In this document: in pieces, positions 1-64,000 of the stretch | How the letters are laid out: the number at the start of each line of letters is the position of its first letter | Position numbering within the stretch: position 1 is the first letter of the stretch | Origin: a bacterium | GTDB lineage: Bacteria; Sysuimicrobiota; Sysuimicrobiia; Sysuimicrobiales; Segetimicrobiaceae | DNA length: 64,000 bases | Direction of reading: 5' to 3' | Assembly (NCBI GenBank): GCA_035295165.1 | Contig: DATGJN010000116.1 | Coordinates: 1 to 64,000 of the forward strand | Made by a program: the position numbers and the translations under genes | The notes under the pieces: generated by a model | What the model was told of the DNA's origin: nothing | The model's input: only the letters and a program-made list of their open reading frames with translations | Database searches by the model: none

Positions 1-22
1 TGGCGGTCGAACCGCAAGCGAG

Positions 23-574
23 CTAGGCCCTCCTCGGAACGGCACCAGAGGCACTCCCTTCATCCGCACATGACCGCGCTCTTTCCTCTTCTCTCCTGGA
101 GGGTACACTAGTGAGCGAGCGGATCGCCCGCCGCGTACGGCGCATCACGTAGAACTCCAACGCGTTGCTGGTCGAGAAGAGGAAGAGCAGGATCGCACCT
201 TCCGTCCAGGCCCCGAGGTACGCCGCCCCCAGCGCAGCGAGCAGCATCAGCAGGTTGACGTCGATGCGGCGTTCCCGCAGCGCGCTCCAGGCGGTGAGCG
301 CGCTGCCGGTTCCCCCGGCAAGATACGAGAGCGCGTACAGGACGACCGCCGGCCCTGGGGCGGCGCGCTCGACGACACGCCCCGCGATCAGCAGCAGCGC
401 GCAGAGCACCGGCTGCGCACCGGGCCACAGATGCGCGAGCCAGCCCTCGGCGTCCGTCCCGCGCGCACCGGGCGATGCTGCCGGCCGGCCGTTCGTGCGT
501 TCGGGAGGCCGAACCAGCACGCCTGCGGGCGAATGGTCAAATGATTGACTCGCTACTAACGACGGCCGCGCCAT
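23..574 (-). pseudogene. Truncated heavy-metal P-type ATPase (N-terminal membrane part only)
   Basis: The 183-residue reading frame resembles only the first membrane segments of a P1B-type metal-transporting ATPase. Residues about 50-150 contain hydrophobic helices followed by a stretch typical of CadA/ZntA relatives (IDVNLLMLLAALGA, then LEFYVMRRTRRAIRSL). Right after this the sequence turns into low-complexity Arg/Glu/Ser residues and stops. The actuator (TGE), CPC metal site, DKTGT phosphorylation site and ATP domain, some 450 residues in a whole enzyme, are absent. It is therefore a 5' remnant that cannot pump metal. The alternative, a small membrane protein derived from the ATPase, is less likely. 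Confidence 0.6.
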
Positions 575-966
575 TCCAAAGACCCCGAGGTCGCGGGGCT
601 AGATACTCCGCGCCTACCTGCAGCATACGACGGAGGGGTGCACGGGACATCGGGTCTCAACCGGATTTCAGACCAGCCGGAGGCGATGAGGGCCTCGGGA
701 CACGGGAACAACGCCAGCGCCACGAGCACGCCAAGCAAGGAGGCATCGCGCAACGAAACGCGGAGAGACGGATGGTGTGGACGCTACAAGCGGCTTCCCC
801 AGACGGGCGCGGGCTATGGATTGGCCACCCAAGTGTAGATGTAGGTACTAATTAGCCCCATGCGGGAATCGGGTGCGCAACCGATACGCGGCCAAAGATT
901 GGATATGTAAAGTCAATTAAGGGCGTGTGAACGACTAACCGAACGGTGTGTCGAGGTACAGTTGCG
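575..966. other. Intergenic stretch between ATPase relic and two-component operon
   Basis: I see no convincing gene here. A 65-codon leftward frame (556-753) begins with a hydrophobic run but has no recognisable continuation and overlaps the ATPase relic. The last 100 bases are noticeably AT-richer than the surroundings and probably hold the promoter of the two-component operon, but I cannot point to clear -35 and -10 boxes. Confidence 0.4.
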
Positions 967-1662
967 ATGGTCGCCGGCAAAGTCCTCGTTGTTGACGATG
1001 ATGAGAAAATCACGACGTTGCTGCGCGCGTACCTGTCAAAGGAAGGGTTCGAAGTGGACGTCGCCGCCAACGGTGAGGACGCTCTCAGGAAAGTGCCTCA
1101 GTTCCAACCGGACGTCCTGGTGCTAGACATCATGCTCCCCGGCATTGACGGGATCGAGGTGCTCCGCCGGGTGCGCCAGGAGTCTCCCACCTATGTCGTG
1201 CTCTTGACCGCAAAGGCAGACGAGACTGACAAGGTGATCGGACTTACCGTGGGTGCTGACGACTACGTGACCAAGCCGTTCAGTGCGCGCGAACTCACCG
1301 CCCGCATCCGCGCGATCTTCCGTCGCATGCGCGGCCAAGACGAAGGGATTTCAAGTCCGCTTACTTTCCGTACGTTGCGCATCAACCCCGCGCGGCGAGA
1401 AGTCTGGCGAGGACACTCGTCGGTGTCGCTGACCGCCCTGGAGTTTGACCTCCTGTATGCATTAGCGGCCCATCCCGGGCGCGTACTGACCCGGGAACAA
1501 CTGCTCGCAAGGGTGTGGGGGGCCGACTTTTTCGGAGACGCGCGCGTCGTCGACGCACACATCAAAGAGTTGCGCCGCAAACTCGGGGATCATGCAGCGC
1601 ACGCTCGCCTCCTGCAGACCGTGCGCGGCGTAGGCTACCGGTTCGCGGACGAGCCGTCGTGA
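967..1662 (+). CDS. OmpR/PhoB-family response regulator
   Basis: Cytoplasmic transcription factor of a two-component system, 231 residues. The receiver domain (about 5-120) has the acidic triad D10-D11-D12, phospho-acceptor D54 in the DIMLPGIDG context, T81 and K103 (the VTKPF motif). The winged-helix domain (about 130-228) ends in the typical RGVGYRF. I chose ATG 967, ten bases after a GAGG ribosome-binding site, over the upstream GTG at 946, because the receiver begins immediately. The stop codon overlaps the GTG start of the following histidine kinase by 4 bases, so the two are translationally coupled. A likely target site, 11-bp-spaced TTCA repeats, lies just after the kinase gene. Confidence 0.93.
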   Translation: MVAGKVLVVDDDEKITTLLRAYLSKEGFEVDVAANGEDALRKVPQFQPDVLVLDIMLPGIDGIEVLRRVRQESPTYVVLLTAKADETDKVIGLTVGADDYVTKPFSARELTARIRAIFRRMRGQDEGISSPLTFRTLRINPARREVWRGHSSVSLTALEFDLLYALAAHPGRVLTREQLLARVWGADFFGDARVVDAHIKELRRKLGDHAAHARLLQTVRGVGYRFADEPS

Positions 1663-2765
1663 GACTACTCCGGCGGTCTCTGCGGTGGAAACTGCTCGCG
1701 TCGTATCTCCTGACGGTCGCCGTCGGGGCGGTGGTGCTCTGGACGGCGGCGCAGATGCTGGCCCCCGCAGCATTCTCCGAACACGAGGCCGCGATGGCGC
1801 GTCTCGTTGGCCCGAACCCCCAGATCATGGCCGGCCTCATCGCCTCATTTACCGGGGCGATGAACGCCGCCCTCGCTACCTCCGCAGTCGCCGCCGTCCT
1901 CATCGCGGCTGCGGTTAGCGTCTTCGTGGCTCGCCGAATCGCCGAACCGATCGCGACGATGCGATCGGCGAGCGCCCGAATCGCGGATGGGCAGTACTCG
2001 GAGCGTGTCCCGGTCCATTCTGATGACGAGATCGGGCAACTCGCGATCCAGTTCAACCGCATGGCTGAGGCCCTTGAGCATACTGAACGCCGGCGTCAAC
2101 AACTGATCGGTGATGTCGCACACGAACTGCGCACCCCGCTCGCGGGCATCGCCGGGTATGCTGAGGCGATGGTGGACGGAGTCATCCCTGCGGAGAACGA
2201 CAACCTGCAGCGCATCTATCGCGAGGCGATGCGTCTCGGACGGCTGGTGGACGATCTGCAAGGACTGTCTCGGGCTGACGCGGGGCAAATCACGTTGCAG
2301 AAGCATCCCGTGGAACCGTGGCAACTGGTGGATGCGGCTGTGGTACGGTTGCGCCCGCAGTTTCGGGAAAAGACGGTTGCGCTGATCGTCGACGTGCCGC
2401 ACGATCTGCCAATGATCCACGCTGATCCGGACCGGATTGGCCAGGTCCTCTCCAACGTGCTCGGCAACGCGCTCCAGTACACCGCCCCTCGCGGTCGCGT
2501 CGAGGTGCGGGCTCGACGGAGTGATGAGAGCGTGGAGGTTACGATCCGCGACAGCGGCATTGGGATTGCCCCCGCGGACCTCTCCCGTGTGTTCGATCGA
2601 TTCTACCGGGTCGATCGATCCCGAGCACGAGCCAACGGTGGGAGCGGCGTCGGGCTCACGATCGCCCGCTATCTCGTCGAAGCCCACGGCGGACGCATTT
2701 ACGCCAACAGTCTCGGTCTCGGCCGCGGGACGACGTTCGTGATCACCCTGCCGATTCTCGCCTAA
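1659..2765 (+). CDS. Sensor histidine kinase, membrane-bound, HAMP type
   Basis: Partner kinase of the preceding regulator, 368 residues from a GTG start that overlaps the regulator stop (GTGA). Helix 1 spans about 11-30, a short extracytoplasmic segment of about 38 residues follows, and helix 2 spans about 68-92. HAMP covers about 90-142. The HisKA H-box is DVAHELRTPL with phospho-accepting H155. The HATPase domain has the G1 (DSGIGIAP) and G2 (GGSGVGLTI) boxes. The very small sensor loop suggests sensing within or close to the membrane rather than of a large periplasmic ligand. The domain order resembles BaeS/CpxA-type envelope-stress kinases. A longer upstream frame exists but lies inside the regulator gene. 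Confidence 0.93.
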   Translation: MRLLRRSLRWKLLASYLLTVAVGAVVLWTAAQMLAPAAFSEHEAAMARLVGPNPQIMAGLIASFTGAMNAALATSAVAAVLIAAAVSVFVARRIAEPIATMRSASARIADGQYSERVPVHSDDEIGQLAIQFNRMAEALEHTERRRQQLIGDVAHELRTPLAGIAGYAEAMVDGVIPAENDNLQRIYREAMRLGRLVDDLQGLSRADAGQITLQKHPVEPWQLVDAAVVRLRPQFREKTVALIVDVPHDLPMIHADPDRIGQVLSNVLGNALQYTAPRGRVEVRARRSDESVEVTIRDSGIGIAPADLSRVFDRFYRVDRSRARANGGSGVGLTIARYLVEAHGGRIYANSLGLGRGTTFVITLPILA

Positions 2766-2771
2766 TCCACC

Positions 2772-2793
2772 TTCACACAATCTTCATCCGAGC
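2772..2793 (+). promoter_or_regulatory. TTCA direct repeats, candidate response-regulator box
   Basis: Two TTCA elements start at 2772 and 2783, exactly 11 bases apart (TTCACACAATC TTCATCC), in the 104-base gap between the kinase gene and the secreted-protein gene. An 11-base direct-repeat period is the known layout of PhoB/PhoP/OmpR-family operators. The same arrangement occurs at 44905. Binding by the neighbouring regulator is inferred from position and motif only. Confidence 0.45.
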
Positions 2794-2869
2794 GGCACGG
2801 TAGCCTCACGGGGCGGCCGTATGCTGAGAGTGTCGAAGGCCCATGAGGCCGGACGGAGGAGGTAGTAAG

Positions 2870-3595
2870 ATGCGGAGGCGTTGGGTTGTCGCTCTTGCGG
2901 TGGTGAGTCTCTTGGCGGTCAGCGCCATGCCCGTGCTGGCCCAGCCTGGACCGGGGTGGGGGCGTCCCGGGTGCCCTGCGGCTGGCGGGCAGGGTGTGCT
3001 GGGGTCGGGCCAACCGATTACCATGGCTCAGGCCGTCGACGCGGCGCGGTCCGCCGTCGCGGCGACCGGGATCCAGGGACTCGCTGTTGGAGAGGTGATG
3101 GAGTTCAGCAACCACTTCTACGTTGTCGTGAAGGACGGCGCAACGGGTGCGGGCGCGTTTGAGTTGGTCGTCAACCGGTTCACGGGCTTCGTGGCTCCTC
3201 AGGGTGGACCGAACGTTCTCTGGAACGTGAAGTACGGCCGTACGCTGTGGAGCGGAGCGCTTGGCTATGGACCAGGCTATGGCAAGGGACGCGGTCGTGC
3301 ATCTGGCGCGTGGGGTATGTACGGTGGTGCGGCGCCGGTCGGTCCTGGTGCGATCGGGCCGACCACACCAGCGTCCGTGACGTCTGCGCAGGCTACTGCG
3401 CTCGCCCAGCAGTTCCTTGCCAGCCGGATGACCAACGCCACGGTGGGCAGCACCAGGGTGTTCCCCGGCTACTATACGATCGACTTCACGCTGAACGGCA
3501 CGACAGCCGGGTTGCTCAGCGTCAACGCGTACAGTGGGCAGGTGTGGTACCACACGGGGCACGGGCTGTTTATCCGGGAGGCGGTGCTCCGCTAA
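2870..3595 (+). CDS. Exported PepSY-like protein, two repeated halves
   Basis: A 241-residue protein with a clear Sec signal peptide (Arg-rich start, hydrophobic core about 6-20, probable cleavage after VLA near residue 24). The mature part looks like two copies of a PepSY-type fold: a helix led by ITMAQAVDAARSA, then a beta hairpin, a Gly/Pro-rich linker, then a second helix led by VTSAQATALAQQF and the hairpin SVNAYSGQVWYH. ATG 2870 follows a strong GGAGGAGGT site with 6-base spacing, which decides against the upstream ATG at 2843. It lies downstream of the two-component pair and is probably controlled by it. PepSY proteins often act as envelope inhibitors or sensors; the exact role is unknown. 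Confidence 0.75.
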   Translation: MRRRWVVALAVVSLLAVSAMPVLAQPGPGWGRPGCPAAGGQGVLGSGQPITMAQAVDAARSAVAATGIQGLAVGEVMEFSNHFYVVVKDGATGAGAFELVVNRFTGFVAPQGGPNVLWNVKYGRTLWSGALGYGPGYGKGRGRASGAWGMYGGAAPVGPGAIGPTTPASVTSAQATALAQQFLASRMTNATVGSTRVFPGYYTIDFTLNGTTAGLLSVNAYSGQVWYHTGHGLFIREAVLR

Positions 3596-3679
3596 TGTAC
3601 TGGGCGACCATGCGGGACAGTCGCGAGTTCCCGGGTGTGGTCCGCACGGCCGCCCCGCCGTCGTAGGAGAGGGGCTGCC

Positions 3680-4012
3680 ATGGGTATGGGACTGTGGATG
3701 CTGGTGTGGACGACGATCGTACTGATTGTGATCGCGTTCGCGTTCGGCGCCACGACCTGGCTGTTTCCCAGTAGTCCTAGATCCTCCAGTCCGAATGCCC
3801 ACGACATCCTCGACGCGCGCTACGCACAGGGTGAACTGACACCAGACGAGTATCATCGCATGCGTCGCGACCTCGGACGTCCCGTACGGTGGGCCGGTCT
3901 GGCGCTCGGAACAGTCGTCGGTCTCCTCATCCTGCTCATGCTCGGGTTGGCGAGCCTGGCGACACGCTGGGGGATGCACGGCCCGCTGCGACCCGGTGGA
4001 TGGTCTCCCTAG
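3680..4012 (+). CDS. SHOCT-domain two-helix membrane protein
   Basis: A 110-residue protein: a hydrophobic helix near the N-terminus (about 6-27), a central SHOCT motif (AHDILDARYAQGELTPDEY, about 37-62), a second hydrophobic helix (about 70-92) and a short Gly/Pro-rich tail. SHOCT is a short domain found at the ends or middles of many small membrane or oligomerising proteins. ATG 3680 is preceded by AGGAGAGGGG, supporting this start over the in-frame codon at 3635. It follows the PepSY-like gene by 84 bases on the same strand and is probably part of the same envelope-response unit. No catalytic function can be assigned. Confidence 0.75.
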   Translation: MGMGLWMLVWTTIVLIVIAFAFGATTWLFPSSPRSSSPNAHDILDARYAQGELTPDEYHRMRRDLGRPVRWAGLALGTVVGLLILLMLGLASLATRWGMHGPLRPGGWSP

Positions 4013-4165
4013 CGCGCCTACATCAGGCTTGCACTGTGAGGGTACCAGGATGAGCATGCGTTCGGGCCGTTGGATTTTGAGACAAACGTTGACGCCGATC
4101 TTGTGGGAGGTCTCTCGTCTGCGAGGCTCGGCCGGGTGCTCCGGTACGCTCGCCGTGCGCGCGAC

Positions 4166-5396
4166 CTACAGCGCCCAGGCGACCTCGGCCGGCTCGACCA
4201 CGAGCGCCCACACGGCCCACACGAGCGCGTCGAGCCGGTCCGGCGACTCGCCCGCGCCCAGCACCCAGGAGCATAGTTGCTGCTCAAGGCCCGCGAACAG
4301 GCCTACGTGATGCACGCGGCCCTGCTCGTACAGCGCCGCGATCGGCTCGGCCCGCGCCTGCTTCGACCGCGCGGCCGTGACGATCCGCACCGGGAGGTTC
4401 CGGTCCACGGTCTGAAGGACGCGGCGGACGAGTTCGCCGCCCTGGTTGCCCTCGGCGATGACGCGGTCGGCCTGATGGCCCCGATAGGCGGTGACGACCC
4501 GGTGGGCCCAGGTATCGGGCGAGGCGCGGAGGCTCGCGTCCTCGAGCACGTAGGCGTGCGGCGGTTGCTGGCGGTCCACGCCCGCGACCACGATGCCGCA
4601 CTCAGCACTGCCTTCGGACGATGCGGCGACTGAGGGGTCGACGCCCACCACCACACGCGCGAGGTGCGGAGCGTACCGGAGGCGCGTCTGCTCGAGGAGT
4701 TCGCGCGTCCACAAGGCGCCTGCGGTGTCGAGCAGCAACTCTGCGTAGAGTTCCTGTGGTGCCCGCGTATCGGGTGACGATGTCCGCCGCGAACGCGGGC
4801 GAGAGGTTCGGGAGGTTCTCGAACGTCGTCATGCGCCCAAGCGCCACATCGGTCCCGTCCCGGCTCACGAGATCGCGGATGAGCGGAATCGGCCGCGGGG
4901 TCGTGCTGACCACGCACCGCGCCGCACCGAGCCGCAGCCCAAGCATGAGGTTCGCCCACACCTCATCGGGCTTCTCCCATGCCGCGAGCTCGTCGGCCCA
5001 CGCGAGATCGTGCTGCGGCCCGCGGAGCAGGTCCGGTTCGTCGGCGCTGAACGCCGTCGCCATCGCTCCGTTCGGCCACGTGAGGCGGCGCTTGCTGGGC
5101 TCGTAGGACGGCCGGAACCACCCGGGCGCGATCGCGAGCAAACCTGAGGGCCCCTCGACCATCACGTCGCGCACGTCGGCGGCGGTGCGGCCCACGACAG
5201 CGACGTGCCGCGCGCCGCCGGAGGCGACCTCGGCGGCCACATACTCGCTCGCGCTTCTCGTCTTGCCGCTGCCCCGACCGCCGAGCAGCAGCCAGATCCG
5301 CCAGTCGATCGCAGGCGGAAGCTGCGCGGGGCGCGCGATTGTGACCCACGATGGCGTGTGAAGCGCCGCGGCGAGCGCTTGAGCGAGTTCGTTCAT
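4166..5396 (-). pseudogene. Phage terminase large subunit, split by a frameshift
   Basis: The DNA-packaging motor of a tailed phage in two frames. The upstream part (5396 to about 4760) carries the ATPase: Walker A GGRGSGKT near residue 40 and Walker B region LAWADE. The downstream part (about 4750 to 4166) carries the RNase H-like nuclease with acidic positions in VVGVDPS, VIAEGNQ and DRLDALVWA. At about 4748-4757 the frame moves: RYAGT continues in one frame, while the expected QELYAELL continues in the other, consistent with one extra or two missing bases. Together they would give about 409 residues, a normal Terminase_6 length. It could be a sequencing error, but no portal, capsid or integrase gene is nearby, so decay is plausible. 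Confidence 0.8.
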
Positions 5397-5953
5397 GGTT
5401 CGGGGGCGGCGCTCGCCGTGATGTTGGCCGCTACGGCCTCTCCGTGCGCCGCCAGCGTACGCGACGGACCCGGGCCGGTGTCTTCTCCCTCGATCGCCGC
5501 GAGCACGGCCTCTCTCGCGTCAGGAAACGGCGCGAGTGCGACAACGATCCGCGGCAGAAGCCGTTGCCACTCCGGCGACGCGACCAGCGAGACGGCGACC
5601 TGCACCTGCGTTCCGTGCCGCAGTCGACCCTCGAGTTCGAGCAGGAGGCGCAAGGTCTCGCGCAGTTCGCGGGCGAGCGAGGCGACGTCCTTGGCCGTCT
5701 GGCTCGCCTCCAAAGCCCGCTCCAGCCGTTCCCGCAGCGCCGTGATGCTCGCCAGGAGGCTGTCGGCGCGGGAGGTTTCTCGGGCCTCGCGGGCCTTGGC
5801 AAGCGTTGCGGGCACGTGGGCCTTGTGGCGCGCCAGGGCGTCCTTGGAAACGCGACACCGTCGCGCTATGTCGCGGAACGCCTGCCCGGCGAGTAGGGCC
5901 TCGTCGATGCTCGGACGCTGGGGGTGCCGGCAGACGGTGCAGGTCCGGGGCAT
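5393..5953 (-). CDS. Putative phage terminase small subunit
   Basis: A 186-residue protein whose N-terminal third has a CxxC-like start (CTVCRHPQR) and a helix-turn-helix region (FRDIARRCRVSKDALARH, about 27-44). A long, Arg/Leu/Glu-rich, probably coiled-coil middle (about 55-115) follows, and then an Ala-rich tail. This plan, with the gene ending on the first bases of the terminase large gene (ATGA overlap at 5393-5396), fits a terminase small subunit, which binds phage DNA and recruits the large subunit. The open frame is intact although its partner is frameshifted. Sequence-level recognition is weak; the assignment rests mainly on the HTH and the overlap. Confidence 0.6.
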   Translation of the reverse strand: MPRTCTVCRHPQRPSIDEALLAGQAFRDIARRCRVSKDALARHKAHVPATLAKAREARETSRADSLLASITALRERLERALEASQTAKDVASLARELRETLRLLLELEGRLRHGTQVQVAVSLVASPEWQRLLPRIVVALAPFPDAREAVLAAIEGEDTGPGPSRTLAAHGEAVAANITASAAPEP

Positions 5954-6075
5954 TGTGCGTGCCCTCCCCTATTCCCATCCCCGTCCAGGGGACCGGGGAA
6001 CAGGTGGCCTCGGCAGTCGCAGCGCATCCCGGTGATCCCGGTCTCTGGGTCGACGACGATGATCGTCGTGACCAA
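5866..6075 (-). CDS. Doubtful small ORF of the phage relic
   Basis: A 69-codon frame starting at ATG 6075. Its first 35 residues lie outside other genes and look protein-like (TTIIVVDPETG, then a CDC pair), while its end runs across the start of the terminase small gene in another frame. It could be a small phage protein or the damaged start of a longer one. I do not recognise a family. Confidence 0.2.
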   Translation of the reverse strand: MVTTIIVVDPETGITGMRCDCRGHLFPGPLDGDGNRGGHAQCPGPAPSAGTPSVRASTRPYSPGRRSAT

Positions 6076-6128
6076 TGTCTCGCCGGGCGGGCGCCGCGAC
6101 CGTGGCCGGCGTGCCCGACGGACAGTGA

Positions 6129-6149
6129 TTGGCTGTAGTTTGGCTGTAG
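6129..6149. repeat. Tandem 10-mer TTGGCTGTAG, 11-base period
   Basis: Two perfect copies of TTGGCTGTAG start at 6129 and 6140, between the phage relic and the tRNA. They may be a protein-binding site left by the mobile element, for example a repressor or integrase arm site; nothing else supports a specific role. Confidence 0.5.
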
Positions 6150-6197
6150 CACGGAGGTGCGGCTAAGCAACTATCGAGCGGAAAGCCTTTATTTACT

Positions 6198-6273
6198 TGG
6201 TGGAGACGAGCGGATTTGAACCGCCGACCTCCTGAGTGCGATTCAGGCGCTCTCCCAGCTGAGCTACGTCCCC
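6198..6273 (-). tRNA. tRNA-Ala (anticodon CGC)
   Basis: A complete 76-nt cloverleaf reading leftward. The acceptor stem is GGGGACG/CGTCTCC and contains the G3:U70 wobble pair that defines alanine tRNAs. The D arm is GCTC...GAGC, the anticodon stem CCTGA/TCAGG with loop ATCGCAC (anticodon CGC, reading GCG) and the T arm GGCGG-TTCAAAT-CCGCT, where the last pair is G-T. The 3' CCA is encoded. It flanks the terminase relic, and the 3' ends of tRNA genes are favoured integration sites. I found no second copy of the tRNA 3' end that would mark the other attachment site. Confidence 0.95.
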
Positions 6274-6348
6274 ACTCTTGCACACCCTGTCGTGTCGCGC
6301 CCCGCCGCACCCAGAGCGCCGCTCCGCCTTGTGACGAGCCCGGCTTCG

Positions 6349-6378
6349 ATTATATCCGACCTATGGACACTCTCGCAA
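6349..6378 (-). promoter_or_regulatory. Probable promoter of tRNA-Ala
   Basis: On the minus strand a perfect TATAAT (-10, at 6349-6354) is preceded, after 18 bases, by TTGCGA (-35, at 6373-6378, four of six consensus bases). It would start a transcript about 70 bases upstream of the mature tRNA. Confidence 0.55.
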
Positions 6379-6465
6379 CCCCCAGTGTGAACGACAACGA
6401 TGGTGGCGCCACGCTGACGCGACCGGCGCGCGCCGCGGAGGCACTCGGTACCCCCATGCGCAGGT

Positions 6466-7638
6466 CTACCTTGCGGCCGGGCCGAGCGCCGCGAACGGAT
6501 AGCGGCTCACAGAGAACTCACGATGGCCGAGCTGCTCGGCCTTTGTCAGTTCCCCCCAGGCGACCGCGAGAATCTTGTCAAAGATGCGCTGCCCCATGCT
6601 GCGCAGCGTTTCCCGACCGTCCAGGATCAGCCCGGCGTCGACGTCGATGTTGTCCCGCATGCGCGCGGCGGTATGCGAATTGGTCGCGATCTTGATCACG
6701 GGGATGATCGGGGACCCGGTCGGCGTTCCGCGGCCGGTCGTGAACGCGGCGATCTGACAACCCGCGGCGGTCATGCCGACCATCTGCTCGACGTCGTTTC
6801 CCGGAGTATCCATGATCACGAGCCCGCGCGCGCCTGGACGTACCGCGTATTCGATCACCTCGTGAATCGGTCGGGTGCCCCCCTTCTTGGCGGCCCCGAG
6901 CGACTTCTCCTCAATGGTGGTCAGCCCGCCCTCGATGTTCCCGGGCGCAGGGTTGGCGCCGCGGATGTCTTCCCCGTGGGCGCGAACGACCGCCTCGTAG
7001 CGGTGGATGATCCGGTAGATCGCATCGGCGACCGCGGGGTTCACCGCCCGCCGCGCCAGCAAGTGCTCGGCGCCGATCAGTTCGGTCGTCTCCGCGAGAA
7101 TCACTGTACCGCCGGCGTCCACGAGCAGGTCGCTGGCGTCTCCGAGCGCGGGGTTCGCGGTAATACCGGACAGCGCGTCCGACCCCCCGCATTCCGTCCC
7201 CAGCATGAGCGCGCCGACTGGCGCGCGCTCCCGCGCGGCCGCCGCGGCCTTCGCAAGGAGCGGCACGAGGCGGGCGCGTCCGGACCTGATAGCACCGCGC
7301 AGGCCGCCCGACTCCGCGACCACAACGAGATCTGCGCGCTGCCCCTCCGCGCGGACCGCGTCCAGCGCGGAGGCGTGCCGCGCGGTATCGGCGACGAGCA
7401 ACACCGCCGCGACGTTTGGGTTCGTGGCGAAGCCCACGAACGTGCGCGAGACACGCGCGACATTCTGAGCAAGATCGTCGGGCTCGGGTTCGTAGTCGTG
7501 CTCCACCCAGGTCGCACCCGTGCCGTGGGCAATCGCCCGCGCCACTCCGGACGCCGCGGCGACAAGCGGCATCACGAGCACGTGGTTACGGGTCCCCCAT
7601 CGACCGTTCCCGCGGCGAAAGAGCGGGATCGCATCCAT
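6466..7638 (-). CDS. UxaA-family dehydratase large subunit, paralogue A
   Basis: A 390-residue member of the altronate/galactarate dehydratase (UxaA/GarD) large-domain family, which removes water from sugar acids. It opens with the family start RGNGRWGTRNHV and keeps the second-half motifs: TECGGSD (148-154), SGITANPALG, the segment around GGLTTIEEKSLGA and the C-terminal FTTGRGTPTG region. The first-half metal motif HGxGC of usual UxaA is replaced by HDYEP (47-51), and the GLGCE motif by a sequence without Cys. It lies 6 bases after paralogue B, which shows the opposite pattern, so the two probably form one enzyme with the SAF subunit. The substrate is unknown but probably a sugar acid. Confidence 0.82.
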   Translation of the reverse strand: MDAIPLFRRGNGRWGTRNHVLVMPLVAAASGVARAIAHGTGATWVEHDYEPEPDDLAQNVARVSRTFVGFATNPNVAAVLLVADTARHASALDAVRAEGQRADLVVVAESGGLRGAIRSGRARLVPLLAKAAAAARERAPVGALMLGTECGGSDALSGITANPALGDASDLLVDAGGTVILAETTELIGAEHLLARRAVNPAVADAIYRIIHRYEAVVRAHGEDIRGANPAPGNIEGGLTTIEEKSLGAAKKGGTRPIHEVIEYAVRPGARGLVIMDTPGNDVEQMVGMTAAGCQIAAFTTGRGTPTGSPIIPVIKIATNSHTAARMRDNIDVDAGLILDGRETLRSMGQRIFDKILAVAWGELTKAEQLGHREFSVSRYPFAALGPAAR

Positions 7639-7644
7639 CGGCGT

Positions 7645-8661
7645 TCACATCGTGGGGGCGATTCGGTGAATTGCCATCTCGAACGTCCCGAGCGCTTCCA
7701 CGACCGTCTCTTCACGGCAGCCATCCTCCAGCGCGCGCACGATCGCCGGCGCCGCGCCGGCGTCCGGCTCGACATCGAGCATGACCTCGACGTCCTCGGC
7801 AAACGCGCGCGCGGCGGGGACGACGCCCACGTGCACGACGGGCGCCACCGGGCAACCCGCGGGCAGGCCCTCGATCAACGCGGAGAGGACAACGTGTGCA
7901 CCGACCGCCGCGAGCCCGGTCTTTTGCGCGATCCTCGTTTCGGGGGCCGGCATGAGAAATAGGCGCGACGCGGGGACAGCAGCCGCGACATCCGCCGATC
8001 CGGCGACCGCGTGAGCATACGGGATTGCACGGGACGCTAGCGGCGCCAGCAATGGTGGAACGATCGCCGTCGCGGGAGACCCTGCGCGAGATTGCGGGAC
8101 CGCCTGCACGACGGTGGCGCCCGCCGTCAACAACCGCCTGATCACCTCCACGAACACGGCCGCCTGGACCTGCGGAAGGGACAACCACGCGGCCTCGATG
8201 CCGACACAAAGGTCACCCCAGGCGACCGGTCCTTCGGGGTCGACCGCCGCCGTGTCGCGCAGACGAGCGAGCGCCTCGCGGCCGGCGCGGATGGCCGCGA
8301 GGGTCCCACCGGCCTGCTGGATGCCGACGAACGCGGCGCGCTGCCCGCGGGCCTCGATCGCTCGGTACAGCGATGTGCCCTGGACCGTCTCGCAGCCAAG
8401 CCCAACCACAAGCGTGCCCGCGACGTTGGGATGGGTGCCGAGCCCGGTCAGAATCTGCTCGGTTAGACGCGCGTCGCCGCCGAGTTGAGAGCACCCGTGC
8501 TGATGTTCGATCGCGATCGCGCCGGGGATCCCCTCGGCGATGATCTTCGCCGCCTGCGCGGAGCAGAGCACGGAGGGGATGACGAGTAGGTGGTGGCGGA
8601 TCCCACAGGCCCCGCCCGGCCGGCGTCGCGCTCGCAGTAGGTCCGGTGGGGTCTCATGCAT
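7645..8661 (-). CDS. UxaA-family dehydratase large subunit, divergent paralogue B
   Basis: A 338-residue relative of paralogue A. It keeps the first-half family motifs, HQHGC (53-57) and GLGCE (87-91), but has lost the CGGSD and SGITANP motifs; the corresponding region reads GIEAAWLSLPQV. Its C-terminal third is weakly conserved. ATG 8661 is used because the gene then overlaps the end of the SAF-subunit gene by 8 bases; a longer frame begins at 8676. The order SAF, B, A on the minus strand and the tight spacing indicate one translationally coupled operon. It could alternatively be a non-catalytic structural partner of A. Confidence 0.7.
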   Translation of the reverse strand: MHETPPDLLRARRRPGGACGIRHHLLVIPSVLCSAQAAKIIAEGIPGAIAIEHQHGCSQLGGDARLTEQILTGLGTHPNVAGTLVVGLGCETVQGTSLYRAIEARGQRAAFVGIQQAGGTLAAIRAGREALARLRDTAAVDPEGPVAWGDLCVGIEAAWLSLPQVQAAVFVEVIRRLLTAGATVVQAVPQSRAGSPATAIVPPLLAPLASRAIPYAHAVAGSADVAAAVPASRLFLMPAPETRIAQKTGLAAVGAHVVLSALIEGLPAGCPVAPVVHVGVVPAARAFAEDVEVMLDVEPDAGAAPAIVRALEDGCREETVVEALGTFEMAIHRIAPTM

Positions 8662-8953
8662 GGCCGGCCCCCGCACGGTCGCTGCGGACGTTGTGCACGT
8701 GGACGTGCTGCCCGGGACGAATCGCGGCGAGCGCGTACCCGATCACCTCGCCATATTTCACTATGGGATCGCCGACGTCCATCGGCGCGATCGCAATCTT
8801 GTGCCCGAACGGGATCAATGCGTCGACGCTGACGCGTACGGGCCCGTCGCCGCGGACCGCTTCGACCATCCTGCCCGGTTGGAGCGGTGTCACCGCCACG
8901 GCGACGGTGTCGCGGGGGTCGAGAACAAGCACGGCGGGACGGGCGGCGGCCAT
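8654..8953 (-). CDS. SAF-domain small subunit of UxaA-type dehydratase
   Basis: A 99-residue protein that corresponds to the N-terminal SAF domain of altronate dehydratase. The characteristic stretch runs from LIPFGHKIAIAP (about 46-57) through GDPIVKYGEVIG to HVHVHNV near the end. In UxaA/GarD this domain is fused to, or encoded beside, the large catalytic part and covers the active site. Here it is a separate gene whose end overlaps paralogue B by 8 bases. A 77-base gap separates it from the upstream TIGR01777 gene, so it may have its own promoter or be the continuation of the sugar operon. Confidence 0.85.
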   Translation of the reverse strand: MAAARPAVLVLDPRDTVAVAVTPLQPGRMVEAVRGDGPVRVSVDALIPFGHKIAIAPMDVGDPIVKYGEVIGYALAAIRPGQHVHVHNVRSDRAGAGHA

Positions 8954-9030
8954 GCCTGTATCTTACCGCCCGCGCCGTATCGACGCCAGCGCATCACCGC
9001 TCAGGGAGCGGCGCCCGCATCACCGAGGGG

Positions 9031-9930
9031 TCAGTTGAGAAGCGCCGCGAGCGCGCCCTCGAGGCCGGGCAGCCGGAACGTGTATCCGGTTGCCAGCAGC
9101 CGCGCCGGCGCGGCGCGGGTGCTGGCCAGCAGCGTTTCATCGGCGAGTTCGCCGAACACCAGGCGCAATATCGGCGCCGGCACCGGCAGCACCGCGGGGC
9201 GCCGCACGGCGCGAGCCAGGTCGCGGGTGAACTCGCGATTGGTGACGGGGCGCGGCGAGACGAGGTTCACCGGCCCGGCGAGCTCGTCCCGCGCGAGGAT
9301 GTGCCTGATCGCCCCGACCGCGTCGGCGAGCGTGATCCAGCTCATATATTGTCGCCCGCTCCCGATCGCGCCGCCGAGACCGAACCGGAACAGCGGGAGT
9401 AGCCGTGGCAGCGCACCGCCATCCCGGGACAGCACCGTCCCCGTTCGCAGGTGTGCGACCCGAATTCCCCTGGCGCGCGCGGGTTCCGCCGCCGTCTCCC
9501 ACTCGCGGCACAGATCTGCCAGAAACCCCGTCCCGGGACGGCTCTCCTCTCGCAGGATCTCGTCGCCGCGGTCTCCATAGTACCCGACGGCCGACGCGCA
9601 CACCATCGTTGCAGGCGGACTGGCGACGCCCGCGAGCGCGCGGGCCAGGAGCATCGTACCGTCGACGCGGCTGCGCCAGATCCTCGCCTTGCGCTCCGCC
9701 GTCCACCGCGCCTGGGCGATGCTCTCGCCGGCAAGATGCACGACCGCGTCGACGCCCTTCAACCGGGTGGCGTCGATCCGCCCCGCGCCCGGCTCCCAGG
9801 CGACCTCATCCGCCGCCAGGGTCCCGCTCGCCCGCGTGAGCCGGACCACGTGATCGCCCGCGGCGAGGAGATCGCGGACCAGCGCGGATCCGATCAACCC
9901 GCGCGCTCCCGACACGAGCACGGTCATCAT
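9031..9930 (-). CDS. TIGR01777-family NAD(P)-binding epimerase (YfcH-like SDR)
   Basis: A 299-residue extended short-chain dehydrogenase of the TIGR01777 group. The N-terminal Rossmann motif is GARGLIGSAL (about 8-17); VVHLAGESIA and SAVGYYGDRG are family signatures, the latter including the catalytic Tyr region; the C-terminal DUF1731-like tail has GELADETLLASTRA and ends in GFR-like residues (YTFRLPGLEGAL). Members are common and mostly uncharacterised. It begins 4 bases after the ribokinase stop, so it is read with the sugar operon, although family members usually have no fixed pathway link. Either ATG of a pair (9930 or 9927) could be used. Confidence 0.88.
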   Translation of the reverse strand: MMTVLVSGARGLIGSALVRDLLAAGDHVVRLTRASGTLAADEVAWEPGAGRIDATRLKGVDAVVHLAGESIAQARWTAERKARIWRSRVDGTMLLARALAGVASPPATMVCASAVGYYGDRGDEILREESRPGTGFLADLCREWETAAEPARARGIRVAHLRTGTVLSRDGGALPRLLPLFRFGLGGAIGSGRQYMSWITLADAVGAIRHILARDELAGPVNLVSPRPVTNREFTRDLARAVRRPAVLPVPAPILRLVFGELADETLLASTRAAPARLLATGYTFRLPGLEGALAALLN

Positions 9931-9934
9931 CCCG

Positions 9935-10870
9935 TCACGTCATCCCGCGGGCGACAAGAAACGCGTCCGCCGCGGCGCGGTCCGGGAACGCGCCCTGAGC
10001 GCCGAGCGCGGTCACGGACAGCGCGGCGACCGCGCTCGCCCGCCGCGCGGCCTCGCGCGCCGTGTGCCCTTCCGCGAGAAACACGGCGAGGCTGCCGATG
10101 AACGCGTCACCCGCGCCCGTCGCATCCACGGCCTCGACCGGGATCGCGGGAACATGGTGCGGGCCGTCCGCATCGACGAGCAGGCTCCCGCGTCGTCCAA
10201 GCGTGATGATCACCGTGCGCGCGCCGCGCGCGCGCAGCGCGCCGGCGGCCGCCGCTGCCGCGTCGACACCGGCGACGGAACGCCCGGTCAGTAACTCCGC
10301 CTCTGCCTCATTCGGAACGCAGAGATCGGTCAGCGCGAGAAGATCGTCCGAAAGAGGGGCGGCCGGAGCCGGGTTCAGGATCGTCCGTACGCCTGCGGTC
10401 CGCGCCGCGCGGAACGCTTCGAGCGTCGCCGCGATCGGCACCTCGAGCTGGCCGATCACGACGTCCGCCGCCTGGAGCGCCGCCACGGCGCGGCGCACGT
10501 CGTCGGGTGAGAGACCGTGGTTCGCGCCGGGCACGATCACGATCTCGTTCTCCGCGGCGTCGTCCACTAGGATCGGCGCCACGCCCGACGAGCGCTCCTC
10601 GTCCACGTGCACATGCGTCGTGTCGATCCCGTGCTGCGTGAAGTTGCGCACCAAGCCGTCCCCGAACGCGTCCCGGCCCACACGTGTGACCATCGTGACG
10701 CGGGCGCCGAGCTTGGCGGCCATCACAGCCTGATTGGCGCCTTTGCCCCCGTACCCGATGTGGAACGAGCGGCCCTCGAGCGTCTCACCGGGTCGCGGAA
10801 ACCTCGGCACGCGCGCGATCAGGTCGACGTTCGACGACCCAACCACGCAGATCTGAGGGCGGCGAGCCAC
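9935..10870 (-). CDS. rbsK: Ribokinase (PfkB family)
   Basis: Phosphorylates ribose or a related sugar at the expense of ATP in the cytoplasm. A 311-residue PfkB protein: N-terminal GSSNVDL, sugar-binding GGKGAN at 41-46, a Glu-containing NPAPA/PNEAEAELL region and the C-terminal DATGAGDAF with the catalytic Asp. The open frame extends far upstream, but that part is the shadow of the isomerase gene; GTG 10870 is the only start giving a normal N-terminus and leaves a 28-base gap. As fourth gene of the leftward sugar operon it probably handles a breakdown product. A related sugar such as deoxyribose or a keto-sugar is equally possible. Confidence 0.85.
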   Translation of the reverse strand: MARRPQICVVGSSNVDLIARVPRFPRPGETLEGRSFHIGYGGKGANQAVMAAKLGARVTMVTRVGRDAFGDGLVRNFTQHGIDTTHVHVDEERSSGVAPILVDDAAENEIVIVPGANHGLSPDDVRRAVAALQAADVVIGQLEVPIAATLEAFRAARTAGVRTILNPAPAAPLSDDLLALTDLCVPNEAEAELLTGRSVAGVDAAAAAAGALRARGARTVIITLGRRGSLLVDADGPHHVPAIPVEAVDATGAGDAFIGSLAVFLAEGHTAREAARRASAVAALSVTALGAQGAFPDRAAADAFLVARGMT

Positions 10871-10898
10871 CGGGGGAGCCTCTGGAGCCAGCCGCGTC

Positions 10899-11672
10899 CT
10901 ACGCGCCGAGTGCGCTGCGTAGACGTGCCACGGCACGGGGCACGGCCGTGTGGCCGGCCTCCTCGCCCTCATACTCGACCGAGACGCATCCCGCATATCC
11001 CGCCTCGGCGAGGATACGCAATGCGCCGTCGTTGTCCACACGCTCGTCGCGGCCGTCCGGGGCGATACGCGTACACTTGGCATGCACGTGCCAGGCGCGC
11101 GATGCCGTTCGGACGATCGACGGCATCCCGTCGAGGTAGTTCCCGGTATCGAGCAGCAGCCCGAGGACCGGGCTGCCGACACCAGCAAGAATCGCCTCCA
11201 CGTCCGCCGCGGTCTGCACGAAGCCGCCGTGGTTGTGATTCTCCATGACCAGCCGGACGCCGGTCTGTTCCGCCCTGGCGCACACCGCCCGCAGGGACGC
11301 CAGCATGGTGGGCCAACGCGCCGCGCGATCTCCCTCCGGCCAGCCGGCGAAGGTGCGCAGGAAGCGGGAGCCGAGACGCCGGGACGCGGCCATCCACTCG
11401 ACGGTGCGGGACTCCTCCCGGGTGCGCCGGTTCGCATCTTCAACCCCGAAGTTGTTCATCAGGGCGATGTCGACGATCTCGAGCCCGTAGCGCGCGGCAG
11501 CCGCGCGCAGATCGTCGAGGCGCGCCGGCGTCGGCTCCCCAATATGTTTGTCCTCCAGCTCGACTGCGGAGAGCCCGAGATCCTCGGCCGCGAGCCGAAA
11601 CCAGTCGGTCAAGGTCAGGTGGCCGGCCGCGAGCGCGTCATCGTAGGACTGGGAACTGCACGCTAGGTACAT
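10899..11672 (-). CDS. Sugar phosphate isomerase/epimerase (AP-endonuclease-2-type TIM barrel)
   Basis: A 257-residue TIM-barrel protein of the xylose isomerase-like superfamily (IolE/IolI/EboC relatives). The expected metal ligands are visible: Glu in LVMENHNH (about 141-148), Asp in LLLDTGNY (about 173-180), His in WHVHAKC and Glu in VSVEYEG near the C-terminus. These enzymes isomerise or epimerise keto- and inositol-type sugars with a divalent metal. The gene starts 4 bases after the Gfo/Idh/MocA oxidoreductase gene. The oxidoreductase plus TIM-barrel combination is typical of inositol- and rare-sugar catabolic operons. Confidence 0.85.
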   Translation of the reverse strand: MYLACSSQSYDDALAAGHLTLTDWFRLAAEDLGLSAVELEDKHIGEPTPARLDDLRAAAARYGLEIVDIALMNNFGVEDANRRTREESRTVEWMAASRRLGSRFLRTFAGWPEGDRAARWPTMLASLRAVCARAEQTGVRLVMENHNHGGFVQTAADVEAILAGVGSPVLGLLLDTGNYLDGMPSIVRTASRAWHVHAKCTRIAPDGRDERVDNDGALRILAEAGYAGCVSVEYEGEEAGHTAVPRAVARLRSALGA

Positions 11673-11676
11673 CGTC

Positions 11677-12660
11677 TCACCTCTCGACGACGGAGACGGG
11701 TCCTCCGCCTCCGCGTAGGCTCTCGTACGCCGCGGTCAGGATGGCCAGACTGTGAAACGCGTCGTCCACGCCGACCGGGGGCGCGCCTTCCCCCGCACAC
11801 GCGTCGATGAACGCACGGTCCTCATCGACGTATCCCCAGCGCGTGAGATCGTCCGCCGCGGGCAGTTGCTGCCACTCGGCTTCCGGCGTCTCGCGGGTCG
11901 TCAGCCGCACGCGATCGAGATCTTCGGACGTGAGCAGCGCATGGTCGCCGTAGAGCTCGACTCGCTCCTGCGGTGCCGCCCACGACGCGTGGCCGCACGT
12001 CGTCAGCGCGACCGGCCGGTCGCCCCGGCACCGCAGCAGCATCGCGATGTCGTCGTAGTCGGGGTAACAGCTCCGGCGTCCGAGCGCGGACACCGTCTCG
12101 ACCGGCCCGATCAGCCACGCGATCATGTCCATCAGGTGCACCGCGGTATCGTACATGAACCCACCGCAAACCGCCACGTTGGTGTACCAGCTTGGGGTCA
12201 GCATGTCTCCGTCGTTCATCTTCACGTTTGCGGAGTACGGCTCGAACCCCGCGTCGATCTGCCTGCGAAGGAACCGGTACGCCGGGGCCCAGCGTCGGTT
12301 GAATCCCATCTGGTAGACGGCACGCCCGTGGCGGACCTGCTCGACGATGGCCCGTCCCTCATCCAAGGTGATCGCCATCGGCTTCTCGGAGAAGACGTGC
12401 AGGCCTCGGGCGAGCGCGTCGAGGACGACCGGACCATGGTACACGTTCGGAAGCGTCACGAAGACGGCCTCTACGCCCAGCGCGGCGAGCTGTGCAAGAT
12501 CGCGGCAGGGAGCGGCGCCGATTTTCGCCGCGGCGTCGCGGGCGGTTGCCTCGGCGACGTCAGCGACGCCGACGATCTGCACCCGGGCGTCGCGCGACAA
12601 GGCATCGAGGTGGCGCCGCCCCATCAACCCGGCCCCGATCAGCCCCACCTTCACGCCCAT
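11677..12660 (-). CDS. Gfo/Idh/MocA-family oxidoreductase (1)
   Basis: NAD(P)-dependent sugar or inositol dehydrogenase, 327 residues from ATG 12660. The Rossmann motif GLIGAGLMGRRH lies at 6-17, the family EKP motif in VFSEKPMAIT near residue 95, and the C-terminal domain holds the catalytic-region sequence DTAVHLMDMIAWL (about 175-190). A longer frame begins at 12855 but that part carries no homology and overlaps the dehydrogenase relic. The start overlaps the end of that relic by 10 bases, so it was probably the second gene of an operon whose first gene has decayed. It is read together with the TIM-barrel isomerase and ribokinase. Confidence 0.88.
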   Translation of the reverse strand: MGVKVGLIGAGLMGRRHLDALSRDARVQIVGVADVAEATARDAAAKIGAAPCRDLAQLAALGVEAVFVTLPNVYHGPVVLDALARGLHVFSEKPMAITLDEGRAIVEQVRHGRAVYQMGFNRRWAPAYRFLRRQIDAGFEPYSANVKMNDGDMLTPSWYTNVAVCGGFMYDTAVHLMDMIAWLIGPVETVSALGRRSCYPDYDDIAMLLRCRGDRPVALTTCGHASWAAPQERVELYGDHALLTSEDLDRVRLTTRETPEAEWQQLPAADDLTRWGYVDEDRAFIDACAGEGAPPVGVDDAFHSLAILTAAYESLRGGGGPVSVVER

Positions 12661-12985
12661 GGCTCGAGCACGACCGTCAAGGAGTTCGGTGCAATGGACA
12701 TGCGAACGGCCGTCTCGACATCGAACAGCGAGAAGCGGTGAAACACCAGTGTCCCGATCGGATCGTGCCGCATGTATCGCACCATCTGCCGTATGCCGGG
12801 GCCGTAGCTTCCCTTCTCCTCGCCGCCGCCGATCAGCCGAACACTCTTGGAGCAAAGATGCCGGCGGAGGTTATTACGGAAACCGCGCCCGAATCTCAGA
12901 AGTTCAAGGCGTCGACCAACAATCCCCCCGGCCGGAGCATCTCGAGCGCCTCCGGACGCGGCCAGGGGCACCCCAGGTCCAATAA
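12651..12985 (-). pseudogene. C-terminal relic of a zinc-type alcohol dehydrogenase (MDR family)
   Basis: Two reading frames together match the end of a medium-chain dehydrogenase. In one (about 12985-12896) the stretch PWPRPEALEMLRPGGLLVDALNF ends at a stop. In another (about 12890-12651) RHLCSKSVRLIGGGEE, SYGPGIRQMVRYM and FHRFSLFDVETAV run to the normal C-terminus. The N-terminal catalytic domain with its zinc ligands is missing. The preserved 10-base overlap with the following oxidoreductase shows it once led that operon. This is my reading of translated frames; the exact family within the MDR group is not determined. Confidence 0.6.
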
Positions 12986-13031
12986 CGGATTCCTGCATTA
13001 CCTTGCGATTCTGAGGCGTTGCCAAACCGAT

Positions 13032-13060
13032 TTGACAACTGTCACTGGGTCTGAAACAAT
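13032..13060 (+). promoter_or_regulatory. Promoter with overlapping dyad for the LacI-type gene
   Basis: TTGACA (13032-13037) is a perfect -35 box; 17 bases later AACAAT (13055-13060) is a weak -10. A perfect inverted repeat TGACA-AC-TGTCA (13033-13044) overlaps the -35 box, a position where a bound repressor would block RNA polymerase. It lies about 50 bases upstream of the LacI-type start and is a candidate autoregulatory operator. The dyad lacks the central CG common in LacI-family sites. Confidence 0.45.
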
Positions 13061-13111
13061 CTAATCGAGGTCGACGGAGAATGTTTGCGTCGATGTCGGG
13101 AGAAGAAGGCC

Positions 13112-14137
13112 ATGGCGGGACCTCGAGCGACGCTCGCGCAGGTAGCCGGGCTTGCCCATGTGTCGATCCCGACGGCTTCCCAGGCGCTGAGCGGACGTGC
13201 CCGCATCAGCTCTGAAACTAGGGCGAGAGTCCGTGCTGCGGCCAATCAGCTTTGCTACACTCCGCACGCGGCCGCGCGGCGGTTGTCGCTCGGGCGGTCC
13301 GAGTGCGTCGCGATCGTTCCCGGGCAGAACGTCAAGGGCATGTTCTCGGATCTGTTCTACCGCGTCGTACTGACCGGGGTCGCCGGGATCTGCGACGAGG
13401 CAGGTTACCGTATGCTCGTTGCACCGGCGACGCGCGGCGACACGCAGCCGCCGCAGTTCGTCAACCTTGCCCTGGGACGTGAAGTCGACGGCGTCCTGGC
13501 GATCGGCGCCGCGGATCCGCGGTGGGTTCGAGAAACGCTCGACTTGCAGATCCCCATCGTGCTCGTGGACAACTACATCCCCGACCTGCCGGCTCCCGCG
13601 GTCGTCAACGACGACGAAGCCGGCGCGTACCTAGCCGTTCAACACCTCACCGCTCTGGGCCACGTGAGCATCGCGCTCGTCGGCGCGGACGTGTCGTATC
13701 CGTTCGGGCGAAACGTCAGGCAGGGGTACCTGAGAGGACTGCGGGACGCCGGACTCAACCGGAACCCGGCGATCGAGATCGCCGTGCCGATCGACACGGA
13801 CCGCGCGCGGCAGGCGGCGACCTCGCTGTTCGCGATGTCACATCGTCCGACGGCGGTCGTCGCGGCAACAGACGCCATCGCCCTCGGCGTGGTCCGCGCG
13901 GCGCGTGATCGAGCGCTGGACGTCCCCCGCGACGTGTCGATCGTCGGGATGGACGACATCGATCTGGCCGTGCTGATCAATCCTCCGCTGACCACGGTCC
14001 GCGTGCAGAAAGAGGAAATGGGGCGCGTGGCCGCGGAGATGCTGCTACGGTGGATTCACGGGCAACTTCCCGATCGAGGCCCTATCGTGCTTCCGAACTC
14101 GCTCATCGCGCGCGGGACGACAGGAGGGAAACCATGA
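13112..14137 (+). CDS. LacI-family transcriptional regulator
   Basis: A 341-residue repressor. The N-terminal helix-turn-helix and hinge read TLAQVAGLAHVSIPTASQAL and then ARRLSLGRS (about 6-65), typical LacI DNA-binding and hinge segments. The periplasmic-binding-protein-like core follows (about 65-335), with VVAATDAIALGVVRA and DVSIVGMDDIDLA as family landmarks. ATG 13112 sits after GAGAAGAAGG; an upstream in-frame ATG at 13085 is less well placed. It lies at the divergence point of the two sugar gene blocks and its stop overlaps the aminotransferase start (ATGA), so it is probably their sugar-responsive regulator. The ligand is unknown. Confidence 0.9.
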   Translation: MAGPRATLAQVAGLAHVSIPTASQALSGRARISSETRARVRAAANQLCYTPHAAARRLSLGRSECVAIVPGQNVKGMFSDLFYRVVLTGVAGICDEAGYRMLVAPATRGDTQPPQFVNLALGREVDGVLAIGAADPRWVRETLDLQIPIVLVDNYIPDLPAPAVVNDDEAGAYLAVQHLTALGHVSIALVGADVSYPFGRNVRQGYLRGLRDAGLNRNPAIEIAVPIDTDRARQAATSLFAMSHRPTAVVAATDAIALGVVRAARDRALDVPRDVSIVGMDDIDLAVLINPPLTTVRVQKEEMGRVAAEMLLRWIHGQLPDRGPIVLPNSLIARGTTGGKP

Positions 14138-15411
14138 GGCGGCACGCTGGAGAATCTCTTGCCATCGAGGGCGGTACGCCGATCCGCACCACCCCGCTCC
14201 TCCCGGGCTACCCGGGCGGTCTCCTGATCGGCGACGAGGAGAAAGCGGCCGTGATGGAGGTGCTGGACAGCCAGAGCCTGTTCCGCCACTACGGACCCCG
14301 GCCGCTCGGACGCGTCACGCAGTTCGAGCATGCATTCGCCAAGGCGATGGGCACGCGGTACACCGTCGCCGTCACGTCGGGCACCGCGGCCCTGATCACG
14401 GGACTCTCCGCGCTCGGTGTGGGACCGGGCGACGAGGTGATCGTCCCGACCTACACCTGGGTGGCCACGATCAACGCGGTCGTTGCCGTCGGCGCCGTGC
14501 CAGTGTTCGCGGACATCGACGAGTCGCTGACGATGGACCCGACTGCCGCCGCGGCGGCGGTCACGCCGCGCACGGCGGCGCTCCTGCCCGTGCACATGCG
14601 CGGCGCCGGGGCGGACATGGACCCGCTGCTGGACCTCGCGCGGCGACATCACCTCCGCATCCTCGAGGACGCGGCCCAGGCCGTCGGCGGCCGGTATCGG
14701 GGGCGTCGCCTCGGCACGCTCGGCGACATCGGCGCGTTCAGCCTCCAGTACCACAAGGTCATCACGACGGGGGAAGGCGGCGTGGTGGCGACCGCCGACC
14801 CGACCCTGTACGAACGCGCGTTCCGCTACCACGATCAGGGCTCGATGAGGATCGAGGAGTTGGATGAAACGATCCCGGCCGGCAACCCGCTCATGATCGG
14901 CGTCAACTACCGGATGAATGAGATCACCGGGGCGATCGGCCTCGTGCAGCTTCGCCGGATCGAATGGATCATCGAGCAGATGCGCGCGCACAAGGCGATG
15001 ATCCTCGACGGGTTGACCGGCACGCCTGGGGTGTCGGTGCGGCCCCTGCCAGACGCGGCGGGTGACACCGGGGCGACCTTGATGTTCTTCTTGCCGACCG
15101 CGGACGACGCGCGGCGCTTCAGCAAGGCGCTCGGCGCCGAAGGAATCCAAAACGGCGTGGCGTGGGACAGCGGTCAGCACGTGTACTACCACTTCGACCA
15201 GATCATCAAGCGCCGAATGTTCGCGAAGCGGCCCTGCGCCTGGGACTGTCCGCACTACCAGGGACAGGCGCGGCTCGAGAAGGGAATGTTTCCGAGGTCG
15301 GATGACCTGCTCAAGCGGACGATCCACATCGATCTCCACCCCCTGTTCACCGAGCGTGACAACGCCGACATCGTCCGCGGCATTCGCAAGGTCGCATCCG
15401 CGCTCGCCTAG
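14134..15411 (+). CDS. DegT/DnrJ/EryC1/StrS-family PLP aminotransferase
   Basis: PLP-dependent sugar aminotransferase, 425 residues. ATG 14134 overlaps the LacI stop and follows CAGGAGGG. Family landmarks in order are VTSGTAALITGL (cofactor phosphate region), IVPTYTWVAT, EDAAQAVGG (PLP-ring Asp) and SLQYHKVITTGEGG, whose Lys should form the Schiff base; NYRMNEITGAIG follows. Such enzymes convert a keto-sugar into an amino-sugar using Glu or Gln. With the following Gfo/Idh/MocA dehydrogenase this forms an oxidise-then-transaminate pair, as in kanosamine-type (Ntd) or inosose-type pathways. The C-terminal part is Cys/Trp-containing (CAWDCPHYQ), as in a subset of the family. Confidence 0.88.
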   Translation: MRRHAGESLAIEGGTPIRTTPLLPGYPGGLLIGDEEKAAVMEVLDSQSLFRHYGPRPLGRVTQFEHAFAKAMGTRYTVAVTSGTAALITGLSALGVGPGDEVIVPTYTWVATINAVVAVGAVPVFADIDESLTMDPTAAAAAVTPRTAALLPVHMRGAGADMDPLLDLARRHHLRILEDAAQAVGGRYRGRRLGTLGDIGAFSLQYHKVITTGEGGVVATADPTLYERAFRYHDQGSMRIEELDETIPAGNPLMIGVNYRMNEITGAIGLVQLRRIEWIIEQMRAHKAMILDGLTGTPGVSVRPLPDAAGDTGATLMFFLPTADDARRFSKALGAEGIQNGVAWDSGQHVYYHFDQIIKRRMFAKRPCAWDCPHYQGQARLEKGMFPRSDDLLKRTIHIDLHPLFTERDNADIVRGIRKVASALA

Positions 15412-15420
15412 GCGGTCCGC

Positions 15421-16584
15421 GTGGGGCGCGTTCTCGGGGTGGGCGTCATCGGCTACGCGGGCGTGGCCAAGGCGCATCTCACTGCGCTCCGGCGCCACGG
15501 CGAGGTTTTCGCCGACGCGCCCGCCGGGCTTCGGCTCGTGGCGATCGCCGGACGGCGCGATCGCGAGGTAGCCAACGCCGCGGCCCAGTTTGGCGCCGCG
15601 CGCTGGACACCGCATTGGGAACAGCTCGTCGAGGATCCCGAGGTGGACCTGGTGGTGAACGCCGCGCCGAATGACCTGCACGCGGCTCCGAGCCTCGCCG
15701 CCCTCCGCGCCGGGAAAGCCGTCCTGTGCGAGAAACCGCTCGGGCGCACCGCCTCGGAGGCCGAGACGATGGCGCGGGCGGCCCGCGACGCGGGGCCCCC
15801 CGCCGTGTGCGGATTCAACTACCGGTTCGTGCCCGCGGTCCTCCTGGCACGTCGACTGATCGCGGAAGGCGGGGTCGGCCGCGTGTACCACTTCCGTTGT
15901 CGATACAGCGACGATTCCCTCGTGGATCCATCGTCGCCGTTCGGGTGGCGGCACGACCAGGCCGCCGCCGGGAGCGGAGTCACGGGCGACCTCGCCTCCC
16001 ACGCCGTGGATCTCGCGCATTTTCTCGTCGGGCCCGTTGTCGCGGTGACCGCGACGCTGCGCACGTACGTCCCGGAGCGTCCGGCGGACGGTGCGACGGC
16101 GCGCGTGACCGTGGAGGACGCGATCGCGGCGACGATCGAGCTCGAGCACGGCGCGATCGGCACGCTCGAAGCCAGTGGGATGTGCCCGGGCCGCAAGAAC
16201 CTCCTGACGTTCGAGGTGAACGGCGAACGCGGCACGCTCGTGTTCGATCTCGAGCGCCTGAACGAGCTCCGCGTCTACCACGGCGACAGCGCGGCGCGGG
16301 GACTCGCCGACGTGCTCGTCACAGAACGCGACCATCCCTACGGCGGCCGCTGGTGGCCGCCGGGGCACACCCTCGGGTGGGAGCACGCATTCACTCATCA
16401 ACTCGACGCGCTCGCCCGCCTCATCGCCGGCGTCCCGACGGAACCCGTCGCGGCGACATTTGCAGACGGGTGGGCGTGCGCGCGAGTGTGCGACGCGCTC
16501 CTCGACGCCGCGACATCGGGACGGCGGGTCGCCGTCCCCGCGGCAGGCTCGGTGCAGACTCCACCGTCTGGGAGGTCGTCATGA
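15421..16584 (+). CDS. Gfo/Idh/MocA-family oxidoreductase (2)
   Basis: NAD(P)-dependent sugar dehydrogenase, 387 residues, GTG start 9 bases after the aminotransferase stop. The Rossmann start is GVIGYAGVAKAH (about 8-19), the EKP motif is VLCEKPLGRT (about 100-109), and the catalytic-domain stretch GDLASHAVDLAHFLVG has the usual Asp-His pair. It is only a distant paralogue of the copy at 11677 and longer by about 60 residues. It is well placed to make the keto-sugar for the preceding aminotransferase, or to act in reverse during breakdown. The end overlaps the methyltransferase start (ATGA), indicating coupled translation. Confidence 0.87.
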   Translation: MGRVLGVGVIGYAGVAKAHLTALRRHGEVFADAPAGLRLVAIAGRRDREVANAAAQFGAARWTPHWEQLVEDPEVDLVVNAAPNDLHAAPSLAALRAGKAVLCEKPLGRTASEAETMARAARDAGPPAVCGFNYRFVPAVLLARRLIAEGGVGRVYHFRCRYSDDSLVDPSSPFGWRHDQAAAGSGVTGDLASHAVDLAHFLVGPVVAVTATLRTYVPERPADGATARVTVEDAIAATIELEHGAIGTLEASGMCPGRKNLLTFEVNGERGTLVFDLERLNELRVYHGDSAARGLADVLVTERDHPYGGRWWPPGHTLGWEHAFTHQLDALARLIAGVPTEPVAATFADGWACARVCDALLDAATSGRRVAVPAAGSVQTPPSGRSS

Positions 16585-17222
16585 CCCGCTCGCTCGATGC
16601 ACGCACGGTGTCCGCCTACCTCGAAGGCATCCTGCCGCCGCGCCACGAGGTGCTCCAGGAGATGGAAGCGCGCGCCGGCGCAAGCCGCTTCCCGATCGTC
16701 GGCCCGGCGGTTGGACACCTGCTCTATCTGCTGACCCGCCTCGGGGGCGCCCGCCGGATCTTCGAGATGGGCTCGGGGTTCGGATACTCCACGGCCTGGT
16801 TCGCGATGGGCGTGCGGGACAACGGCGGCGGCGAGGTGCACCACGTCGTCTGGGACGAGGCGCTGTCCAATGACGCGCGCGGATACCTCGAACGCCTCGG
16901 GCTCGACGGGGTGGTCCGGTTCCACGTCGGCGAGGCGGTGGCGGAACTGCGGCAGGCGGACGGACCGTTCGACATCATCTTCAACGACATCGACAAGGAC
17001 GGCTATCCGGCGTCGCTCCCGGTGATCAAACCACGCCTGGCGCCGGGGGGCCTCATGATCGTCGACAACATGGTGTGGCACGGCGCGGTGATGGACGCGG
17101 CCGCGACGGACGCGGACACGGAGGGCGTCCGCACGCTGACGCGGGCCGTGTTCGCCGATCCGGAGTTCTTCGGCGTGATCGTGCCGCTCAGAGACGGCGT
17201 GCTGCTCGCGCGCAGGCGGTAG
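16581..17222 (+). CDS. SAM-dependent O-methyltransferase (CCoAOMT/family 3 type)
   Basis: A 213-residue class I methyltransferase. Motif I is RIFEMGSGFGYST (about 53-65), the acidic FNDIDKDGY segment lies near residue 135, and the family-3 signature GGLMIVDNMVWHG (about 155-167) contains the Asp-Asn pair that binds the divalent metal in catechol/caffeoyl-CoA methyltransferases. ATG 16581 follows GGAGGT and overlaps the previous stop. As last gene of the LacI-aminotransferase-dehydrogenase unit it might methylate a sugar-derived or phenolic hydroxyl, but bacterial members are often promiscuous, so the substrate stays open. Confidence 0.85.
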   Translation: MTRSLDARTVSAYLEGILPPRHEVLQEMEARAGASRFPIVGPAVGHLLYLLTRLGGARRIFEMGSGFGYSTAWFAMGVRDNGGGEVHHVVWDEALSNDARGYLERLGLDGVVRFHVGEAVAELRQADGPFDIIFNDIDKDGYPASLPVIKPRLAPGGLMIVDNMVWHGAVMDAAATDADTEGVRTLTRAVFADPEFFGVIVPLRDGVLLARRR

Positions 17223-17268
17223 GCTCGAGCCGACGGGATCCCCATCGCGCGCGCCCGATCCCCGCGCT

Positions 17269-17274
17269 ATAATT
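17269..17274 (+). promoter_or_regulatory. -10 box (TATAAT) of the ABC exporter operon
   Basis: A perfect TATAAT lies 28 bases before the exporter ATG; no acceptable -35 is visible at 16-18 bases. Transcription would give a leader of only about 20 bases without a clear ribosome-binding site. Confidence 0.4.
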
Positions 17275-17302
17275 AGACCTCGACCCCGTTTCCACGCTGA
17301 CG

Positions 17303-19114
17303 ATGCGCAGTCAACGCTTCTGGCAGTACGTGCAACGATACCGGCGGGCCTACCTGATTGGGTATGCGGCCTCGGCCGTCGCCGTGGCCATGGCCCAGTT
17401 GTCGCCCTGGGTCCTGCGCGCGGCGATCGACGCGATCCAGCGGGGGCAAGCAGGCGGGCGCCTCGCCGAGCTCGCCGGGGCGTTGATGCTGCTCGCGCTC
17501 GCGGAGGCGGCGATGACCTACGTCATGCGCACGCAGATCCTGGCCGCGGCGTACCGCGTCGAGTCCGACCTGCGCCACGACTACTTCGCGCACCTCCAGC
17601 GGATGTCGCTGCGGTTCTTCCAGCGCACCCCGGTCGGCGACCTGATGGCTCGGGCCGTCAACGACATCCGGGCGGTCCAACGCCTCGCGGGCGTCGGGCT
17701 GATGCGGTCGGTGCAGACGACGATCATGCTGGTCGCGTCGGTCGCGTTCATGCTGTCGCTGAGCGTCCGCCTCACGTTGTCGATGCTCCTGGTGCTCCCG
17801 CTGATCACGCTCTTGTTCCTCGGGCTCGGCCGGGAGATCCACCGGCGGTTCGACCAGGTGCAGGCGCAGTTCGCGTCGCTGTCGACGCGCGCGCAGGAGA
17901 ACTTCAGCGGCATCCGCGTGGTCAAGGCGTTTGCGCAGGAGGCCGCGGAAAGCGCCCGCTTCAAGACGGAGGTCGACGCCGTCGTCCGCGTGAACATGCG
18001 GTTGGCCAGGGTGCAGGGCGTGTTATGGCCAGCGATCGGCCTGATCGTGGGACTCGCCTCGGTGATTCTGCTGTGGCAGGGCGGCGCGCTCGTCGTCCGC
18101 GGGCCGTTGACGCTCGGGCAGTTGGTCCAGTTCTCGTACTATCTCGCGCGGCTGAGCTTTCCCATGGTCGCGCTCGGCTGGATCACGAACCTGTGGCAGC
18201 AGGGGCGCGCGTCGATGCTCCGCTTGGACGAGATCTTTCGCATCACCCCGGAGGTCCGCGACCCGGCCGATCCCATCGAGCTGGCGGCCCCGCGCGGCGA
18301 GATCGAGTTCCGTCACGTGACCGTCGCGTTTGACGGGGCGCCGGTGCTGCACGACGTGTCCCTGCGCATCCCCGAGGGTCGCACCGTCGCGATCGTCGGC
18401 GCCACCGGGTCGGGCAAGAGCACCCTCGTCGGGCTGGTGCCGCGGCTGTACGATCCCGTGCGGGGCGAGGTGCTCGTGGACGGCCATGACGTGCGCACCC
18501 TCTCCCTCGCGTCCCTGCGCCGCGCGATCGCCCTCGTGCCGCAGGAGGCGTTTCTGTTCTCCGACACGCTGCACGAGAACATCAGCCTCGGCCGTGACGA
18601 CGCCGGCGCCTCGAACGAGGAGCGTGCGCCCGGCCTCGTAGCCGCGGCCGGGGCGGTGTCGCAGCTCACCGCGGATGTCGAAGGGTTCCCCCTCAAGTAC
18701 GCCACGGTCGTGGGCGAGCGCGGCGTGACTCTCTCCGGCGGGCAGCGCCAACGCGCGGCGCTTGCTCGTGCGGTCATCCGGGACCCACGCATCCTGATCC
18801 TCGACGACGCGCTGAGCAGCGTGGACACCGACACCGAACGGCGCATTCTCGAACAGCTGCGCGCCGTGATGGCGTCCCGGACATCCCTCATCATCGCCCA
18901 TCGCGTCTCCACGATCCGCGACGCCGACTGGATCGTCGTGCTCCGCGACGGGCGGATCGCCGAGCAGGGCACCCACGACACGTTGCTCGCCGCGGGCGGC
19001 CTCTACGCGACGCTCTACGAACAGCAGCTGCTGCGGGAGGAGCTCGAAGCGGCAGACCCTGAGGCGAACGAGCCCGGGGCGCCGCCCCACGCGGCGGAGA
19101 TCCCTCGGCCATGA
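17303..19114 (+). CDS. ABC exporter half-transporter, degenerate-site subunit
   Basis: A 603-residue membrane-spanning plus ATPase protein of the multidrug/lipid exporter class. Six helices fill about 15-300. The ATPase has Walker A GATGSGKST (about 366-374), Q-loop VPQEAF, a canonical signature LSGGQRQR (about 477) and Walker B ILILDDALSSVD, where the usual catalytic Glu is Asp. The partner gene starts inside its stop (ATGA) and shows the complementary pattern: catalytic Glu kept, signature altered. That is the hallmark of asymmetric heterodimers such as TM287/288 or BmrCD. The substrate cannot be told from sequence; drugs, lipids and peptides are all known for the class. Confidence 0.92.
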   Translation: MRSQRFWQYVQRYRRAYLIGYAASAVAVAMAQLSPWVLRAAIDAIQRGQAGGRLAELAGALMLLALAEAAMTYVMRTQILAAAYRVESDLRHDYFAHLQRMSLRFFQRTPVGDLMARAVNDIRAVQRLAGVGLMRSVQTTIMLVASVAFMLSLSVRLTLSMLLVLPLITLLFLGLGREIHRRFDQVQAQFASLSTRAQENFSGIRVVKAFAQEAAESARFKTEVDAVVRVNMRLARVQGVLWPAIGLIVGLASVILLWQGGALVVRGPLTLGQLVQFSYYLARLSFPMVALGWITNLWQQGRASMLRLDEIFRITPEVRDPADPIELAAPRGEIEFRHVTVAFDGAPVLHDVSLRIPEGRTVAIVGATGSGKSTLVGLVPRLYDPVRGEVLVDGHDVRTLSLASLRRAIALVPQEAFLFSDTLHENISLGRDDAGASNEERAPGLVAAAGAVSQLTADVEGFPLKYATVVGERGVTLSGGQRQRAALARAVIRDPRILILDDALSSVDTDTERRILEQLRAVMASRTSLIIAHRVSTIRDADWIVVLRDGRIAEQGTHDTLLAAGGLYATLYEQQLLREELEAADPEANEPGAPPHAAEIPRP

Positions 19115-20949
19115 GCGTCATGGCGGACGACGACCAGATTCTCGGCCGCGCCTACGACGCGCGCCTGATCCGGCGGCTGTTGCGCTATGTGCGGCCGTAT
19201 CGCCGCATCGTCACGTGGTCGATCGCGTTCCTGTTGATCGCGTCTGCGACCGACCTGGCCGGCCCCTGGTTGTACCGGATCGCGATCGACCGGTACATCG
19301 CCCCGCACACCTCCGGCACGCCGGCGGCGGGGACCCTCGGGCAGGCAGCGGACGTCCGGGGCCTCGCCGGGATCGCCGCGCTGTACGTCGCGATCCTGTG
19401 CGTCGGCTTCGCGGCCCGGTGGCTGCAGAGCAACTTGATGCAATACGTCGGCCAGCGCGTGATGGCCGATCTCCGCGTCCAGATGTTCGAACACCTCCAG
19501 GCGCTCTCGGCGGGGTTCTTCACGCGGGAGCCGGTAGGCCGGCTGGTCACACGCGTCACCAACGACGTGGACGCGCTCAACGAGCTGATCACGTCGGGCG
19601 TCGTCGCGATCTTCGGAGACATCGCGACGCTGGTGGGCATCACGGTCGTCATGCTGTGGATGAACTGGCGGTTGGCGCTGGCGGCGTTTACGGTGTTGCC
19701 GCTGGTCTATGCGGTGACCGATCGGTTCCGCCTCCGGTCGCGGGGCGCCTACCGAGCGGTGCGGACGCGCTTGGCCCGCCTGAACGCGTTCCTGGCCGAG
19801 CACCTGATGGGCATGACCGTGACCCAGTTGTTCAACCAGGAGCGCCGCAGCCGGCGGCGCTTCGGCGAGCTCAACACGAGTCTGCTGGACGCCAACCTCG
19901 ACTCGACCTGGAACTTCTCCCAGTTCTACCCGGCGATCCAGTTGCTCGGTGCGGTGGGCGTCGCGGTCCTCCTCTGGTACGGCGGCGGCCAGGTCGTCCG
20001 TCACGTGACTACGCTCGGCGTGCTGGTCGCGACGATCCAGTACGCAGAGCGGTTCTTCGATCCGCTCCGGGACCTCTCGGACAAGTTCAACATCCTGCAG
20101 GCGGCGATGGCCTCGTCCGAGCGGATCTTCCGCGTGTTGGACGAGCCGGTCACCGTCCAGGACCCGCCGCGACCGGTGGCGTTGCCCACGGTGCGGGGAC
20201 GGATCGAATTCCGGGACGTGTGGTTCGCATACGAGAACGACGAGACGTGGGCGCTGCGGGGCATCTCGTTCACGGTCGAACCGGGGCAGGCCGTCGCCCT
20301 CGTCGGTCACACCGGTGCCGGCAAAACGTCGATCCTGAACCTGCTGACGCGCTTCTACGATCCGCAGCGCGGTCGCGTGCTGGTCGACGGCGTGGACGTC
20401 CGGGACGTCAGCCAGCGGGACCTGCGGCGGCACATCGGGTTGGTGCTGCAAGACGTGTTCTTGTTCGCCGGCACGGTCGAGAGCAACATTCGTCTCGGCA
20501 ACCCCGACCTCACCACCGAGGACGTCCGCCGCGCCGCCGAGCGCGTCGGCGCCGATCGCTTCATCGAGGCGCTGCCGGGCGGGTACGCCGCTGAACTGCG
20601 CGAGCGCGGCGCCGGACTGTCGGTCGGCCAGAAGCAGTTGATCGCGTTCGCGCGGGCGCTTGCCGCAAACCCCGAGATCCTGCTCGTCCTCGACGAGGCG
20701 ACGAGCAGCGTCGACACCCAGACGGAGGCGCTGATCCGGCACGCGATGGCCACCGTCCTCCGCGGGCGAACGTCGATCACGATCGCGCACCGCCTCTCGA
20801 CGATCCAGCACGCCGACCGGATCCTGGTGTTGCATCGGGGTCGGATCGCCGAGGAGGGTCGGCACCACGACCTGCTGCGCCGCAACGGGATCTACGCGAA
20901 GTTGTACCGCCTCCAATTCGAAGAGCAGGAGCGGGGCGCCGCGGGTTGA
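19111..20949 (+). CDS. ABC exporter half-transporter, catalytic-site subunit
   Basis: A 612-residue partner of the preceding gene. Helices fill about 25-310, with the helix-rich core containing the exporter-type coupling segment VTRVTNDVDALNEL. The ATPase has Walker A GHTGAGKTS (about 394-402), Walker B LLVLDEATSSVD with the catalytic Glu, and H-loop TIAHRLSTI. The signature is LSVGQKQL rather than LSGGQ, so the site formed with the partner's Walker A is the non-hydrolysing one. ATG 19111 overlaps the upstream stop by 4 bases. A 13-bp hairpin follows directly and closes the operon. Confidence 0.92.
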   Translation: MSVMADDDQILGRAYDARLIRRLLRYVRPYRRIVTWSIAFLLIASATDLAGPWLYRIAIDRYIAPHTSGTPAAGTLGQAADVRGLAGIAALYVAILCVGFAARWLQSNLMQYVGQRVMADLRVQMFEHLQALSAGFFTREPVGRLVTRVTNDVDALNELITSGVVAIFGDIATLVGITVVMLWMNWRLALAAFTVLPLVYAVTDRFRLRSRGAYRAVRTRLARLNAFLAEHLMGMTVTQLFNQERRSRRRFGELNTSLLDANLDSTWNFSQFYPAIQLLGAVGVAVLLWYGGGQVVRHVTTLGVLVATIQYAERFFDPLRDLSDKFNILQAAMASSERIFRVLDEPVTVQDPPRPVALPTVRGRIEFRDVWFAYENDETWALRGISFTVEPGQAVALVGHTGAGKTSILNLLTRFYDPQRGRVLVDGVDVRDVSQRDLRRHIGLVLQDVFLFAGTVESNIRLGNPDLTTEDVRRAAERVGADRFIEALPGGYAAELRERGAGLSVGQKQLIAFARALAANPEILLVLDEATSSVDTQTEALIRHAMATVLRGRTSITIAHRLSTIQHADRILVLHRGRIAEEGRHHDLLRRNGIYAKLYRLQFEEQERGAAG

Positions 20950-20957
20950 GACGCGCG

Positions 20958-20992
20958 CCGCGGGGGCGCCGATCGATCCGGCGCCCCCGCGG
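20958..20992. terminator. Hairpin terminator between convergent operons
   Basis: A perfect 13-bp stem (20958-20970 with 20980-20992) around a 9-base loop. There is no T-run after it on either side. It sits between the rightward exporter operon and the leftward peptide-transport operon and could end transcription from both. Confidence 0.65.
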
Positions 20993-21015
20993 GCCTTCCT
21001 CCGGCGCGGTCTCGG

Positions 21016-22629
21016 CTACCGCACCCCACCGGCACCCCAGCGGAACGAGTAGAAGTTGTACACGCCGTCCGGATCGGCCAGAACGTTCTGCATCCTGGCC
21101 GAGATCGCCGTCCGCGCGTTGGGGTAGTACAACACCAGGACCGGGAGCTGGTCCGCGAACATCACCTGGAACTGATCATAGATCTGCTTGCGCTTCGCCG
21201 GATCGGACGCCGCCGCGCCCGCGTCCAGCAGCTTGTCCATGTCCGGCATCGACAGGAACGAGAAATTGTACTGTCCGGCGGTGCGGTACTGCGACGAAAC
21301 GTCCGGGTCGGTCGGCCCCGCCCACCCGATCAACATCAGGTCGTAGTCGCCCCTCTTCGCCGCGGCGATCAACGTCGGAAAGTCGGACTTCTGGATGTCC
21401 GTCTTGATCCCCACGGCGGCGAGGTTCTCCTTGATGATATCCGCCGACCGCTCGCGGATCGTGTTGCCCACGGGCACCCGCAGCAACAAGGTCCGGTTCG
21501 CATCCCACCCGGCCTCCTGCAGCAGCGCCTTCGCCTTCGCCACGTCGTACGGCCACGGCTTCACGGCCTTGTTAAAGTACGGGTTCGCCGGCGGGATCGG
21601 ACCGTCCGCGATCATGCCCTCCCCGCGCAACAATTGGGACACCATCAACTGGCGGTTGATCCCCTCCGCCATCGCTTGCCGCACTCGCTTGTCTTGCAGA
21701 TAGGACTTCTGGAAATTGAACAGCATGTACTGATAGCCGGGCGCCGGGAACGAGGCCGCGTGCACGTTCGGCATCGTCTTCACCGTATCCCAGTCTTCGA
21801 TCGGCACCTCGCCGATCCCGAACCCCGCGGTCACGTCCAGGTCGCCGCGCTGGAGCTGAGCGACCATCGACGCGGGCGGGATGATCCGGATGAACACACG
21901 CCGGACCTTCGGCACGCCCAGGTGGTACGCGTCGTTCGCGGCGAGCTCAATGTACTCGTCGGTTCGGTACTGTGCGAACTTGAACGGCCCGTCCCCAACG
22001 GTCGGGTGCTGGAAGAACTGCGACTTCGACAACTGGTCCGGCGGCGTGTCCGCCAGCACGTGCTTCGGCAGAATGTACACGTTGTACCCGAACAGTTCGA
22101 GGAACATCTGCGGGTCTACCGGCACGCGGGTTTTGACCTCGACCGTGCGGTCGTTGACGGCCCGGATCCCGATCGCCACCCCCGGCGCGCGTTTGCCGTG
22201 GACGTCGAGACCAGCGATCTGCGCGATGTCGGCGCCTCGGTTCGTCTCGGTTTTGGGGTCGCTGATCGTCATCACCGTGTACACGACGTCATCCGCCGTG
22301 ACCGGCTTACCGTCGTGCCACATCGCCTTGGGATTGAGGGTGAACGTAAACGTCTGCCGGTCGGGCGACACCGTCCACCGCTGCGCCAGGTCCGGGGAGA
22401 ACACCAGCTTGTTGTTCTCGAGACGCGCGGCGACCAACGTATCGAATATGAACCGGATGCCGAAGAAGCCGTAGGAGCTGTCGGTGTTGATCGGGTTGAA
22501 GTTGTTCGGCGGGCTCCACATCCCCGCGACAACGACGAGCGATGAGCTCGGTCCCGCCGCCCGGACGGGCGACAGAGGCACGACCAGGCTCGCGACGATC
22601 AGGAGCACAACCGCCCAGCGAACGCGCAT
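21016..22629 (-). CDS. Peptide/nickel-type ABC transporter solute-binding protein (SBP_bac_5)
   Basis: Exported binding protein of 537 residues that delivers oligopeptides or similar solutes to the DppB/DppC permease encoded just upstream. The signal peptide occupies about 1-25 (MRVRWAVVLLIVASLVV core, ending near VRA). Family landmarks are FTLNPKAMWHDGKPVTADDVVYT (read in parts), VGDGPFKF and YMLFNFQKSY. ATG 22629 is preceded by GGGGAGGGA and begins with the signal peptide; the longer frame from 22701 is not needed. No lipobox Cys is present, so in a two-membrane cell the protein would be free in the periplasm. It is the last gene of the M20-DppB-DppC-SBP operon. Confidence 0.9.
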   Translation of the reverse strand: MRVRWAVVLLIVASLVVPLSPVRAAGPSSSLVVVAGMWSPPNNFNPINTDSSYGFFGIRFIFDTLVAARLENNKLVFSPDLAQRWTVSPDRQTFTFTLNPKAMWHDGKPVTADDVVYTVMTISDPKTETNRGADIAQIAGLDVHGKRAPGVAIGIRAVNDRTVEVKTRVPVDPQMFLELFGYNVYILPKHVLADTPPDQLSKSQFFQHPTVGDGPFKFAQYRTDEYIELAANDAYHLGVPKVRRVFIRIIPPASMVAQLQRGDLDVTAGFGIGEVPIEDWDTVKTMPNVHAASFPAPGYQYMLFNFQKSYLQDKRVRQAMAEGINRQLMVSQLLRGEGMIADGPIPPANPYFNKAVKPWPYDVAKAKALLQEAGWDANRTLLLRVPVGNTIRERSADIIKENLAAVGIKTDIQKSDFPTLIAAAKRGDYDLMLIGWAGPTDPDVSSQYRTAGQYNFSFLSMPDMDKLLDAGAAASDPAKRKQIYDQFQVMFADQLPVLVLYYPNARTAISARMQNVLADPDGVYNFYSFRWGAGGVR

Positions 22630-22707
22630 CAACGTTTTCCCTCCCCATACCGCGTGCGCGGTGATTCGGGGGCCGCGGCGTCCCCTCCTCCGCTGCGTCA
22701 CCCGATG

Positions 22708-23670
22708 TTACAATCGCAGGCTCGGATCCAAGGCGTCGCGCAGGCCGTCGCCGACGAAGTTGATCGCGAGGACCGCGATCAGAATCATGATCCCCGGCGG
22801 CACCCACAGCCACGGCATTCGCTCGAGGACCGTCAACGACTGTGCGTCCGTCAACATGTTCCCCCACGACGGCGTCGGCGGCTGCACGCCCAGCCCGAGA
22901 AAGGACAGCGACGCCTCGGTCAGGATCGCGTTGGCCGTGCCGAACGTGGCGGCGACGAGCACGGGCGCCATCGCGTTCGGCAGCAAGTGGTGGGCGACGA
23001 CGCGCGCGTCGGATCCTCCCGTGGCCCGCGCGGCCTGCACGAACTCCAGGCCGCGCAATCCGAGGAACTGGCCGCGGACGAGCCGGCTGACGATGGGCCA
23101 GCCGAGGGCGCCGAGCACGATGATGATGTTCGCGAGGCTCGGCCGGCCGAAGATACTGACGGCGAACAGGATGATGATGAGCGGCGGAAACGACAGCACC
23201 ACATCGGTCAGGCGGCTGAGCACGGTGTCCACGGCCCCGCCGTGATATCCGGCGAGGGCGCCGACCACGGTGCCGAGCACGACATAGATCGCGACCGCGA
23301 GCAGGCCCACGGTCAGGGACACGCGGCCGGCGTAGAGCAACCGGCTCAGGACATCGCGGCCCACGCTGTCTGTTCCCAACGGGTGCGTGCCGGACGGCGG
23401 CGCCTGAAACTGCGTCGGATCGATCGTCGTCGGGCCGTGCGGCGCGAGCAGCGGCGCAAATACCGCAAGCCCGCCCACCGCCGCGAGCGCGATCAGGCCG
23501 ACGACCGCCAGCCGGTGCCGCAGGAACCGCCGCCCGGCGATCGCCCAGAAGGACGTGGACCGGGGCGCCCGCACGACCGCGACCGCCGGCGCGGCCGTGG
23601 ACACCGCCCGTCCCGTCGCCGCGCCGGCGCCGTCGCGCGGTTGCCTCGCCCGCCGGGGCGGCCTGCGCAT
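22708..23670 (-). CDS. Dipeptide/oligopeptide ABC transporter permease, DppC type
   Basis: A 320-residue inner-membrane permease. The N-terminal N-box region around FWAIAGRRFLRHRLAVVG is followed by a first helix, PLGTDSVGRDVLSR (a DppC hallmark) and the remaining helices. The EAA loop that contacts the ATPase reads ARATGGSDARVVAHHLLPN, and the C-terminus FVGDGLRDALDP is typical. ATG 23670 shares one base with the stop of the DppB gene. The preceding 40-odd residues are Arg/Ala-rich and probably cytoplasmic. No ATPase gene is in this operon, so DppD/DppF subunits must be encoded elsewhere. Confidence 0.9.
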   Translation of the reverse strand: MRRPPRRARQPRDGAGAATGRAVSTAAPAVAVVRAPRSTSFWAIAGRRFLRHRLAVVGLIALAAVGGLAVFAPLLAPHGPTTIDPTQFQAPPSGTHPLGTDSVGRDVLSRLLYAGRVSLTVGLLAVAIYVVLGTVVGALAGYHGGAVDTVLSRLTDVVLSFPPLIIILFAVSIFGRPSLANIIIVLGALGWPIVSRLVRGQFLGLRGLEFVQAARATGGSDARVVAHHLLPNAMAPVLVAATFGTANAILTEASLSFLGLGVQPPTPSWGNMLTDAQSLTVLERMPWLWVPPGIMILIAVLAINFVGDGLRDALDPSLRL

Positions 23671-24617
23671 CAGTCGTACCGGATCCTGGGATCGACGAAC
23701 GAGTAAGTGACGTCGGCCAGCAGGTTGCCGACGACGACGAGCACCGCCGCGGCGAGCGTGATGCCCATCAGTACCGGGTAGTCGCGCTGGTTGATCGCCT
23801 CGATCGTGAGGCGCCCCATCCCGGGCCATTCGAAGATCTGTTCCGTGATGACGGCTCCTGCGAGCAGCGCCGGGAGCTGCAGCCCGGCGAGCGTCACCAC
23901 CGGGAGCAGGGCGTTGCGGAGCGCGTGGCGGCGGAGCACGACGCCCTCCCCCAATCCCTTCGCGCGCGCGGTACGCACGAACTCCTGCCCGAGCACCTCG
24001 AGCATGCTGGACCGGACGTACCGGGTCAGCGCGCCGGCGCCGGCCGCGGCGAGCACGACCGCGGGCAGGATCAGGTGCGTGACCCCGTCCAGGAACCCCC
24101 CGCCGCCGAGCGTCATCGTGCCGCCGGTGGGGAGCCATCGCAGGCGCAGGGCGAAGATGTAGATTCCGATCAGCCCGAGGAAGAACGTCGGCAGGCTGAT
24201 GCCGAGAAACGCGAGCAGCGTCGCGCTGTAGTCGATCCACGTGTACCGGCGCGTCGCCGCCAGCACGCCCGCCGGCACGGCCACGAGGTAGGAGAGCACG
24301 AGCGCGCTGAGCGTCAGCGTGAGCGTCGGCTCGAGACGCTCCGCGATCCGACCGGCGACCGGCGCGCCGCTTGAAAACGAGTACCCCAGGTTGCCGTGCG
24401 CCATCTCCCCGAGCCACTTGACGTAGCGCACGTAGATGGGCTGGTCCAACCCGAGCGCGTGGCGCTTGATCTGCACGTCGGCCGCGCTCATGCTCGGATC
24501 GATCAACGCCTGCACCGGATCGCCGGGCGTCAGCGAGATGATCAGGTAGCTCATCGCGGTGACCCCGAGCAGCACCGGGATCGTGATCAGCAACCGTCGG
24601 ACGAGATAGCGCGCCAT
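23670..24617 (-). CDS. Dipeptide/oligopeptide ABC transporter permease, DppB type
   Basis: A 315-residue inner-membrane permease. The start MARYLVRRLLITIPVLLGVT is the usual first helix, followed by SLTPGDPVQALI, the DppB signature, and by GLDQPIYVRYVKWL. The EAA loop reads TARAKGLGEGVVLRRHALRN, and TEQIFEWPGMGRLTIEAI and the C-terminal VDPRIRYD are family-typical. It pairs with the DppC subunit to form the channel. It lies 33 bases after the M20 hydrolase gene, so the operon probably couples uptake with hydrolysis of an N-acyl or peptide substrate. Confidence 0.92.
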   Translation of the reverse strand: MARYLVRRLLITIPVLLGVTAMSYLIISLTPGDPVQALIDPSMSAADVQIKRHALGLDQPIYVRYVKWLGEMAHGNLGYSFSSGAPVAGRIAERLEPTLTLTLSALVLSYLVAVPAGVLAATRRYTWIDYSATLLAFLGISLPTFFLGLIGIYIFALRLRWLPTGGTMTLGGGGFLDGVTHLILPAVVLAAAGAGALTRYVRSSMLEVLGQEFVRTARAKGLGEGVVLRRHALRNALLPVVTLAGLQLPALLAGAVITEQIFEWPGMGRLTIEAINQRDYPVLMGITLAAAVLVVVGNLLADVTYSFVDPRIRYD

Positions 24618-24650
24618 CTGTTGGAGGGACGGCCGGCGGCGCCCGCGGGC

Positions 24651-26036
24651 CTACCCCGCGGCGAATTCGTAGAAGAACCTGGCGACCGAGCGCTCGAACC
24701 GGCGCATCCCTTCGATCGTCGCGTACTCGTTGGGGCTGTGGGGCCGCCCGCCATGCCCGAGTCCGCCGGCAGCGAACGGTTGACCGAGCGTTCGGCGAAA
24801 CAGGTAGAACGGGGCCGATCCGGCCAGGTGGGGCCACACCTCGGGCTCGTGGCCGAGTCCGCGGATCGCGCGGAGCAGGGCCTGCACAACCGGCTCGTTG
24901 AGGCTCGTCTTCGCCGGTGGGTAGCCGTCGTAGAAGTGGACCTGGATGTCCTCGCGCCCAAGCCGCGCGAGGTGGGCACGGATCCGTTCACGCACGCGTT
25001 CCGGCTCCATGTTCGGCACCATCCGCACGTCCATCTTCACCTTGACCTCGTGCGGCAACAGCGTCTTCATCGCGGGCCCCGTGTATCCACCCCACACGCC
25101 GTCGATGTTGAGCGTGGGATCGTACAGATAGTGGCGTAGGAGCGCGGCGCGGTCCTCGGGGTACTTGAAGCGCTCGGCGTCCCAGTTCCACAGCTGCGTC
25201 GCCGGATCGAACGTCTCCGCCAGCTTCGTGAGCAGCGCTTCGTCCTCGGCGCTCGGCGGCACCACGTCGTCGCGGAACCCGGCGACCTGGATCTGCTCGT
25301 CATCCGTCATCATCGTCGCGAGCGCCCGCACCAACCGCCACGCCGGGTTGCCGATCCACACGGCGTTGCTCCCGTGCACCCCGCGGGTCCGCGGACCACC
25401 CCACGCCCCGCCGCGGCACGTGACCTCGAAGTACTGGATTCCCTTGACGCCGAGCCAGAGCACCGGCTTACCGTGCCGCTCCTGGCAGTAGAACGCGAAA
25501 TACGTCGCATCGGCTTTGAGCTTGTCGCGGTAGGCGTTGATGAAACCGGGGAGGTTCCGGCTGCCAAGCTCCTCTTCGCCCTCGATGACGAACTTGACGT
25601 TCACGGGCAAGCGACCGTCGGCCTGCCGGATCGCCTCGATGACGTTGAACATGCCCGCGAGTGGACCCTTCGTGTTATACACGCCTCGGGCGACGATGCT
25701 GGGTCCGAACTCGGGCAGGGTCACCGTCTGCCCCGCAAACGGCGGCACCATCCACTCCTCGCCCTCGACCGGCTGGACATCGTACATCCCGTAGAGCAAC
25801 AGGGTCTTCGGCCGTCCCGCGTCGAGCGCCCCGTAGACGACCGGCCAGCCGGGCGTCGGCACGATCTCAGCGTTCCCCCCCAACCGGGTGATCGTGTCCC
25901 GCAGCATCTCCGCCATCTCCTGCATCCCGACGCCTTCGCCGCTGATGCTGGGCTGACGGACGAACGCCCGCACGCGATCGACGTGCCGGTCGAACTCGTC
26001 GTCGATGCGGGAAAGGACTCGGTCGATCTCCATCAT
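24651..26036 (-). CDS. M20-family hydrolase with altered metal-site residues
   Basis: A 461-residue protein of the M20 metallopeptidase/deacylase fold and length. Expected ligand positions differ from the family: the first His of YGHYDVQP is Met (YGMYDVQP, about 79-86), the bridging Asp of GxxDxKG is Asn (GVYNTKGP), and the SDGGLHPSG-type Asp segment is replaced by FYCQERHGKP. The catalytic/metal Glu pair (EGEEELGSR), the lid-domain His (VHGSN) and the C-terminal His (RPHSPNE) remain. Either it uses a different metal arrangement or it is a non-hydrolytic binding protein. ATG 26036 follows AGGGGGG. It is the first gene of the operon with DppB, DppC and a binding protein. Confidence 0.8.
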   Translation of the reverse strand: MMEIDRVLSRIDDEFDRHVDRVRAFVRQPSISGEGVGMQEMAEMLRDTITRLGGNAEIVPTPGWPVVYGALDAGRPKTLLLYGMYDVQPVEGEEWMVPPFAGQTVTLPEFGPSIVARGVYNTKGPLAGMFNVIEAIRQADGRLPVNVKFVIEGEEELGSRNLPGFINAYRDKLKADATYFAFYCQERHGKPVLWLGVKGIQYFEVTCRGGAWGGPRTRGVHGSNAVWIGNPAWRLVRALATMMTDDEQIQVAGFRDDVVPPSAEDEALLTKLAETFDPATQLWNWDAERFKYPEDRAALLRHYLYDPTLNIDGVWGGYTGPAMKTLLPHEVKVKMDVRMVPNMEPERVRERIRAHLARLGREDIQVHFYDGYPPAKTSLNEPVVQALLRAIRGLGHEPEVWPHLAGSAPFYLFRRTLGQPFAAGGLGHGGRPHSPNEYATIEGMRRFERSVARFFYEFAAG

Positions 26037-26159
26037 GGCCCCCCTGTCGCGGGAAAGTCGCTGCCCGGGTCGGCTACGACGGCCGCAGCAGGGGTTCCTG
26101 CACTTTGCGACAGCGGGGCGGCCGGATGTCACTGACTCCCACACGCACGGTCACGAGGA

Positions 26160-27296
26160 TCAGCGCTTCCACGCGAGGCTCAAGGTGCGGCCGAGGAACG
26201 CGGCCAGGCGCTCGGCTTCCTGCCCGGCCGCGCGGCGCACCCATGCCGGCGCCTTGACGAACGGCTCGATGACGACGTCGACGCGGCTGCCTTTGAACTT
26301 GTGCCGCCAGGTGCCCTCCATCCGACCATTGACCAGCAGGACCGGAGAAATCCAGCCCTGCGGGCGATAGACGCGGTGCCGCAGATCGCCGGGCAGCAGG
26401 TGCTCGGCGTGGCAGGACGCGGCGACCACGTACTGATCGAAGCCGGGGAGTAAGCGGACCGACCGGCTGGACGGACGCTCGCAGACGTCGCGGATGTGGA
26501 CGGCGAGCATCCACGCTGGCGTACCGCTCAACTCGACCGGTGCCACCTCGTCGCCGAGCGAGGCGATCCAGTGCCGGGCGGTGGACACGCTGCCACCGCC
26601 CCCCCACCAGCGCGCGAAATCCTGGTACGTGGCCGGACCGTACGCCGCCAGGAAGCGGCGCGTGACGGCGGCCGCCGCAGCCTGCGGATCAATCGACCGC
26701 GGTGCCGCCGCCAACCAGGTATCCGGACGCGTGAACCGGACGCGCTGGCCCACGCTGGGCCCGAAGCACAGGTGGCCAGCGAACGCCGCCGGCTTCAGGA
26801 TGGTGCCCCAACGGCTCTGCGCGAGCTTCGCGCCGAACGCGGCCGACCCGGTGAGCCGTCCCACCTCCTGCACCAACTCTTCTCGCGTCATCACCCGGCC
26901 GTCAAGCGCGGCCGCGATCGCGGCCGTCAGGCGGTCGAGCTCCTCAAGCGTGATCCCGAAGTACTTCTGCCACTGTGCGGGCTTCAGATACCGCCGACTC
27001 GTACCGAGGGCGGCGTGCCACAGCGAGAGCTCGTCGGCGGGAAGCAAGTGCAGCGTACCCCGCATGGCCCAGGTTTTGACGAGCGTGCGGTCCTCCCACA
27101 GCGCGCGCTGAACGGCCCGTCGGTCGAGATCCTCGACCCTGGCCCACAGGCTCAGCTCGGCCGAGGACATCAGCTGAGCGTGCACGCCGCAGAGGCGGCT
27201 GGCGACCGCGAGCATGCTCCCGGCGGGCGCGCGCTGAACGAGGTGATGGCGCCGGATGCGCCAGGACGCCGCCCGGGCCCAGGTCAGCCTCAGCAT
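26160..27296 (-). CDS. Winged-helix DNA-binding protein (HTH_42, AlkZ/YcaQ relatives)
   Basis: A 378-residue protein of the HTH_42 family, several members of which (AlkZ, YcaQ/AlkX) are DNA glycosylases that remove alkylated or crosslinked bases. Landmarks are the N-terminal HHLVQRAP segment, GVHAQLMSSAELSLWARV (the place of the QxQ motif in AlkZ; here only one Gln is present), WAMRGTLHLLPADE and the C-terminal LPGFDQYVVA plus LVNGRMEGTW. ATG 27296 is chosen because the conserved region starts at once. Its neighbour upstream on the same strand is an Fpg/Nei glycosylase, which supports a repair role, but with the second Gln missing the activity is uncertain. Confidence 0.75.
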   Translation of the reverse strand: MLRLTWARAASWRIRRHHLVQRAPAGSMLAVASRLCGVHAQLMSSAELSLWARVEDLDRRAVQRALWEDRTLVKTWAMRGTLHLLPADELSLWHAALGTSRRYLKPAQWQKYFGITLEELDRLTAAIAAALDGRVMTREELVQEVGRLTGSAAFGAKLAQSRWGTILKPAAFAGHLCFGPSVGQRVRFTRPDTWLAAAPRSIDPQAAAAAVTRRFLAAYGPATYQDFARWWGGGGSVSTARHWIASLGDEVAPVELSGTPAWMLAVHIRDVCERPSSRSVRLLPGFDQYVVAASCHAEHLLPGDLRHRVYRPQGWISPVLLVNGRMEGTWRHKFKGSRVDVVIEPFVKAPAWVRRAAGQEAERLAAFLGRTLSLAWKR

Positions 27297-27486
27297 GCGG
27301 TAGCCATGACGCCGGCCGAATCGCGGCGACGGGTGGCCCCGGCAGTCGTGTTGTCCCCGTCGGCGCCAGCGCTCTCGGCAAACCGGATCCACCGCCTCAG
27401 CGCGATGCAGTCACAATAGGCGCGCGTCGGCGTCACGCGCGCCCCGAGAACTGACGGCCACCCGTCGAGCGTCCGACGACCCGTCG

Positions 27487-28362
27487 TCACTTCAACAGGC
27501 GCGACCGGCGCCGATCCGCGTACACTCGTCCCGCCGTCTGGCATGTGGGACAGTAGTACGTCTCCCGGTCCTCGTAGTAGATCACCGCGATCGGCGTCCC
27601 GCACCGGGGGCACGGCTCCTTTCCGTGGCGGTGCACCGCGAGCAGGGACAGCGGCTCCTTCATGGGCAGGGCGCCGTCGAGTTCGTCCCGATGCGCGGCG
27701 ATCGCGCGAGACAGCGTCGCGGTGATCGCCGCGTGCAGACGCGCGATCGCCTCCGCTTCCAGCTTGTCCGCGATCACCTGCGGGGAGAGCCGCGCCGCCC
27801 ACAGAATCTCGTCGGCGTACGCGTTCCCGATGCCGACCACGAAGCGCTGCGTCGTCAGAAAGAGCTTGAGCCTCATGTGCGCCTCGCGCACCATGCCCGC
27901 GAGCGCATCCGGGGTGAACGCGTCGGAAAGCGGCTCCATCCCGAGCCCGGCCGGGGGCCCCGCCTGCTCCTCGCCACTCCGGCACAGCCACACGGCCGCC
28001 CGCTTCTTCGGCCCCATCTCGATCAGGCACAGGTCGCGCGCGTCATCGAGGGCGAGCACGAGCGCGAGATCCCGCCCCGCACGGCGCGCGGGCCTCTGCC
28101 CTCCCGCAGTCCTTGGGACGAGCCGGAGACGGCCGTTGCGCATCAGGTGCATCGTGAGGACGAGCCCGGGATCGAGTTCCAGGAGCAGGTATTTCCCGCG
28201 GCGCCTCACGCCGGTGATCCGGGCGCCGCGCACCGCCCCGATGGGCGGGTCGACAGTCTTGAGCACGGACGCGCCCCGTACGACCACGTCCTCGATCACG
28301 CGATCCCGCACCTGTCGCTCAAGGTTTTCGGCCAGGACCGTCAGAAACGGCAACTCGGGCAT
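27487..28362 (-). CDS. mutM: Fpg/Nei-family DNA glycosylase (formamidopyrimidine-DNA glycosylase type)
   Basis: Excises oxidised bases from DNA and cuts the backbone by beta/delta-elimination. A 291-residue protein: the catalytic N-terminus MPEL (Pro2 nucleophile, Glu3) is intact although the usual PELPEVE continues as PELPFLT. The conserved Lys of RRRGKYLLLEL is present near residue 57, the H2TH region reads VVGIGNAYADEILW, and the C-terminal zinc finger has two Cys pairs (CPRCG and CPTC). The deviation after PELP suggests a sub-branch of the family rather than classical MutM. It is read in the same direction as the HTH_42 protein, 190 bases apart. Confidence 0.88.
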   Translation of the reverse strand: MPELPFLTVLAENLERQVRDRVIEDVVVRGASVLKTVDPPIGAVRGARITGVRRRGKYLLLELDPGLVLTMHLMRNGRLRLVPRTAGGQRPARRAGRDLALVLALDDARDLCLIEMGPKKRAAVWLCRSGEEQAGPPAGLGMEPLSDAFTPDALAGMVREAHMRLKLFLTTQRFVVGIGNAYADEILWAARLSPQVIADKLEAEAIARLHAAITATLSRAIAAHRDELDGALPMKEPLSLLAVHRHGKEPCPRCGTPIAVIYYEDRETYYCPTCQTAGRVYADRRRSRLLK

Positions 28363-28733
28363 TCCGCACCGTCCACGGCGTGCACGCGCACAGGGAATTG
28401 CGCCCCGGCCGCGCCGCCCTCCTTCAGCCGACCGCGGGACGGCGGATGCGCCCCGGAGCCCGCGGCCCCCACGCGCCCGACGCCGTGGCGACCGTGATGG
28501 ATCGCAGCCCGGCGGCTCAGTCGGGCGGCGACGCCGTACCGCTACACGTCGGCGGGCGCCGGGCCCCTAAACCGACCCCGCACCGGCAGGTAGCCAGCAA
28601 GCGTCGCGTAGGGATCGAATCCGACGACATCGTCGGAACGGCTGTGCGCCGGCGTCCGTTCTGCAATGATCGTCCGCTGGCATTGGAGCACGCTCGGCCA
28701 GGGCCGCCGCGTGGTCACCGGCCGTCCCGGGGT
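28363..28733. other. Gene-free stretch between glycosylase and BtuF-like gene
   Basis: About 370 bases of G+C-rich DNA. Long frames cross it on both strands, but they are compositionally Arg/Pro/Ala-rich and continue as shadows of the flanking genes. I see no ribosome-binding site, RNA fold or repeat that I would defend. It should contain the promoter of the leftward Fpg-type gene. Confidence 0.4.
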
Positions 28734-29714
28734 TCAACCCACGAACCGCTCCGCTGCGCCCGGCGCCAGGCCGCGCGCCGCGGTCTCCGAGCCGAGCAAC
28801 GCGGCGAGAATCTCCACGCCGTCCACGAGCCGCGGACCGGGCCGACTGAAGTACGACGATGCGTCGACGAGGTACACGTGCCCCCGGCGCACGGCCGGCA
28901 GGTCATCCCAGCCCGCACGCGCGGTGAGCAGATGCATCTCCGCCCGGGCACGCGCGACGTCGAATCCGCACGGGGCCACGACCAGGACCTCGGGGCGGGC
29001 GTCGAGCACGACCTGCCAGGGGACGGTCCGTGAGGGGGCGCCCGCCGTCCCGAGCACGTCACGCCCCCCCGCGACGGCGATCATCTCCGGCACCCAGTGT
29101 CCGCCCACGTAGATCGGGTCGAGCCACTCGACCAGGGCGACGCGCGGACGTGTCGCGCGACCCCGCACAGTGGCGGCATCGAGCCGTGCGTGTAGGGCCG
29201 CGACGAGCGCCCGGCCGCGCGCGGCGACGCCGGCGAGATCGGCGACCAGTTGGATGTTGTCCAGCACGTCGTGGATTCCTCGGGGCTCCAGGGAGACGAT
29301 CCGCACCGCAGCGTCAAGCAGCCTCGCGGCACGCCTCACGCTCGTGAAGGACGGGGCGCACACGGCGCAGAGTTCCTGCGTGAGGATCACGTCGGGATGG
29401 AGGCGGGCCAGCACGGCCGCGTCGAGGTGGTAGACGCTCGTCCCGGTGTGCACGCCCGCGCGAATACGCCGGTCGATCGCGGAGCTCGGCAGACCCGGCG
29501 CGACCACGGGACGGCTCAGCGCCGGAATATCGCGGAGGTCGGGCGGGAAGTCGCAGTCACCAGACACGCCCACGAGCCGATCGGCCAGGCCGAGGCGGCA
29601 CACGATCTCGGTCGCGCTCGGCACAAGCGACACGATGCGCGCAACGGGCGGGCCGCCCGTCTCACCCGACGGCCGCGTCCGGTGCCCACCCCCTGTGCCG
29701 CGCACGTTCGTCAT
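28734..29714 (-). CDS. Cobalamin-binding/BtuF-like periplasmic-binding-fold protein without signal peptide
   Basis: A 326-residue protein of the BtuF/FepB binding-protein fold (two lobes joined by a helix). Family stretches are RIVSLVPSATEIVCRLGL, CDFPPDLRDIPALSRPVV (typical of the cobalamin-binding group), DVILTQELCAVCAPS and GWDDLPAVRRGHVYLVD. There is no signal peptide: residues 1-25 are polar (GTGGGHRTRPSGETGG). It could be cytoplasmic, or use an alternative start (a GTG just before ARIVSLVP). The MFS gene ends 20 bases upstream of its start, so the two are probably co-transcribed; no BtuC/BtuD genes are near. Confidence 0.78.
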   Translation of the reverse strand: MTNVRGTGGGHRTRPSGETGGPPVARIVSLVPSATEIVCRLGLADRLVGVSGDCDFPPDLRDIPALSRPVVAPGLPSSAIDRRIRAGVHTGTSVYHLDAAVLARLHPDVILTQELCAVCAPSFTSVRRAARLLDAAVRIVSLEPRGIHDVLDNIQLVADLAGVAARGRALVAALHARLDAATVRGRATRPRVALVEWLDPIYVGGHWVPEMIAVAGGRDVLGTAGAPSRTVPWQVVLDARPEVLVVAPCGFDVARARAEMHLLTARAGWDDLPAVRRGHVYLVDASSYFSRPGPRLVDGVEILAALLGSETAARGLAPGAAERFVG

Positions 29715-29734
29715 GTCGGGGCCACGGCGGTCGA

Positions 29735-30943
29735 CTATCCCTGCGCGCCCGCGACCGCGCCGGCCGCCTCGCGGGCGCGCAACAGCGCTGCCGGCACGAG
29801 ACCCACGACGGCAACCGCAAGCCCCACGCTCCATACCAGATGGAAACTGCGGGTCGCGTCCAGGAGAAAGCCAAACAGCACACCCGAGATCGTGGAGGCG
29901 ACCTGGCTCACCGCGAGATTGAGCGAGATCGCCACGCCTGCGCGCCGGACCCCGAACACATCCGTGGTCATCGTCGTCAGGATCGGCAGCGTGAGCGCGA
30001 TCCCGAGCCCGGCGATCACCGCACTCGCGATGACCCCCGCCGGACTCGGGACGCCCACGAGCAGCGCGAACGCCAGCACGAGCGTGCCGACGCCGGCGAT
30101 CACCACGGGGCCGCGCACCCCGAGCCGGTCGGAGAGCGCCCCGGTCGCCGGCGACGCCACCGCGAGGCCGACGTTGATCAGGGCCGCGACGCCACCTGCG
30201 GCCGCACCGCTGAAGCGAAACTCGGTCTGCAGGTACGTTGGTACCCAAGCCGTGATGCCGTACACGCTGAACAGAGCGAGCGCGTTGCACGACGCGATGT
30301 ACCGGAAGTAGCGGTCGCGCACGATGCCGCCCACCTGTTGGGCCATCGTGCCCGCGGCGGGGCCGCGCTGTCCGACCGGCGGCAGGCACGCGGCCGCGTA
30401 GACATCCGTCACCGCGGTCGCCGCGGTCAAGGCGAGAAACGCCGGCCACAGCCCAATCACCTGGTCCAACAGCGGTAACCCGAGCAACCCGACGACCACG
30501 CCGGTGCCGGCGCCCGATTGCAGAAGACCCATCGCCGTGCCCCGACTCGGGGCGACGCCGAGCAGCTGCTTCACGGTCGACGAATACAGCGCCGCGGCGC
30601 TGATCCCCATCAGGAAGCGCAGCAGCATCGCCAGCCAGTACTGGTGGGTCAGCGCGAACAGCCCCGACGTAACGGTCATCAGCGCGAGACCGGTCAGCGT
30701 GACGCGCCGCGTCGGCAGGTTGTCGGCGGCGAGCCCCATCGGCACCTGCGCCATCACGTATCCGAGCAGATACGCGGAGAGCAGCCCGCCGGCGCCGGTA
30801 TAGTCCACGTGGTAGTACGAACGCAGGCGGCCGAAGAACGGCACGACGTCGATGCGCTGGGCGTTCGCGATTACAAACACGGCCCACCCGGCGCCGAGCG
30901 CGGCAACGTTCAACCGGCGCGCCGGCACGTCGGCGCTCACCAT
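29735..30943 (-). CDS. Major facilitator superfamily transporter
   Basis: A 402-residue, 12-helix MFS protein. The first helix begins at about residue 12; the loop 2-3 motif reads GLAADNLPTRRVTL and the symmetric loop 8-9 motif GALSDRLGVRGPVV. The early segment QRIDVVPFFGRLRSYYHVDYTGAG resembles members of the nitrate/organic-anion and hexuronate-like groups. Substrates cannot be assigned. ATG 30943 is preferred to 30982 because the preceding residues are Arg-rich and without homology. It is the first gene of a two-gene unit with the BtuF-like protein. Confidence 0.85.
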   Translation of the reverse strand: MVSADVPARRLNVAALGAGWAVFVIANAQRIDVVPFFGRLRSYYHVDYTGAGGLLSAYLLGYVMAQVPMGLAADNLPTRRVTLTGLALMTVTSGLFALTHQYWLAMLLRFLMGISAAALYSSTVKQLLGVAPSRGTAMGLLQSGAGTGVVVGLLGLPLLDQVIGLWPAFLALTAATAVTDVYAAACLPPVGQRGPAAGTMAQQVGGIVRDRYFRYIASCNALALFSVYGITAWVPTYLQTEFRFSGAAAGGVAALINVGLAVASPATGALSDRLGVRGPVVIAGVGTLVLAFALLVGVPSPAGVIASAVIAGLGIALTLPILTTMTTDVFGVRRAGVAISLNLAVSQVASTISGVLFGFLLDATRSFHLVWSVGLAVAVVGLVPAALLRAREAAGAVAGAQG

Positions 30944-31072
30944 CCGGGCGCCTCGGCGGCCGACCGAGAAACGGGCACGCACGTCGCGTGGCTCACCCGA
31001 AGGTAGTTACGCGCGGCCTGGCGGCTCTCCCGCCTCCCCGCGGCATCGGCAGGCGGGCCCCGGTGCGGAGTC

Positions 31073-31103
31073 TTGGAGCAGCGCGTCGAAGCATTGGAGC
31101 AGC
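31073..31103. repeat. Direct repeat TTGGAGCAGC, 21-base period
   Basis: Two perfect copies of the 10-mer at 31073-31082 and 31094-31103, in the divergent gap between the MFS and NHL genes. The spacing equals two DNA turns, so both would face the same side for a bound dimer. This is a possible operator; the function is inferred. Confidence 0.4.
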
Positions 31104-31132
31104 CGCGAGCCCGGATCGGGCCGCAAGGGGGG

Positions 31133-32095
31133 ATGTGGGTGACCACGGTAGGCAGCGGAGCGTACGTCTACGAGGTCGTCGAGCCCTGGGGCGCGTTGCC
31201 CGACGGCTGGTCGTTTAAGGAGATCTCGGGCATCGGCGTCGACCGGCACGATCGCGTGTATGTGTTCAGCCGCGGCGAGCACCCAGTGACGGTGTTCGAC
31301 CGGGACGGCGCGTTTCTCGCATCATGGGGGGAGGGCCTCTTCACCCGCCCGCACGCGGTAACGATGGGTCCCGACGACACCATCTATCTCACGGACGACG
31401 GCGACCACACGGTGCGCAAGTGCACACTCGACGGCCGGGTGCTCCGTACCATCGGGGCCCCCGGGCAACCCGCGCCCAAGTACAGCGGGCGTCCGTTCAA
31501 CCGCTGCACGCACGTCGCCGTCGGCCCGGATGGGTCGCTCTACATTACCGACGGCTACGGCAACTCGCGGATCCATCAGTTCTCACCCGACGGCGCGTGG
31601 CGGCGCTCGTGGGGCGAGCCGGGGACGGACCCCGGCCAGTTCAACCTGCCCCACGCGATCGGCGTCGATCGCGCGGGGCTATTGTACGTCGCCGACCGGG
31701 AGAACCACCGCGTCCAGGTCTTTGACGCCGACGGCCGGTATCAGACCCAGTGGAACAACATGTACCGGCCCTGCGGGCTCTTCGTCGACACCCGCGACCC
31801 CGCGGGAGACCGCGTCTACGTCGGCGAGCTCTGTCCCAGCCTAGCGGTGAGCGAGGGGGTGGCCAATCTCGGCGCGCGCGTCGCCGTGTACGCGACGGAT
31901 CAAGGGTTGCTCGCGCGCCTCGGGGATCGATTCCCGGGCAGCGAGCCCGGCCAGTTCGTCGCGCCCCACACCATCGCCGTGGACTCCCACGGCGACGTGT
32001 ACGTCGGCGAGGTCTCCTGGACGATCCGCGGACGGCTGCTGACCCCGCCCCGGGAGCTCCGGTGCCTGTCCAAGCTCAGGCGCGTTCGGCGATAG
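31133..32095 (+). CDS. NHL-repeat six-bladed beta-propeller protein
   Basis: A 320-residue protein made of repeated NHL-type blades, each with a pattern such as PHAIGVDRAGLLYVADRENH or HVAVGPDGSLYITDGYGN followed by RIHQFSPDG-like strands; about six blades can be counted. No signal peptide or membrane helix is seen, so it is predicted cytoplasmic unless exported in another way. ATG 31133 follows AAGGGGGG closely. The family includes peptidyl-alpha-hydroxyglycine lyases and strictosidine-synthase-like lactonases as well as scaffold proteins; catalytic His/metal residues are not certain enough here to choose. Confidence 0.85.
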   Translation: MWVTTVGSGAYVYEVVEPWGALPDGWSFKEISGIGVDRHDRVYVFSRGEHPVTVFDRDGAFLASWGEGLFTRPHAVTMGPDDTIYLTDDGDHTVRKCTLDGRVLRTIGAPGQPAPKYSGRPFNRCTHVAVGPDGSLYITDGYGNSRIHQFSPDGAWRRSWGEPGTDPGQFNLPHAIGVDRAGLLYVADRENHRVQVFDADGRYQTQWNNMYRPCGLFVDTRDPAGDRVYVGELCPSLAVSEGVANLGARVAVYATDQGLLARLGDRFPGSEPGQFVAPHTIAVDSHGDVYVGEVSWTIRGRLLTPPRELRCLSKLRRVRR

Positions 32096-32104
32096 GCAGG
32101 CGCG

Positions 32105-33493
32105 CTACCGCGTCGCCCGGCGTAGCGTCCCCTTCCGATCCGCGTCGGCGAGGGCCTGGAACACCTGCGCGCTCGTATGGATGCCGTCGTAGTAGCGTTC
32201 CAAGCTCAGATTCTCATTGGGGCTGTGGTTGTTCTCGTCCGCGTTGGCATACGGCACGCCGATGTGGTCCACGCCGAGCACGTTCGGCCACACCGCGTTC
32301 GGAAGACTCCCGCCGCCGGACAGGTTGATGTAGGGAGCCGTGCCGCGGTATGCCCGGATCGCCTCGGCCACGACGCCGACGGCGGGGTGGTCTGCCGGCG
32401 TCCGGCTCGCCTCCATCACCCCGAACCCCCGCTCCAGGACCCGCACACGGGGGTCCACCGCCGCGACGTGCCGCTCGACCTTCGTAAGAATGTCCTGCGT
32501 CTTCTGATCCACGACGAGGCGGATGTCGATCCGGCATTCGGCGCGCGACGGAATGATCGTCTTGGAACCGGGCCCCACGTAGCCGCTGATGAATCCGTTG
32601 ATGTTGAAATACGGCTCCAGCATGATGCGCTTCCAGTACGTGGCACCGTCCATCGGCAGCGTGTCCAAACCCATGGTCGCCGCAAACGCCCCAGGATCGA
32701 AGTCCATCGCGGCGAGCAACCGTTCCTCGACCGGACCGATCGGCCGGACGTGGTCGTAGAACCCGTCGATGAGCACGCGTCCCGATCGGTCCACCATCGT
32801 TGAGAGCAGATGCACGAGCATCCACACCGGGTTCGGCGCGACGCCGCCTTTGTTGCCGGAGTGGTTGTCGCGATCCGCGCCTTCGGCGACGAGCGTGATG
32901 CCGAGGATGCCACGATTGCCGAGCGACACCGTGGGTGCGCCGGACGGATGCAATCCCCCATCGGAGATGTACACCAGGTCGGCCGCGAGCTTGACCCGAT
33001 GATCCCGGACGAACCCGCCAAGGCTCCGCGAGCCCGACTCCTCCTCGCCCTCGAACACGAACTTAAGGTTGATCGGCGGGCCGCCCGCCGCCTCCATCCA
33101 GGCGTTCGCCGCGAGCACGTGCGTGATGAGCTGGCCCTTATTGTCGCCGGTGCCCCGGCCGTACAGTCTTCCATCGCGGACCGTCGGCACGAACGGGGGC
33201 GTCTCCCACAACTCGAGCGGTTCGGGCGGCTGCACGTCGTAGTGTCCGTAACACAGCAGTGTGTACGCCCGAGGATCCCGAACGATCTCACCGTATACGA
33301 TCGGCTGCGTCTCGGTCGGGATGATCTCCGCCGCGATCCCGAGCCCGTGAAGGAGATCGGCGAGGTAGCTGGCGCACTCCTTCACGCCGTTGTCTTGCGC
33401 GCTGACGCTTGGCTGCCGGACCAATCCTTTCAACGTCTCAAGCGCTTCGCCGCGGTGTTCGTCGATATACCGGTGCACACGGTCCACGGGCAT
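32105..33493 (-). CDS. M20-family dipeptidase/metallopeptidase, canonical site
   Basis: A 462-residue M20 (PepV/CNDP-like) enzyme that hydrolyses dipeptides or N-acyl amino acids with two zinc ions. All ligands are as expected: His/Asp in CYGHYDVQP (about 83-91), bridging Asp in GRGTGDNKGQ, Glu pair in EGEEESGSR, Asp in ISDGGLHPSG, lid His in NHSGNKGG and the C-terminal His in NNHSPNENL. ATG 33493 is chosen because the conserved start VDRVHRYIDEHR begins there; a longer frame to 33610 has no homology. It contrasts with the M20 relative at 24651, whose ligands are altered. Confidence 0.93.
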   Translation of the reverse strand: MPVDRVHRYIDEHRGEALETLKGLVRQPSVSAQDNGVKECASYLADLLHGLGIAAEIIPTETQPIVYGEIVRDPRAYTLLCYGHYDVQPPEPLELWETPPFVPTVRDGRLYGRGTGDNKGQLITHVLAANAWMEAAGGPPINLKFVFEGEEESGSRSLGGFVRDHRVKLAADLVYISDGGLHPSGAPTVSLGNRGILGITLVAEGADRDNHSGNKGGVAPNPVWMLVHLLSTMVDRSGRVLIDGFYDHVRPIGPVEERLLAAMDFDPGAFAATMGLDTLPMDGATYWKRIMLEPYFNINGFISGYVGPGSKTIIPSRAECRIDIRLVVDQKTQDILTKVERHVAAVDPRVRVLERGFGVMEASRTPADHPAVGVVAEAIRAYRGTAPYINLSGGGSLPNAVWPNVLGVDHIGVPYANADENNHSPNENLSLERYYDGIHTSAQVFQALADADRKGTLRRATR

Positions 33494-33587
33494 CTGCGGT
33501 CCTCCGCTCGTGATGAGGGTACGATGGGGGGTGATGCCGGCGCGTGCCGAGATCTCCGCCGGTGACCCGAAACGGCTCGGGGCGCGC

Positions 33588-34742
33588 CTACGGCACCATT
33601 GTGGCGGCAAACCCGAGCGCTTGCAGGGCGTTCACCAGCCGGTCCGCGGTCGGCCGATCGAGGTACCCGCCGACCCACACGCGGTACGGCGCGTCTTTCG
33701 TGACCGAGGTCGAGTAGCCATGCTTCTGCAGCCGCTGAGCGAGCGCGTCGGCATCCTGCCGGACGTCAAACGTCCCGACCTGCACGTGGAAACGCTCCGA
33801 CGCCGGGGAGGCGGGCGCCTGAGAGGGCGCCGGTGCCGCTGATCCGGAGGGCGCCGGTCCTGCGGCGGGGGTCCTCGGAGGCACCGCGCCGGGAGCCCCC
33901 ACTCCACCCGATGCCGTCGGATCGCCGGACGTCCCCGGCGATTGTACTCCTGCGGACGTCGACCCCGGCGCTCCCTGGGACGTCGGGAAGCTAACGGTCG
34001 CCGACCCGGAAGCCGCGGGCGCGGACGCCGCCGATCCTGGAGCGCTCGTGCGGGGGGGCGTGGCCCCCGCGCCAGCCGCGGGTGCCGACGGCCTGACCAG
34101 CGGGATCGTCAGGTCGGCGCCTGGGTTTGTGGCTTGGGCCGGTGTGCGTCGAACATTGGGGGCAACGGCCGGTGCCGCGGGTTGCGCATGCGCAGGCTGC
34201 ACTTGCCCGGGCGCCGCCTGTCCTGGCGCGGGCCGCGCGACCGGCGCGGTACCCGGAACCGGGGGCGTTTGCGCTCGCGGTGACACTGTGGACACCGCGG
34301 GATCCTTGTGGGGAGACGCCGGCACGGTGATACCGGCGGCCGCACCGGCCGGAGCAGCGGCCGGAAGCCTCATCTGCAAAGGAGCAGGTGTCGCGCCCCG
34401 TGGCGCGACGGTGGCCGGCGGGGCCGCGGCGATGATCGGCTCATGACGGGGTGCACCCGGCAACGGCGGCGACGCCACCACAGGACCAGGTCCTGGGCGA
34501 GGAGTGCTGGCGACCGGGGTCCTCGTGGAAGCGGAGCCGGGCACCGACGCAGCCGTCTGGGCGGATCCAACGTGCGCCGCCGTTCCCGCAGGCACCGGCC
34601 TGGGAAACAACACGGCTCCTACCACGTACCCAATCGAGATCGCGGCGATGAAGAGTCCTGCGAAGACTCCCGCAGTGGTCCGGCTCATCGTCGGCCCACC
34701 GCCTCGCTCCGGGTCCGTTTTCGGGGCCAGCAGTCCTCGCAT
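33588..34742 (-). CDS. SPOR-domain membrane protein with long Pro/Ala linker
   Basis: A 384-residue protein: a short cytoplasmic start, one helix (AGVFAGLFIAAISIGYVVGA, about 24-43), a linker of roughly 250 residues of Pro, Ala, Gly, Ser and Thr, and a C-terminal SPOR domain (about 315-384; FHVQVGTFDVRQDADALAQ, then VWVGGYLDRPTADRLV). SPOR domains bind denuded peptidoglycan glycans at the division site, so the protein probably spans the wall from an inner-membrane anchor. ATG 34742 has GGAAGAG upstream; GTG 34757 and ATG 34688 are alternatives. An AT-rich region with an inverted repeat lies upstream and probably holds the promoter. Confidence 0.85.
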   Translation of the reverse strand: MRGLLAPKTDPERGGGPTMSRTTAGVFAGLFIAAISIGYVVGAVLFPRPVPAGTAAHVGSAQTAASVPGSASTRTPVASTPRPGPGPVVASPPLPGAPRHEPIIAAAPPATVAPRGATPAPLQMRLPAAAPAGAAAGITVPASPHKDPAVSTVSPRAQTPPVPGTAPVARPAPGQAAPGQVQPAHAQPAAPAVAPNVRRTPAQATNPGADLTIPLVRPSAPAAGAGATPPRTSAPGSAASAPAASGSATVSFPTSQGAPGSTSAGVQSPGTSGDPTASGGVGAPGAVPPRTPAAGPAPSGSAAPAPSQAPASPASERFHVQVGTFDVRQDADALAQRLQKHGYSTSVTKDAPYRVWVGGYLDRPTADRLVNALQALGFAATMVP

Positions 34743-34818
34743 GCTACACTCTTCCACCTGAGCGGCGTGAGCGTACCCGCCTAGGTACTTGTCTTCCCTC
34801 CGGCACGAGTGTTCCTTC

Positions 34819-34857
34819 CATCCATAGTGTCGTTTTCCCGCGATCCTTCTATGGATG
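34819..34857. repeat. 9-bp perfect inverted repeat next to an AT-rich island
   Basis: CATCCATAG (34819-34827) and CTATGGATG (34849-34857) are exact reverse complements, centred 30 bases apart. Immediately right (about 34858-34915) the DNA is strikingly AT-rich for this genome, with several TATA-like stretches on the minus strand. The arms lie between that island and the SPOR start, a position that suits an operator or an RNA hairpin in the leader. Confidence 0.5.
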
Positions 34858-34984
34858 ACATCTCGATAGCCTAACTTTATTCTACTATACTTCTATATTC
34901 CCGTAAATTTCGCCCGCAGTTGCATCAAACGCGCACGACGGCGAGCGTGGCGCCCCCGCGCGCCCACGGCGGGCGTGCCAAACG

Positions 34985-35710
34985 TCACTTCAGGCCCAGG
35001 CTCTGCCGTACCGTGGGGTTAAGCGAGTACACTCCGACGACCTCGCCGCTTGCAAGGATGTGCCCCCGCATCGCGCGCAGCGCGTCCGGACCGCTGAAGT
35101 TGCCGGACACGCCAAGTCGGGCGACGTCCAGCGCGTACACGGTAAAGTGATAGTGATGCACCCGTTCGTCGTTCCACGGCGGGCACGGCCCGTCGTACCC
35201 GCCGTGCACGCCGGGCGTGAAGCTGTTGGCGCCGCGCACTCCGAAGTTGGTCGGACCCAGCGGCTTCCCGTTCGCGACGACCCCGTTGGAATCTGCGCCG
35301 AGCGGCAGCTCCTTCGCCGTCGCGGGAATGTCCACCAGAACCCAGTGATAGAAGTCGACGCGCCGCAGATCGGCCGCAAGCATCTTGCCCTCCTGGTTCG
35401 CGTTCGTAAACACTGACGGCACGTCGGCATCGCGAGTGACGATCGCGTACGATGCGGTCCCGGCCGGCCCGGCGGACCAAGAGATGGCCGGGCTCACGTT
35501 GGGGCCGTCGGTTGCGTGGCCTCGCCCGTCCGGAACGCAGAAAGCATGTACCTGCGGAATTACCCCGCCCGGTGCGAGCCCGGTGACGGTGACAGTCAGC
35601 GAACCCGATGTCGCCGCCCACCCCGCGCCGACGCCGCAGAGCAGCAAAGGAACCCCGGCCAGAAACGCGACCAGCACGGTCCGCCCGTTCCCAGGACGCC
35701 CCACTCCCAT
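34985..35710 (-). CDS. Exported YbhB/YbcL-family (PEBP) protein
   Basis: A 241-residue protein with an N-terminal hydrophobic signal (VLVAFLAGVPLLLCGVGAGW, about 12-31, likely cut after AA). A phosphatidylethanolamine-binding-protein fold follows: SPAISWSAGPAGTASYAIVTRDAD contains the DPD-like ligand region, then DFYHWVLVDIPAT, and GYDGPCPPWNDERVHHYHFTVYAL, the PEBP signature with its conserved GxxGPxPP and HxYxFxxYAL. Bacterial members bind small anionic ligands, but the physiological role is unclear. It stands alone, with no operon partner within 100 bases on its strand. Confidence 0.9.
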   Translation of the reverse strand: MGVGRPGNGRTVLVAFLAGVPLLLCGVGAGWAATSGSLTVTVTGLAPGGVIPQVHAFCVPDGRGHATDGPNVSPAISWSAGPAGTASYAIVTRDADVPSVFTNANQEGKMLAADLRRVDFYHWVLVDIPATAKELPLGADSNGVVANGKPLGPTNFGVRGANSFTPGVHGGYDGPCPPWNDERVHHYHFTVYALDVARLGVSGNFSGPDALRAMRGHILASGEVVGVYSLNPTVRQSLGLK

Positions 35711-35845
35711 CCCTCCCCAACCGCCGCGGCCTTCTCGCGACGGAAGGCCGGCATCGCCCGTATCGTCCCATCGGTGCGGAACGCCGTCAACCGTCCGAAT
35801 CCTCCCCTCCGCGGGAGCGCAGGGACCGCCCCGCGCCGCACCCGG

Positions 35846-37243
35846 TCATGAACCTGCGACGGTCCGCGCGGGTGAATGGAGCCCTCCGCGCGTGAGCGAC
35901 GCAAGCATGCCGATAATACACAGGGTGCCGAACACACCGAATGCGGTGTGGGTCGCTGCGAGGAAGGGCGCGTGGAGCTCGGGCGTGATCGTCGCCCCGC
36001 CAAGGTAGGTATTGAAGACCAGCGTCACCATTCCCATGCTGAGTATCTGACCGACGAGCCGCATCGTCGACAGCGTGTTCGACGCAACGCCGTAGATCTC
36101 GGGTCCCACCGAGCTCATCACCGCGTTGGTGTTCGGCGACGAGAACAGGCCGAATCCCAACCCGACGACGAGCAGGCTGCCGACGATGAACGACGCGGGC
36201 GTGGCGTCGTGGATCGTGGCCAGCAGAAACAGCCCGGTGGCCGTCAGCGCCATGCCGATCGACGCCGGCCAGCGCGGCTCTACCCGATCGGAGAGTCGAC
36301 CCGCAAAGGGCGACGACGCGGCTTGCAGCACCGCCTGCGCGAGGAGGATGACACCGGCGCGATCCGCCGACAACCCGCGGACATATTGCAGGTAGAGGCT
36401 CAACAGAAACGCGGTGGCGTACGTGGCGCTGTAGTTCAGGAGCGCAGCCAGATTTGAGAACGCGTACACCCGGTTCTCGAGGAAGAGACGCACGTTCAGG
36501 ACCGGGTGGGCGACGCTGCGCTCCCACCGGACAAACGCCGCCGCGGCTGCGAGTCCGAGCAGCACGAGCGTCACGCCGGCGCGCTCGGGCAGCCGCGTCA
36601 GCCCATACATCAGCCCGATCAGCATCGCGCCGTACAGGCACGCGCCGGGCACGTCGAACCGCTCCCGGTGCGGCGACGCCCACTCTCCGTGGAGCCGCCA
36701 GAGGGTCAGCGCGATCGTCGCAGCCGCGAGTGGCACCGTCGTCATGAAGATGGAGCGCCACCCGAAGTACTCCGTCAGCAGGCCGCCGAGCAGCGGGCTG
36801 ACGGCCTGGGACCCGTAGACACACGCGATGATGATGCCGAGCGCCCGTCCCCGCTCGGCCTGTGGGTACATCGAGACGACGATCGCCGCGCTCATGCCGA
36901 AAATGGTCCCGCCACCGATCCCCTGGAGAGCGCGGAACGCGATCAGCAGCGGCGCCGACGGTGCCCGCGCGCAGAGGAACGCCGTCACTGTGTACAGCGC
37001 CAGGCTGCCGACGAACATGCGCTTGCGGCCGTGAAGGTCGGCGATGCGGCCGAGGGGCACGAGGGAAACCGCGGCCGCGAGCAGATACGCAGTCGTCACC
37101 CAACTCAACCCTAGGGCGTTCAGCCCGAACTCCCGACCGATCGTCGGGAGCGCGACGTTGATCGAGGTGGCCATGTAGGGGGTGATGAACGACGAGGTCA
37201 TCGCGACCAGCAACGCCACGCGCCTTTCGCTGGGGGGAGCCAC
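35846..37243 (-). CDS. MFS transporter, DHA2 (EmrB/QacA-like, 14 helices)
   Basis: A 465-residue drug:proton antiporter type protein. The first helix contains TSSFITPYMATSINVALPTI, the DHA2 motif-D equivalent; the motif-A loop is GRIADLHGRKRMFV; motif C lies in AVSPLLGGLLTEYFGWRSIF. At least 13 hydrophobic helices can be counted. No ATG precedes the first helix, so GTG 37243 is proposed; ATG 37201 would cut into the helix. The divergent lyase gene starts at 37361, so the 117-base gap is a shared promoter region. The substrate is not predictable. Confidence 0.88.
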   Translation of the reverse strand: MAPPSERRVALLVAMTSSFITPYMATSINVALPTIGREFGLNALGLSWVTTAYLLAAAVSLVPLGRIADLHGRKRMFVGSLALYTVTAFLCARAPSAPLLIAFRALQGIGGGTIFGMSAAIVVSMYPQAERGRALGIIIACVYGSQAVSPLLGGLLTEYFGWRSIFMTTVPLAAATIALTLWRLHGEWASPHRERFDVPGACLYGAMLIGLMYGLTRLPERAGVTLVLLGLAAAAAFVRWERSVAHPVLNVRLFLENRVYAFSNLAALLNYSATYATAFLLSLYLQYVRGLSADRAGVILLAQAVLQAASSPFAGRLSDRVEPRWPASIGMALTATGLFLLATIHDATPASFIVGSLLVVGLGFGLFSSPNTNAVMSSVGPEIYGVASNTLSTMRLVGQILSMGMVTLVFNTYLGGATITPELHAPFLAATHTAFGVFGTLCIIGMLASLTRGGLHSPARTVAGS

Positions 37244-37360
37244 CCCAACGCTTTGGCGGCGCCGCGGCGACACTCCTCCCGCGGACCGCGGCGCGGCAGG
37301 ACAATACGCGGGAGACGCTCGAAGACTGATGCCGAGACACGCGACACGGGAGGGACCACG

Positions 37361-38530
37361 ATGAAACCGGAAACGAGGCTCGTCCACGCCGGGCGGGAGC
37401 CGGAGAAACACTTCGGGATCGTCAACCCGCCGGTGTACCGGGCGTCGACGATCCTGTTCCCAACGATGGCGGAATTCGAGCGCCGTCAGGAACGCAAATA
37501 CACCGGCTTCTACTACGGCATCCAGGGCACGCCGACTACGTTCGCCCTAACGGAGGCGCTCGCGGAATTGTCGGGTGCGCACCGCGCGGTAGTCACCTCC
37601 TCCGGGTTTTCCGCGGTCACGCAGGCGCTGCTCCCGTTCCTCAAACAGGGCGATCACATGCTGGCGGCCGACACCGTCTACGCGCCGACGCGAGCGTTCT
37701 GCCGGGGCGTCCTCGCGCGCTTCGGCGTTGAGACGACGTTCTACGATCCGCACGCCGGCGGCGAAATCGCCGCGCTCATGCGCCCCAACACGCGGGTCGT
37801 GTACGCCGAATCGCCGGGCTCGCAGACGTTCGAGGTGCAGGACGTGCCAGCGATCGCCCGCGTGGCGCACGAGCACGGGGCGGTGGTCCTGTTCGACAAC
37901 ACGTGGGCCACCCCGCTCAACTTCCGCGCCTTCGAGCACGGCGTCGACGTCGAGATCCAGGCCGCAACTAAGTACCTGGGTGGGCACTCGGACCTGCTCA
38001 TGGGCGTCATCGCTGTCCGCGACGAGGAGTTGTTCCGCACGGTGAAGAGCGGCCTCGACGAGTTCGGAGACTGCGTCTCGCCGGACCTCTGCTACGTCAC
38101 GCTGCGGGGGCTGCGCACGCTCGCCGTGCGCCTGCGCCACCACGAGCGCTCCACGCTCGAGGTCGCACGCTGGCTCGCCGGGCGGCCGGAGGTCGCGCGC
38201 ATCTTGCACCCGGCCCTTCCCGAGGATCCCGGCCACGCCCTCTGGAAGCGGGACTTCCTCGGCTCCTCCAGCCTGTTCGGCATCGTGCTCCATACCAACT
38301 CCGACCGCGCGGTGGCGGCCATGCTCGACGGCCTGGCGCTGTTCAAGATCGGGGCCAGTTTCGGGGGCTTCGAAAGCCTCATCCTCCCCGCGCGGCCCGA
38401 GCGCACCGTGCGGCCCCGCGACGAACACGGGACGCTGATTCGTGTCCACGTGGGGCTCGAAGCGGTCGACGATCTAATCGCGGATCTCGAGGGCGGCTTC
38501 GCCAGACTCAACGCCGCGCTGAAGACGTAG
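37361..38530 (+). CDS. metC: Cystathionine beta-lyase-type PLP enzyme (Cys/Met metabolism family)
   Basis: A 389-residue gamma-subfamily PLP enzyme. Landmarks are ETRLVHAGREP at the start, the YxR-like segment KYTGFYYGIQGTPT, TSSGFSAVTQALL (phosphate-binding), DNTWATPLNFR (Asp holding the PLP ring) and QAATKYLGGHSDLLMG with the Schiff-base Lys. The variant NTWATPLNF plus FGGFESLILPA near the C-terminus matches MetC rather than MetB-type enzymes. The reaction would be cystathionine to homocysteine, pyruvate and ammonia. ATG 37361 follows GGGAGGGA; the frame upstream is non-coding. It is a single-gene unit facing the P-loop protein gene with 3 bases between stops. Confidence 0.85.
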   Translation: MKPETRLVHAGREPEKHFGIVNPPVYRASTILFPTMAEFERRQERKYTGFYYGIQGTPTTFALTEALAELSGAHRAVVTSSGFSAVTQALLPFLKQGDHMLAADTVYAPTRAFCRGVLARFGVETTFYDPHAGGEIAALMRPNTRVVYAESPGSQTFEVQDVPAIARVAHEHGAVVLFDNTWATPLNFRAFEHGVDVEIQAATKYLGGHSDLLMGVIAVRDEELFRTVKSGLDEFGDCVSPDLCYVTLRGLRTLAVRLRHHERSTLEVARWLAGRPEVARILHPALPEDPGHALWKRDFLGSSSLFGIVLHTNSDRAVAAMLDGLALFKIGASFGGFESLILPARPERTVRPRDEHGTLIRVHVGLEAVDDLIADLEGGFARLNAALKT

Positions 38531-38533
38531 CCG

Positions 38534-39442
38534 CTAGACTAGATACCAGCCGGCGATCTCGCGATCGAGCACGTCGCGGTCGGCGTACTGCGTCTCCACC
38601 GCCTCGATGCACGCGTCGGCGTCCTCAACCGTGGGGGTGACGTCGTGCGTGGGAAAGGCGAACGCGTACACCGAGTCCGCGGGCGCCGGCAACACCCGTT
38701 CGACCCCGAGCACATATGCGTGGCGCCGTGCGAGCACCCGCCGGTAGACGCACTCGTACAGGGCCGGGTCGTAGGCCGGGGACCCTCCGCCGCCGCCCGG
38801 CCGCTCGATCCCGAGCTTCCTCGAGACGTCGACCAGTTCGCCCCACAACGTCTGCACAACGGCGGGAACGGCGTCTTCACGCTCTCGATCGTGACGGTGC
38901 TGGACCGACCGCCGATGTCGCTCCGCCTCCAAGAAGCGCCGGACCTCGACCGAGGGGACGGGGACGACGAACGCGCAGGCGTCGCCGGCGAGCAAGGGCT
39001 CCGCCGCGTCGTCGGCCGACCGCGCCAGCTCGATGAAGCGGTGCCCGACCAGGGGACTCTCCCCAATCAACGCCGCGACCGCCGGATGGCCGGCGTCCCA
39101 CCGGGCCACCGCCCGCCGGGCCCAGATCCCCGCCGCCCTCCGGATGACCGGGTGGGTGATGCCGGCACGGACCGGATAGCGGCGACCCACGGGGCTCGCC
39201 TCAAACACCGGCCGGATCACGTCCCACAACAGCAGATGAACCGGTCGGCCCGCAGCGTGCGCCAACGCTGCCAGGCGGTGCACAAAGAAGCTCTTACCGG
39301 TGCCCGGGAGTCCCGCAAAGAAGACCGCGCGACACCCTTCCGCCAGCGTCCGCAGCCGGCGGTCCACCGCGTCGTCCGCGTCTGCCCGCGTCCGTTCCAC
39401 TGCCCTGCCCCTCCCCCCCGGCCGCGCCTCGTCGGCGCGCAT
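38534..39442 (-). CDS. P-loop NTPase of unknown function
   Basis: A 302-residue cytoplasmic protein with a perfect Walker A, FFAGLPGTGKSFFVHRLA (about 41-58), soon after the N-terminus. A Walker B-like acidic stretch is not obvious; LLLWDVIRPVF has an Asp after a hydrophobic run and could serve. The middle contains a GESPLVGHRFIELARSADDAA stretch and the C-terminal part ends in EIAGWYLV. It resembles small nucleotide-kinase-like AAA proteins, but I do not recognise a named family. ATG 39442 is preferred over 39457. No functional partner is apparent next to it. Confidence 0.65.
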   Translation of the reverse strand: MRADEARPGGRGRAVERTRADADDAVDRRLRTLAEGCRAVFFAGLPGTGKSFFVHRLAALAHAAGRPVHLLLWDVIRPVFEASPVGRRYPVRAGITHPVIRRAAGIWARRAVARWDAGHPAVAALIGESPLVGHRFIELARSADDAAEPLLAGDACAFVVPVPSVEVRRFLEAERHRRSVQHRHDREREDAVPAVVQTLWGELVDVSRKLGIERPGGGGGSPAYDPALYECVYRRVLARRHAYVLGVERVLPAPADSVYAFAFPTHDVTPTVEDADACIEAVETQYADRDVLDREIAGWYLV

Positions 39443-39530
39443 CGCGACCAATGGCAAGGCGGCCGGAGATGTCTCCGGCCGCCTCGAGCCGATGCTGCCG
39501 GCCGCCGCACGTGCGGTGGCGCGGCGTCGA

Positions 39531-39680
39531 TCAGGTCGTGCTTCCTGGCTGTGGTTGCTGGACGGCGGGGGAGCTGTTCTGCGGCGGAGCGTACACGTCG
39601 TCGGCGCCGCAGGCGAACGCGGCCGTCGCCATCACGCCCAAGGTCAGTCCGGCGAACACGATCGCAAGAAGCCTCCGCAT
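39531..39680 (-). CDS. Small exported peptide
   Basis: A 49-residue protein: MRRLLAIVFAGLTLGVMATAAFA is a textbook signal peptide with probable cleavage after AFA, leaving a mature part of about 26 residues that begins with Cys-Gly (CGADDVY) and ends in a Pro/Gln/Ser tail. The Cys directly after the cleavage point raises the possibility of a lipoprotein, although the preceding residues (AAFA) fit the lipobox poorly. A good GGGAGAGAGGG site precedes ATG 39680. Function unknown. Confidence 0.6.
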   Translation of the reverse strand: MRRLLAIVFAGLTLGVMATAAFACGADDVYAPPQNSSPAVQQPQPGSTT

Positions 39681-39958
39681 CCCTCTCTCCCTTCCCCCGG
39701 GGTCTGACTGCGCGGATCGCACCCGAGCTTGGGACGGCGTTCGCCGTCCGCGCGGAAACTCCTGTCACCGCAGCCCCTCCGGAGGGAGCGCTCCCGGAGG
39801 GTGCGAAACAGTCCGGTGGATCCTCGGTCCATCCGGGCGAGTGGCGGGCGATGTCGCACACCCTGCACAACGTCTCTCGCGCGGCGTCCGCGCGCGCTCC
39901 TGTACTCCGTCCCGGTGGTCCGTGGCAACGTGACGCAACATGCAAAGAGGTGAGCCGA
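39681..39958. other. Divergent promoter region, small peptide / amidohydrolase
   Basis: 278 bases between diverging genes. A rightward frame runs through it into the amidohydrolase, but it is Arg/Ala/Pro-rich without homology. I see no convincing promoter boxes. Confidence 0.35.
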
Positions 39959-41140
39959 GTGGGCATCGCAATCAAAGCACAGCGGATCATCGACGGCACC
40001 GGACGACCCGCCATCGAGCGCGGGGTGGTGCTCATCGAGGGGGAACGGATCACGGCGGTCGGCCCCGAGGCCGCGGTGCCCGTGCCCGCCGGCGTCGACG
40101 TGATCGACTGCGGCACCCAGACCGTGCTCCCGGGATTGGTAGACGCCCACTCCCACGCGTCGATCAACCCAGGCCTCGGCGACCAGATCGGGCAGCTCAA
40201 GCAGCCGCCGGCCCGGCAGATGCTGCGCGCCGTCCCAAACCTCCGCGCCGACCTGCTGTCCGGTGTCACGACGATGCGGGTCGTCGGCGAAGAGCACTTC
40301 ATCGACGTGGAGTTGCGGGCGGCGATTGCACAGCAGCGGTTGCCCGGACCCCGGCTGCGCGTCGCGACCCGGCCGATCACCGCCCGAAACGGGCACGGCG
40401 CGGCGCTCACCTACTCCGACGGCCCCGAAGAGATTCGCAAGCACATCCGCGAGAACGTGGCGATGGGCGCCGATCTGATCAAGCTGTTCATGACGGGCGG
40501 CGTGTCCAGCGAGGGCACCACGGCGCGCTGGTACGCTTATTCACGCCACGAGGTCGAGGTCGCGGTCGAGGAGGCGCACCGCAACACCAAGCCGGTCGCG
40601 GTCCACGCCCACGGCGGCCCGGGCGTGCGGATCTGCATCGAGGCGGGGGTGGACACGATCGAACACGGGAAGCTGTGCGAGCCGCAGGACCTCGCGGAGA
40701 TGCGACGCCGCGGGATCTGGCTCGTCACCAACAACGCGGTCTCCGGGCACCCGGACGGCATCGAGAAGGGGGACGCGCACGTCCCCTCGATCATGGCCAA
40801 GCTGCGGGAATCCCGCGAGAAGTCGCGCGAAAACTTCAGGGCCGTGCTCGACAGCGGCGTCAAATGGGCGCTCGGGACGGACTCGATGCACGGTCTGCTC
40901 TGGTGGGAGGCCGCGAAGGTCGTGGAGTGGGGCGCCGCGCCGCAGGACGCGCTGCTCGCGGTGACCCGCCGCGCGGCCGAAGCGATCGGGATGGACGGCG
41001 ACGTGGGAAGCCTGGAACCCGGCAAGGTCGCGGACGTCATCAGCGTGGACGGCAATCCGCACGAAGACATCACGTCGCTGCGGCGCGTCCGGCTGATCGT
41101 CCAAGGTGGAGCCCGCCGCGATGGCCTGTCGCCCTCGTAG
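39959..41140 (+). CDS. Amidohydrolase (imidazolonepropionase/prolidase-like), first copy
   Basis: A 393-residue TIM-barrel metal-dependent hydrolase. The small beta domain opens with RIIDGTGRPAIERGVV; the HxH metal motif is VDAHSHA (about 63-67), the carboxylated-Lys strand DLIKLFMTGG, His ligands VAVHAHG and DTIEHGKL, and the catalytic Asp LGTDSM. This set matches the Xaa-Pro/N-acyl-type subgroup that often carries two metals. GTG 39959 follows AGAGGTGA closely; another GTG lies 9 bases upstream. Substrates of the subgroup include Xaa-Pro and Xaa-Arg dipeptides, but none is sure here. The GAF-GGDEF gene follows in 33 bases. Confidence 0.88.
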   Translation: MGIAIKAQRIIDGTGRPAIERGVVLIEGERITAVGPEAAVPVPAGVDVIDCGTQTVLPGLVDAHSHASINPGLGDQIGQLKQPPARQMLRAVPNLRADLLSGVTTMRVVGEEHFIDVELRAAIAQQRLPGPRLRVATRPITARNGHGAALTYSDGPEEIRKHIRENVAMGADLIKLFMTGGVSSEGTTARWYAYSRHEVEVAVEEAHRNTKPVAVHAHGGPGVRICIEAGVDTIEHGKLCEPQDLAEMRRRGIWLVTNNAVSGHPDGIEKGDAHVPSIMAKLRESREKSRENFRAVLDSGVKWALGTDSMHGLLWWEAAKVVEWGAAPQDALLAVTRRAAEAIGMDGDVGSLEPGKVADVISVDGNPHEDITSLRRVRLIVQGGARRDGLSPS

Positions 41141-41173
41141 GCGGGTGCCAGCTCGAGCCGATCGGGACCCCGC

Positions 41174-42205
41174 GTGACACGCCAACCTCGTCGGAAAGCC
41201 TCCTCCCCGCGGCGGCGGCCGAGACGGCCGGTCGACGCCGAGCCGGCGAAGGTGCTCGCCTTCCTGGCGCACCTCGCGACAGAGTTCACCGCGGTCCTCC
41301 AGATGTCGGATCTGATCGACCGCGTGCTGCACGGGCTGAAGGAGGAAGTCGGGTTCGAGTCCTGCACGATCGGGCTGATCGACGAGGACAATCCTGACAC
41401 GCTCGTCCTCGTCGGCGCGGCCGGGCTCCGCAGCGATACCAAGGGATTGCGGCTCCCGCGCGGGCACGGGCTCAGCTGGGCCGCGGTGGAGCAGAACGCC
41501 CCCCTGTACGTGCCCGATCTGCACGCCGACGCGCGCCAGGTGCGCCGGTACGAGAACATCCGCTCGGGGATCTTCGCGCCGCTCGTGGCCCAGGGGCGGG
41601 CGATCGGGATGGTGGCCGCCCACCGGACGGAGGTGGACGGGTTCACGCAGGTGGACCTCGACGTGCTCGCGATCGTGGCCCGGTATCTTGGCGGCGCCTT
41701 CGAGGCCGCGCGTCTGCACGAACAGGTGCGGCAGCAGGCGGTCACGGATGCGCTGACCGGACTCCTGACTCGGCGCGCGTTTCTCACGGAGTGCGAACGC
41801 GCCGTGCGACGGCACCACGACACTAGCCGCTCGTTCATGCTCGCAGTTGTGGACGTCGACGGCTTCAAACGGTTGAACGACAGCCTCGGGCACATGCGGG
41901 GAGACGCCGTGCTCGCGCAGGTCGGGGCCGCGCTCCGCGCGTCGCTGCGAACCGTCGACGTCGTCGCGCGGTTTGGCGGCGACGAGTTCGTGATCCTGTT
42001 CCCTGAGACGGACGATGAGCAGGCGGCCGACATGCTGCGGCAACTCGGCGATCTCACCGTCACCGTCGGGCCGCGGGTGATGCCGTTGCCGCTCTCGCTC
42101 TCCTGGGGACTGGCGGGCTATCCCCGCGATGGCGCGGACACGGAAACGCTGCTCGCGAAGGCCGATGCTCGACTGTACGAACACAAGAATCAGCGCAGGG
42201 GATGA
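41174..42205 (+). CDS. GAF-GGDEF diguanylate cyclase
   Basis: Makes cyclic di-GMP from two GTP in response to a ligand or redox cue sensed by its GAF domain. 343 residues, GTG start. The first 25 residues are Arg/Pro-rich; the GAF domain covers about 28-175 (GFESCTIGLIDEDNPD, SGIFAPLVAQGRAIGMV); the GGDEF domain covers about 185-340 with active site RFGGDEFVILF. An inhibitory I-site RxxD (RTVD) stands five residues before GGDEF, so product inhibition is expected. No membrane helix is present, so it is cytosolic. It follows the amidohydrolase by 33 bases on the same strand and may be co-transcribed. Confidence 0.92.
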   Translation: MTRQPRRKASSPRRRPRRPVDAEPAKVLAFLAHLATEFTAVLQMSDLIDRVLHGLKEEVGFESCTIGLIDEDNPDTLVLVGAAGLRSDTKGLRLPRGHGLSWAAVEQNAPLYVPDLHADARQVRRYENIRSGIFAPLVAQGRAIGMVAAHRTEVDGFTQVDLDVLAIVARYLGGAFEAARLHEQVRQQAVTDALTGLLTRRAFLTECERAVRRHHDTSRSFMLAVVDVDGFKRLNDSLGHMRGDAVLAQVGAALRASLRTVDVVARFGGDEFVILFPETDDEQAADMLRQLGDLTVTVGPRVMPLPLSLSWGLAGYPRDGADTETLLAKADARLYEHKNQRRG

Positions 42206-42247
42206 TCCTCGGCGAGGCCACCCGCCGCGCGCGGCCGGGACCGCGAG

Positions 42248-42838
42248 CTACTCGGGCCGCCGCGGCGGCCGGCAGCAAACGACTTCCAGTTCCGTGACGA
42301 TCGCGTCTACCGGCTGGTCGGCGTCGCCGCGGGGCACCGCGTCCACCACCTGCGCGTGGAACGCGATGCCGATTCGCGACGTATCCGGCCGCGTCCGAAC
42401 CAAGAAGCGATCGTAGTACCCCCGCCCATATCCCACGCGGTATCCGCGCCGGTCGAACGCCAGGCCGGGTACGATGACGACGTCGATCGCGTCCGGCGGC
42501 ACTTCGGCTGCGGCGGTGGGTTCGGCGGCGCCGTAGCGGGCCGTCCGCACCGGATCGCCGGGCCGGAACGATGCCGCGCGCATTTCGTGCCCGGCGACCA
42601 CCGGCAGGGCGACTCGCCGGCCGGCCTGGAGCAGCGTCTCGATGATGCTCCGTGTCGATACCTCGGAGCCGAACGACGAGAACACCATCACCGTGCGCGG
42701 TGCCAGCCGATCCAGAAGGGCACCCAGTCGCGCGGCGATCCGATCGGACAGCCGCGCCCGCTCCTCGGCGGACAACGCGTCGCGAAGCGCTCGCATCGAC
42801 GCCCGCAGCTGCATCTTCTCCGCCCGAAGGTCGCCCAT
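42248..42838 (-). CDS. 5-formyltetrahydrofolate cyclo-ligase
   Basis: Converts 5-formyl-THF to 5,10-methenyl-THF with ATP. 196 residues from ATG 42838: the N-terminal helix AEKMQLRASMRALRDAL carries the basic substrate-binding segment, VMVFSSFGSEVSTRSII follows, and the signature RVGYGRGYYDRFL (about 142-154) with its Gly-rich loop is decisive. A longer frame begins at 42964 but adds only Arg/Ala-rich residues. It lies divergently from fhs, which makes 10-formyl-THF, so the pair feeds the same one-carbon pool from a shared 181-base promoter region. Confidence 0.9.
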   Translation of the reverse strand: MGDLRAEKMQLRASMRALRDALSAEERARLSDRIAARLGALLDRLAPRTVMVFSSFGSEVSTRSIIETLLQAGRRVALPVVAGHEMRAASFRPGDPVRTARYGAAEPTAAAEVPPDAIDVVIVPGLAFDRRGYRVGYGRGYYDRFLVRTRPDTSRIGIAFHAQVVDAVPRGDADQPVDAIVTELEVVCCRPPRRPE

Positions 42839-42968
42839 CCCCGGCCCCCGTCTACCCGCGCGCCACGATTCCTGCCGCGCGACCGACGCCGCGCGCGCAG
42901 TCGGCGCGGTGTCGGCGGCGACGCGCGGCCGCGATCGGCCTCGCGCGCCCCCGTGCCGTTCCACATGT

Positions 42969-42974
42969 TACTAT
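42969..42974 (+). promoter_or_regulatory. Possible -10 box (TACTAT) of fhs
   Basis: TACTAT sits 46 bases before the fhs ATG in an otherwise very G+C-rich stretch and matches four of six bases of the -10 consensus. No matching -35 is seen. Confidence 0.3.
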
Positions 42975-43019
42975 AGCGCACGGCAGACACCGGACCGCGC
43001 ACCCCGACGGGAGTGAGTG

Positions 43020-44723
43020 ATGACCACACAGACGCCTTCGGCTCTCGAGATCGCACGCAGCGCTCGGCTCAAGCCCATCGGTGAGATCGCAGAGATGATG
43101 GGGCTCCGCCCGGAGTGGCTGGAGCCCTACGGACAGTACGCGGCCAAGATCAAGCTCGAGGCGATCGAACGCCTCTCCGACCGCCCGCGGGCGAAGTACG
43201 TGGTGGTGACGGGCATCACCCCGACCCCGCTCGGCGAGGGGAAGACGACGACCACGATCGGGCTCGGGCAGGCCTTCGCCCAGATCGGCAGACGCGCGAC
43301 CATCGCGTTGCGACAAGCGTCGATGGGCCCGACGTTTGGCATCAAGGGCGGGGCCGCAGGCGGCGGGTACAGCCAGGTGGTGCCGTTCGAGACCGTCAAC
43401 CTCCACCTGACGGGCGATTTCCACGCCGTCACAGCGGCGCACAATTTGCTTGCGGCGATGCTCGACAACCATCTGTTCCACGGCAATGCGCTCGGCATCG
43501 ACCCCGCCAACATCACGTGGCGGCGCGTGCTCGACGTGAACGACCGGACGCTCCGCAACATCGTCGTCGGCCTCGGCGCCAAGGAGGATGGCATCCCCCG
43601 GCAGACCGGGTTCGACATCACCGCGGCGTCCGAGGTCATGGCGATCCTGGCCCTGGCGACGTCGCTGCGGGACCTGCGGCGGCGCCTGGGCCAGACGGTG
43701 GTCGCATACACCCGGGGCGGCGAGCCGGTGACAGCGGAGCAACTGACGGCGGCGGGCGCGATGACGGTCATCATGCGGGAGGCGATCAAGCCAAACCTGC
43801 TGCAAACGCTCGAGCAGACACCGGTGCTGGTGCACGCCGGGCCCTTCGGCAACATCGCCCACGGCAACTCGTCCATCATCGCGGACCTGATCGGCGTGCG
43901 ATGCGGCGACTTCCTCATCACCGAGGCGGGGTTCGGGGCCGATATCGGGGCGGAGAAGTTCTTCAACATCAAGTGCCGCACCTCTGGGCTGCATCCCGAC
44001 GCGGCGGTGATCGTGGCGACGGTGCGGTCGCTGAAGGCGCATTCCGGCCGCTACCGCATCGTGCCAGGCCGCCCCCTACCGCCCGATCTGCTCAAGGAGA
44101 ACCCTGACGACGTCCACGTCGGCGGCGCCAATCTGCGGAAGCAGATCGAGAATGTGCGGCTCCACGGTGTCCGGCCGGTCGTCGCGATCAATGCTTTTCC
44201 GGCGGACTTCCCGACGGAACACGCGGTCATCCGCGAGATCGCCGAGGTCGCGGGGGCGACCGTCGCGGTGTGCACCCACTTCGCAGACGGCGGCCGGGGT
44301 GCGGTGGCGCTCGCCGAGCGGGTCCTCGAGGCGACGCGGACGCCGAGCGAGTTCCAGCTGCTCTACCCGGACGAGATGCCGCTGCGCACGAAGATCGAGA
44401 CGATCGCGACCAAGATCTACGGCGCCGCGGCCGTGTCGTTTTCGCCGCTCGCGACCCGCCAACTCGACAGCTACGAGCGCAACGGCTTCGGGCGGCTGCC
44501 CATCTGCGTCGCGAAGACCCACCTCTCGCTTTCGGCGGACCCGGCGCTCAAGGGCGCACCCACCGGCTGGACGCTGCCGGTCCGCGAGGTGCGCGCGTCG
44601 GTGGGCGCCGGCTTCATCTACCCGATCTGCGGCGACATGCGTACGATGCCCGGCCTCGCGTCCCATCCCGCGGCCGAGCGCATGGACGTCGACGAACACG
44701 GCAACGTCGTGGGCCTGGAGTAA
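43020..44723 (+). CDS. fhs: Formate-tetrahydrofolate ligase
   Basis: Joins formate to THF using ATP, giving 10-formyl-THF for purine and initiator-tRNA formylation or one-carbon assimilation. 567 residues, the normal length. The P-loop is TPLGEGKTTTTIGL (about 67-80), followed by the family signatures QASMGPTFGIKGGAAGGGYSQ (read as two pieces) and LTGDFHAVTAAHNLLAA; VAINAFPADF and the C-terminal GFIYPICGDMRTMPGL are also conserved. ATG 43020 follows GACGGGAG; GTG 43017 is adjacent. No Wood-Ljungdahl genes are in the window, so an assimilatory role is the simplest reading. Confidence 0.95.
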   Translation: MTTQTPSALEIARSARLKPIGEIAEMMGLRPEWLEPYGQYAAKIKLEAIERLSDRPRAKYVVVTGITPTPLGEGKTTTTIGLGQAFAQIGRRATIALRQASMGPTFGIKGGAAGGGYSQVVPFETVNLHLTGDFHAVTAAHNLLAAMLDNHLFHGNALGIDPANITWRRVLDVNDRTLRNIVVGLGAKEDGIPRQTGFDITAASEVMAILALATSLRDLRRRLGQTVVAYTRGGEPVTAEQLTAAGAMTVIMREAIKPNLLQTLEQTPVLVHAGPFGNIAHGNSSIIADLIGVRCGDFLITEAGFGADIGAEKFFNIKCRTSGLHPDAAVIVATVRSLKAHSGRYRIVPGRPLPPDLLKENPDDVHVGGANLRKQIENVRLHGVRPVVAINAFPADFPTEHAVIREIAEVAGATVAVCTHFADGGRGAVALAERVLEATRTPSEFQLLYPDEMPLRTKIETIATKIYGAAAVSFSPLATRQLDSYERNGFGRLPICVAKTHLSLSADPALKGAPTGWTLPVREVRASVGAGFIYPICGDMRTMPGLASHPAAERMDVDEHGNVVGLE

Positions 44724-44806
44724 CGACGCCGCGCTCGCCCCACCCACACCGGCAGGCGCCGCGCCCCCATCCCGCGGGCACGTCGGGCCGCTCGCCGGAC
44801 GCTGAC

Positions 44807-44837
44807 GGGGCGCGGGTGCGACCTCACGTCGCGCCCC
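44807..44837. terminator. Hairpin after fhs
   Basis: GGGGCGCG (44807-44814) pairs with CGCGCCCC (44830-44837), and an inner GTG/CAC pair shortens the loop. No T-run follows, so factor-independent termination is uncertain. Confidence 0.4.
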
Positions 44838-44904
44838 CTCGCTCGCAGATCAGTTGATCGGGCGCGGATACCATTTTGATGAATCTGCGCTGCGGCCCGC
44901 CCCC

Positions 44905-44930
44905 TTCATCACTTCTTCATGAGTTCTTCA
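44905..44930 (+). promoter_or_regulatory. Three TTCA direct repeats, 11-base period
   Basis: TTCA starts at 44905, 44916 and 44927, each unit 11 bases long (TTCATCACTTC, TTCATGAGTTC, TTCAACCACGG). The layout matches the pair at 2772, next to the OmpR-type regulator. A candidate operator for the exported-protein gene about 95 bases downstream. Confidence 0.5.
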
Positions 44931-45025
44931 ACCACGGTTGCTAGGGTAAAGGTGAGACGGAGGCGACGCGGTGTCGCTCAACCGTCATCCGCGACCGGGG
45001 GGACGAGCACGGGAGGGGGCGCACG

Positions 45026-46297
45026 ATGCGAAACGTCGTCGCACTGCTGTTGGGTCTGCTTGTACCGCTCCTCGGATTCGCCGGTGTCGGCCAGGCACAG
45101 TCCTCGATTCAGGTACAGGGGACGATAGAGGCGGTCGACTGCGACGCGCAGACGATCACGCTGAGCAACGGCGACACGTCGAACACCATCACGGTCGCAC
45201 CGTACACGGCGATCCTGATCGACTCGTCGAGCGTGCCGCTGTGTGCGCTGCAGCAGTACATCGGGGCGCCCATCACCGTCTGGCTCGTCGCCAATGGAAG
45301 CGACTTCGCGGCGACGCGCGTCGACGTGTCCGGTCAGGCGTACGCCACGCCGCCGTCCGCGCCGCCTGCCCCAATCGCGTACCAGCCGACGCCGTTGCCG
45401 ATCGAGGGCGTCGTGCTGGGGACGATCGTCGTGGCGGGCCTGCTCTATCTCCTTGTCCACGGCCCGGATGGCGGCTACTACCGATACCCGTACTATGGTT
45501 CCTACTACCACTACTACTACCGTCCGTACTACCGAGCCTACTACGGGTATTATCCGCCGTCGTGCCCCGAGATCGTGGTCCCCGCGCCGATCGTGGGCCT
45601 TGTGCTGGGCACGATCGTCGTCGGGACCCTTGTCTACCTCGTGAGCCGGGACAACGACGGTCATTTCTATCGGTATCCCTACTACGGCCCCTATCGTGCG
45701 CACTACTACCATCCGGCGTACCAACCCTACCGGGGCACCTACGGGAGCGCGCCCTTTAGCGCCCCGATACGGCAGGGCGATCCCCGTTGGGACGGCCCCT
45801 CTCACGTGAGCGGCCAGATCGCCGGGCCCGCGGTCCACGGGCGGAACGATCTGCGGTCCACGGGCCAGCAGTCGCCGAGGACCTTCCAGTCCCAGCCGGT
45901 CAACCAAGCCACACCTACGTTCCGCGGCCCGGCTAACCAGCCGCAACCGGCGTTCCGCGGCCAGAACCATCCGCGGCCCACGATCCAGCAGTCGCCGAGG
46001 ACTTTCCAGTCCCAGCCGGTCAACCAGGGCGCACCCACGTTCCGCGGCCCGGCCAACCAACCACAGCCGGCGTTCCGCGGGCAGAACGATCCGCGACCCA
46101 CGATCCAGCAGCCGCCGAGGACCTTCCAGTCCCAACCGGTCACCCGGTATATTCCCGGAAACAACGGTCCGGCGCAACCGCGGTACGCCAATCCCAACTC
46201 CGGGAGATTCTCGGGAGGCCAGCAGAACCGCGGGCGCGGATCGAACTGCGGCGGAGGGTCGCAGAATCAGTCCTGCCAGAACGGGCGGACCAGGTAA
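45026..46297 (+). CDS. Exported Tyr-rich repetitive protein with duplicated membrane/Tyr module
   Basis: 423 residues. Signal peptide about 1-25 (VVALLLGLLVPLLGFAGVG core). A beta-rich domain (about 27-105; QVQGTIEAVDCDAQTITLSNGDT) resembles DUF5666-like OB domains. Next, a module of hydrophobic helix plus Tyr-rich stretch occurs twice: GVVLGTIVVAGLLYLL then YYRYPYYGSYYHYYY, and GLVLGTIVVGTLVYLV then YRYPYYGPYRAHYY. The last third is a 40-residue repeat (PRTFQSQPVNQ, FRGPANQPQPAFRGQN) in about 2.5 copies and ends in a Gly/Asn/Gln/Cys tail. It looks like a structural or surface protein; I know no named family for the whole. TTCA repeats lie upstream. Confidence 0.75.
   Translation: MRNVVALLLGLLVPLLGFAGVGQAQSSIQVQGTIEAVDCDAQTITLSNGDTSNTITVAPYTAILIDSSSVPLCALQQYIGAPITVWLVANGSDFAATRVDVSGQAYATPPSAPPAPIAYQPTPLPIEGVVLGTIVVAGLLYLLVHGPDGGYYRYPYYGSYYHYYYRPYYRAYYGYYPPSCPEIVVPAPIVGLVLGTIVVGTLVYLVSRDNDGHFYRYPYYGPYRAHYYHPAYQPYRGTYGSAPFSAPIRQGDPRWDGPSHVSGQIAGPAVHGRNDLRSTGQQSPRTFQSQPVNQATPTFRGPANQPQPAFRGQNHPRPTIQQSPRTFQSQPVNQGAPTFRGPANQPQPAFRGQNDPRPTIQQPPRTFQSQPVTRYIPGNNGPAQPRYANPNSGRFSGGQQNRGRGSNCGGGSQNQSCQNGRTR
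45866..46146 (+). repeat. 120-bp coding tandem repeat, about 2.3 copies
   Basis: Units start at 45866, 45986 and 46106, exactly 120 bases apart, with few differences between copies; a degenerate fraction of a unit precedes 45866. They encode 40-residue Gln/Pro/Phe-rich repeats in the exported Tyr-rich protein. The length is a multiple of three, so copy-number change keeps the frame. Confidence 0.9.
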
Positions 46298-46311
46298 CGA
46301 CTCCGACGACG

Positions 46312-46360
46312 CTCGAGGCGCTCCCGAGACCGTGGTTGCGGGAGCGCCTCTCGAGTGTTT
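46312..46360. terminator. Hairpin terminator between convergent genes
   Basis: A 15-bp stem (46312-46326 with 46339-46355, with a 2-base bulge) around a 12-base loop, followed rightward by TGTTT. It lies between the exported-protein gene and the leftward amidohydrolase gene. Confidence 0.65.
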
Positions 46361-46367
46361 CGCGGTG

Positions 46368-47603
46368 CTACGACGCCAGCTGATTCTTGTAGAACGTTCC
46401 GGTCTTCATGATCATCTGAAGATGGGCGCCTTGGTCGAGGAGCACGCGGAGGTCCGATAGTGGATCCCCATCCACGACGAGCAGATCCGCGATCGCGCCG
46501 GGCGCCACGATCCCGAGGCGCCCTTCCATGCGCAGTACTTCGGCCGCGACCGTCGTCGCGCTCCTGAGCACCTCGAACGGAGACAGCACCCGGCTTCGGA
46601 TCGTGAACTCAGAGGATTGGTGCCGGTGCATTTCGCCAAGCAGATCGGTCCCATACGCCATCTTGACGCCCGCGCGGCGGAAGATCTCGAGCGAGCGAAG
46701 CCCCGATTCGCGGACGTCCGCGATTTTGGCCACACTGTCGGGCGGGAGCCCGAGCGACGCGCCCTCGTCGGCCAGCGCCTCGTACGTGACGAGCGTCGGC
46801 ACGGCGTACGCGCCCCGCTCGGCCATCAGCTTCGCCGTCGCGTCGTCCACGAGGTTGCCATGCTCGATCGTGCGGATCCCGCACTCGACGGCCCGGCGCA
46901 TTGCCTTGGCGGTGTACGCGTGCGCCATCACGTATGTCTGGGCGGCCTCCGCCTCCTCGACGACCGCGGTGAGCTCGCCGCGAGAATACTGCGTGTTCGC
47001 GATCGGGTCGGTCGGGGACGCCACCCCGCCGGACGCCATCACCTTCACCTGGTGCGCCCCGGCGCGCAACTCTTCGCGCGCCGCCAAGCGTACGGCCTCC
47101 ACGCCGTCGGCGATTCGGTTGAGCCCTCCGGGCCGGCCGCGCGGGTGCACCGGAGCGTCGTCGAACCGACTTCGGGAATCCCCGTGCCCCCCCGTCTGGC
47201 TGAGCGCCTTCCCAGGCACAAACAGCCGCGGTCCCACGGCGAACCCCTGCTCGATTGCCTGGGCCAGGCCATAGTCGGCCCCGCCGGCATCCCGCACGGT
47301 CGTGAACCCGCGCTCGAGCATGCCGCGCAGGATCGGAAGCGCACGGAGCGTCATCAGTGATTCGGACAGCACGACACTGAGGTTCACGAGCGATGCGATC
47401 ACGTGGACGTGACAGTCGATCAGCCCGGGCATCAGTGTCCGGCCCCGCAGATCCAGCACGTCGGCGGACGCGGCGGTGATGGGACGGTCGGACACTTCCC
47501 GAATCGTGCCGCCCTCGACGAGAACGTGATGACGTTCACGCCGATCCGGGCTCGTCCCGTCGACGATCGTAGCGTTGCGGAACAGGATCAACCGTGTGGT
47601 CAC
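46368..47603 (-). CDS. Amidohydrolase (imidazolonepropionase/prolidase-like), second copy
   Basis: A 411-residue metal-dependent hydrolase of the same subgroup as the gene at 39959 but clearly divergent. Motifs in order are GLIDCHVHVIAS (HxH, about 65), VRDAGGADYGLA, HQVKVMASGG (carboxylated Lys), YVMAHAYT and IRTIEHGNL (His ligands), and MAYGTDLLG (Asp). GTG 47603 sits 5 bases after GGGAGGAG, so the ATG-led extension to 47720 is rejected. Likely substrates are Xaa-Pro-type or N-acyl dipeptides. It is divergent from the uronate-dehydrogenase-like gene across 208 bases. Confidence 0.88.
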   Translation of the reverse strand: MTTRLILFRNATIVDGTSPDRRERHHVLVEGGTIREVSDRPITAASADVLDLRGRTLMPGLIDCHVHVIASLVNLSVVLSESLMTLRALPILRGMLERGFTTVRDAGGADYGLAQAIEQGFAVGPRLFVPGKALSQTGGHGDSRSRFDDAPVHPRGRPGGLNRIADGVEAVRLAAREELRAGAHQVKVMASGGVASPTDPIANTQYSRGELTAVVEEAEAAQTYVMAHAYTAKAMRRAVECGIRTIEHGNLVDDATAKLMAERGAYAVPTLVTYEALADEGASLGLPPDSVAKIADVRESGLRSLEIFRRAGVKMAYGTDLLGEMHRHQSSEFTIRSRVLSPFEVLRSATTVAAEVLRMEGRLGIVAPGAIADLLVVDGDPLSDLRVLLDQGAHLQMIMKTGTFYKNQLAS

Positions 47604-47811
47604 GACTCCTCCCACCCTCCGCGTCGAGTTGCCGCACCCGCCGCGCATGGCGAACGCGAGTGCCGCACCACGGTACAGTTTCGACGCGTCGTCGCGCGCT
47701 TCATCCCCGCCCCGCTGCACGCGGCCGACGCGGTGATTGAGAGGGAATCACGTGACGGATCCGAACCTGTAACGTGGCCACGCCGTTCCTCACCTCACAG
47801 GGAGCACCGCC

Positions 47812-48669
47812 ATGGCGAAGCGCCGCGTCGTCTTGACCGGAGCGTGCGGATACATCGCCCAGCGCATGTTCGCCGAGATCAGCGCGCGATGGGATGTCCT
47901 CCCGATCGACGTGCGCAGCACGAGCCGTCACGACACACCCGTGCCGGGGGTGGTCCTCGCGAATCTGACCGACCCAAACCGCGACGCGTACCGCCAGCAC
48001 TTCCGCGGCGTGGACGCCGTGATCCACTGCGCGTTCGTGCGGCCCTCGGAGCCCGCCGGCTGGAACGACAACACCGAGGGAAAGTTTTGGGCCGAGCATC
48101 AAAACCTGGCCCTCGCATACAACGTCTACCGGACGGCGCTCGAGGAGGGCGTCCGCCGCGTGGTCGTCGCGAGCTCAAACCACGCGACCGATTACTACGA
48201 GCGCTTGGTCTGGGCGGACAAGCTGGACATGATCACGCCCGACATGCCGCCGCGATCGGATAACTGGTACGGCTGGTCCAAAGCGTCGTACGAACTGCTG
48301 GGTTTCGTCTTTGCCGCAGGGCATGTGGGAGGACGCGCGCTGGAGGTCGTGCAGTGGCGGATCGGCGGACCTCGGGACGACGACGTGCTGCACGTCCGAC
48401 CGGGAGACATCAAAAGGATGCACCGTGCCCTGGGAGCGTACTTGTCCCGCCGCGACCAAGTGCAGCAGGTGATTCGGATGGTCGAGGCCGAGAACATCGC
48501 GGATGCGAACGGCGTCCCGTTCCTGATCGTCTACGGCATCAGCGGCAACACCCACCGATTCTGGAGCCTCGCCAACGCCCGCGCCGCGCTCGGGTACCGA
48601 CCCGAGGACGACAGCCAGGTCCAGTTCGCCGACACGATTGCCGCGATCGTCCGCGGCGTCGACGAGTAA
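47812..48669 (+). CDS. NAD-dependent epimerase/dehydratase, uronate-dehydrogenase-like
   Basis: A 285-residue extended SDR. The Rossmann motif is TGACGYIAQRMF (about 9-20), DAVIHCAFVRP follows, and VASSNHATDYYE (about 118-130) with WYGWSKASYELLG (catalytic Tyr-Lys) strongly recalls uronate dehydrogenases, whose SSNH segment binds the sugar carboxylate. Those enzymes oxidise glucuronate or galacturonate to aldarates, which would suit the UxaA/GarD-type dehydratase set at 6466-8953, but the genes are 39 kb apart and the link is speculative. A GGGAGCACCGCC leader precedes ATG 47812. Other sugar-nucleotide epimerases are possible. Confidence 0.75.
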   Translation: MAKRRVVLTGACGYIAQRMFAEISARWDVLPIDVRSTSRHDTPVPGVVLANLTDPNRDAYRQHFRGVDAVIHCAFVRPSEPAGWNDNTEGKFWAEHQNLALAYNVYRTALEEGVRRVVVASSNHATDYYERLVWADKLDMITPDMPPRSDNWYGWSKASYELLGFVFAAGHVGGRALEVVQWRIGGPRDDDVLHVRPGDIKRMHRALGAYLSRRDQVQQVIRMVEAENIADANGVPFLIVYGISGNTHRFWSLANARAALGYRPEDDSQVQFADTIAAIVRGVDE

Positions 48670-48707
48670 CGTCAGACGGACGCGCGGCGGCCACCGGGGG
48701 GGCGGGC

Positions 48708-49775
48708 CTACCCGTTCTCGACGCCGACGGCGTCGCGAAGCGTCCCCAGGCCGTCGCGCTCAAGCAGCCGCACGAGTCCCCGAGTGACCCGATGCGGCCA
48801 CCCCGGGCCGCCGTACACAAAGCCGGTGTAGCCCTCCACGAGCGCCGCGCCCGCCTTGATCTTCTCGTATGCGTCCTCGGCGGTCATGATCCCTCCGACG
48901 CCGATGATCGGCACCCGGCCGCCGGTGGCGCGAAAGAGCACGCGGACCGCGTCGGTCGCGAGACGCCGTACCGGCGCGCCGCTGAGGCCGCCGGACTCGC
49001 GTCCACGCGGGCTGTGTAGCCCGTCGCGACGCACCGTGGTGTTCGTCGCCACCAGCCCGTGGGCGCGTCCGCGAATCGCATCCGCGATCGCCTCCAGCTC
49101 GTCCGGGGCCATGTCGGGCGCCACCTTCACGAACAGCGGCTTCTCCCCGAGGCTGCGGTTGCGGGCGGCGAGCGCTTCAAGAAGGGGCACCGCGGCGTCC
49201 CGCGTCTGCAGCGCCCGCAGCCCCGGCGTGTTCGGCGAGGAGAGGTTGACGACGATGAAATCCGCGTGCGCATGCAGGCGGTCCAACGCGCCCACGTAGT
49301 CGTCCGCCGCCTGCTCGAGCGGCGTCGTCTTGTTCTTGCCGATGTTGACCGCGAGCGGGATCGGGTACGCGCCCGTGCGACGCGCCCGCGCGATGCGCTC
49401 CGCCACGACCCCGGCCCCCGGGGAGTTGAATCCGAGACGGTTGATCAGCGCGTCATCCTCCGGCAGCCGGAAGACCCGGGGCCGCGGGTTGCCCGGTTGA
49501 GGGCGAGGCGTGACGGTCCCCACCTCGACGAACCCGAACCCGAGCCTGGGCCACGCCCACAGCGCGCGGCCGGCCTTGTCGCAGCCCGCGGCGAGGCCCA
49601 CCGGGGATGCGAACCGCAGCCCGCACACCTCGACCGCGAGCCGCGGGTCCACGGCCGGCGGCGCGGCGGTACGGGCCCACACCCACCCCGCAAGGCTCAG
49701 CGAGGCCAGCGCGAGATCGTGGCTGCGCTCGGGATCCATGCGAAAGAGCAGGGGCTTCACGAGCCGGTTGTACAT
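48708..49775 (-). CDS. pyrD: Dihydroorotate dehydrogenase (quinone), class 2
   Basis: Oxidises dihydroorotate to orotate in pyrimidine synthesis, membrane-associated and passing electrons to quinone. 355 residues: the class 2 N-terminal helices MYNRLVKPLLFRMDPERSHDLAL are present, then GLAAGCDKAGRA, RVFRLPEDDALINRLGFNSPG, VNLSSPNTPGLR with the catalytic Ser, IIGVGGIMTAEDAYEKI and LVEGYTGFVYGGPG. ATG 49775 starts the class 2 helix; the frame to 49901 is unneeded. It lies downstream of a dihydroorotase/allantoinase-like gene and a CoxG-like gene on the same strand. Confidence 0.95.
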   Translation of the reverse strand: MYNRLVKPLLFRMDPERSHDLALASLSLAGWVWARTAAPPAVDPRLAVEVCGLRFASPVGLAAGCDKAGRALWAWPRLGFGFVEVGTVTPRPQPGNPRPRVFRLPEDDALINRLGFNSPGAGVVAERIARARRTGAYPIPLAVNIGKNKTTPLEQAADDYVGALDRLHAHADFIVVNLSSPNTPGLRALQTRDAAVPLLEALAARNRSLGEKPLFVKVAPDMAPDELEAIADAIRGRAHGLVATNTTVRRDGLHSPRGRESGGLSGAPVRRLATDAVRVLFRATGGRVPIIGVGGIMTAEDAYEKIKAGAALVEGYTGFVYGGPGWPHRVTRGLVRLLERDGLGTLRDAVGVENG

Positions 49776-49860
49776 CACCGATCGGGCGCCGGCGACTCCA
49801 CTGCTCGCGCGACGCCGCGCGGAGGCCGGGAACCCGGCGCGACCACGCCGCCGCGCCGGC

Positions 49861-50313
49861 CTAGCCGGCGCCCTCCAGCTCGCGCTGCATCGTCTCGGCA
49901 AACTTCGTCATGATCCCGTCGGCCCGCTGCTGAATCATCCCGTGCCCAAGCGTCGCGAGTTTCCCCGACAGGCTCGTGTCGGACACAATAACGAGCCGCG
50001 AGCCGGATCCCACCCCCTCCAGGTGCAAGTCCAGCATCACCCGGAGCGAGGTACCCATCGCGGCGTCGCGGCCGACCGCTTCTGCCTTCAGGCGGCGCGA
50101 CTCTTCCGCCTCCACGACGCGGATCTCGAGGGGAAACTGCACCTTGAACGGGCCGACCCGCTCCGCGACGACGGCCTCGTACCGCTCGTGCGGCACGACC
50201 GTGCGCACGTCTCGGCACCCGGGCAAGCAACGGGCGACCCGTTCGACGTCCCACAGAAAGGCCCAGACTTTGTCGGGGGCGACCGGTACCGAAATCTCCT
50301 TCTCAAGCTTCAT
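49861..50313 (-). CDS. CoxG-like SRPBCC (START-fold) protein
   Basis: A 150-residue protein of the carbon-monoxide-dehydrogenase subunit G (CoxG) family: PVAPDKVWAFLWDVERVARCLPGCRDV at the start, then beta strands RVGPFKVQFPLEIRV and DLHLEGVGSGSRLVIVSD, and a long C-terminal helix. CoxG proteins have a lipid/quinone-binding START fold and usually accompany molybdenum hydroxylases (CoxMSL), none of which is in the window. Here it sits between the cyclic-amide hydrolase and pyrD genes; since pyrD feeds quinone, a lipid- or quinone-handling role is conceivable but unproven. Confidence 0.82.
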   Translation of the reverse strand: MKLEKEISVPVAPDKVWAFLWDVERVARCLPGCRDVRTVVPHERYEAVVAERVGPFKVQFPLEIRVVEAEESRRLKAEAVGRDAAMGTSLRVMLDLHLEGVGSGSRLVIVSDTSLSGKLATLGHGMIQQRADGIMTKFAETMQRELEGAG

Positions 50314-50430
50314 CGTCGGGCACCCCCCACTGCGGATCGCGCGCCGCGCACCCCATGCGCCCTCGGAGCCCCGGCCAATCGCCGTTCGGAGACCGCGGGC
50401 ACGCCACCGCGCGTCGTGATCGGCCGCGCG

Positions 50431-51792
50431 CTAAGCGACGGGCCGTTGCAGCTCGCCGATCGGCCGGCCAGAGACTCGTCCGCGCTCCATGACGACATGC
50501 CCGCGTACGATAGTGTACACGGGCATGCCGGTGACGCGGAATCCGTGGAACGGCGTCACCTTGCTCTTGCTGTGCAGCGTCTCCTGATCGATCGTACCTT
50601 CGCGGCGCAGATCCACGATCGTCACATCGCCGTCGGCCCCGCGACCGAGATGTCCCTTGCGCGGCCAGAGGCCCCACGCGCGGGCGGCACCCTCGGCCTG
50701 GACCTTGACGTAGTGGTTGAGACTCAACAGGCCGGCGCTGACCTGCGTGAGCATGAGGGGCACGGCGGTCTCGACGCCGGGCCATCCCGCCATCGCCTTC
50801 CAAATGTCTCCCATGGGGGCATCGGCCAGTTTCTCCTCCCGGGTGTGCGGGGAGTGATCGGTCCCCAAGACCTCGATCGTGCCGTCGAGCAGACCTCGCC
50901 AGAGCGCGTCCGCGTGTTCCCTGGACCGAACCGGCGGGCTGATCTTCATCAGCGAGCCGAGTTGCCTCCGCACCATGTCCTCCCCTTCCAGCAGAAGGTA
51001 GTGCGGACCGGTCTCCGCCATCACGTCCACTCCGCTCGCTTTTCCCCGGCGGACGAGCTCGACGCCTTCCGCGGAGCTCATATGGTAGATCATCAGCTTG
51101 CTCTCCGCTTCGCGCGCGAACAGAATCGCGCGCGAGATCGCCTCGGCCTCCGCGACAGCGGGGCGGGACTCGAGATGGGCCAGGGGGTCCCGGCGTCCCT
51201 GGTTCTGCAGTTTCTTGCGCAGGTAGAGGATGATGCCGTTGTCCTCGGCATGCACGCCGCAGCGAAGGCCGGTCTGCGCCATGATCCGCCACGCATCGAT
51301 GATCTCGCCGTCCTCGGGCGCCGGGATGTTGCCCACGGTCTCCCCGAGGAAGATCTTGTACCCGACGACCCCGGCGTCGGCCAGCGGCAGAATCTGATCG
51401 CTGTTCCCCGAGATCAGCACGGCGTAGAATCCGTAGTCCACGTAGGCTCCGCCGCGGACGTGCTGGGCCTTCGCGTGAAACGCCTCGACCGTGGCCGTTG
51501 GCGGAACGACGTTCGGCATATCGATGACCGTCGTGATGCCGCCGGCCGCCGCCGCCCGCGAGCCCGTCTCGAAGTCCTCCTTGTAGCCGAGGCCCGGCAC
51601 TCGGAAGTGCACGTGAGGATCGATGAGCCCGGGAAGTACGTGCAGGCCGGTGGCGTCGATGACGCGCTCGGCCGGCGGCAAGTCGTCCCGGGTCTGGATC
51701 TCGAGGACCTTGCCATCGTCGATGAGGACGTGCCCGCGGTGGCTCGCGGCCGGGCTGACGATCGTGCCGTTTTTGACGATCAGGTCAAGCAT
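50431..51792 (-). CDS. Cyclic amidohydrolase: dihydroorotase/allantoinase-like
   Basis: A 453-residue zinc-dependent hydrolase of cyclic amides. The HxH motif is GLIDPHVHFRVPG (about 57-69), the carboxylated-Lys strand VVGYKIFLGET, His ligands CGVHAEDN and MIYHMSSAEG, and the Asp motif VLGTDHSPHTREEK. The pattern matches the dihydroorotase type I, allantoinase and hydantoinase superfamily; the long length and the KIFLGE variant favour allantoinase-like rather than PyrC. With pyrD two genes downstream, a dihydroorotase role cannot be excluded. In the wider operon it lies with peptide-type importer and deacylase genes, which suits breakdown of an imported cyclic amide. Confidence 0.85.
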   Translation of the reverse strand: MLDLIVKNGTIVSPAASHRGHVLIDDGKVLEIQTRDDLPPAERVIDATGLHVLPGLIDPHVHFRVPGLGYKEDFETGSRAAAAGGITTVIDMPNVVPPTATVEAFHAKAQHVRGGAYVDYGFYAVLISGNSDQILPLADAGVVGYKIFLGETVGNIPAPEDGEIIDAWRIMAQTGLRCGVHAEDNGIILYLRKKLQNQGRRDPLAHLESRPAVAEAEAISRAILFAREAESKLMIYHMSSAEGVELVRRGKASGVDVMAETGPHYLLLEGEDMVRRQLGSLMKISPPVRSREHADALWRGLLDGTIEVLGTDHSPHTREEKLADAPMGDIWKAMAGWPGVETAVPLMLTQVSAGLLSLNHYVKVQAEGAARAWGLWPRKGHLGRGADGDVTIVDLRREGTIDQETLHSKSKVTPFHGFRVTGMPVYTIVRGHVVMERGRVSGRPIGELQRPVA

Positions 51793-51918
51793 CGTGTGCG
51801 CGCCCTGCGCCCGTCACGCTCGGCGGCGGCGACATCCGGCGGCCACGACCGCGTGGCCGGCGCACGGAAACGATCACAGAACCGCTCGGCGGTGGCCTCC
51901 CGGGGATCGTTCGAGGCG

Positions 51919-52614
51919 TTATGACGATTGCTCATCCGTGCCATCACGTTCCACGGGACGTCGCATGACTCCTCCGCTCGACCGCCGGATCGACGCGTCA
52001 GCGCGCGGCCGGTCGAGGGCATCCAGTCGGTCGACGCGACGCAGCGAGGGAAACCACCACGCCCACAGCGCCGCCGCCACTACGGTCGCGACGCCGCCGA
52101 GCGCGGGGCCGACGATGGTCGCCGTCTGCAACGCCGACGTGTTCACCGCGACGGCGTTCGCAAAGATCCGGCGCGGCACGACGAGCAGCAGCAGCGCATT
52201 GGTCGCCGGGTTTTCGAACGCGCGGGCGGCGCCGAACGCGACCAGCGTCCCCAGCATCGTCGCGGCCGGGGCCGTCCCCGTCACGACCAGCACGAGCAAT
52301 ACGCACGCACACAGACATTCGGCGCTGTAGCGCACGACGAGGATGCGGCGTCGGTCCCAGCGGTCGGCGGCGCGCCCCGTAAACAGGGCGAGGCAGGCCG
52401 TCGGCACGAACTGCGCCATACCGACCAAACCGAGGTGCAACACGGACCCCGTGAGCGCGTAGATCAGCCATCCGACGCCGATCGCCTGCACCTGCAGGCC
52501 CATCACCGACATCATCCGCGCCGTCCACAGCAGCGTGAACCCTCGATGGCGAAACGGCGGGCGTGCGGCCTCGACCCGGGCGGCGGCGGTCGTCGCGGAA
52601 CCGCCGTGGGTCAG
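51919..52614 (-). pseudogene. Half-size MFS transporter remnant
   Basis: About 230 codons resembling an EntS/MFS_3-type exporter. The first helix (FTLLWTARMMSVMGLQVQAIG), the motif-A loop (GRAADRWDRRRILV) and helices up to IVGPALGG are present. The chain then jumps to ALWAWWFPSLRRVDRLDAL, which looks like the normal C-terminal tail, so helices of the second half (about 150-180 residues) are missing. No ATG/GTG/TTG precedes the first helix; the only overlap-type candidate is CTG 52614 on the stop of the RraA-like gene. It is probably a decayed gene with an internal deletion. Confidence 0.6.
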
Positions 52615-53294
52615 GGAACCACCTCGGTGCCAGCGTCCCGCAATAACCGATCGACGTCGAGCCCGCCCACCTGTCGGCCGGACGCGGAATCTGTTCGCCA
52701 GGCCCGTTCCCGGTCCACGATCTTGCGCCACGCGCGGTGGACATCCTCGGCGTCGGCCAGCGGCACGACCGCGATCCCCTCCGCGTCCGCGACCACAATG
52801 TCGCCTGGCGCGACCACAACCCCGCCGCACGCAACAGGGTAGTTGATTTCGCCGGGGCCCGCGGTCGTGCCGGCCATCGGACAGATCGCCCGCGCAAAGA
52901 GCGGGAGGTTGAGTTCGCGCGTTTCGGCGACGTCCCGCATCGCGCCGTCGATGACCACGCCGGCGACCTTCTTCTGCGCGGCAAACAGACTGCGGTTCCC
53001 TCCCCACAGGCTGGCGGTGAGCGCGCCGCGCCCGTCGATGACGATCACGTCTCCGGGTTGCGCCAGCTCCATCGCCTTCAGAATCATCATCGAGCTGCCG
53101 GTGGGGATCTTGACGGTCAGCGCAGGGCCAACGCATCGGGCGATCGGGAGATACGCGGGTGCGATGTCGCGCATCGCTCCACTCTTGTTCATCGCATCGG
53201 CGAGATCCGGAGGGCTCGCCTCAAGAAATCGCTCCACCAGATCGCGTGGCGGCCTGGCGGGTGTCAGACGAACCCGGTTCCCTACCAACCCCAT
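52611..53294 (-). CDS. RraA-family protein (aldolase/demethylmenaquinone methyltransferase-like)
   Basis: A 227-residue member of the RraA/HMG aldolase fold. Family stretches are SPPDLADAMNKSGAMRD, PGDVIVIDGRGALTASLWGGN, GVVIDGAMRDVAE (the Asp-x-Arg-Asp region that binds metal and pyruvate in HMG/CHA aldolases) and PGDIVVADAEGIAVVPLA. Members act as 4-hydroxy-4-methyl-2-oxoglutarate-type aldolases, oxaloacetate decarboxylases or RNase E regulators; with catabolic neighbours an aldolase or decarboxylase is most likely. It starts 96 bases after the AstE-like gene, and its end overlaps the MFS remnant. Confidence 0.85.
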   Translation of the reverse strand: MGLVGNRVRLTPARPPRDLVERFLEASPPDLADAMNKSGAMRDIAPAYLPIARCVGPALTVKIPTGSSMMILKAMELAQPGDVIVIDGRGALTASLWGGNRSLFAAQKKVAGVVIDGAMRDVAETRELNLPLFARAICPMAGTTAGPGEINYPVACGGVVVAPGDIVVADAEGIAVVPLADAEDVHRAWRKIVDRERAWRTDSASGRQVGGLDVDRLLRDAGTEVVP

Positions 53295-53390
53295 GCGTCG
53301 CGCCTCCTCTCGATTCGCCCGAAAGAACTTCGCACACCGGCGTCGGGCTCATCCGGTGCCGAGCCGCTCAACCCCGCGGGGCCGCGGCCG

Positions 53391-54326
53391 TCACTCCGCG
53401 GTGGCGAGATCGCCGATCATGTACCCAAACTCCCCCGGCTGCACGCGGCAGACCGAAGGCCGGACCAGCACCGTGAGGCTTCGCTCGAACGGCGCGCGGC
53501 ACACGTCGAGCTCCTCGAATGAGTACGGGCTCACGATGCGCCCCAACACGGTGTCTTTGGCGAGCGTGGCGTGCAGCACCGTCGCTTCGGGGAGGAGCAT
53601 GCCCCCAGCGCGCGGCCGCAGCGTCACGAGCGTCCGCAGCACCGTCTGACGCGGCGCGGGCGTGGGGTCCCCGGCCAGCATCCCGATCGTCCGCATCACG
53701 TTTGCGATGCCAGCCACGCCGCGCCGCACATACCCCGACTGGTCCACCGCTCCGCCCCCGAGCTCCACGGTCACGCACGGGATCCCTTTGGCTGTCATGT
53801 AGTGCGCCGTGGAGCCTCCGTACCCGTAGCCCTGGGGCGGCCGGAACAGCACCGCGGACCCGAACGCGCGCGACAGCGCCTCGGCGTTCGTGATGTAGAC
53901 GTAGTCCACGGTCCCGTACGCCCCGCCGGCGTGGAGGTCGACGTAGTAGTCGAGCGCGTCCAGGAAATGCGCGACCAACACCTCTGCGAGTTGATGGGTG
54001 AGAAACCCTTCCCCGCCGCCGGGGAACACCCGGTTGAGGTTGTGCATGTCGAGCGGAGTATGCCGCGTGATCGCTTCGTACGCCAGTCCGTTGGCCACCG
54101 GCACGATGAGGAGCCGCCCCTTCAGCGCGCGCGGGTCCAGCGCCTCGAGAAACCGGTACAAGATCTCGGTGGAGACCTGCTCGTCGCCGTGGAGGCACGC
54201 CGAGAGCCCGAGCGTCGGCCCGTCGCCCGCCACCCCGCGCACCTCGTGGATCGGAACGCGGAGCTCGCCACCGTTCGCCAGCGTGACGACCGGGACCGAT
54301 GTGTACGTCGTTCGTGTGCCGACCAT
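53391..54326 (-). CDS. Succinylglutamate desuccinylase/aspartoacylase-family deacylase
   Basis: A 311-residue zinc carboxypeptidase-like deacylase. The zinc ligands are visible: SACLHGDEQVS (His and Glu, about 43-53) and the later His in YVDLHAGGAYG (about 132-142), with the catalytic Glu in VTVELGGGAV (about 187-196). NPVANG-like residues (PVANGLAYEAITR) and DMHNLNRVFPGG are family-typical. It would release an acyl or carboxylate group from an N-acyl amino acid or similar amide. It follows the DppC gene by 94 bases, so its substrate may be the solute brought in by the importer. Confidence 0.88.
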   Translation of the reverse strand: MVGTRTTYTSVPVVTLANGGELRVPIHEVRGVAGDGPTLGLSACLHGDEQVSTEILYRFLEALDPRALKGRLLIVPVANGLAYEAITRHTPLDMHNLNRVFPGGGEGFLTHQLAEVLVAHFLDALDYYVDLHAGGAYGTVDYVYITNAEALSRAFGSAVLFRPPQGYGYGGSTAHYMTAKGIPCVTVELGGGAVDQSGYVRRGVAGIANVMRTIGMLAGDPTPAPRQTVLRTLVTLRPRAGGMLLPEATVLHATLAKDTVLGRIVSPYSFEELDVCRAPFERSLTVLVRPSVCRVQPGEFGYMIGDLATAE

Positions 54327-54420
54327 AATCCCCCTCCTCCTCGAGCCTCGAAGACCCGGCGCGGGTCTTCGTGTCGCGTCACTCCGTGCGTCGCGGGCGA
54401 TTCGGCAACCCGCCGAGCCC

Positions 54421-55269
54421 TCAGCGGGTCCGTCCCCTCGCGTCCGTGAGATCTCGGACCCCGTCGCCCAGCAGGTTGAAGGCGAGCACCGTGAGCATGA
54501 TGGCGACGCCGGGGACCACCGCCAGGTGCGGCGCCTGCCGCATGTATCGCATTCCGAGCGCGAGCGACCATCCCCACGACGGCGCGGGCGGCTGGACGCC
54601 GAGCCCGAGAAAGCTCAGCGTGGACTCGATCACGATCGCCCCTCCCATCCCGAGGGTCGCGAGCACGATCACCGGCGCGAGCACGTTCGGAAGCAGGTGT
54701 CGGATCAGGATCCGCGCGTCCGGCACCCCCACGGCGTGCGCCGCCAGCACATACTCTTCGTGGCGCACCGCCAGCACCGACACACGCACCACCCGCGCGT
54801 ACGTCGTCCAGTACACCAGGCCGATCGCGATCATCGCGTTGATGGGGCTGGGTCCGAGGGCGGCGATCAGCGCAAGCGCGAGCAGGATGACGGGGAATGC
54901 AAGAAAGACGTCGACGACCCGGCTGACGATGGTATCCACCCATCCCCCATAATAGCCCGCGAGCAGCCCCACGGACACGCCGATCACCGACGCGATCGCC
55001 ACGCCCAGGAACGCCACGACCAGAGAGTAGCGCGCGCCGAGCGCCATGCGCGCCCACAGGTCGCGCCCGAACATGTCCGTGCCGAGCGGGTGCGGGATGC
55101 TGGGAGGTTCTAGCCGTTGCGCCATCGCCATCTGGAACGGGTCGTACGGCGTCACCCACGGGGCGAACACCGCGATCAGGCCGATCAGGACCGCCAGCCC
55201 GCCGCCCACCAGGGCCGCTCGGCTCCGCACGACGCGTGCGGCAAATGGCCGCCGTGCCTCGCTACCCAT
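54421..55269 (-). CDS. Dipeptide-type ABC transporter permease, DppC type (second importer)
   Basis: A 282-residue inner-membrane permease. The first helix begins at about residue 18; PLGTDMFGRDLWARM is the DppC hallmark, the EAA loop reads AHAVGVPDARILIRHLLPN, ESTLSFLGLGVQPPAPSWG follows, and the C-terminus NLLGDGVRDLTD is typical. It starts inside the last 8 bases of the DppB gene. It is shorter than the paralogue at 22708 because it lacks the Arg/Ala-rich N-terminal extension. The ATPases must be encoded elsewhere. Confidence 0.92.
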   Translation of the reverse strand: MGSEARRPFAARVVRSRAALVGGGLAVLIGLIAVFAPWVTPYDPFQMAMAQRLEPPSIPHPLGTDMFGRDLWARMALGARYSLVVAFLGVAIASVIGVSVGLLAGYYGGWVDTIVSRVVDVFLAFPVILLALALIAALGPSPINAMIAIGLVYWTTYARVVRVSVLAVRHEEYVLAAHAVGVPDARILIRHLLPNVLAPVIVLATLGMGGAIVIESTLSFLGLGVQPPAPSWGWSLALGMRYMRQAPHLAVVPGVAIMLTVLAFNLLGDGVRDLTDARGRTR

Positions 55270-56245
55270 AGTGGATGCGGGGATCCAGCCACGCGTACGC
55301 GACGTCGACCGCCAAGTTGATCACGGAGAACACCAGGGCGATGACCAGCGTCGCGCCTTGGACGACGGGGAAATCCCGCTGGCTGATCGCGTTGATCAGC
55401 AACTGCCCCAGGCCCGGCCACGCGAAGATCGTCTCCGTGACCACGGCGCCGCCTAGCAGCGCGCCGACCTGCAGCCCCACGATCGTGATCACCGGCAGCA
55501 CCGCGTTGCGCAGCGCGTGGCGGTAGGTCACCGCCCGCGCGGTCAGGCCTTTCGACCGCGCCGTGCGGACGTAGTCCTGCCCAAGCACCTCCAGCATCGC
55601 CGAGCGCACCATGCGCGTGATCAGCACGACCGCCGACAGCGCCAGCGTCATCGCCGGCATCGCCAAGTGCCGCAGGCTGTCGACGAGCGGGGCGCCGTTC
55701 CCTTCCAGCATGGCGAGGAACGCCGCGGGGAGGGGCATCCCTCGGCCGAACGTCGGCAGCCAGCGGAGTTGCAGGGAGAACAACAAGATGAACAGCATGC
55801 CGAGCCAGAACACCGGCATCGACACGCCGATCTGCGTCACGGCCATGCTCACGACGTCGATTAGGGAGTACTGCCGGACCGCGCACAGGACCCCGACCGG
55901 CACCCCAACCGCCACCGCCAGGGCCATCGCCGCGAACGCCAGTTCCGCAGTGGCGGGCAGATGCGCGCCGATCAACACCGTAACGCGCTGCCCGCCGAGG
56001 AAGATCGACGTGCCGAGGTCGCCGCGCGCCGCGCGCGCCACGTACTGCACGAACTGGTACCAGACGGGGCGGTCGAGGCCCATCACGTGTCTGAGGCGCG
56101 CAATATCCTGGGCGGTCGCCTGCTGGCCCAGCAACAAGGCGGCCGGATCGCCGGGCACGAGGTGGAGCAGGCCGAAGACGAGCAACGAGATCCCAAACAG
56201 CACCACGACCATCTGGGCCAGCCGTCGCAGCACGTAGCGCAGCAT
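55262..56245 (-). CDS. Dipeptide-type ABC transporter permease, DppB type (second importer)
   Basis: A 327-residue permease: MLRYVLRRLAQMVVVLFGIS forms the first helix, HLVPGDPAALLLG is the DppB signature, GLDRPVWYQFVQYV follows, the EAA loop is TARSKGLTARAVTYRHALRN, TETIFAWPGLGQLLINAI is conserved, and LDPRIHYG forms the end. It starts 88 bases after the binding-protein gene, and its end overlaps the DppC start. A different order from the first importer (here the binding protein comes first) suggests an independent origin rather than a recent duplication. Confidence 0.92.
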   Translation of the reverse strand: MLRYVLRRLAQMVVVLFGISLLVFGLLHLVPGDPAALLLGQQATAQDIARLRHVMGLDRPVWYQFVQYVARAARGDLGTSIFLGGQRVTVLIGAHLPATAELAFAAMALAVAVGVPVGVLCAVRQYSLIDVVSMAVTQIGVSMPVFWLGMLFILLFSLQLRWLPTFGRGMPLPAAFLAMLEGNGAPLVDSLRHLAMPAMTLALSAVVLITRMVRSAMLEVLGQDYVRTARSKGLTARAVTYRHALRNAVLPVITIVGLQVGALLGGAVVTETIFAWPGLGQLLINAISQRDFPVVQGATLVIALVFSVINLAVDVAYAWLDPRIHYG

Positions 56246-56333
56246 ACCCGGGGTGTGGGAGGGACGAGTCCGTCCCTCCGGACGCGATCGTCCTCCCCGT
56301 CAGCCGTTCAGCGCCGGGCGTCCGCCGGCCGCG

Positions 56334-57899
56334 CTATCGGCCACCGAGGGTGACGGCGTCCAGCGTCTTGAGGTTGCCGCTCGGATTGGGCACGAATCCG
56401 TGGAGTTGCGCGCTCTGCACCACCACGTACCCCTGGTAGAGCAACACGTCGTAGGGCTGATCGTTCGCGAGAATCTGCGCCGCCTGCTGATAGATCTTGG
56501 CGCGGGCCGCGCGATCGAGGGTAGTACGGCCGCGCTGGAGCAGCGCGTCCACGGTGGGGTTCGAGTACTTCTCCCAATTCTGCCCGCCGTTCGAGGTGAA
56601 CTGGTTGAACATCAACCGGTCGGGATCGACGATGTTCAGCCACCCCAGCAGCGCCACCTGGTGCTTGGAGGCGTAGACGGCGCTGGAGAATGTCGGCCAC
56701 TCGTTGGTGGACACCTTCACGCGGAAGCCGTACTTCTGCCAGGCGTTCTGGAGGAACTCCACAGCCTGCACACGGTTCGGGTCCTCGCTGTGGGTCCACA
56801 GCTCGATCGCCAACGGCTTCCCGTCCTTCTCGTACACGCCGCCCTGCAGGGTGAACCCGTCCTCCTGGAGGAGCGCGCGCGCCTTGGCCGGATTGTACTC
56901 GGGCTGGCGCACGCTGCCCGTGTACGCCCACAGCCCCGGCGTCAGCAGCGACGTCGCGGCCTGGTCCATCCCTTGATAGATGTCCGCCGCGATCGCCTGG
57001 CGGTCCGTGAGGTAGGCCAGCGCCTGGCGCACCTTCACGTCGCTGAGCGGCCACACGGACGTGTTGATGTTGAGATAGGTGATACCGAGCCCCGTCATCT
57101 TCGTCACAATCAGGTTGCTCGATTTCCGGAGACGCGCGACGTCCTGTGGCGATAGCGGCGAGTGAATGAAGTCCAGGTCGCCGGCCTCCACCGCCGCCGC
57201 GCGCGCGGAGTTGTCCGGCACGATGTTGATCACCAGGCCCCGCACCTTCGGTGCGCCGCCCCAGTAGCGCGCGTTGGCCTCGAGGGTGATCTTGGATCCG
57301 CGATCCCACGAGACGAACCGGAACGGTCCCGTGCCGACAGGGTGCGACGCCAGCGATCCGTCGTTCTTCTCGCCGATATGCTTCGGCACGATGCCGATGT
57401 TGAGGTAGGATAGGAGCGGCGCGTACGGTGCGCTGGTCGTCATCCGCACGGTGTACGCGTCCACCTTCTCGACCTTGGTGATCGGCGTGTACAGGCTCCG
57501 GTACGGTGCTTTGGAGCTGGGGTCGAGGATGGTCTCAAACGTGTAGACGACGTCGTCCGCGGTGAACGGCTGGCCGTCGTGAAACGTCACCCCGCGCCGC
57601 AGGTGAAACACCCAGGTCGTCGGCGTCGGGGTGTCCCAGCTGGAGGCGAGCGAGGGCTCCGGCGCCTGGCGGTTGTTCAGATAGACCAGGCCGTCGTAGA
57701 CGAGCTCGCCCAGCCGGTACGCCGAACTGTCCAAGGCGAACCGTGGGTCGCCGGTGCCCGCGTCAACGTCCAACCCGATTCGGACCATCCCGGCGGATCC
57801 CGGCGCCTGCGCGCGCCCGACACCGACGGGCCCACCCACGAGCAGCCCGGCCAAACACCCAACCAGCACCCAACCCAGCCACGTACTCCGCGTCCGCAC
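56334..57899 (-). CDS. ABC transporter solute-binding protein (SBP_bac_5, second importer)
   Basis: A 521-residue exported binding protein. GTG 57899 places a signal peptide (STWLGWVLVGCLAGLLVGG core) near the start, with cleavage probably after GRAQA; an ATG at 58004 would give an implausibly long basic leader. Mature landmarks are SSAYRLGELVYDGLVYL, VTFHDGQPFTADDVVYTFE (in parts), VGTGPFRFVSW and EYNPAKARALLQEDGF. A Cys in the signal core (VGCLAGLLVGG) does not form a lipobox at the cleavage point. It feeds the DppB/DppC pair encoded directly downstream. Ligands may be peptides, glutathione or other small solutes. Confidence 0.88.
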   Translation of the reverse strand: MRTRSTWLGWVLVGCLAGLLVGGPVGVGRAQAPGSAGMVRIGLDVDAGTGDPRFALDSSAYRLGELVYDGLVYLNNRQAPEPSLASSWDTPTPTTWVFHLRRGVTFHDGQPFTADDVVYTFETILDPSSKAPYRSLYTPITKVEKVDAYTVRMTTSAPYAPLLSYLNIGIVPKHIGEKNDGSLASHPVGTGPFRFVSWDRGSKITLEANARYWGGAPKVRGLVINIVPDNSARAAAVEAGDLDFIHSPLSPQDVARLRKSSNLIVTKMTGLGITYLNINTSVWPLSDVKVRQALAYLTDRQAIAADIYQGMDQAATSLLTPGLWAYTGSVRQPEYNPAKARALLQEDGFTLQGGVYEKDGKPLAIELWTHSEDPNRVQAVEFLQNAWQKYGFRVKVSTNEWPTFSSAVYASKHQVALLGWLNIVDPDRLMFNQFTSNGGQNWEKYSNPTVDALLQRGRTTLDRAARAKIYQQAAQILANDQPYDVLLYQGYVVVQSAQLHGFVPNPSGNLKTLDAVTLGGR

Positions 57900-58267
57900 C
57901 GCCGCACCCCGTGTCCCGACGTCCTGCGAGGCCTTTCGCCCCCACCTGTGCAACTCCTCCGCGCGCCCTCGCGGCGCGGCCCGACGGCACAACCGCGCGA
58001 TCATCAACGACGTGCCCCGTGAGCGAAGCGGCAACGCGAGCGGAACCATCTCGACGGCGCGTCTCGCGGGTCAGACGACCGGTGCGGCGCTGGTGGCCTT
58101 GATCGTCGAGCTCACCGGCGCGCACACCACGGGCGCGGCGGACGGTGCGCTGCTCCCGGTCGCCGTGGGAGCCGGGTTCGCGCCGCGAGCGCGCTCCGCC
58201 TCGTCGAGGTCAAGCCACCCGCACCGGCGGTGGGCGACACATGATGGGGCGGGACCGCCCAGTGCGG

Positions 58268-59044
58268 TCAGGTCGCCGTCAGCCCTCCGTCGACGCTGAG
58301 CACCTGCCCCGTGATGTAGTCGGACGCCGGCGAGGCCAGGAAGACCGCGGCGCCCTTGATGTCGTCTGGGTGGCCGAGCCGACCCAACGGTGTCGCCTCG
58401 ACGATCTCCACGCCCCCGCGCGCGAGCAGCCCTTCGGTCATGCGCGTGAGGAAGAAACTCGGTGCGAGCGCGTTCACCCGGATGCCGAACCGCCCGTACT
58501 TCACGGCCAGATCGCGCGTGAGCGCGATCAGCGCGCCCTTGCTCGCGCTGTACCCGGACGCGTTCACGATCTCCGGGGCGAAGCCCACCAGCCCCATCAC
58601 CGACGCGATGTTGATGACTTTTCCGTACCCGCGGGACTTCATCGCCGGAAGGGCGGCTCGCGTCACGAGAAAGACGCCGACGACGTTCGTCTCGAACACC
58701 TGCCGCCAGCGGTCGAGCGGCATCTCCTCGAACGGCGCGCCCCAGCTCACGCCGGCGTTGTTCACGAGGATGTCGACACCCCCGAACGCCGTCGCCGCGG
58801 CGCCGACGAGCCGTTCCGCCTCCCCGGGAACCGTGACGTCGCACGCATGCGCGCGCACCTCGATGCCAGCGGCCGCGAGCTCGGCCGACGCCTCATCCAG
58901 CCACTGCGTCCGGCGCGCCACGATCACGATCCGCGCGCCGGCTTCCCCGAGCCCGCGGGCGATCTCCAGCCCGAGCCCGCGCGACCCGCCGGTCACGATC
59001 GCGACGCGGTGCTGCAGCGAGAACAGCTCGGGGACGCGCGCCAT
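58268..59044 (-). CDS. Short-chain dehydrogenase/reductase (classical SDR)
   Basis: A 258-residue NAD(P)-dependent oxidoreductase. The cofactor motif is TGGSRGLGLEIA (about 18-29), ARR after the second strand suggests NADP preference, NNAG lies at about 96, the catalytic Ser is in NIASVMGLVG and the Tyr-Lys pair in GYSASKGAL, with the C-terminal ITGQVLSVDGGLTAT. It resembles gluconate 5-dehydrogenase and 3-oxoacyl reductase-like enzymes; the substrate is open. It begins 4 bases after the HpaB-type monooxygenase gene, so it probably handles a product of that pathway. Confidence 0.92.
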   Translation of the reverse strand: MARVPELFSLQHRVAIVTGGSRGLGLEIARGLGEAGARIVIVARRTQWLDEASAELAAAGIEVRAHACDVTVPGEAERLVGAAATAFGGVDILVNNAGVSWGAPFEEMPLDRWRQVFETNVVGVFLVTRAALPAMKSRGYGKVINIASVMGLVGFAPEIVNASGYSASKGALIALTRDLAVKYGRFGIRVNALAPSFFLTRMTEGLLARGGVEIVEATPLGRLGHPDDIKGAAVFLASPASDYITGQVLSVDGGLTAT

Positions 59045-59048
59045 GAGC

Positions 59049-60494
59049 TCAGCGCGGGGCCGTCACGCCAGCCGCGCGGGCCGCGGCCTGCTTGAGCGGT
59101 TCGAGGTCGTAGTCCATCAACACCGTCAGCTTCTGGGCCTCGAGCGACCCTTCCGCATGGATCGCGAGCACCTCCAGGTAGCCGCCCAGATCGGACGCGA
59201 CCAGGTCACGGATCAGGTTCGTCACGCGAAGACGGTCCTCCGCGCCCACGCCGGCCCGGCCGCCGAGGTACGGCTCGATGAGCGCGCGGACGTCGGGCGT
59301 CGCCCAGTCCTCTTCCGCGGGCCCCGTCACCACGAGACCGCCCGCCAGATCCTGCACGTCGCGCACGGCGTCGTGATAGCCGCGCGCGAAATGATACTTG
59401 GCCGCGTTCGTCATGACCGGGTGCGGGACCGCGATGCCCTCCACCGTCCGGCACTCGGACGCCGCCGCGGTGGTCAGGCCGCGCCCCGTGTGAAGATACA
59501 TGATCAGCCGGGCGAGCTTGTCCCGGACGTGGGCGGCGCCGAGCAGCCCGTGGTAGTCCGCGATGAGCGCGGCGGATCCGAGCAGGAGCTCCAGCAGCGG
59601 CGTCTTGTACGACACCGCGGTAAACCGGTGAAACTCGACGAACGTCTTCGCGATCGCGCCGGCGTACTGCCACTCCCCGCACAGGAACACTCGCTCCCAG
59701 GGGACGAACACGTCGTCGAACACCGTGAGCGATTCCGTCAGGCTGTACCGGCTGCTGAGCGGATTGTCGAACGCGCTCGTCGCGCCGAACCCACGCGGGC
59801 TCGCCACCATCGTGATCCCCGGGGCGTTGGCGGGGACGGCGAACGCCACGGCGTAGTCGGCGTCCGCCTCCGTCATGGCGCGGGTCGGCAGGACAAGGAT
59901 CTCGTTGGCGAACACGGCATTCGTGGTGTGCGCCTTGGCCCCGCGGACGATGATGCCGTCCGCGTTCTCGCCCACCCGACGCACGTACACGTCGGGACGC
60001 GGCTGCTCGGCCGGGCGCCGAAGGCGGTCCCCCTTCGCGTCGGTTTGGGCAACGGCCATCGCCGTGTCGTGGTCGCGGTAGCGCGCGTAGCACGACCGTA
60101 CGCGCTCATGATACGCCGTCCCCAACGCCCGCTCCATGTTCGCGGTGACGATCATCAGGGCGAACAGGGCGTCGGTCCCGATCTCCTTGATGAGCGGTAC
60201 GAACGAGCGCGCCTCCCGGGTGACATGCTCGATCAAGTCCCGCCGCCGCAAGAGGTCGTCCGGGGTGCGGGGAATCGTGAAGTACCGGCTGGTCGGGCGG
60301 CCCTGCTCGTCCCGATCCACGAGGAGCGGATCGGCCGGCCGTTCGTGCGCGAGCCGAAAGTCCACCGCCACGTGGTGTGCTCCGCGCCCGAGGTGCGGGT
60401 GCGCGGTGACGTCCTCGACCGGCCGCCCGCGATAGATGACCCGTCGGCCGTCGCGCAGGCTCTCGAGAAACTGCTCCGGGGAACGCAGCGGCAT
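59049..60494 (-). CDS. HpaB-family flavin-dependent monooxygenase (4-hydroxyphenylacetate 3-hydroxylase type)
   Basis: A 481-residue protein of the HpaB/PheA/PvcC family, which uses reduced FAD and oxygen to hydroxylate phenols (some relatives are 4-hydroxybutyryl-CoA dehydratases). It starts MPLRSPEQFLESLRDGR, with YRGRPVEDVTAHP, the flavin region RGAKAHTTNAVFANEILVLP, FDDVFVPWERVFLCGEW and YHFARGYHDAVRDVQDLAGG. The Cys/His cluster of the 4-hydroxybutyryl-CoA dehydratase branch is not seen, so a hydroxylase is favoured. ATG 60494 has CGGAG upstream. No HpaC-type flavin reductase lies nearby, so reduced flavin must come from elsewhere. Its neighbours are an acyl-CoA ligase and an SDR. Confidence 0.85.
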   Translation of the reverse strand: MPLRSPEQFLESLRDGRRVIYRGRPVEDVTAHPHLGRGAHHVAVDFRLAHERPADPLLVDRDEQGRPTSRYFTIPRTPDDLLRRRDLIEHVTREARSFVPLIKEIGTDALFALMIVTANMERALGTAYHERVRSCYARYRDHDTAMAVAQTDAKGDRLRRPAEQPRPDVYVRRVGENADGIIVRGAKAHTTNAVFANEILVLPTRAMTEADADYAVAFAVPANAPGITMVASPRGFGATSAFDNPLSSRYSLTESLTVFDDVFVPWERVFLCGEWQYAGAIAKTFVEFHRFTAVSYKTPLLELLLGSAALIADYHGLLGAAHVRDKLARLIMYLHTGRGLTTAAASECRTVEGIAVPHPVMTNAAKYHFARGYHDAVRDVQDLAGGLVVTGPAEEDWATPDVRALIEPYLGGRAGVGAEDRLRVTNLIRDLVASDLGGYLEVLAIHAEGSLEAQKLTVLMDYDLEPLKQAAARAAGVTAPR

Positions 60495-60549
60495 GGTCAC
60501 ACTCCGTGGGCGAAGTGCGCGGCGCGGCTCATCGCCACCGCCTCGCGGC

Positions 60550-62181
60550 TCACGACCGCGCCGCCGGAGGCGTGTCATGCGACGCGCGCGCCGCGGCTCT
60601 GAGCACGTACTTCTGGATCTTGCCGGTCGCCGTCTTCGGAAGCGCATCGACGATCTCAAGCAGCTTCGGCGCCTTGAAGCGGGCCAGCCGCTCCCGCGCG
60701 AACGCAATCAGGTCGTCGCCGGTTGCGTGCGCGCCGGACCTCAGCACGACAACCGCCTTCGGCACCTCACCCCAGTACGCGTCGGCCACGGCCACGACGG
60801 CCACCTCCAACACCGCCGGGTGCTGGTACAGGGCGCTTTCGACCTCGACCGAGGAGATGTTTTCCCCGCCACTGACGATGAGGTCCTTCTGTCGGTCGAC
60901 GATCTGCAGGTACCCGTCGGGATGGACGACGGCCAGGTCCCCCGTGTGAAACCACCCGCCGGCCCACGCGGTGCGACTCGCCGCGGCGTCCTCGTAGTAA
61001 CCGGGTGTCACCGTCGGTCCCCGCACCACGATCTCCCCGACGTCGACGCCGTCCCGATCGACGTCGCTGAGGTCCGGCCGCACCACGCGGACGCGTCCGG
61101 TGAGGATCTGCGGGACGCCCTGCCGGGCCTTGAGCGCAGCCCGGCGCTCCACCGGCAACTCGTCCCACTCCCGCCGCCACTCGCATACGGTGAGCCACGG
61201 CCCGGTCTCGGTGAGCCCGTAAACGTGGATGATTTCGAACCCGAGCTCTTCCTCCATCCGCCGGATCAGCGCGGCCGGAGGCGGCGCGCCGCCAACGTAC
61301 CACCGCACCGGTTGCCGGGGCCGCCAGCCCGCGGTGCTCGCGTCGCCGCCCAGCATGACGAGCACGGTCGGCGCCGCGCAGGCGACGGTCACCCCATGGG
61401 CGTCGATCAACTCGACGATCTGCGCCGGTTCCACCCTGGGGACGCACACGTGCGTGGCGCCGACCGCCGTGATCGCCCAGACGCCTCCCCACCCGTTCAC
61501 GTGGAACATCGGCAAGGTGTGTAGGTACACGTCGTCCATCGTTACCCGGCCGTGAATGACCACGTCGAGCGCGTTGAGCGCCGCGATGCGGTGCGTCAAG
61601 ATCACGCCCTTGGGATGAGCGGTCGTCCCGCTCGTGTAGTTGATCGTGATTGGCGCGTCCTCGTCGACGTCGTCCGCGCGGTCGAGGATGGGAGCGAGAT
61701 CCGACGGGGACGCCGAGGCGATCAGCTGTTCCGAGAACGGCCACGACGCCCCGTCGAGCGGCCGATCGTGGAGGACGACGACGCGGTCCTCGATCGCCCC
61801 GGAGATGGCACGGGCGCTGTCCGCGAGGGCGGGATCGACGAGCAGCAGCCGCACACCGGCATGCGACAGGATGTAGCGATAGTCGTCGACCCGGAGCCGG
61901 GTGTTCAGCGGAACGAGCACGCCGCCGGCAAGCGGCACACTATAGTAGCACTCCAGCGTGCGGTGGCTGTTGAGGGCGAGCACCGCGACACGGTCGCCGG
62001 GTCGCAACCCCACGGTGCGGAGCCCCTCGGCTAGGCGCGCGCAGCGCGCGGCGAACTCCCGGTAGGTCAGCCGCGCGGCGCCGTCCACGACGGCGGTGCG
62101 GCTTCCGTACACGTCCGCCGCCCGCCGGAAGAACTGCAGCGGCGACAGCGGACCCCGCGGCCCCAAGGCGGATTCGGACAT
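60550..62181 (-). CDS. Acyl-CoA synthetase (AMP-binding family)
   Basis: Activates a carboxylic acid to its CoA thioester with ATP. 543 residues from ATG 62181 (AAGAAGG upstream; GTG 62187 also possible). The A3 motif is YTSGTTAHPKGVILTH (about 182-197), A5 is VYGLTETGPW, A7 is GWFHTGDLAV, A8 is DRQKDLIVSGGENISSVEVE and the C-terminal catalytic Lys is in LPKTATGKIQKYVL (A10). The overall type matches medium-chain/benzoate-like FadD-type ligases. With the HpaB-type enzyme 55 bases downstream, an aromatic or hydroxylated acid is a reasonable guess for the substrate. Confidence 0.92.
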   Translation of the reverse strand: MSESALGPRGPLSPLQFFRRAADVYGSRTAVVDGAARLTYREFAARCARLAEGLRTVGLRPGDRVAVLALNSHRTLECYYSVPLAGGVLVPLNTRLRVDDYRYILSHAGVRLLLVDPALADSARAISGAIEDRVVVLHDRPLDGASWPFSEQLIASASPSDLAPILDRADDVDEDAPITINYTSGTTAHPKGVILTHRIAALNALDVVIHGRVTMDDVYLHTLPMFHVNGWGGVWAITAVGATHVCVPRVEPAQIVELIDAHGVTVACAAPTVLVMLGGDASTAGWRPRQPVRWYVGGAPPPAALIRRMEEELGFEIIHVYGLTETGPWLTVCEWRREWDELPVERRAALKARQGVPQILTGRVRVVRPDLSDVDRDGVDVGEIVVRGPTVTPGYYEDAAASRTAWAGGWFHTGDLAVVHPDGYLQIVDRQKDLIVSGGENISSVEVESALYQHPAVLEVAVVAVADAYWGEVPKAVVVLRSGAHATGDDLIAFARERLARFKAPKLLEIVDALPKTATGKIQKYVLRAAARASHDTPPAARS

Positions 62182-62197
62182 GTGCACCTTCTTACGG

Positions 62198-63493
62198 TCA
62201 TGACCGCCCCGCCACCTGCCGCCTCAGCGGGCGGATCGCCTCAAGGACGGCGCCTCCCCCGGCCGCGAGCGCCGCGGCGTAGAAGACGGGGCCGAGCCCG
62301 AGCGCGACGATGAGCGCGCCCACAGCCGGCCCGGCGATGCCCGCGAGATAGAGCGGCAGGTAGACGAGGTTCAACGTGGCGGACCGGCGTTCCGGAGGCA
62401 CCTCGACGGCCAGCAGTCCGAACACCATCGCCGCCACGGCTGCACCGCATGCCGCCGCCGCGCCGTTCGCAGCGGCGAGCCAGGAGACGGTCGGCGCGAG
62501 CGGGATCGCCGCGAACATCAACGCGGCCCCAAGGAGCGCGCCGATCAACACCGTCCGAAAGCCCACGCGGTCGCCGAACGCGCCAGCGACGGGCGAGACC
62601 GCTCCGCCGACAAGCGCGGCCGTGCCGATCACCAGCGCGATGTTGCTGGCGAGCCCTCCCGCGGTCCCGCCGACGCGCTCGACGACCAGAGGCAGGAACG
62701 GCGACGACATCTGCCTGGCCAGGAGCGCGCACCCGAATAAGGCGAACAGGCGGCGCGTCACGCCGTCGGTGAACACTCCCCGCATCGCCCCTCGCGCGAG
62801 CGTCAGCACGGACCCGGTCGGAATTCTCGGCGGACGAACCTCGCGCAGCCAGACCGCGAGCATCACGGCGCTGCCCGCCGAGAGCACCGAGGAGACGCCG
62901 TAGACCGCGGCGATCGACGTGTGCAGATGATCGAGGAGCAGCCCTCCCAAGGCCGGCCCGGCGGCGAACCCCACCGGGGAGGTGGCGCCGAACACCGCGA
63001 CGGCGGTCCCCAGGCGGTCGCGCGGCGTGACGTCCCGGATCGTGGCGAGCATCACGCCCGTGTTGCCGAGCTGAAACCCCACGAGCAACAAGCTGCACGC
63101 GAGCTGCCACGGGTGGCGGCTGAGCGCGACCAGGCCGAACACGACCGCCTCGACGATCGCGCTGCGGGCGATGACAAGCTTCCGGCTGTACTTGTCTGCC
63201 AACACGCCCCACAACGGTACCATCGGGAGACCAAAGACGAATACGACGGCGTTGAGGAGGCCGACCCAGCGTGGGATCTCGGCCGCACGCAACCCCATCG
63301 CCCGCAAGTCGAGCGGAAGGAATGCGGCGATCTGGCTCACGCCGATCGTCTCGATCATCGCGGTGATCGAAAACAGCGCGAGCACGATCGTCCAGGACTG
63401 CGCGGGCGTCCCCGGCGACGCCAGCGCGTCTCCGGACACCTGTTCGGCGCGACCGATCACGGGATCGGTCGCATCGTTCCGTGGGCTCTCCAT
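62198..63493 (-). CDS. Major facilitator superfamily transporter, 12 helices
   Basis: A 431-residue MFS protein. The first helix starts near residue 32 (SWTIVLALFSITAMIETIG); the motif-A loop reads GVLADKYSRKLVIA (about 94-107), ATSPVGFAAGPALGG is the helix-5 motif, and GAFGDRVGFRTVLIG is the symmetric loop in the second half. Twelve helices can be counted. ATG 63493 is the simplest start; ATG 63562 would add a 23-residue cytoplasmic extension. It is the first gene of the leftward catabolic run and starts 17 bases upstream of the ligase gene, so it may import the ligase substrate. Confidence 0.85.
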   Translation of the reverse strand: MESPRNDATDPVIGRAEQVSGDALASPGTPAQSWTIVLALFSITAMIETIGVSQIAAFLPLDLRAMGLRAAEIPRWVGLLNAVVFVFGLPMVPLWGVLADKYSRKLVIARSAIVEAVVFGLVALSRHPWQLACSLLLVGFQLGNTGVMLATIRDVTPRDRLGTAVAVFGATSPVGFAAGPALGGLLLDHLHTSIAAVYGVSSVLSAGSAVMLAVWLREVRPPRIPTGSVLTLARGAMRGVFTDGVTRRLFALFGCALLARQMSSPFLPLVVERVGGTAGGLASNIALVIGTAALVGGAVSPVAGAFGDRVGFRTVLIGALLGAALMFAAIPLAPTVSWLAAANGAAAACGAAVAAMVFGLLAVEVPPERRSATLNLVYLPLYLAGIAGPAVGALIVALGLGPVFYAAALAAGGGAVLEAIRPLRRQVAGRS

Positions 63494-63859
63494 GTCCCGG
63501 CTACGGACCTCGTCGAAATTGATCCCCGCGATGTGGACAACGGCCGGAACCACGTCCGGCATGCCGCCACCCCGCACAAACGGGCACAAGGACCATGGAC
63601 CCGCACCAATATACCGGGGCCGCTGCGATAAATAGTCATAAACCTCCCCTCGGGGCATCGTTCGTTCGAAGAAGGAATTGTGGATCGAATGATCCAATAC
63701 GCACGGTCGAACAAGTGACGGTGAAAGGTCGCGGGCACCGGATTTCCGGACTATGATGACGTAGGAGACCGCGTGCGGCGAGGCCTGCTGGCCTAGAGCG
63801 CGCGACGGGTACGGCCCGGCAGCACACACGCACTCGGCACCGCGACGGAGGGGACACCG
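63494..63859. promoter_or_regulatory. Divergent promoter region, catabolic run / response regulator
   Basis: 366 bases, AT-richer than average, between the leftward MFS gene and the rightward regulator. It contains the inverted repeat TGGATC-GAAT-GATCCA (63681-63696) and a TATGAT (63752-63757) that could be a -10 box for the regulator, though without a matching -35. A frame from the MFS gene extends leftward through it, but without homology. The dyad is a plausible operator for the catabolic cluster. Confidence 0.35.
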
Positions 63860-64000
63860 ATGGCAGTCCGCGTCTTGCTCGCGAACGCACAACCCGTGGT
63901 GCTCGAAGGTCTCAAGGCGATCTTCCGCGAGGACGCGGACATCGAGGTGCTCGGGGAAGCCACGACGAGCGCGGAGATCTTTGAGCGAGCCACGACGCTG
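63860..64000 (+). CDS. NarL/LuxR-type response regulator, N-terminal part (runs off the window)
   Basis: The first 47 codons of a receiver domain: MAVRVLLANAQPVVLEGLKAIF, matching the NarL-type start LLADDHPVVREGLRAIL in position. The acidic pair that helps hold Mg2+ (DDH) is replaced by Asn-Ala-Gln (residues 9-11), so phosphorylation may be weak or lost; the phospho-acceptor Asp lies beyond the window. CGGAGGGGAC precedes ATG 63860. It points away from the catabolic run across the 366-base gap. The DNA-binding domain is assumed, not seen. Confidence 0.72.
   Translation, partial: MAVRVLLANAQPVVLEGLKAIFREDADIEVLGEATTSAEIFERATTL

Follow-up and report, generated by a model that had tools for sequence, protein, structure and literature searches.

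A gene of the 64,000-nucleotide stretch of bacterial DNA analysed here (the window) encodes a real, conserved variant of the M20 peptidase family, in which an ordinary M20 fold carries an altered metal site. The same residue pattern recurs in relatives that lie on a branch apart from canonical M20 proteins, evolve under purifying selection and, at a number of loci, are linked to genes of an Opp-type peptide importer. Tentatively, we favour the reading that the product is a cytosolic M20 protein that binds one metal at most and works on peptides or N-acyl amino acids after their import.

The open reading frame, whose limits had been given correctly in the initial annotation, is read on the minus strand and is intact (Table 1). 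Since both Pfam domains score above their gathering thresholds (Peptidase_M20, E = 1.2e-21, 78.1 versus 24.6 bits; M20_dimer, E = 1.5e-9, 38.2 versus 21 bits), the product can be assigned by homology to the M20/M25/M40 peptidase family. The alterations that the initial annotation had listed were all recovered: the first His is Met (YGMYDVQP), the bridging Asp is Asn (GVYNTKG), and the DGGLH-type Asp segment is absent, TYFAFYCQ being found where an SDGGL or WE segment is expected. The catalytic Glu pair (EGEEELGS) and the C-terminal His (HSPNE) are retained, again as had been reported. In an alignment to mouse carnosine dipeptidase 2 (CN2), Met84, Asn121 and Phe182 stand opposite His99, Asp132 and Asp195, while Glu155, Glu156 and His433 stand opposite Glu166, Glu167 and His445; Ala181 aligns with a Glu of Sso-CP2-type proteins. 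In CN2, metal 1 is bound by His445, Asp132 and Glu167, metal 2 by Asp132, His99 and Asp195, and Glu166 is the catalytic residue, according to the excerpted text of PMC6271292. The variant protein has two of the five metal ligands of a two-metal M20 peptidase (E156 and H433), and both the catalytic Glu and the trans His (E155 and H221). From the residue changes mapped onto CN2, we conclude that the metal-2 site is gone, that the bridge is Asn, and that the metal-1 half is left. Relatives from other records, 86%, 52% and 48% identical, share these substitutions, which therefore do not reflect chance or a sequencing slip.

Table 1. Positions in the window of the variant M20 gene, its key codons, the adjoining importer genes and the canonical M20 control
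Feature	Position	Strand	Remarks
SBP_bac_5 solute-binding protein of the importer	21016..22701	minus	Pfam 6.7e-83
OppC-type importer permease	22708..23700	minus	BPD_transp_1 2e-31, OppC_N 7.8e-15; start codon unsettled
OppB-type importer permease	23670..24617	minus	Pfam BPD_transp_1 6.5e-44
Variant M20-fold gene	24651..26036	minus	461 aa; ATG at 26036; intact frame
His433 codon	24738..24740	minus	Metal-1 ligand position (CN2 His445), retained
His428 codon	24753..24755	minus	Five residues ahead of His433
His221 codon	25374..25376	minus	Equivalent of CN2 His228, retained
W-G-x-P insertion, residues 212-215	25392..25403	minus	Directly before trans His221; missing from canonical relatives
Ala181-Phe182 codons	25491..25496	minus	Third-ligand position (canonical Glu or Asp); no acid
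Glu155 and Glu156 codons	25569..25574	minus	Catalytic Glu and metal-1 ligand position, retained
Asn121 codon	25674..25676	minus	Stands at bridging Asp position (CN2 Asp132)
Met84 codon	25785..25787	minus	Stands at metal-2 His position (CN2 His99)
Canonical M20 control	32105..33493	minus	All five metal ligands; 32% identical to variant protein

The M20 gene at 32105, which had been put forward as an internal control, is suited to that use, with GHYD, GDNKG, EGEEE, SDGGLH and NHSPNE all present. A canonical comparison set, made up of BLAST hits in G061, G062 and the genome and phylum to which the window belongs, and not a broad sample, had His at position 84 and Asp at 121 in 19 of 19 sequences, each of which also had an acid at one of positions 181 and 182; in a larger canonical set, Asp was found at 121 in 24 of 24.

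An AlphaFold2 model of the variant protein, built from a six-row alignment, had a mean pLDDT of 82.6 and a pTM of 0.86, with pLDDT below 50 in two loops, residues 212-228, which hold the W-G-x-P insertion and the His221 region, and residues 313-326. Its best structural match was Sso-CP2, an M20 metallo-carboxypeptidase of Sulfolobus solfataricus (PDB 4mmo; VIA Z 40.3, rmsd 2.6 over 428 residues; Foldseek E = 2.1e-33), followed by CN2/CNDP2 (PDB 2zof, M20A; VIA Z 37.2). The M20 fold named in the initial annotation is thus borne out by the predicted structure, which has both the catalytic and the dimerisation domain when compared with 4mmo_A. Sso-CP2 resembles the variant over nearly the full length of the fold, at 31% identity, and shares the catalytic Glu pair and the last His; it differs in carrying His, Asp and Glu (the Glu being presumably its third ligand) at the positions of the variant's Met, Asn and Ala, and in lacking the insertion that precedes His221. 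In CN2, the residues replaced in the variant are His99, Asp132 and Asp195, which leaves the variant without a metal-2 site. Three NCBIfam M20 models gave the best scores and covered nearly the whole protein, all well under their cut-offs (PRK06446, 273.4 versus 369 bits; PRK09104, 220.6 versus 327; PRK08201, a dipeptidase model, 214 versus 441), which places the variant outside these named subfamilies.

We tabulated 34 variants with the half-site pattern (22 + 10 + 2, the window's included), from the window's phylum, Bacillota and one Chloroflexota genome. The bulk of them came from whole genomes, and a scan of contigs gave three loci only. At E ≤ 1e-95, members were found at 22 places in 18 of 43 genomes of the window's phylum. 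At E ≤ 1e-90, with at most four candidates scored per genome so that the counts are lower bounds, they were found in at least 2 of 348 genomes of the order and at least 8 of 398 genomes of the phylum of the Bacillus relative (its own genome counted in both), and in at least 1 of 400 genomes of the phylum of the Chloroflexota relative, namely that genome itself, with two tandem copies. No relatives were found in the viral contigs searched, and searches of two further phyla, run without a positive control, gave members in 0 of 1 and 0 of 40 genomes. Left out of the table were a duplicate match (L012, of L009), an entry with the same coordinates as the L010 gene (L046), the fragments G035:C337 and G027:C195, the weak partial matches L050-L052, and 3 of 11 matches in the window's own genome. 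The window's genome holds a second half-site relative (L002, G000:C85:32543-33952; 44% identical), for which no Opp permease was found within 6 kb.

The conservation profile showed the YGMYD- and NTKG-type substitutions to be prevalent among the 34 proteins. Position 84 was Met in 30, Leu in three and Ser in one, never His; position 121 was Asn in 33 and Asp in one; and no variant had an acid at 181 or 182, although three Bacilli members had His at 182. D86, E155, E156, H221 and H433 were invariant (34/34). His428 was likewise present in all 34, in 4 of 8 more degenerate relatives described below, in 1 of 24 canonical proteins and in 4 of 19 canonical controls. The W and P of the W-x-x-P insertion were present in 42 of 42 non-canonical proteins, against a gap in 24 of 24 canonical ones. 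Of 27 relatives, most or all retained equivalents of the CN2 residues Glu166, Glu167, His445, Thr330, Arg343, Ser417 and His228 (the last four in 26, 26, 25 and 27, respectively), and some of these four equivalents presumably grip the carboxylate of the substrate. Thr330, Arg343, Ser417 and the partner-chain His228 are ligand contacts in a docking study of CNDP2, as given in the excerpted text of PMC12655758. Internal stops were found in none of the 34 frames, and dN/dS in eight close pairs of variants was 0.04-0.13. The Chloroflexota locus (L011) carries two tandem variant genes, at 5211-6626 and 8001-9383, the first of which has Ser at 84 and Asp at the bridging position, the sole such case among the 34.

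In trees drawn with a midpoint root, the 34 variants and 19 canonical proteins were divided by a single branch (100/100), present in all 200 bootstrap trees, and a larger tree divided 42 non-canonical from 24 canonical proteins with the same support (100/100). The eight additional proteins (L004, L111-L116 and L122) are more degenerate: they lack a His at 84, and neither 181 nor 182 is acidic. Seven of these eight have lost both E156 and H433, which L114 retains; all eight keep D86, E155, H221, R338 and the W-x-x-P insertion. None of the eight frames has an internal stop, and dN/dS in three pairs was 0.09, 0.24 and 0.13. Their number is not a census, the 12 stretches added for the larger tree (seven degenerate, five canonical) having been picked by hand from a longer list. 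They group with the half-site proteins L002, L028 and L044 (93/83), with an exact place that is unsure because long branches meet there, and the other 31 half-site variants, among them the window's protein, form one branch (100/99). The distinct clade suggested in the initial annotation therefore stands for the 42-member branch, which is set apart from canonical M20 proteins, and not for the 34 alone, which are a grade since L002, L028 and L044 sit with the degenerate relatives. A search of the open-licence PMC literature, by title and the start of the abstract, revealed no description of such an M20 branch.

One degenerate relative, L004 (G000:C79:14969-16303), lies in the window's own genome; it has lost E156 and H433 and kept E155, and genes for hydantoinase/oxoprolinase A and B are found about 2 kb from it. 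L111, L112, L113, L115, L116 and L122, which come from the window's phylum, also have open frames without E156 and H433.

The importer operon of the initial annotation is real: genes for the M20 protein, OppB, OppC and the SBP_bac_5 protein follow one another on one strand, with the OppB start 33 bases downstream of the M20 gene. By sequence, the best solved relatives of the SBP_bac_5 protein were AppA-type and dipeptide-binding proteins. At six other loci, an OppB that is 79-81% identical stands beside the variant gene. Beside the importer operon, two adjoining plus-strand genes (17555-20949) are ABC-exporter-like, the first by similarity only; in G002, a like exporter pair adjoins the variant gene, and an Opp gene was not found on the contig, which ends 384 bases past the variant gene.

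An OppB-type permease was present within 6 kb of the variant gene at 14 of 26 loci and at 7 of 7 further loci of the Bacillus phylum, or 21 of 33. The 20 control loci comprised 19 that are canonical by motif and one degenerate relative, L096; a permease was found at 1 of the 19 canonical loci (L085) and also at L096. Fisher's exact test against 1/19 gave p = 0.001 for 14/26 and 3e-5 for 21/33, values to be taken as indicative only, since the loci are not independent, variant loci supplied the queries and several contigs stop short. At 10 of the 26 loci, two of them being the references themselves, there was an OppB with 55% identity or more to that of the window or of Cytobacillus; none of the 20 controls had one. 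No OppB was in range at 12 loci (L054, L059, L062, L065-L071, L073 and L075). Gene order was M20-OppB-OppC-SBP in the window, OppB-OppC-SBP-M20 in L058 and M20-SBP-OppB-OppC in Bacillus. That the order shifts and the genes nevertheless stay together suggests a functional tie between the variant M20 protein and the Opp importer.

What the neighbourhoods share, with exceptions, is a link to the scavenging of peptides and amino acids. Neighbouring genes encode AstE/AspA-type deacylases (Cytobacillus), an M19 dipeptidase (L056), an M24 peptidase and an Asp/Glu racemase (L063), and a short-chain dehydrogenase (L068). The L108 cluster holds three RraA-like proteins, an M20 amidohydrolase and an M20 protein above the dipeptidase cut-off, and the L104 cluster holds M19 and M24 peptidases and a hydrolase below the cut-off for proline iminopeptidase. 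A Cytobacillus plasmid carries one variant gene in a large cluster (L041, 12863-29825), together with AstE/AspA-type or M14-annotated proteins and two Opp-type importers.

In the reading we favour, the protein would be cytosolic and probably a dimer. It would bind at most one metal, in site 1, with Glu156, His433 and perhaps Asn121 or His428 as ligands and Glu155 as acid/base. His221, whose equivalent reaches the active site of the partner subunit, would remain in use in trans, along with the residues thought to grip the substrate carboxylate, and the substrates may be peptides or N-acyl amino acids delivered by the adjacent Opp-type importer. Judged from the residues, a one-metal protein would fit the pattern of a lost metal-2 site and a metal-1 Glu and His that are invariant in the 34 variants; a metal in the window's protein is favoured because this pair stayed invariant despite the loss of the metal-2 site. 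On the other side, Asn binds metals less strongly than Asp does, so that E156 and H433 may fail to retain one, and the lack of an importer near 12 of 33 loci counts against this reading.

A partial precedent may be seen in human glutaminyl cyclase, a protein of the related M28 fold that, to our knowledge, has no M20 dimerisation domain. According to the excerpted text of PMC11312887, this enzyme carries Zn only at Zn1 (Asp159, Glu202 and His330), and the Zn2 residues are there with the site empty. The likeness to the scheme proposed for the variant would lie in the occupation of the Zn1 position alone. As far as the same excerpt goes, the cyclase keeps the Asp ligand and the Zn2 residues, whereas in place of its Asp-Glu-His triad the window's protein, and 33 of the 34 variants overall, have Asn-Glu-His. 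In type II glutaminyl cyclases Zn may be dispensable, according to the excerpted text of PMC8465894, and for both reasons the precedent is partial: by analogy, the cyclase may lend plausibility, not identity, to a scheme with site 1 only. A bolder proposal, which we consider unlikely, is that the 42 proteins make up a functionally new type of M20 protein whose two-metal centre was dismantled in stages, metal 2 being lost first (in the 34, the window's among them) and metal 1 afterwards (in seven), with the catalytic Glu, the trans His and the substrate side retained. Such proteins would catalyse acyl transfer, for instance cyclisation or transacylation, on carboxylate-bearing peptides brought in by import, using a single metal or none, as an M20 parallel to the M28 glutaminyl cyclase.

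A close rival to the one-metal reading, and one that we regard as quite possible, is that the protein is free of metal, either a pseudoenzyme for binding or sensing or an enzyme that works through Glu155 without a metal, with imported peptide-like ligands sitting in the retained pocket. With three of the five ligands lost in the half-site proteins, and with metal 1 also lost in seven of the degenerate relatives, one of them in the window's own genome, the binding role that the initial annotation had allowed for gains weight. Since those seven genes, too, show open frames and dN/dS of 0.09-0.24 in the pairs compared, a function can persist in this branch after metal 1 is lost, and D86, E155, H221, R338 and the W-x-x-P insertion are still in place in all eight. 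Against a metal-free protein, E156 and H433 do not vary among the 34 half-site variants, even in L002, L028 and L044, which group with the degenerate relatives, whereas without a bound metal these residues should have drifted. The enzyme-rich clusters of L108 and L104 point the same way, though they do not prove that the variant is an enzyme.

An ordinary two-metal peptidase, with the missing ligands supplied by other residues such as His428 and Asn121, appears improbable. Asn is able to ligate metals, His428 lies five residues before H433 in all 34 variants, and His occurs at 182 in the three Bacilli members. When residues restoring a two-zinc site were sought in the 34 sequences, however, no acid replaced the third ligand in any of them, and position 84 is Leu in three and Ser in one; His428 is not a specific replacement ligand, because some canonical full-site relatives have it too. 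The initial annotation had also suggested another metal; that such a metal is held by Met84 is likewise weakened by the Leu and Ser residues, and we reject it as a general rule.

We hold it to be more doubtful still that the variant is a non-catalytic partner in a heterodimer, lending His221 in trans to a canonical M20 protein. His221 is invariant, and the distance to a canonical M20 gene is about 6 kb in the window and about 4 kb in the L108 cluster; yet with the queries used no M20 gene was detectable within 6 kb at the 26 loci except at L011 (the second variant), the window's canonical control P0002 lying just outside this range, and an M20 neighbour was found at 1 of the 7 further loci. 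Distant M20 subfamilies would escape this search, and one such protein in L108 was picked up by Pfam only. That the gene is decaying and drifting to loss, as the lost conserved ligands might suggest, is hardly credible, being contradicted by the intact frames, the low dN/dS and the same substitutions recurring across phyla in one branch.

Relatives of the variant, the Cytobacillus plasmid copy for example, are annotated by similarity as metallo-hydrolases. Our results warn that a match to the family alone is insufficient to name such genes hydrolases, as the branch keeps the catalytic base and the substrate side and yet is unable to assemble the usual dinuclear site. Related genomes contain three stages, a full site, a metal-1 half and no metal ligands, which amount to a natural experiment on the role of each metal, and the link to an Opp-type importer and to peptidase clusters provides a concrete set of candidate substrates.
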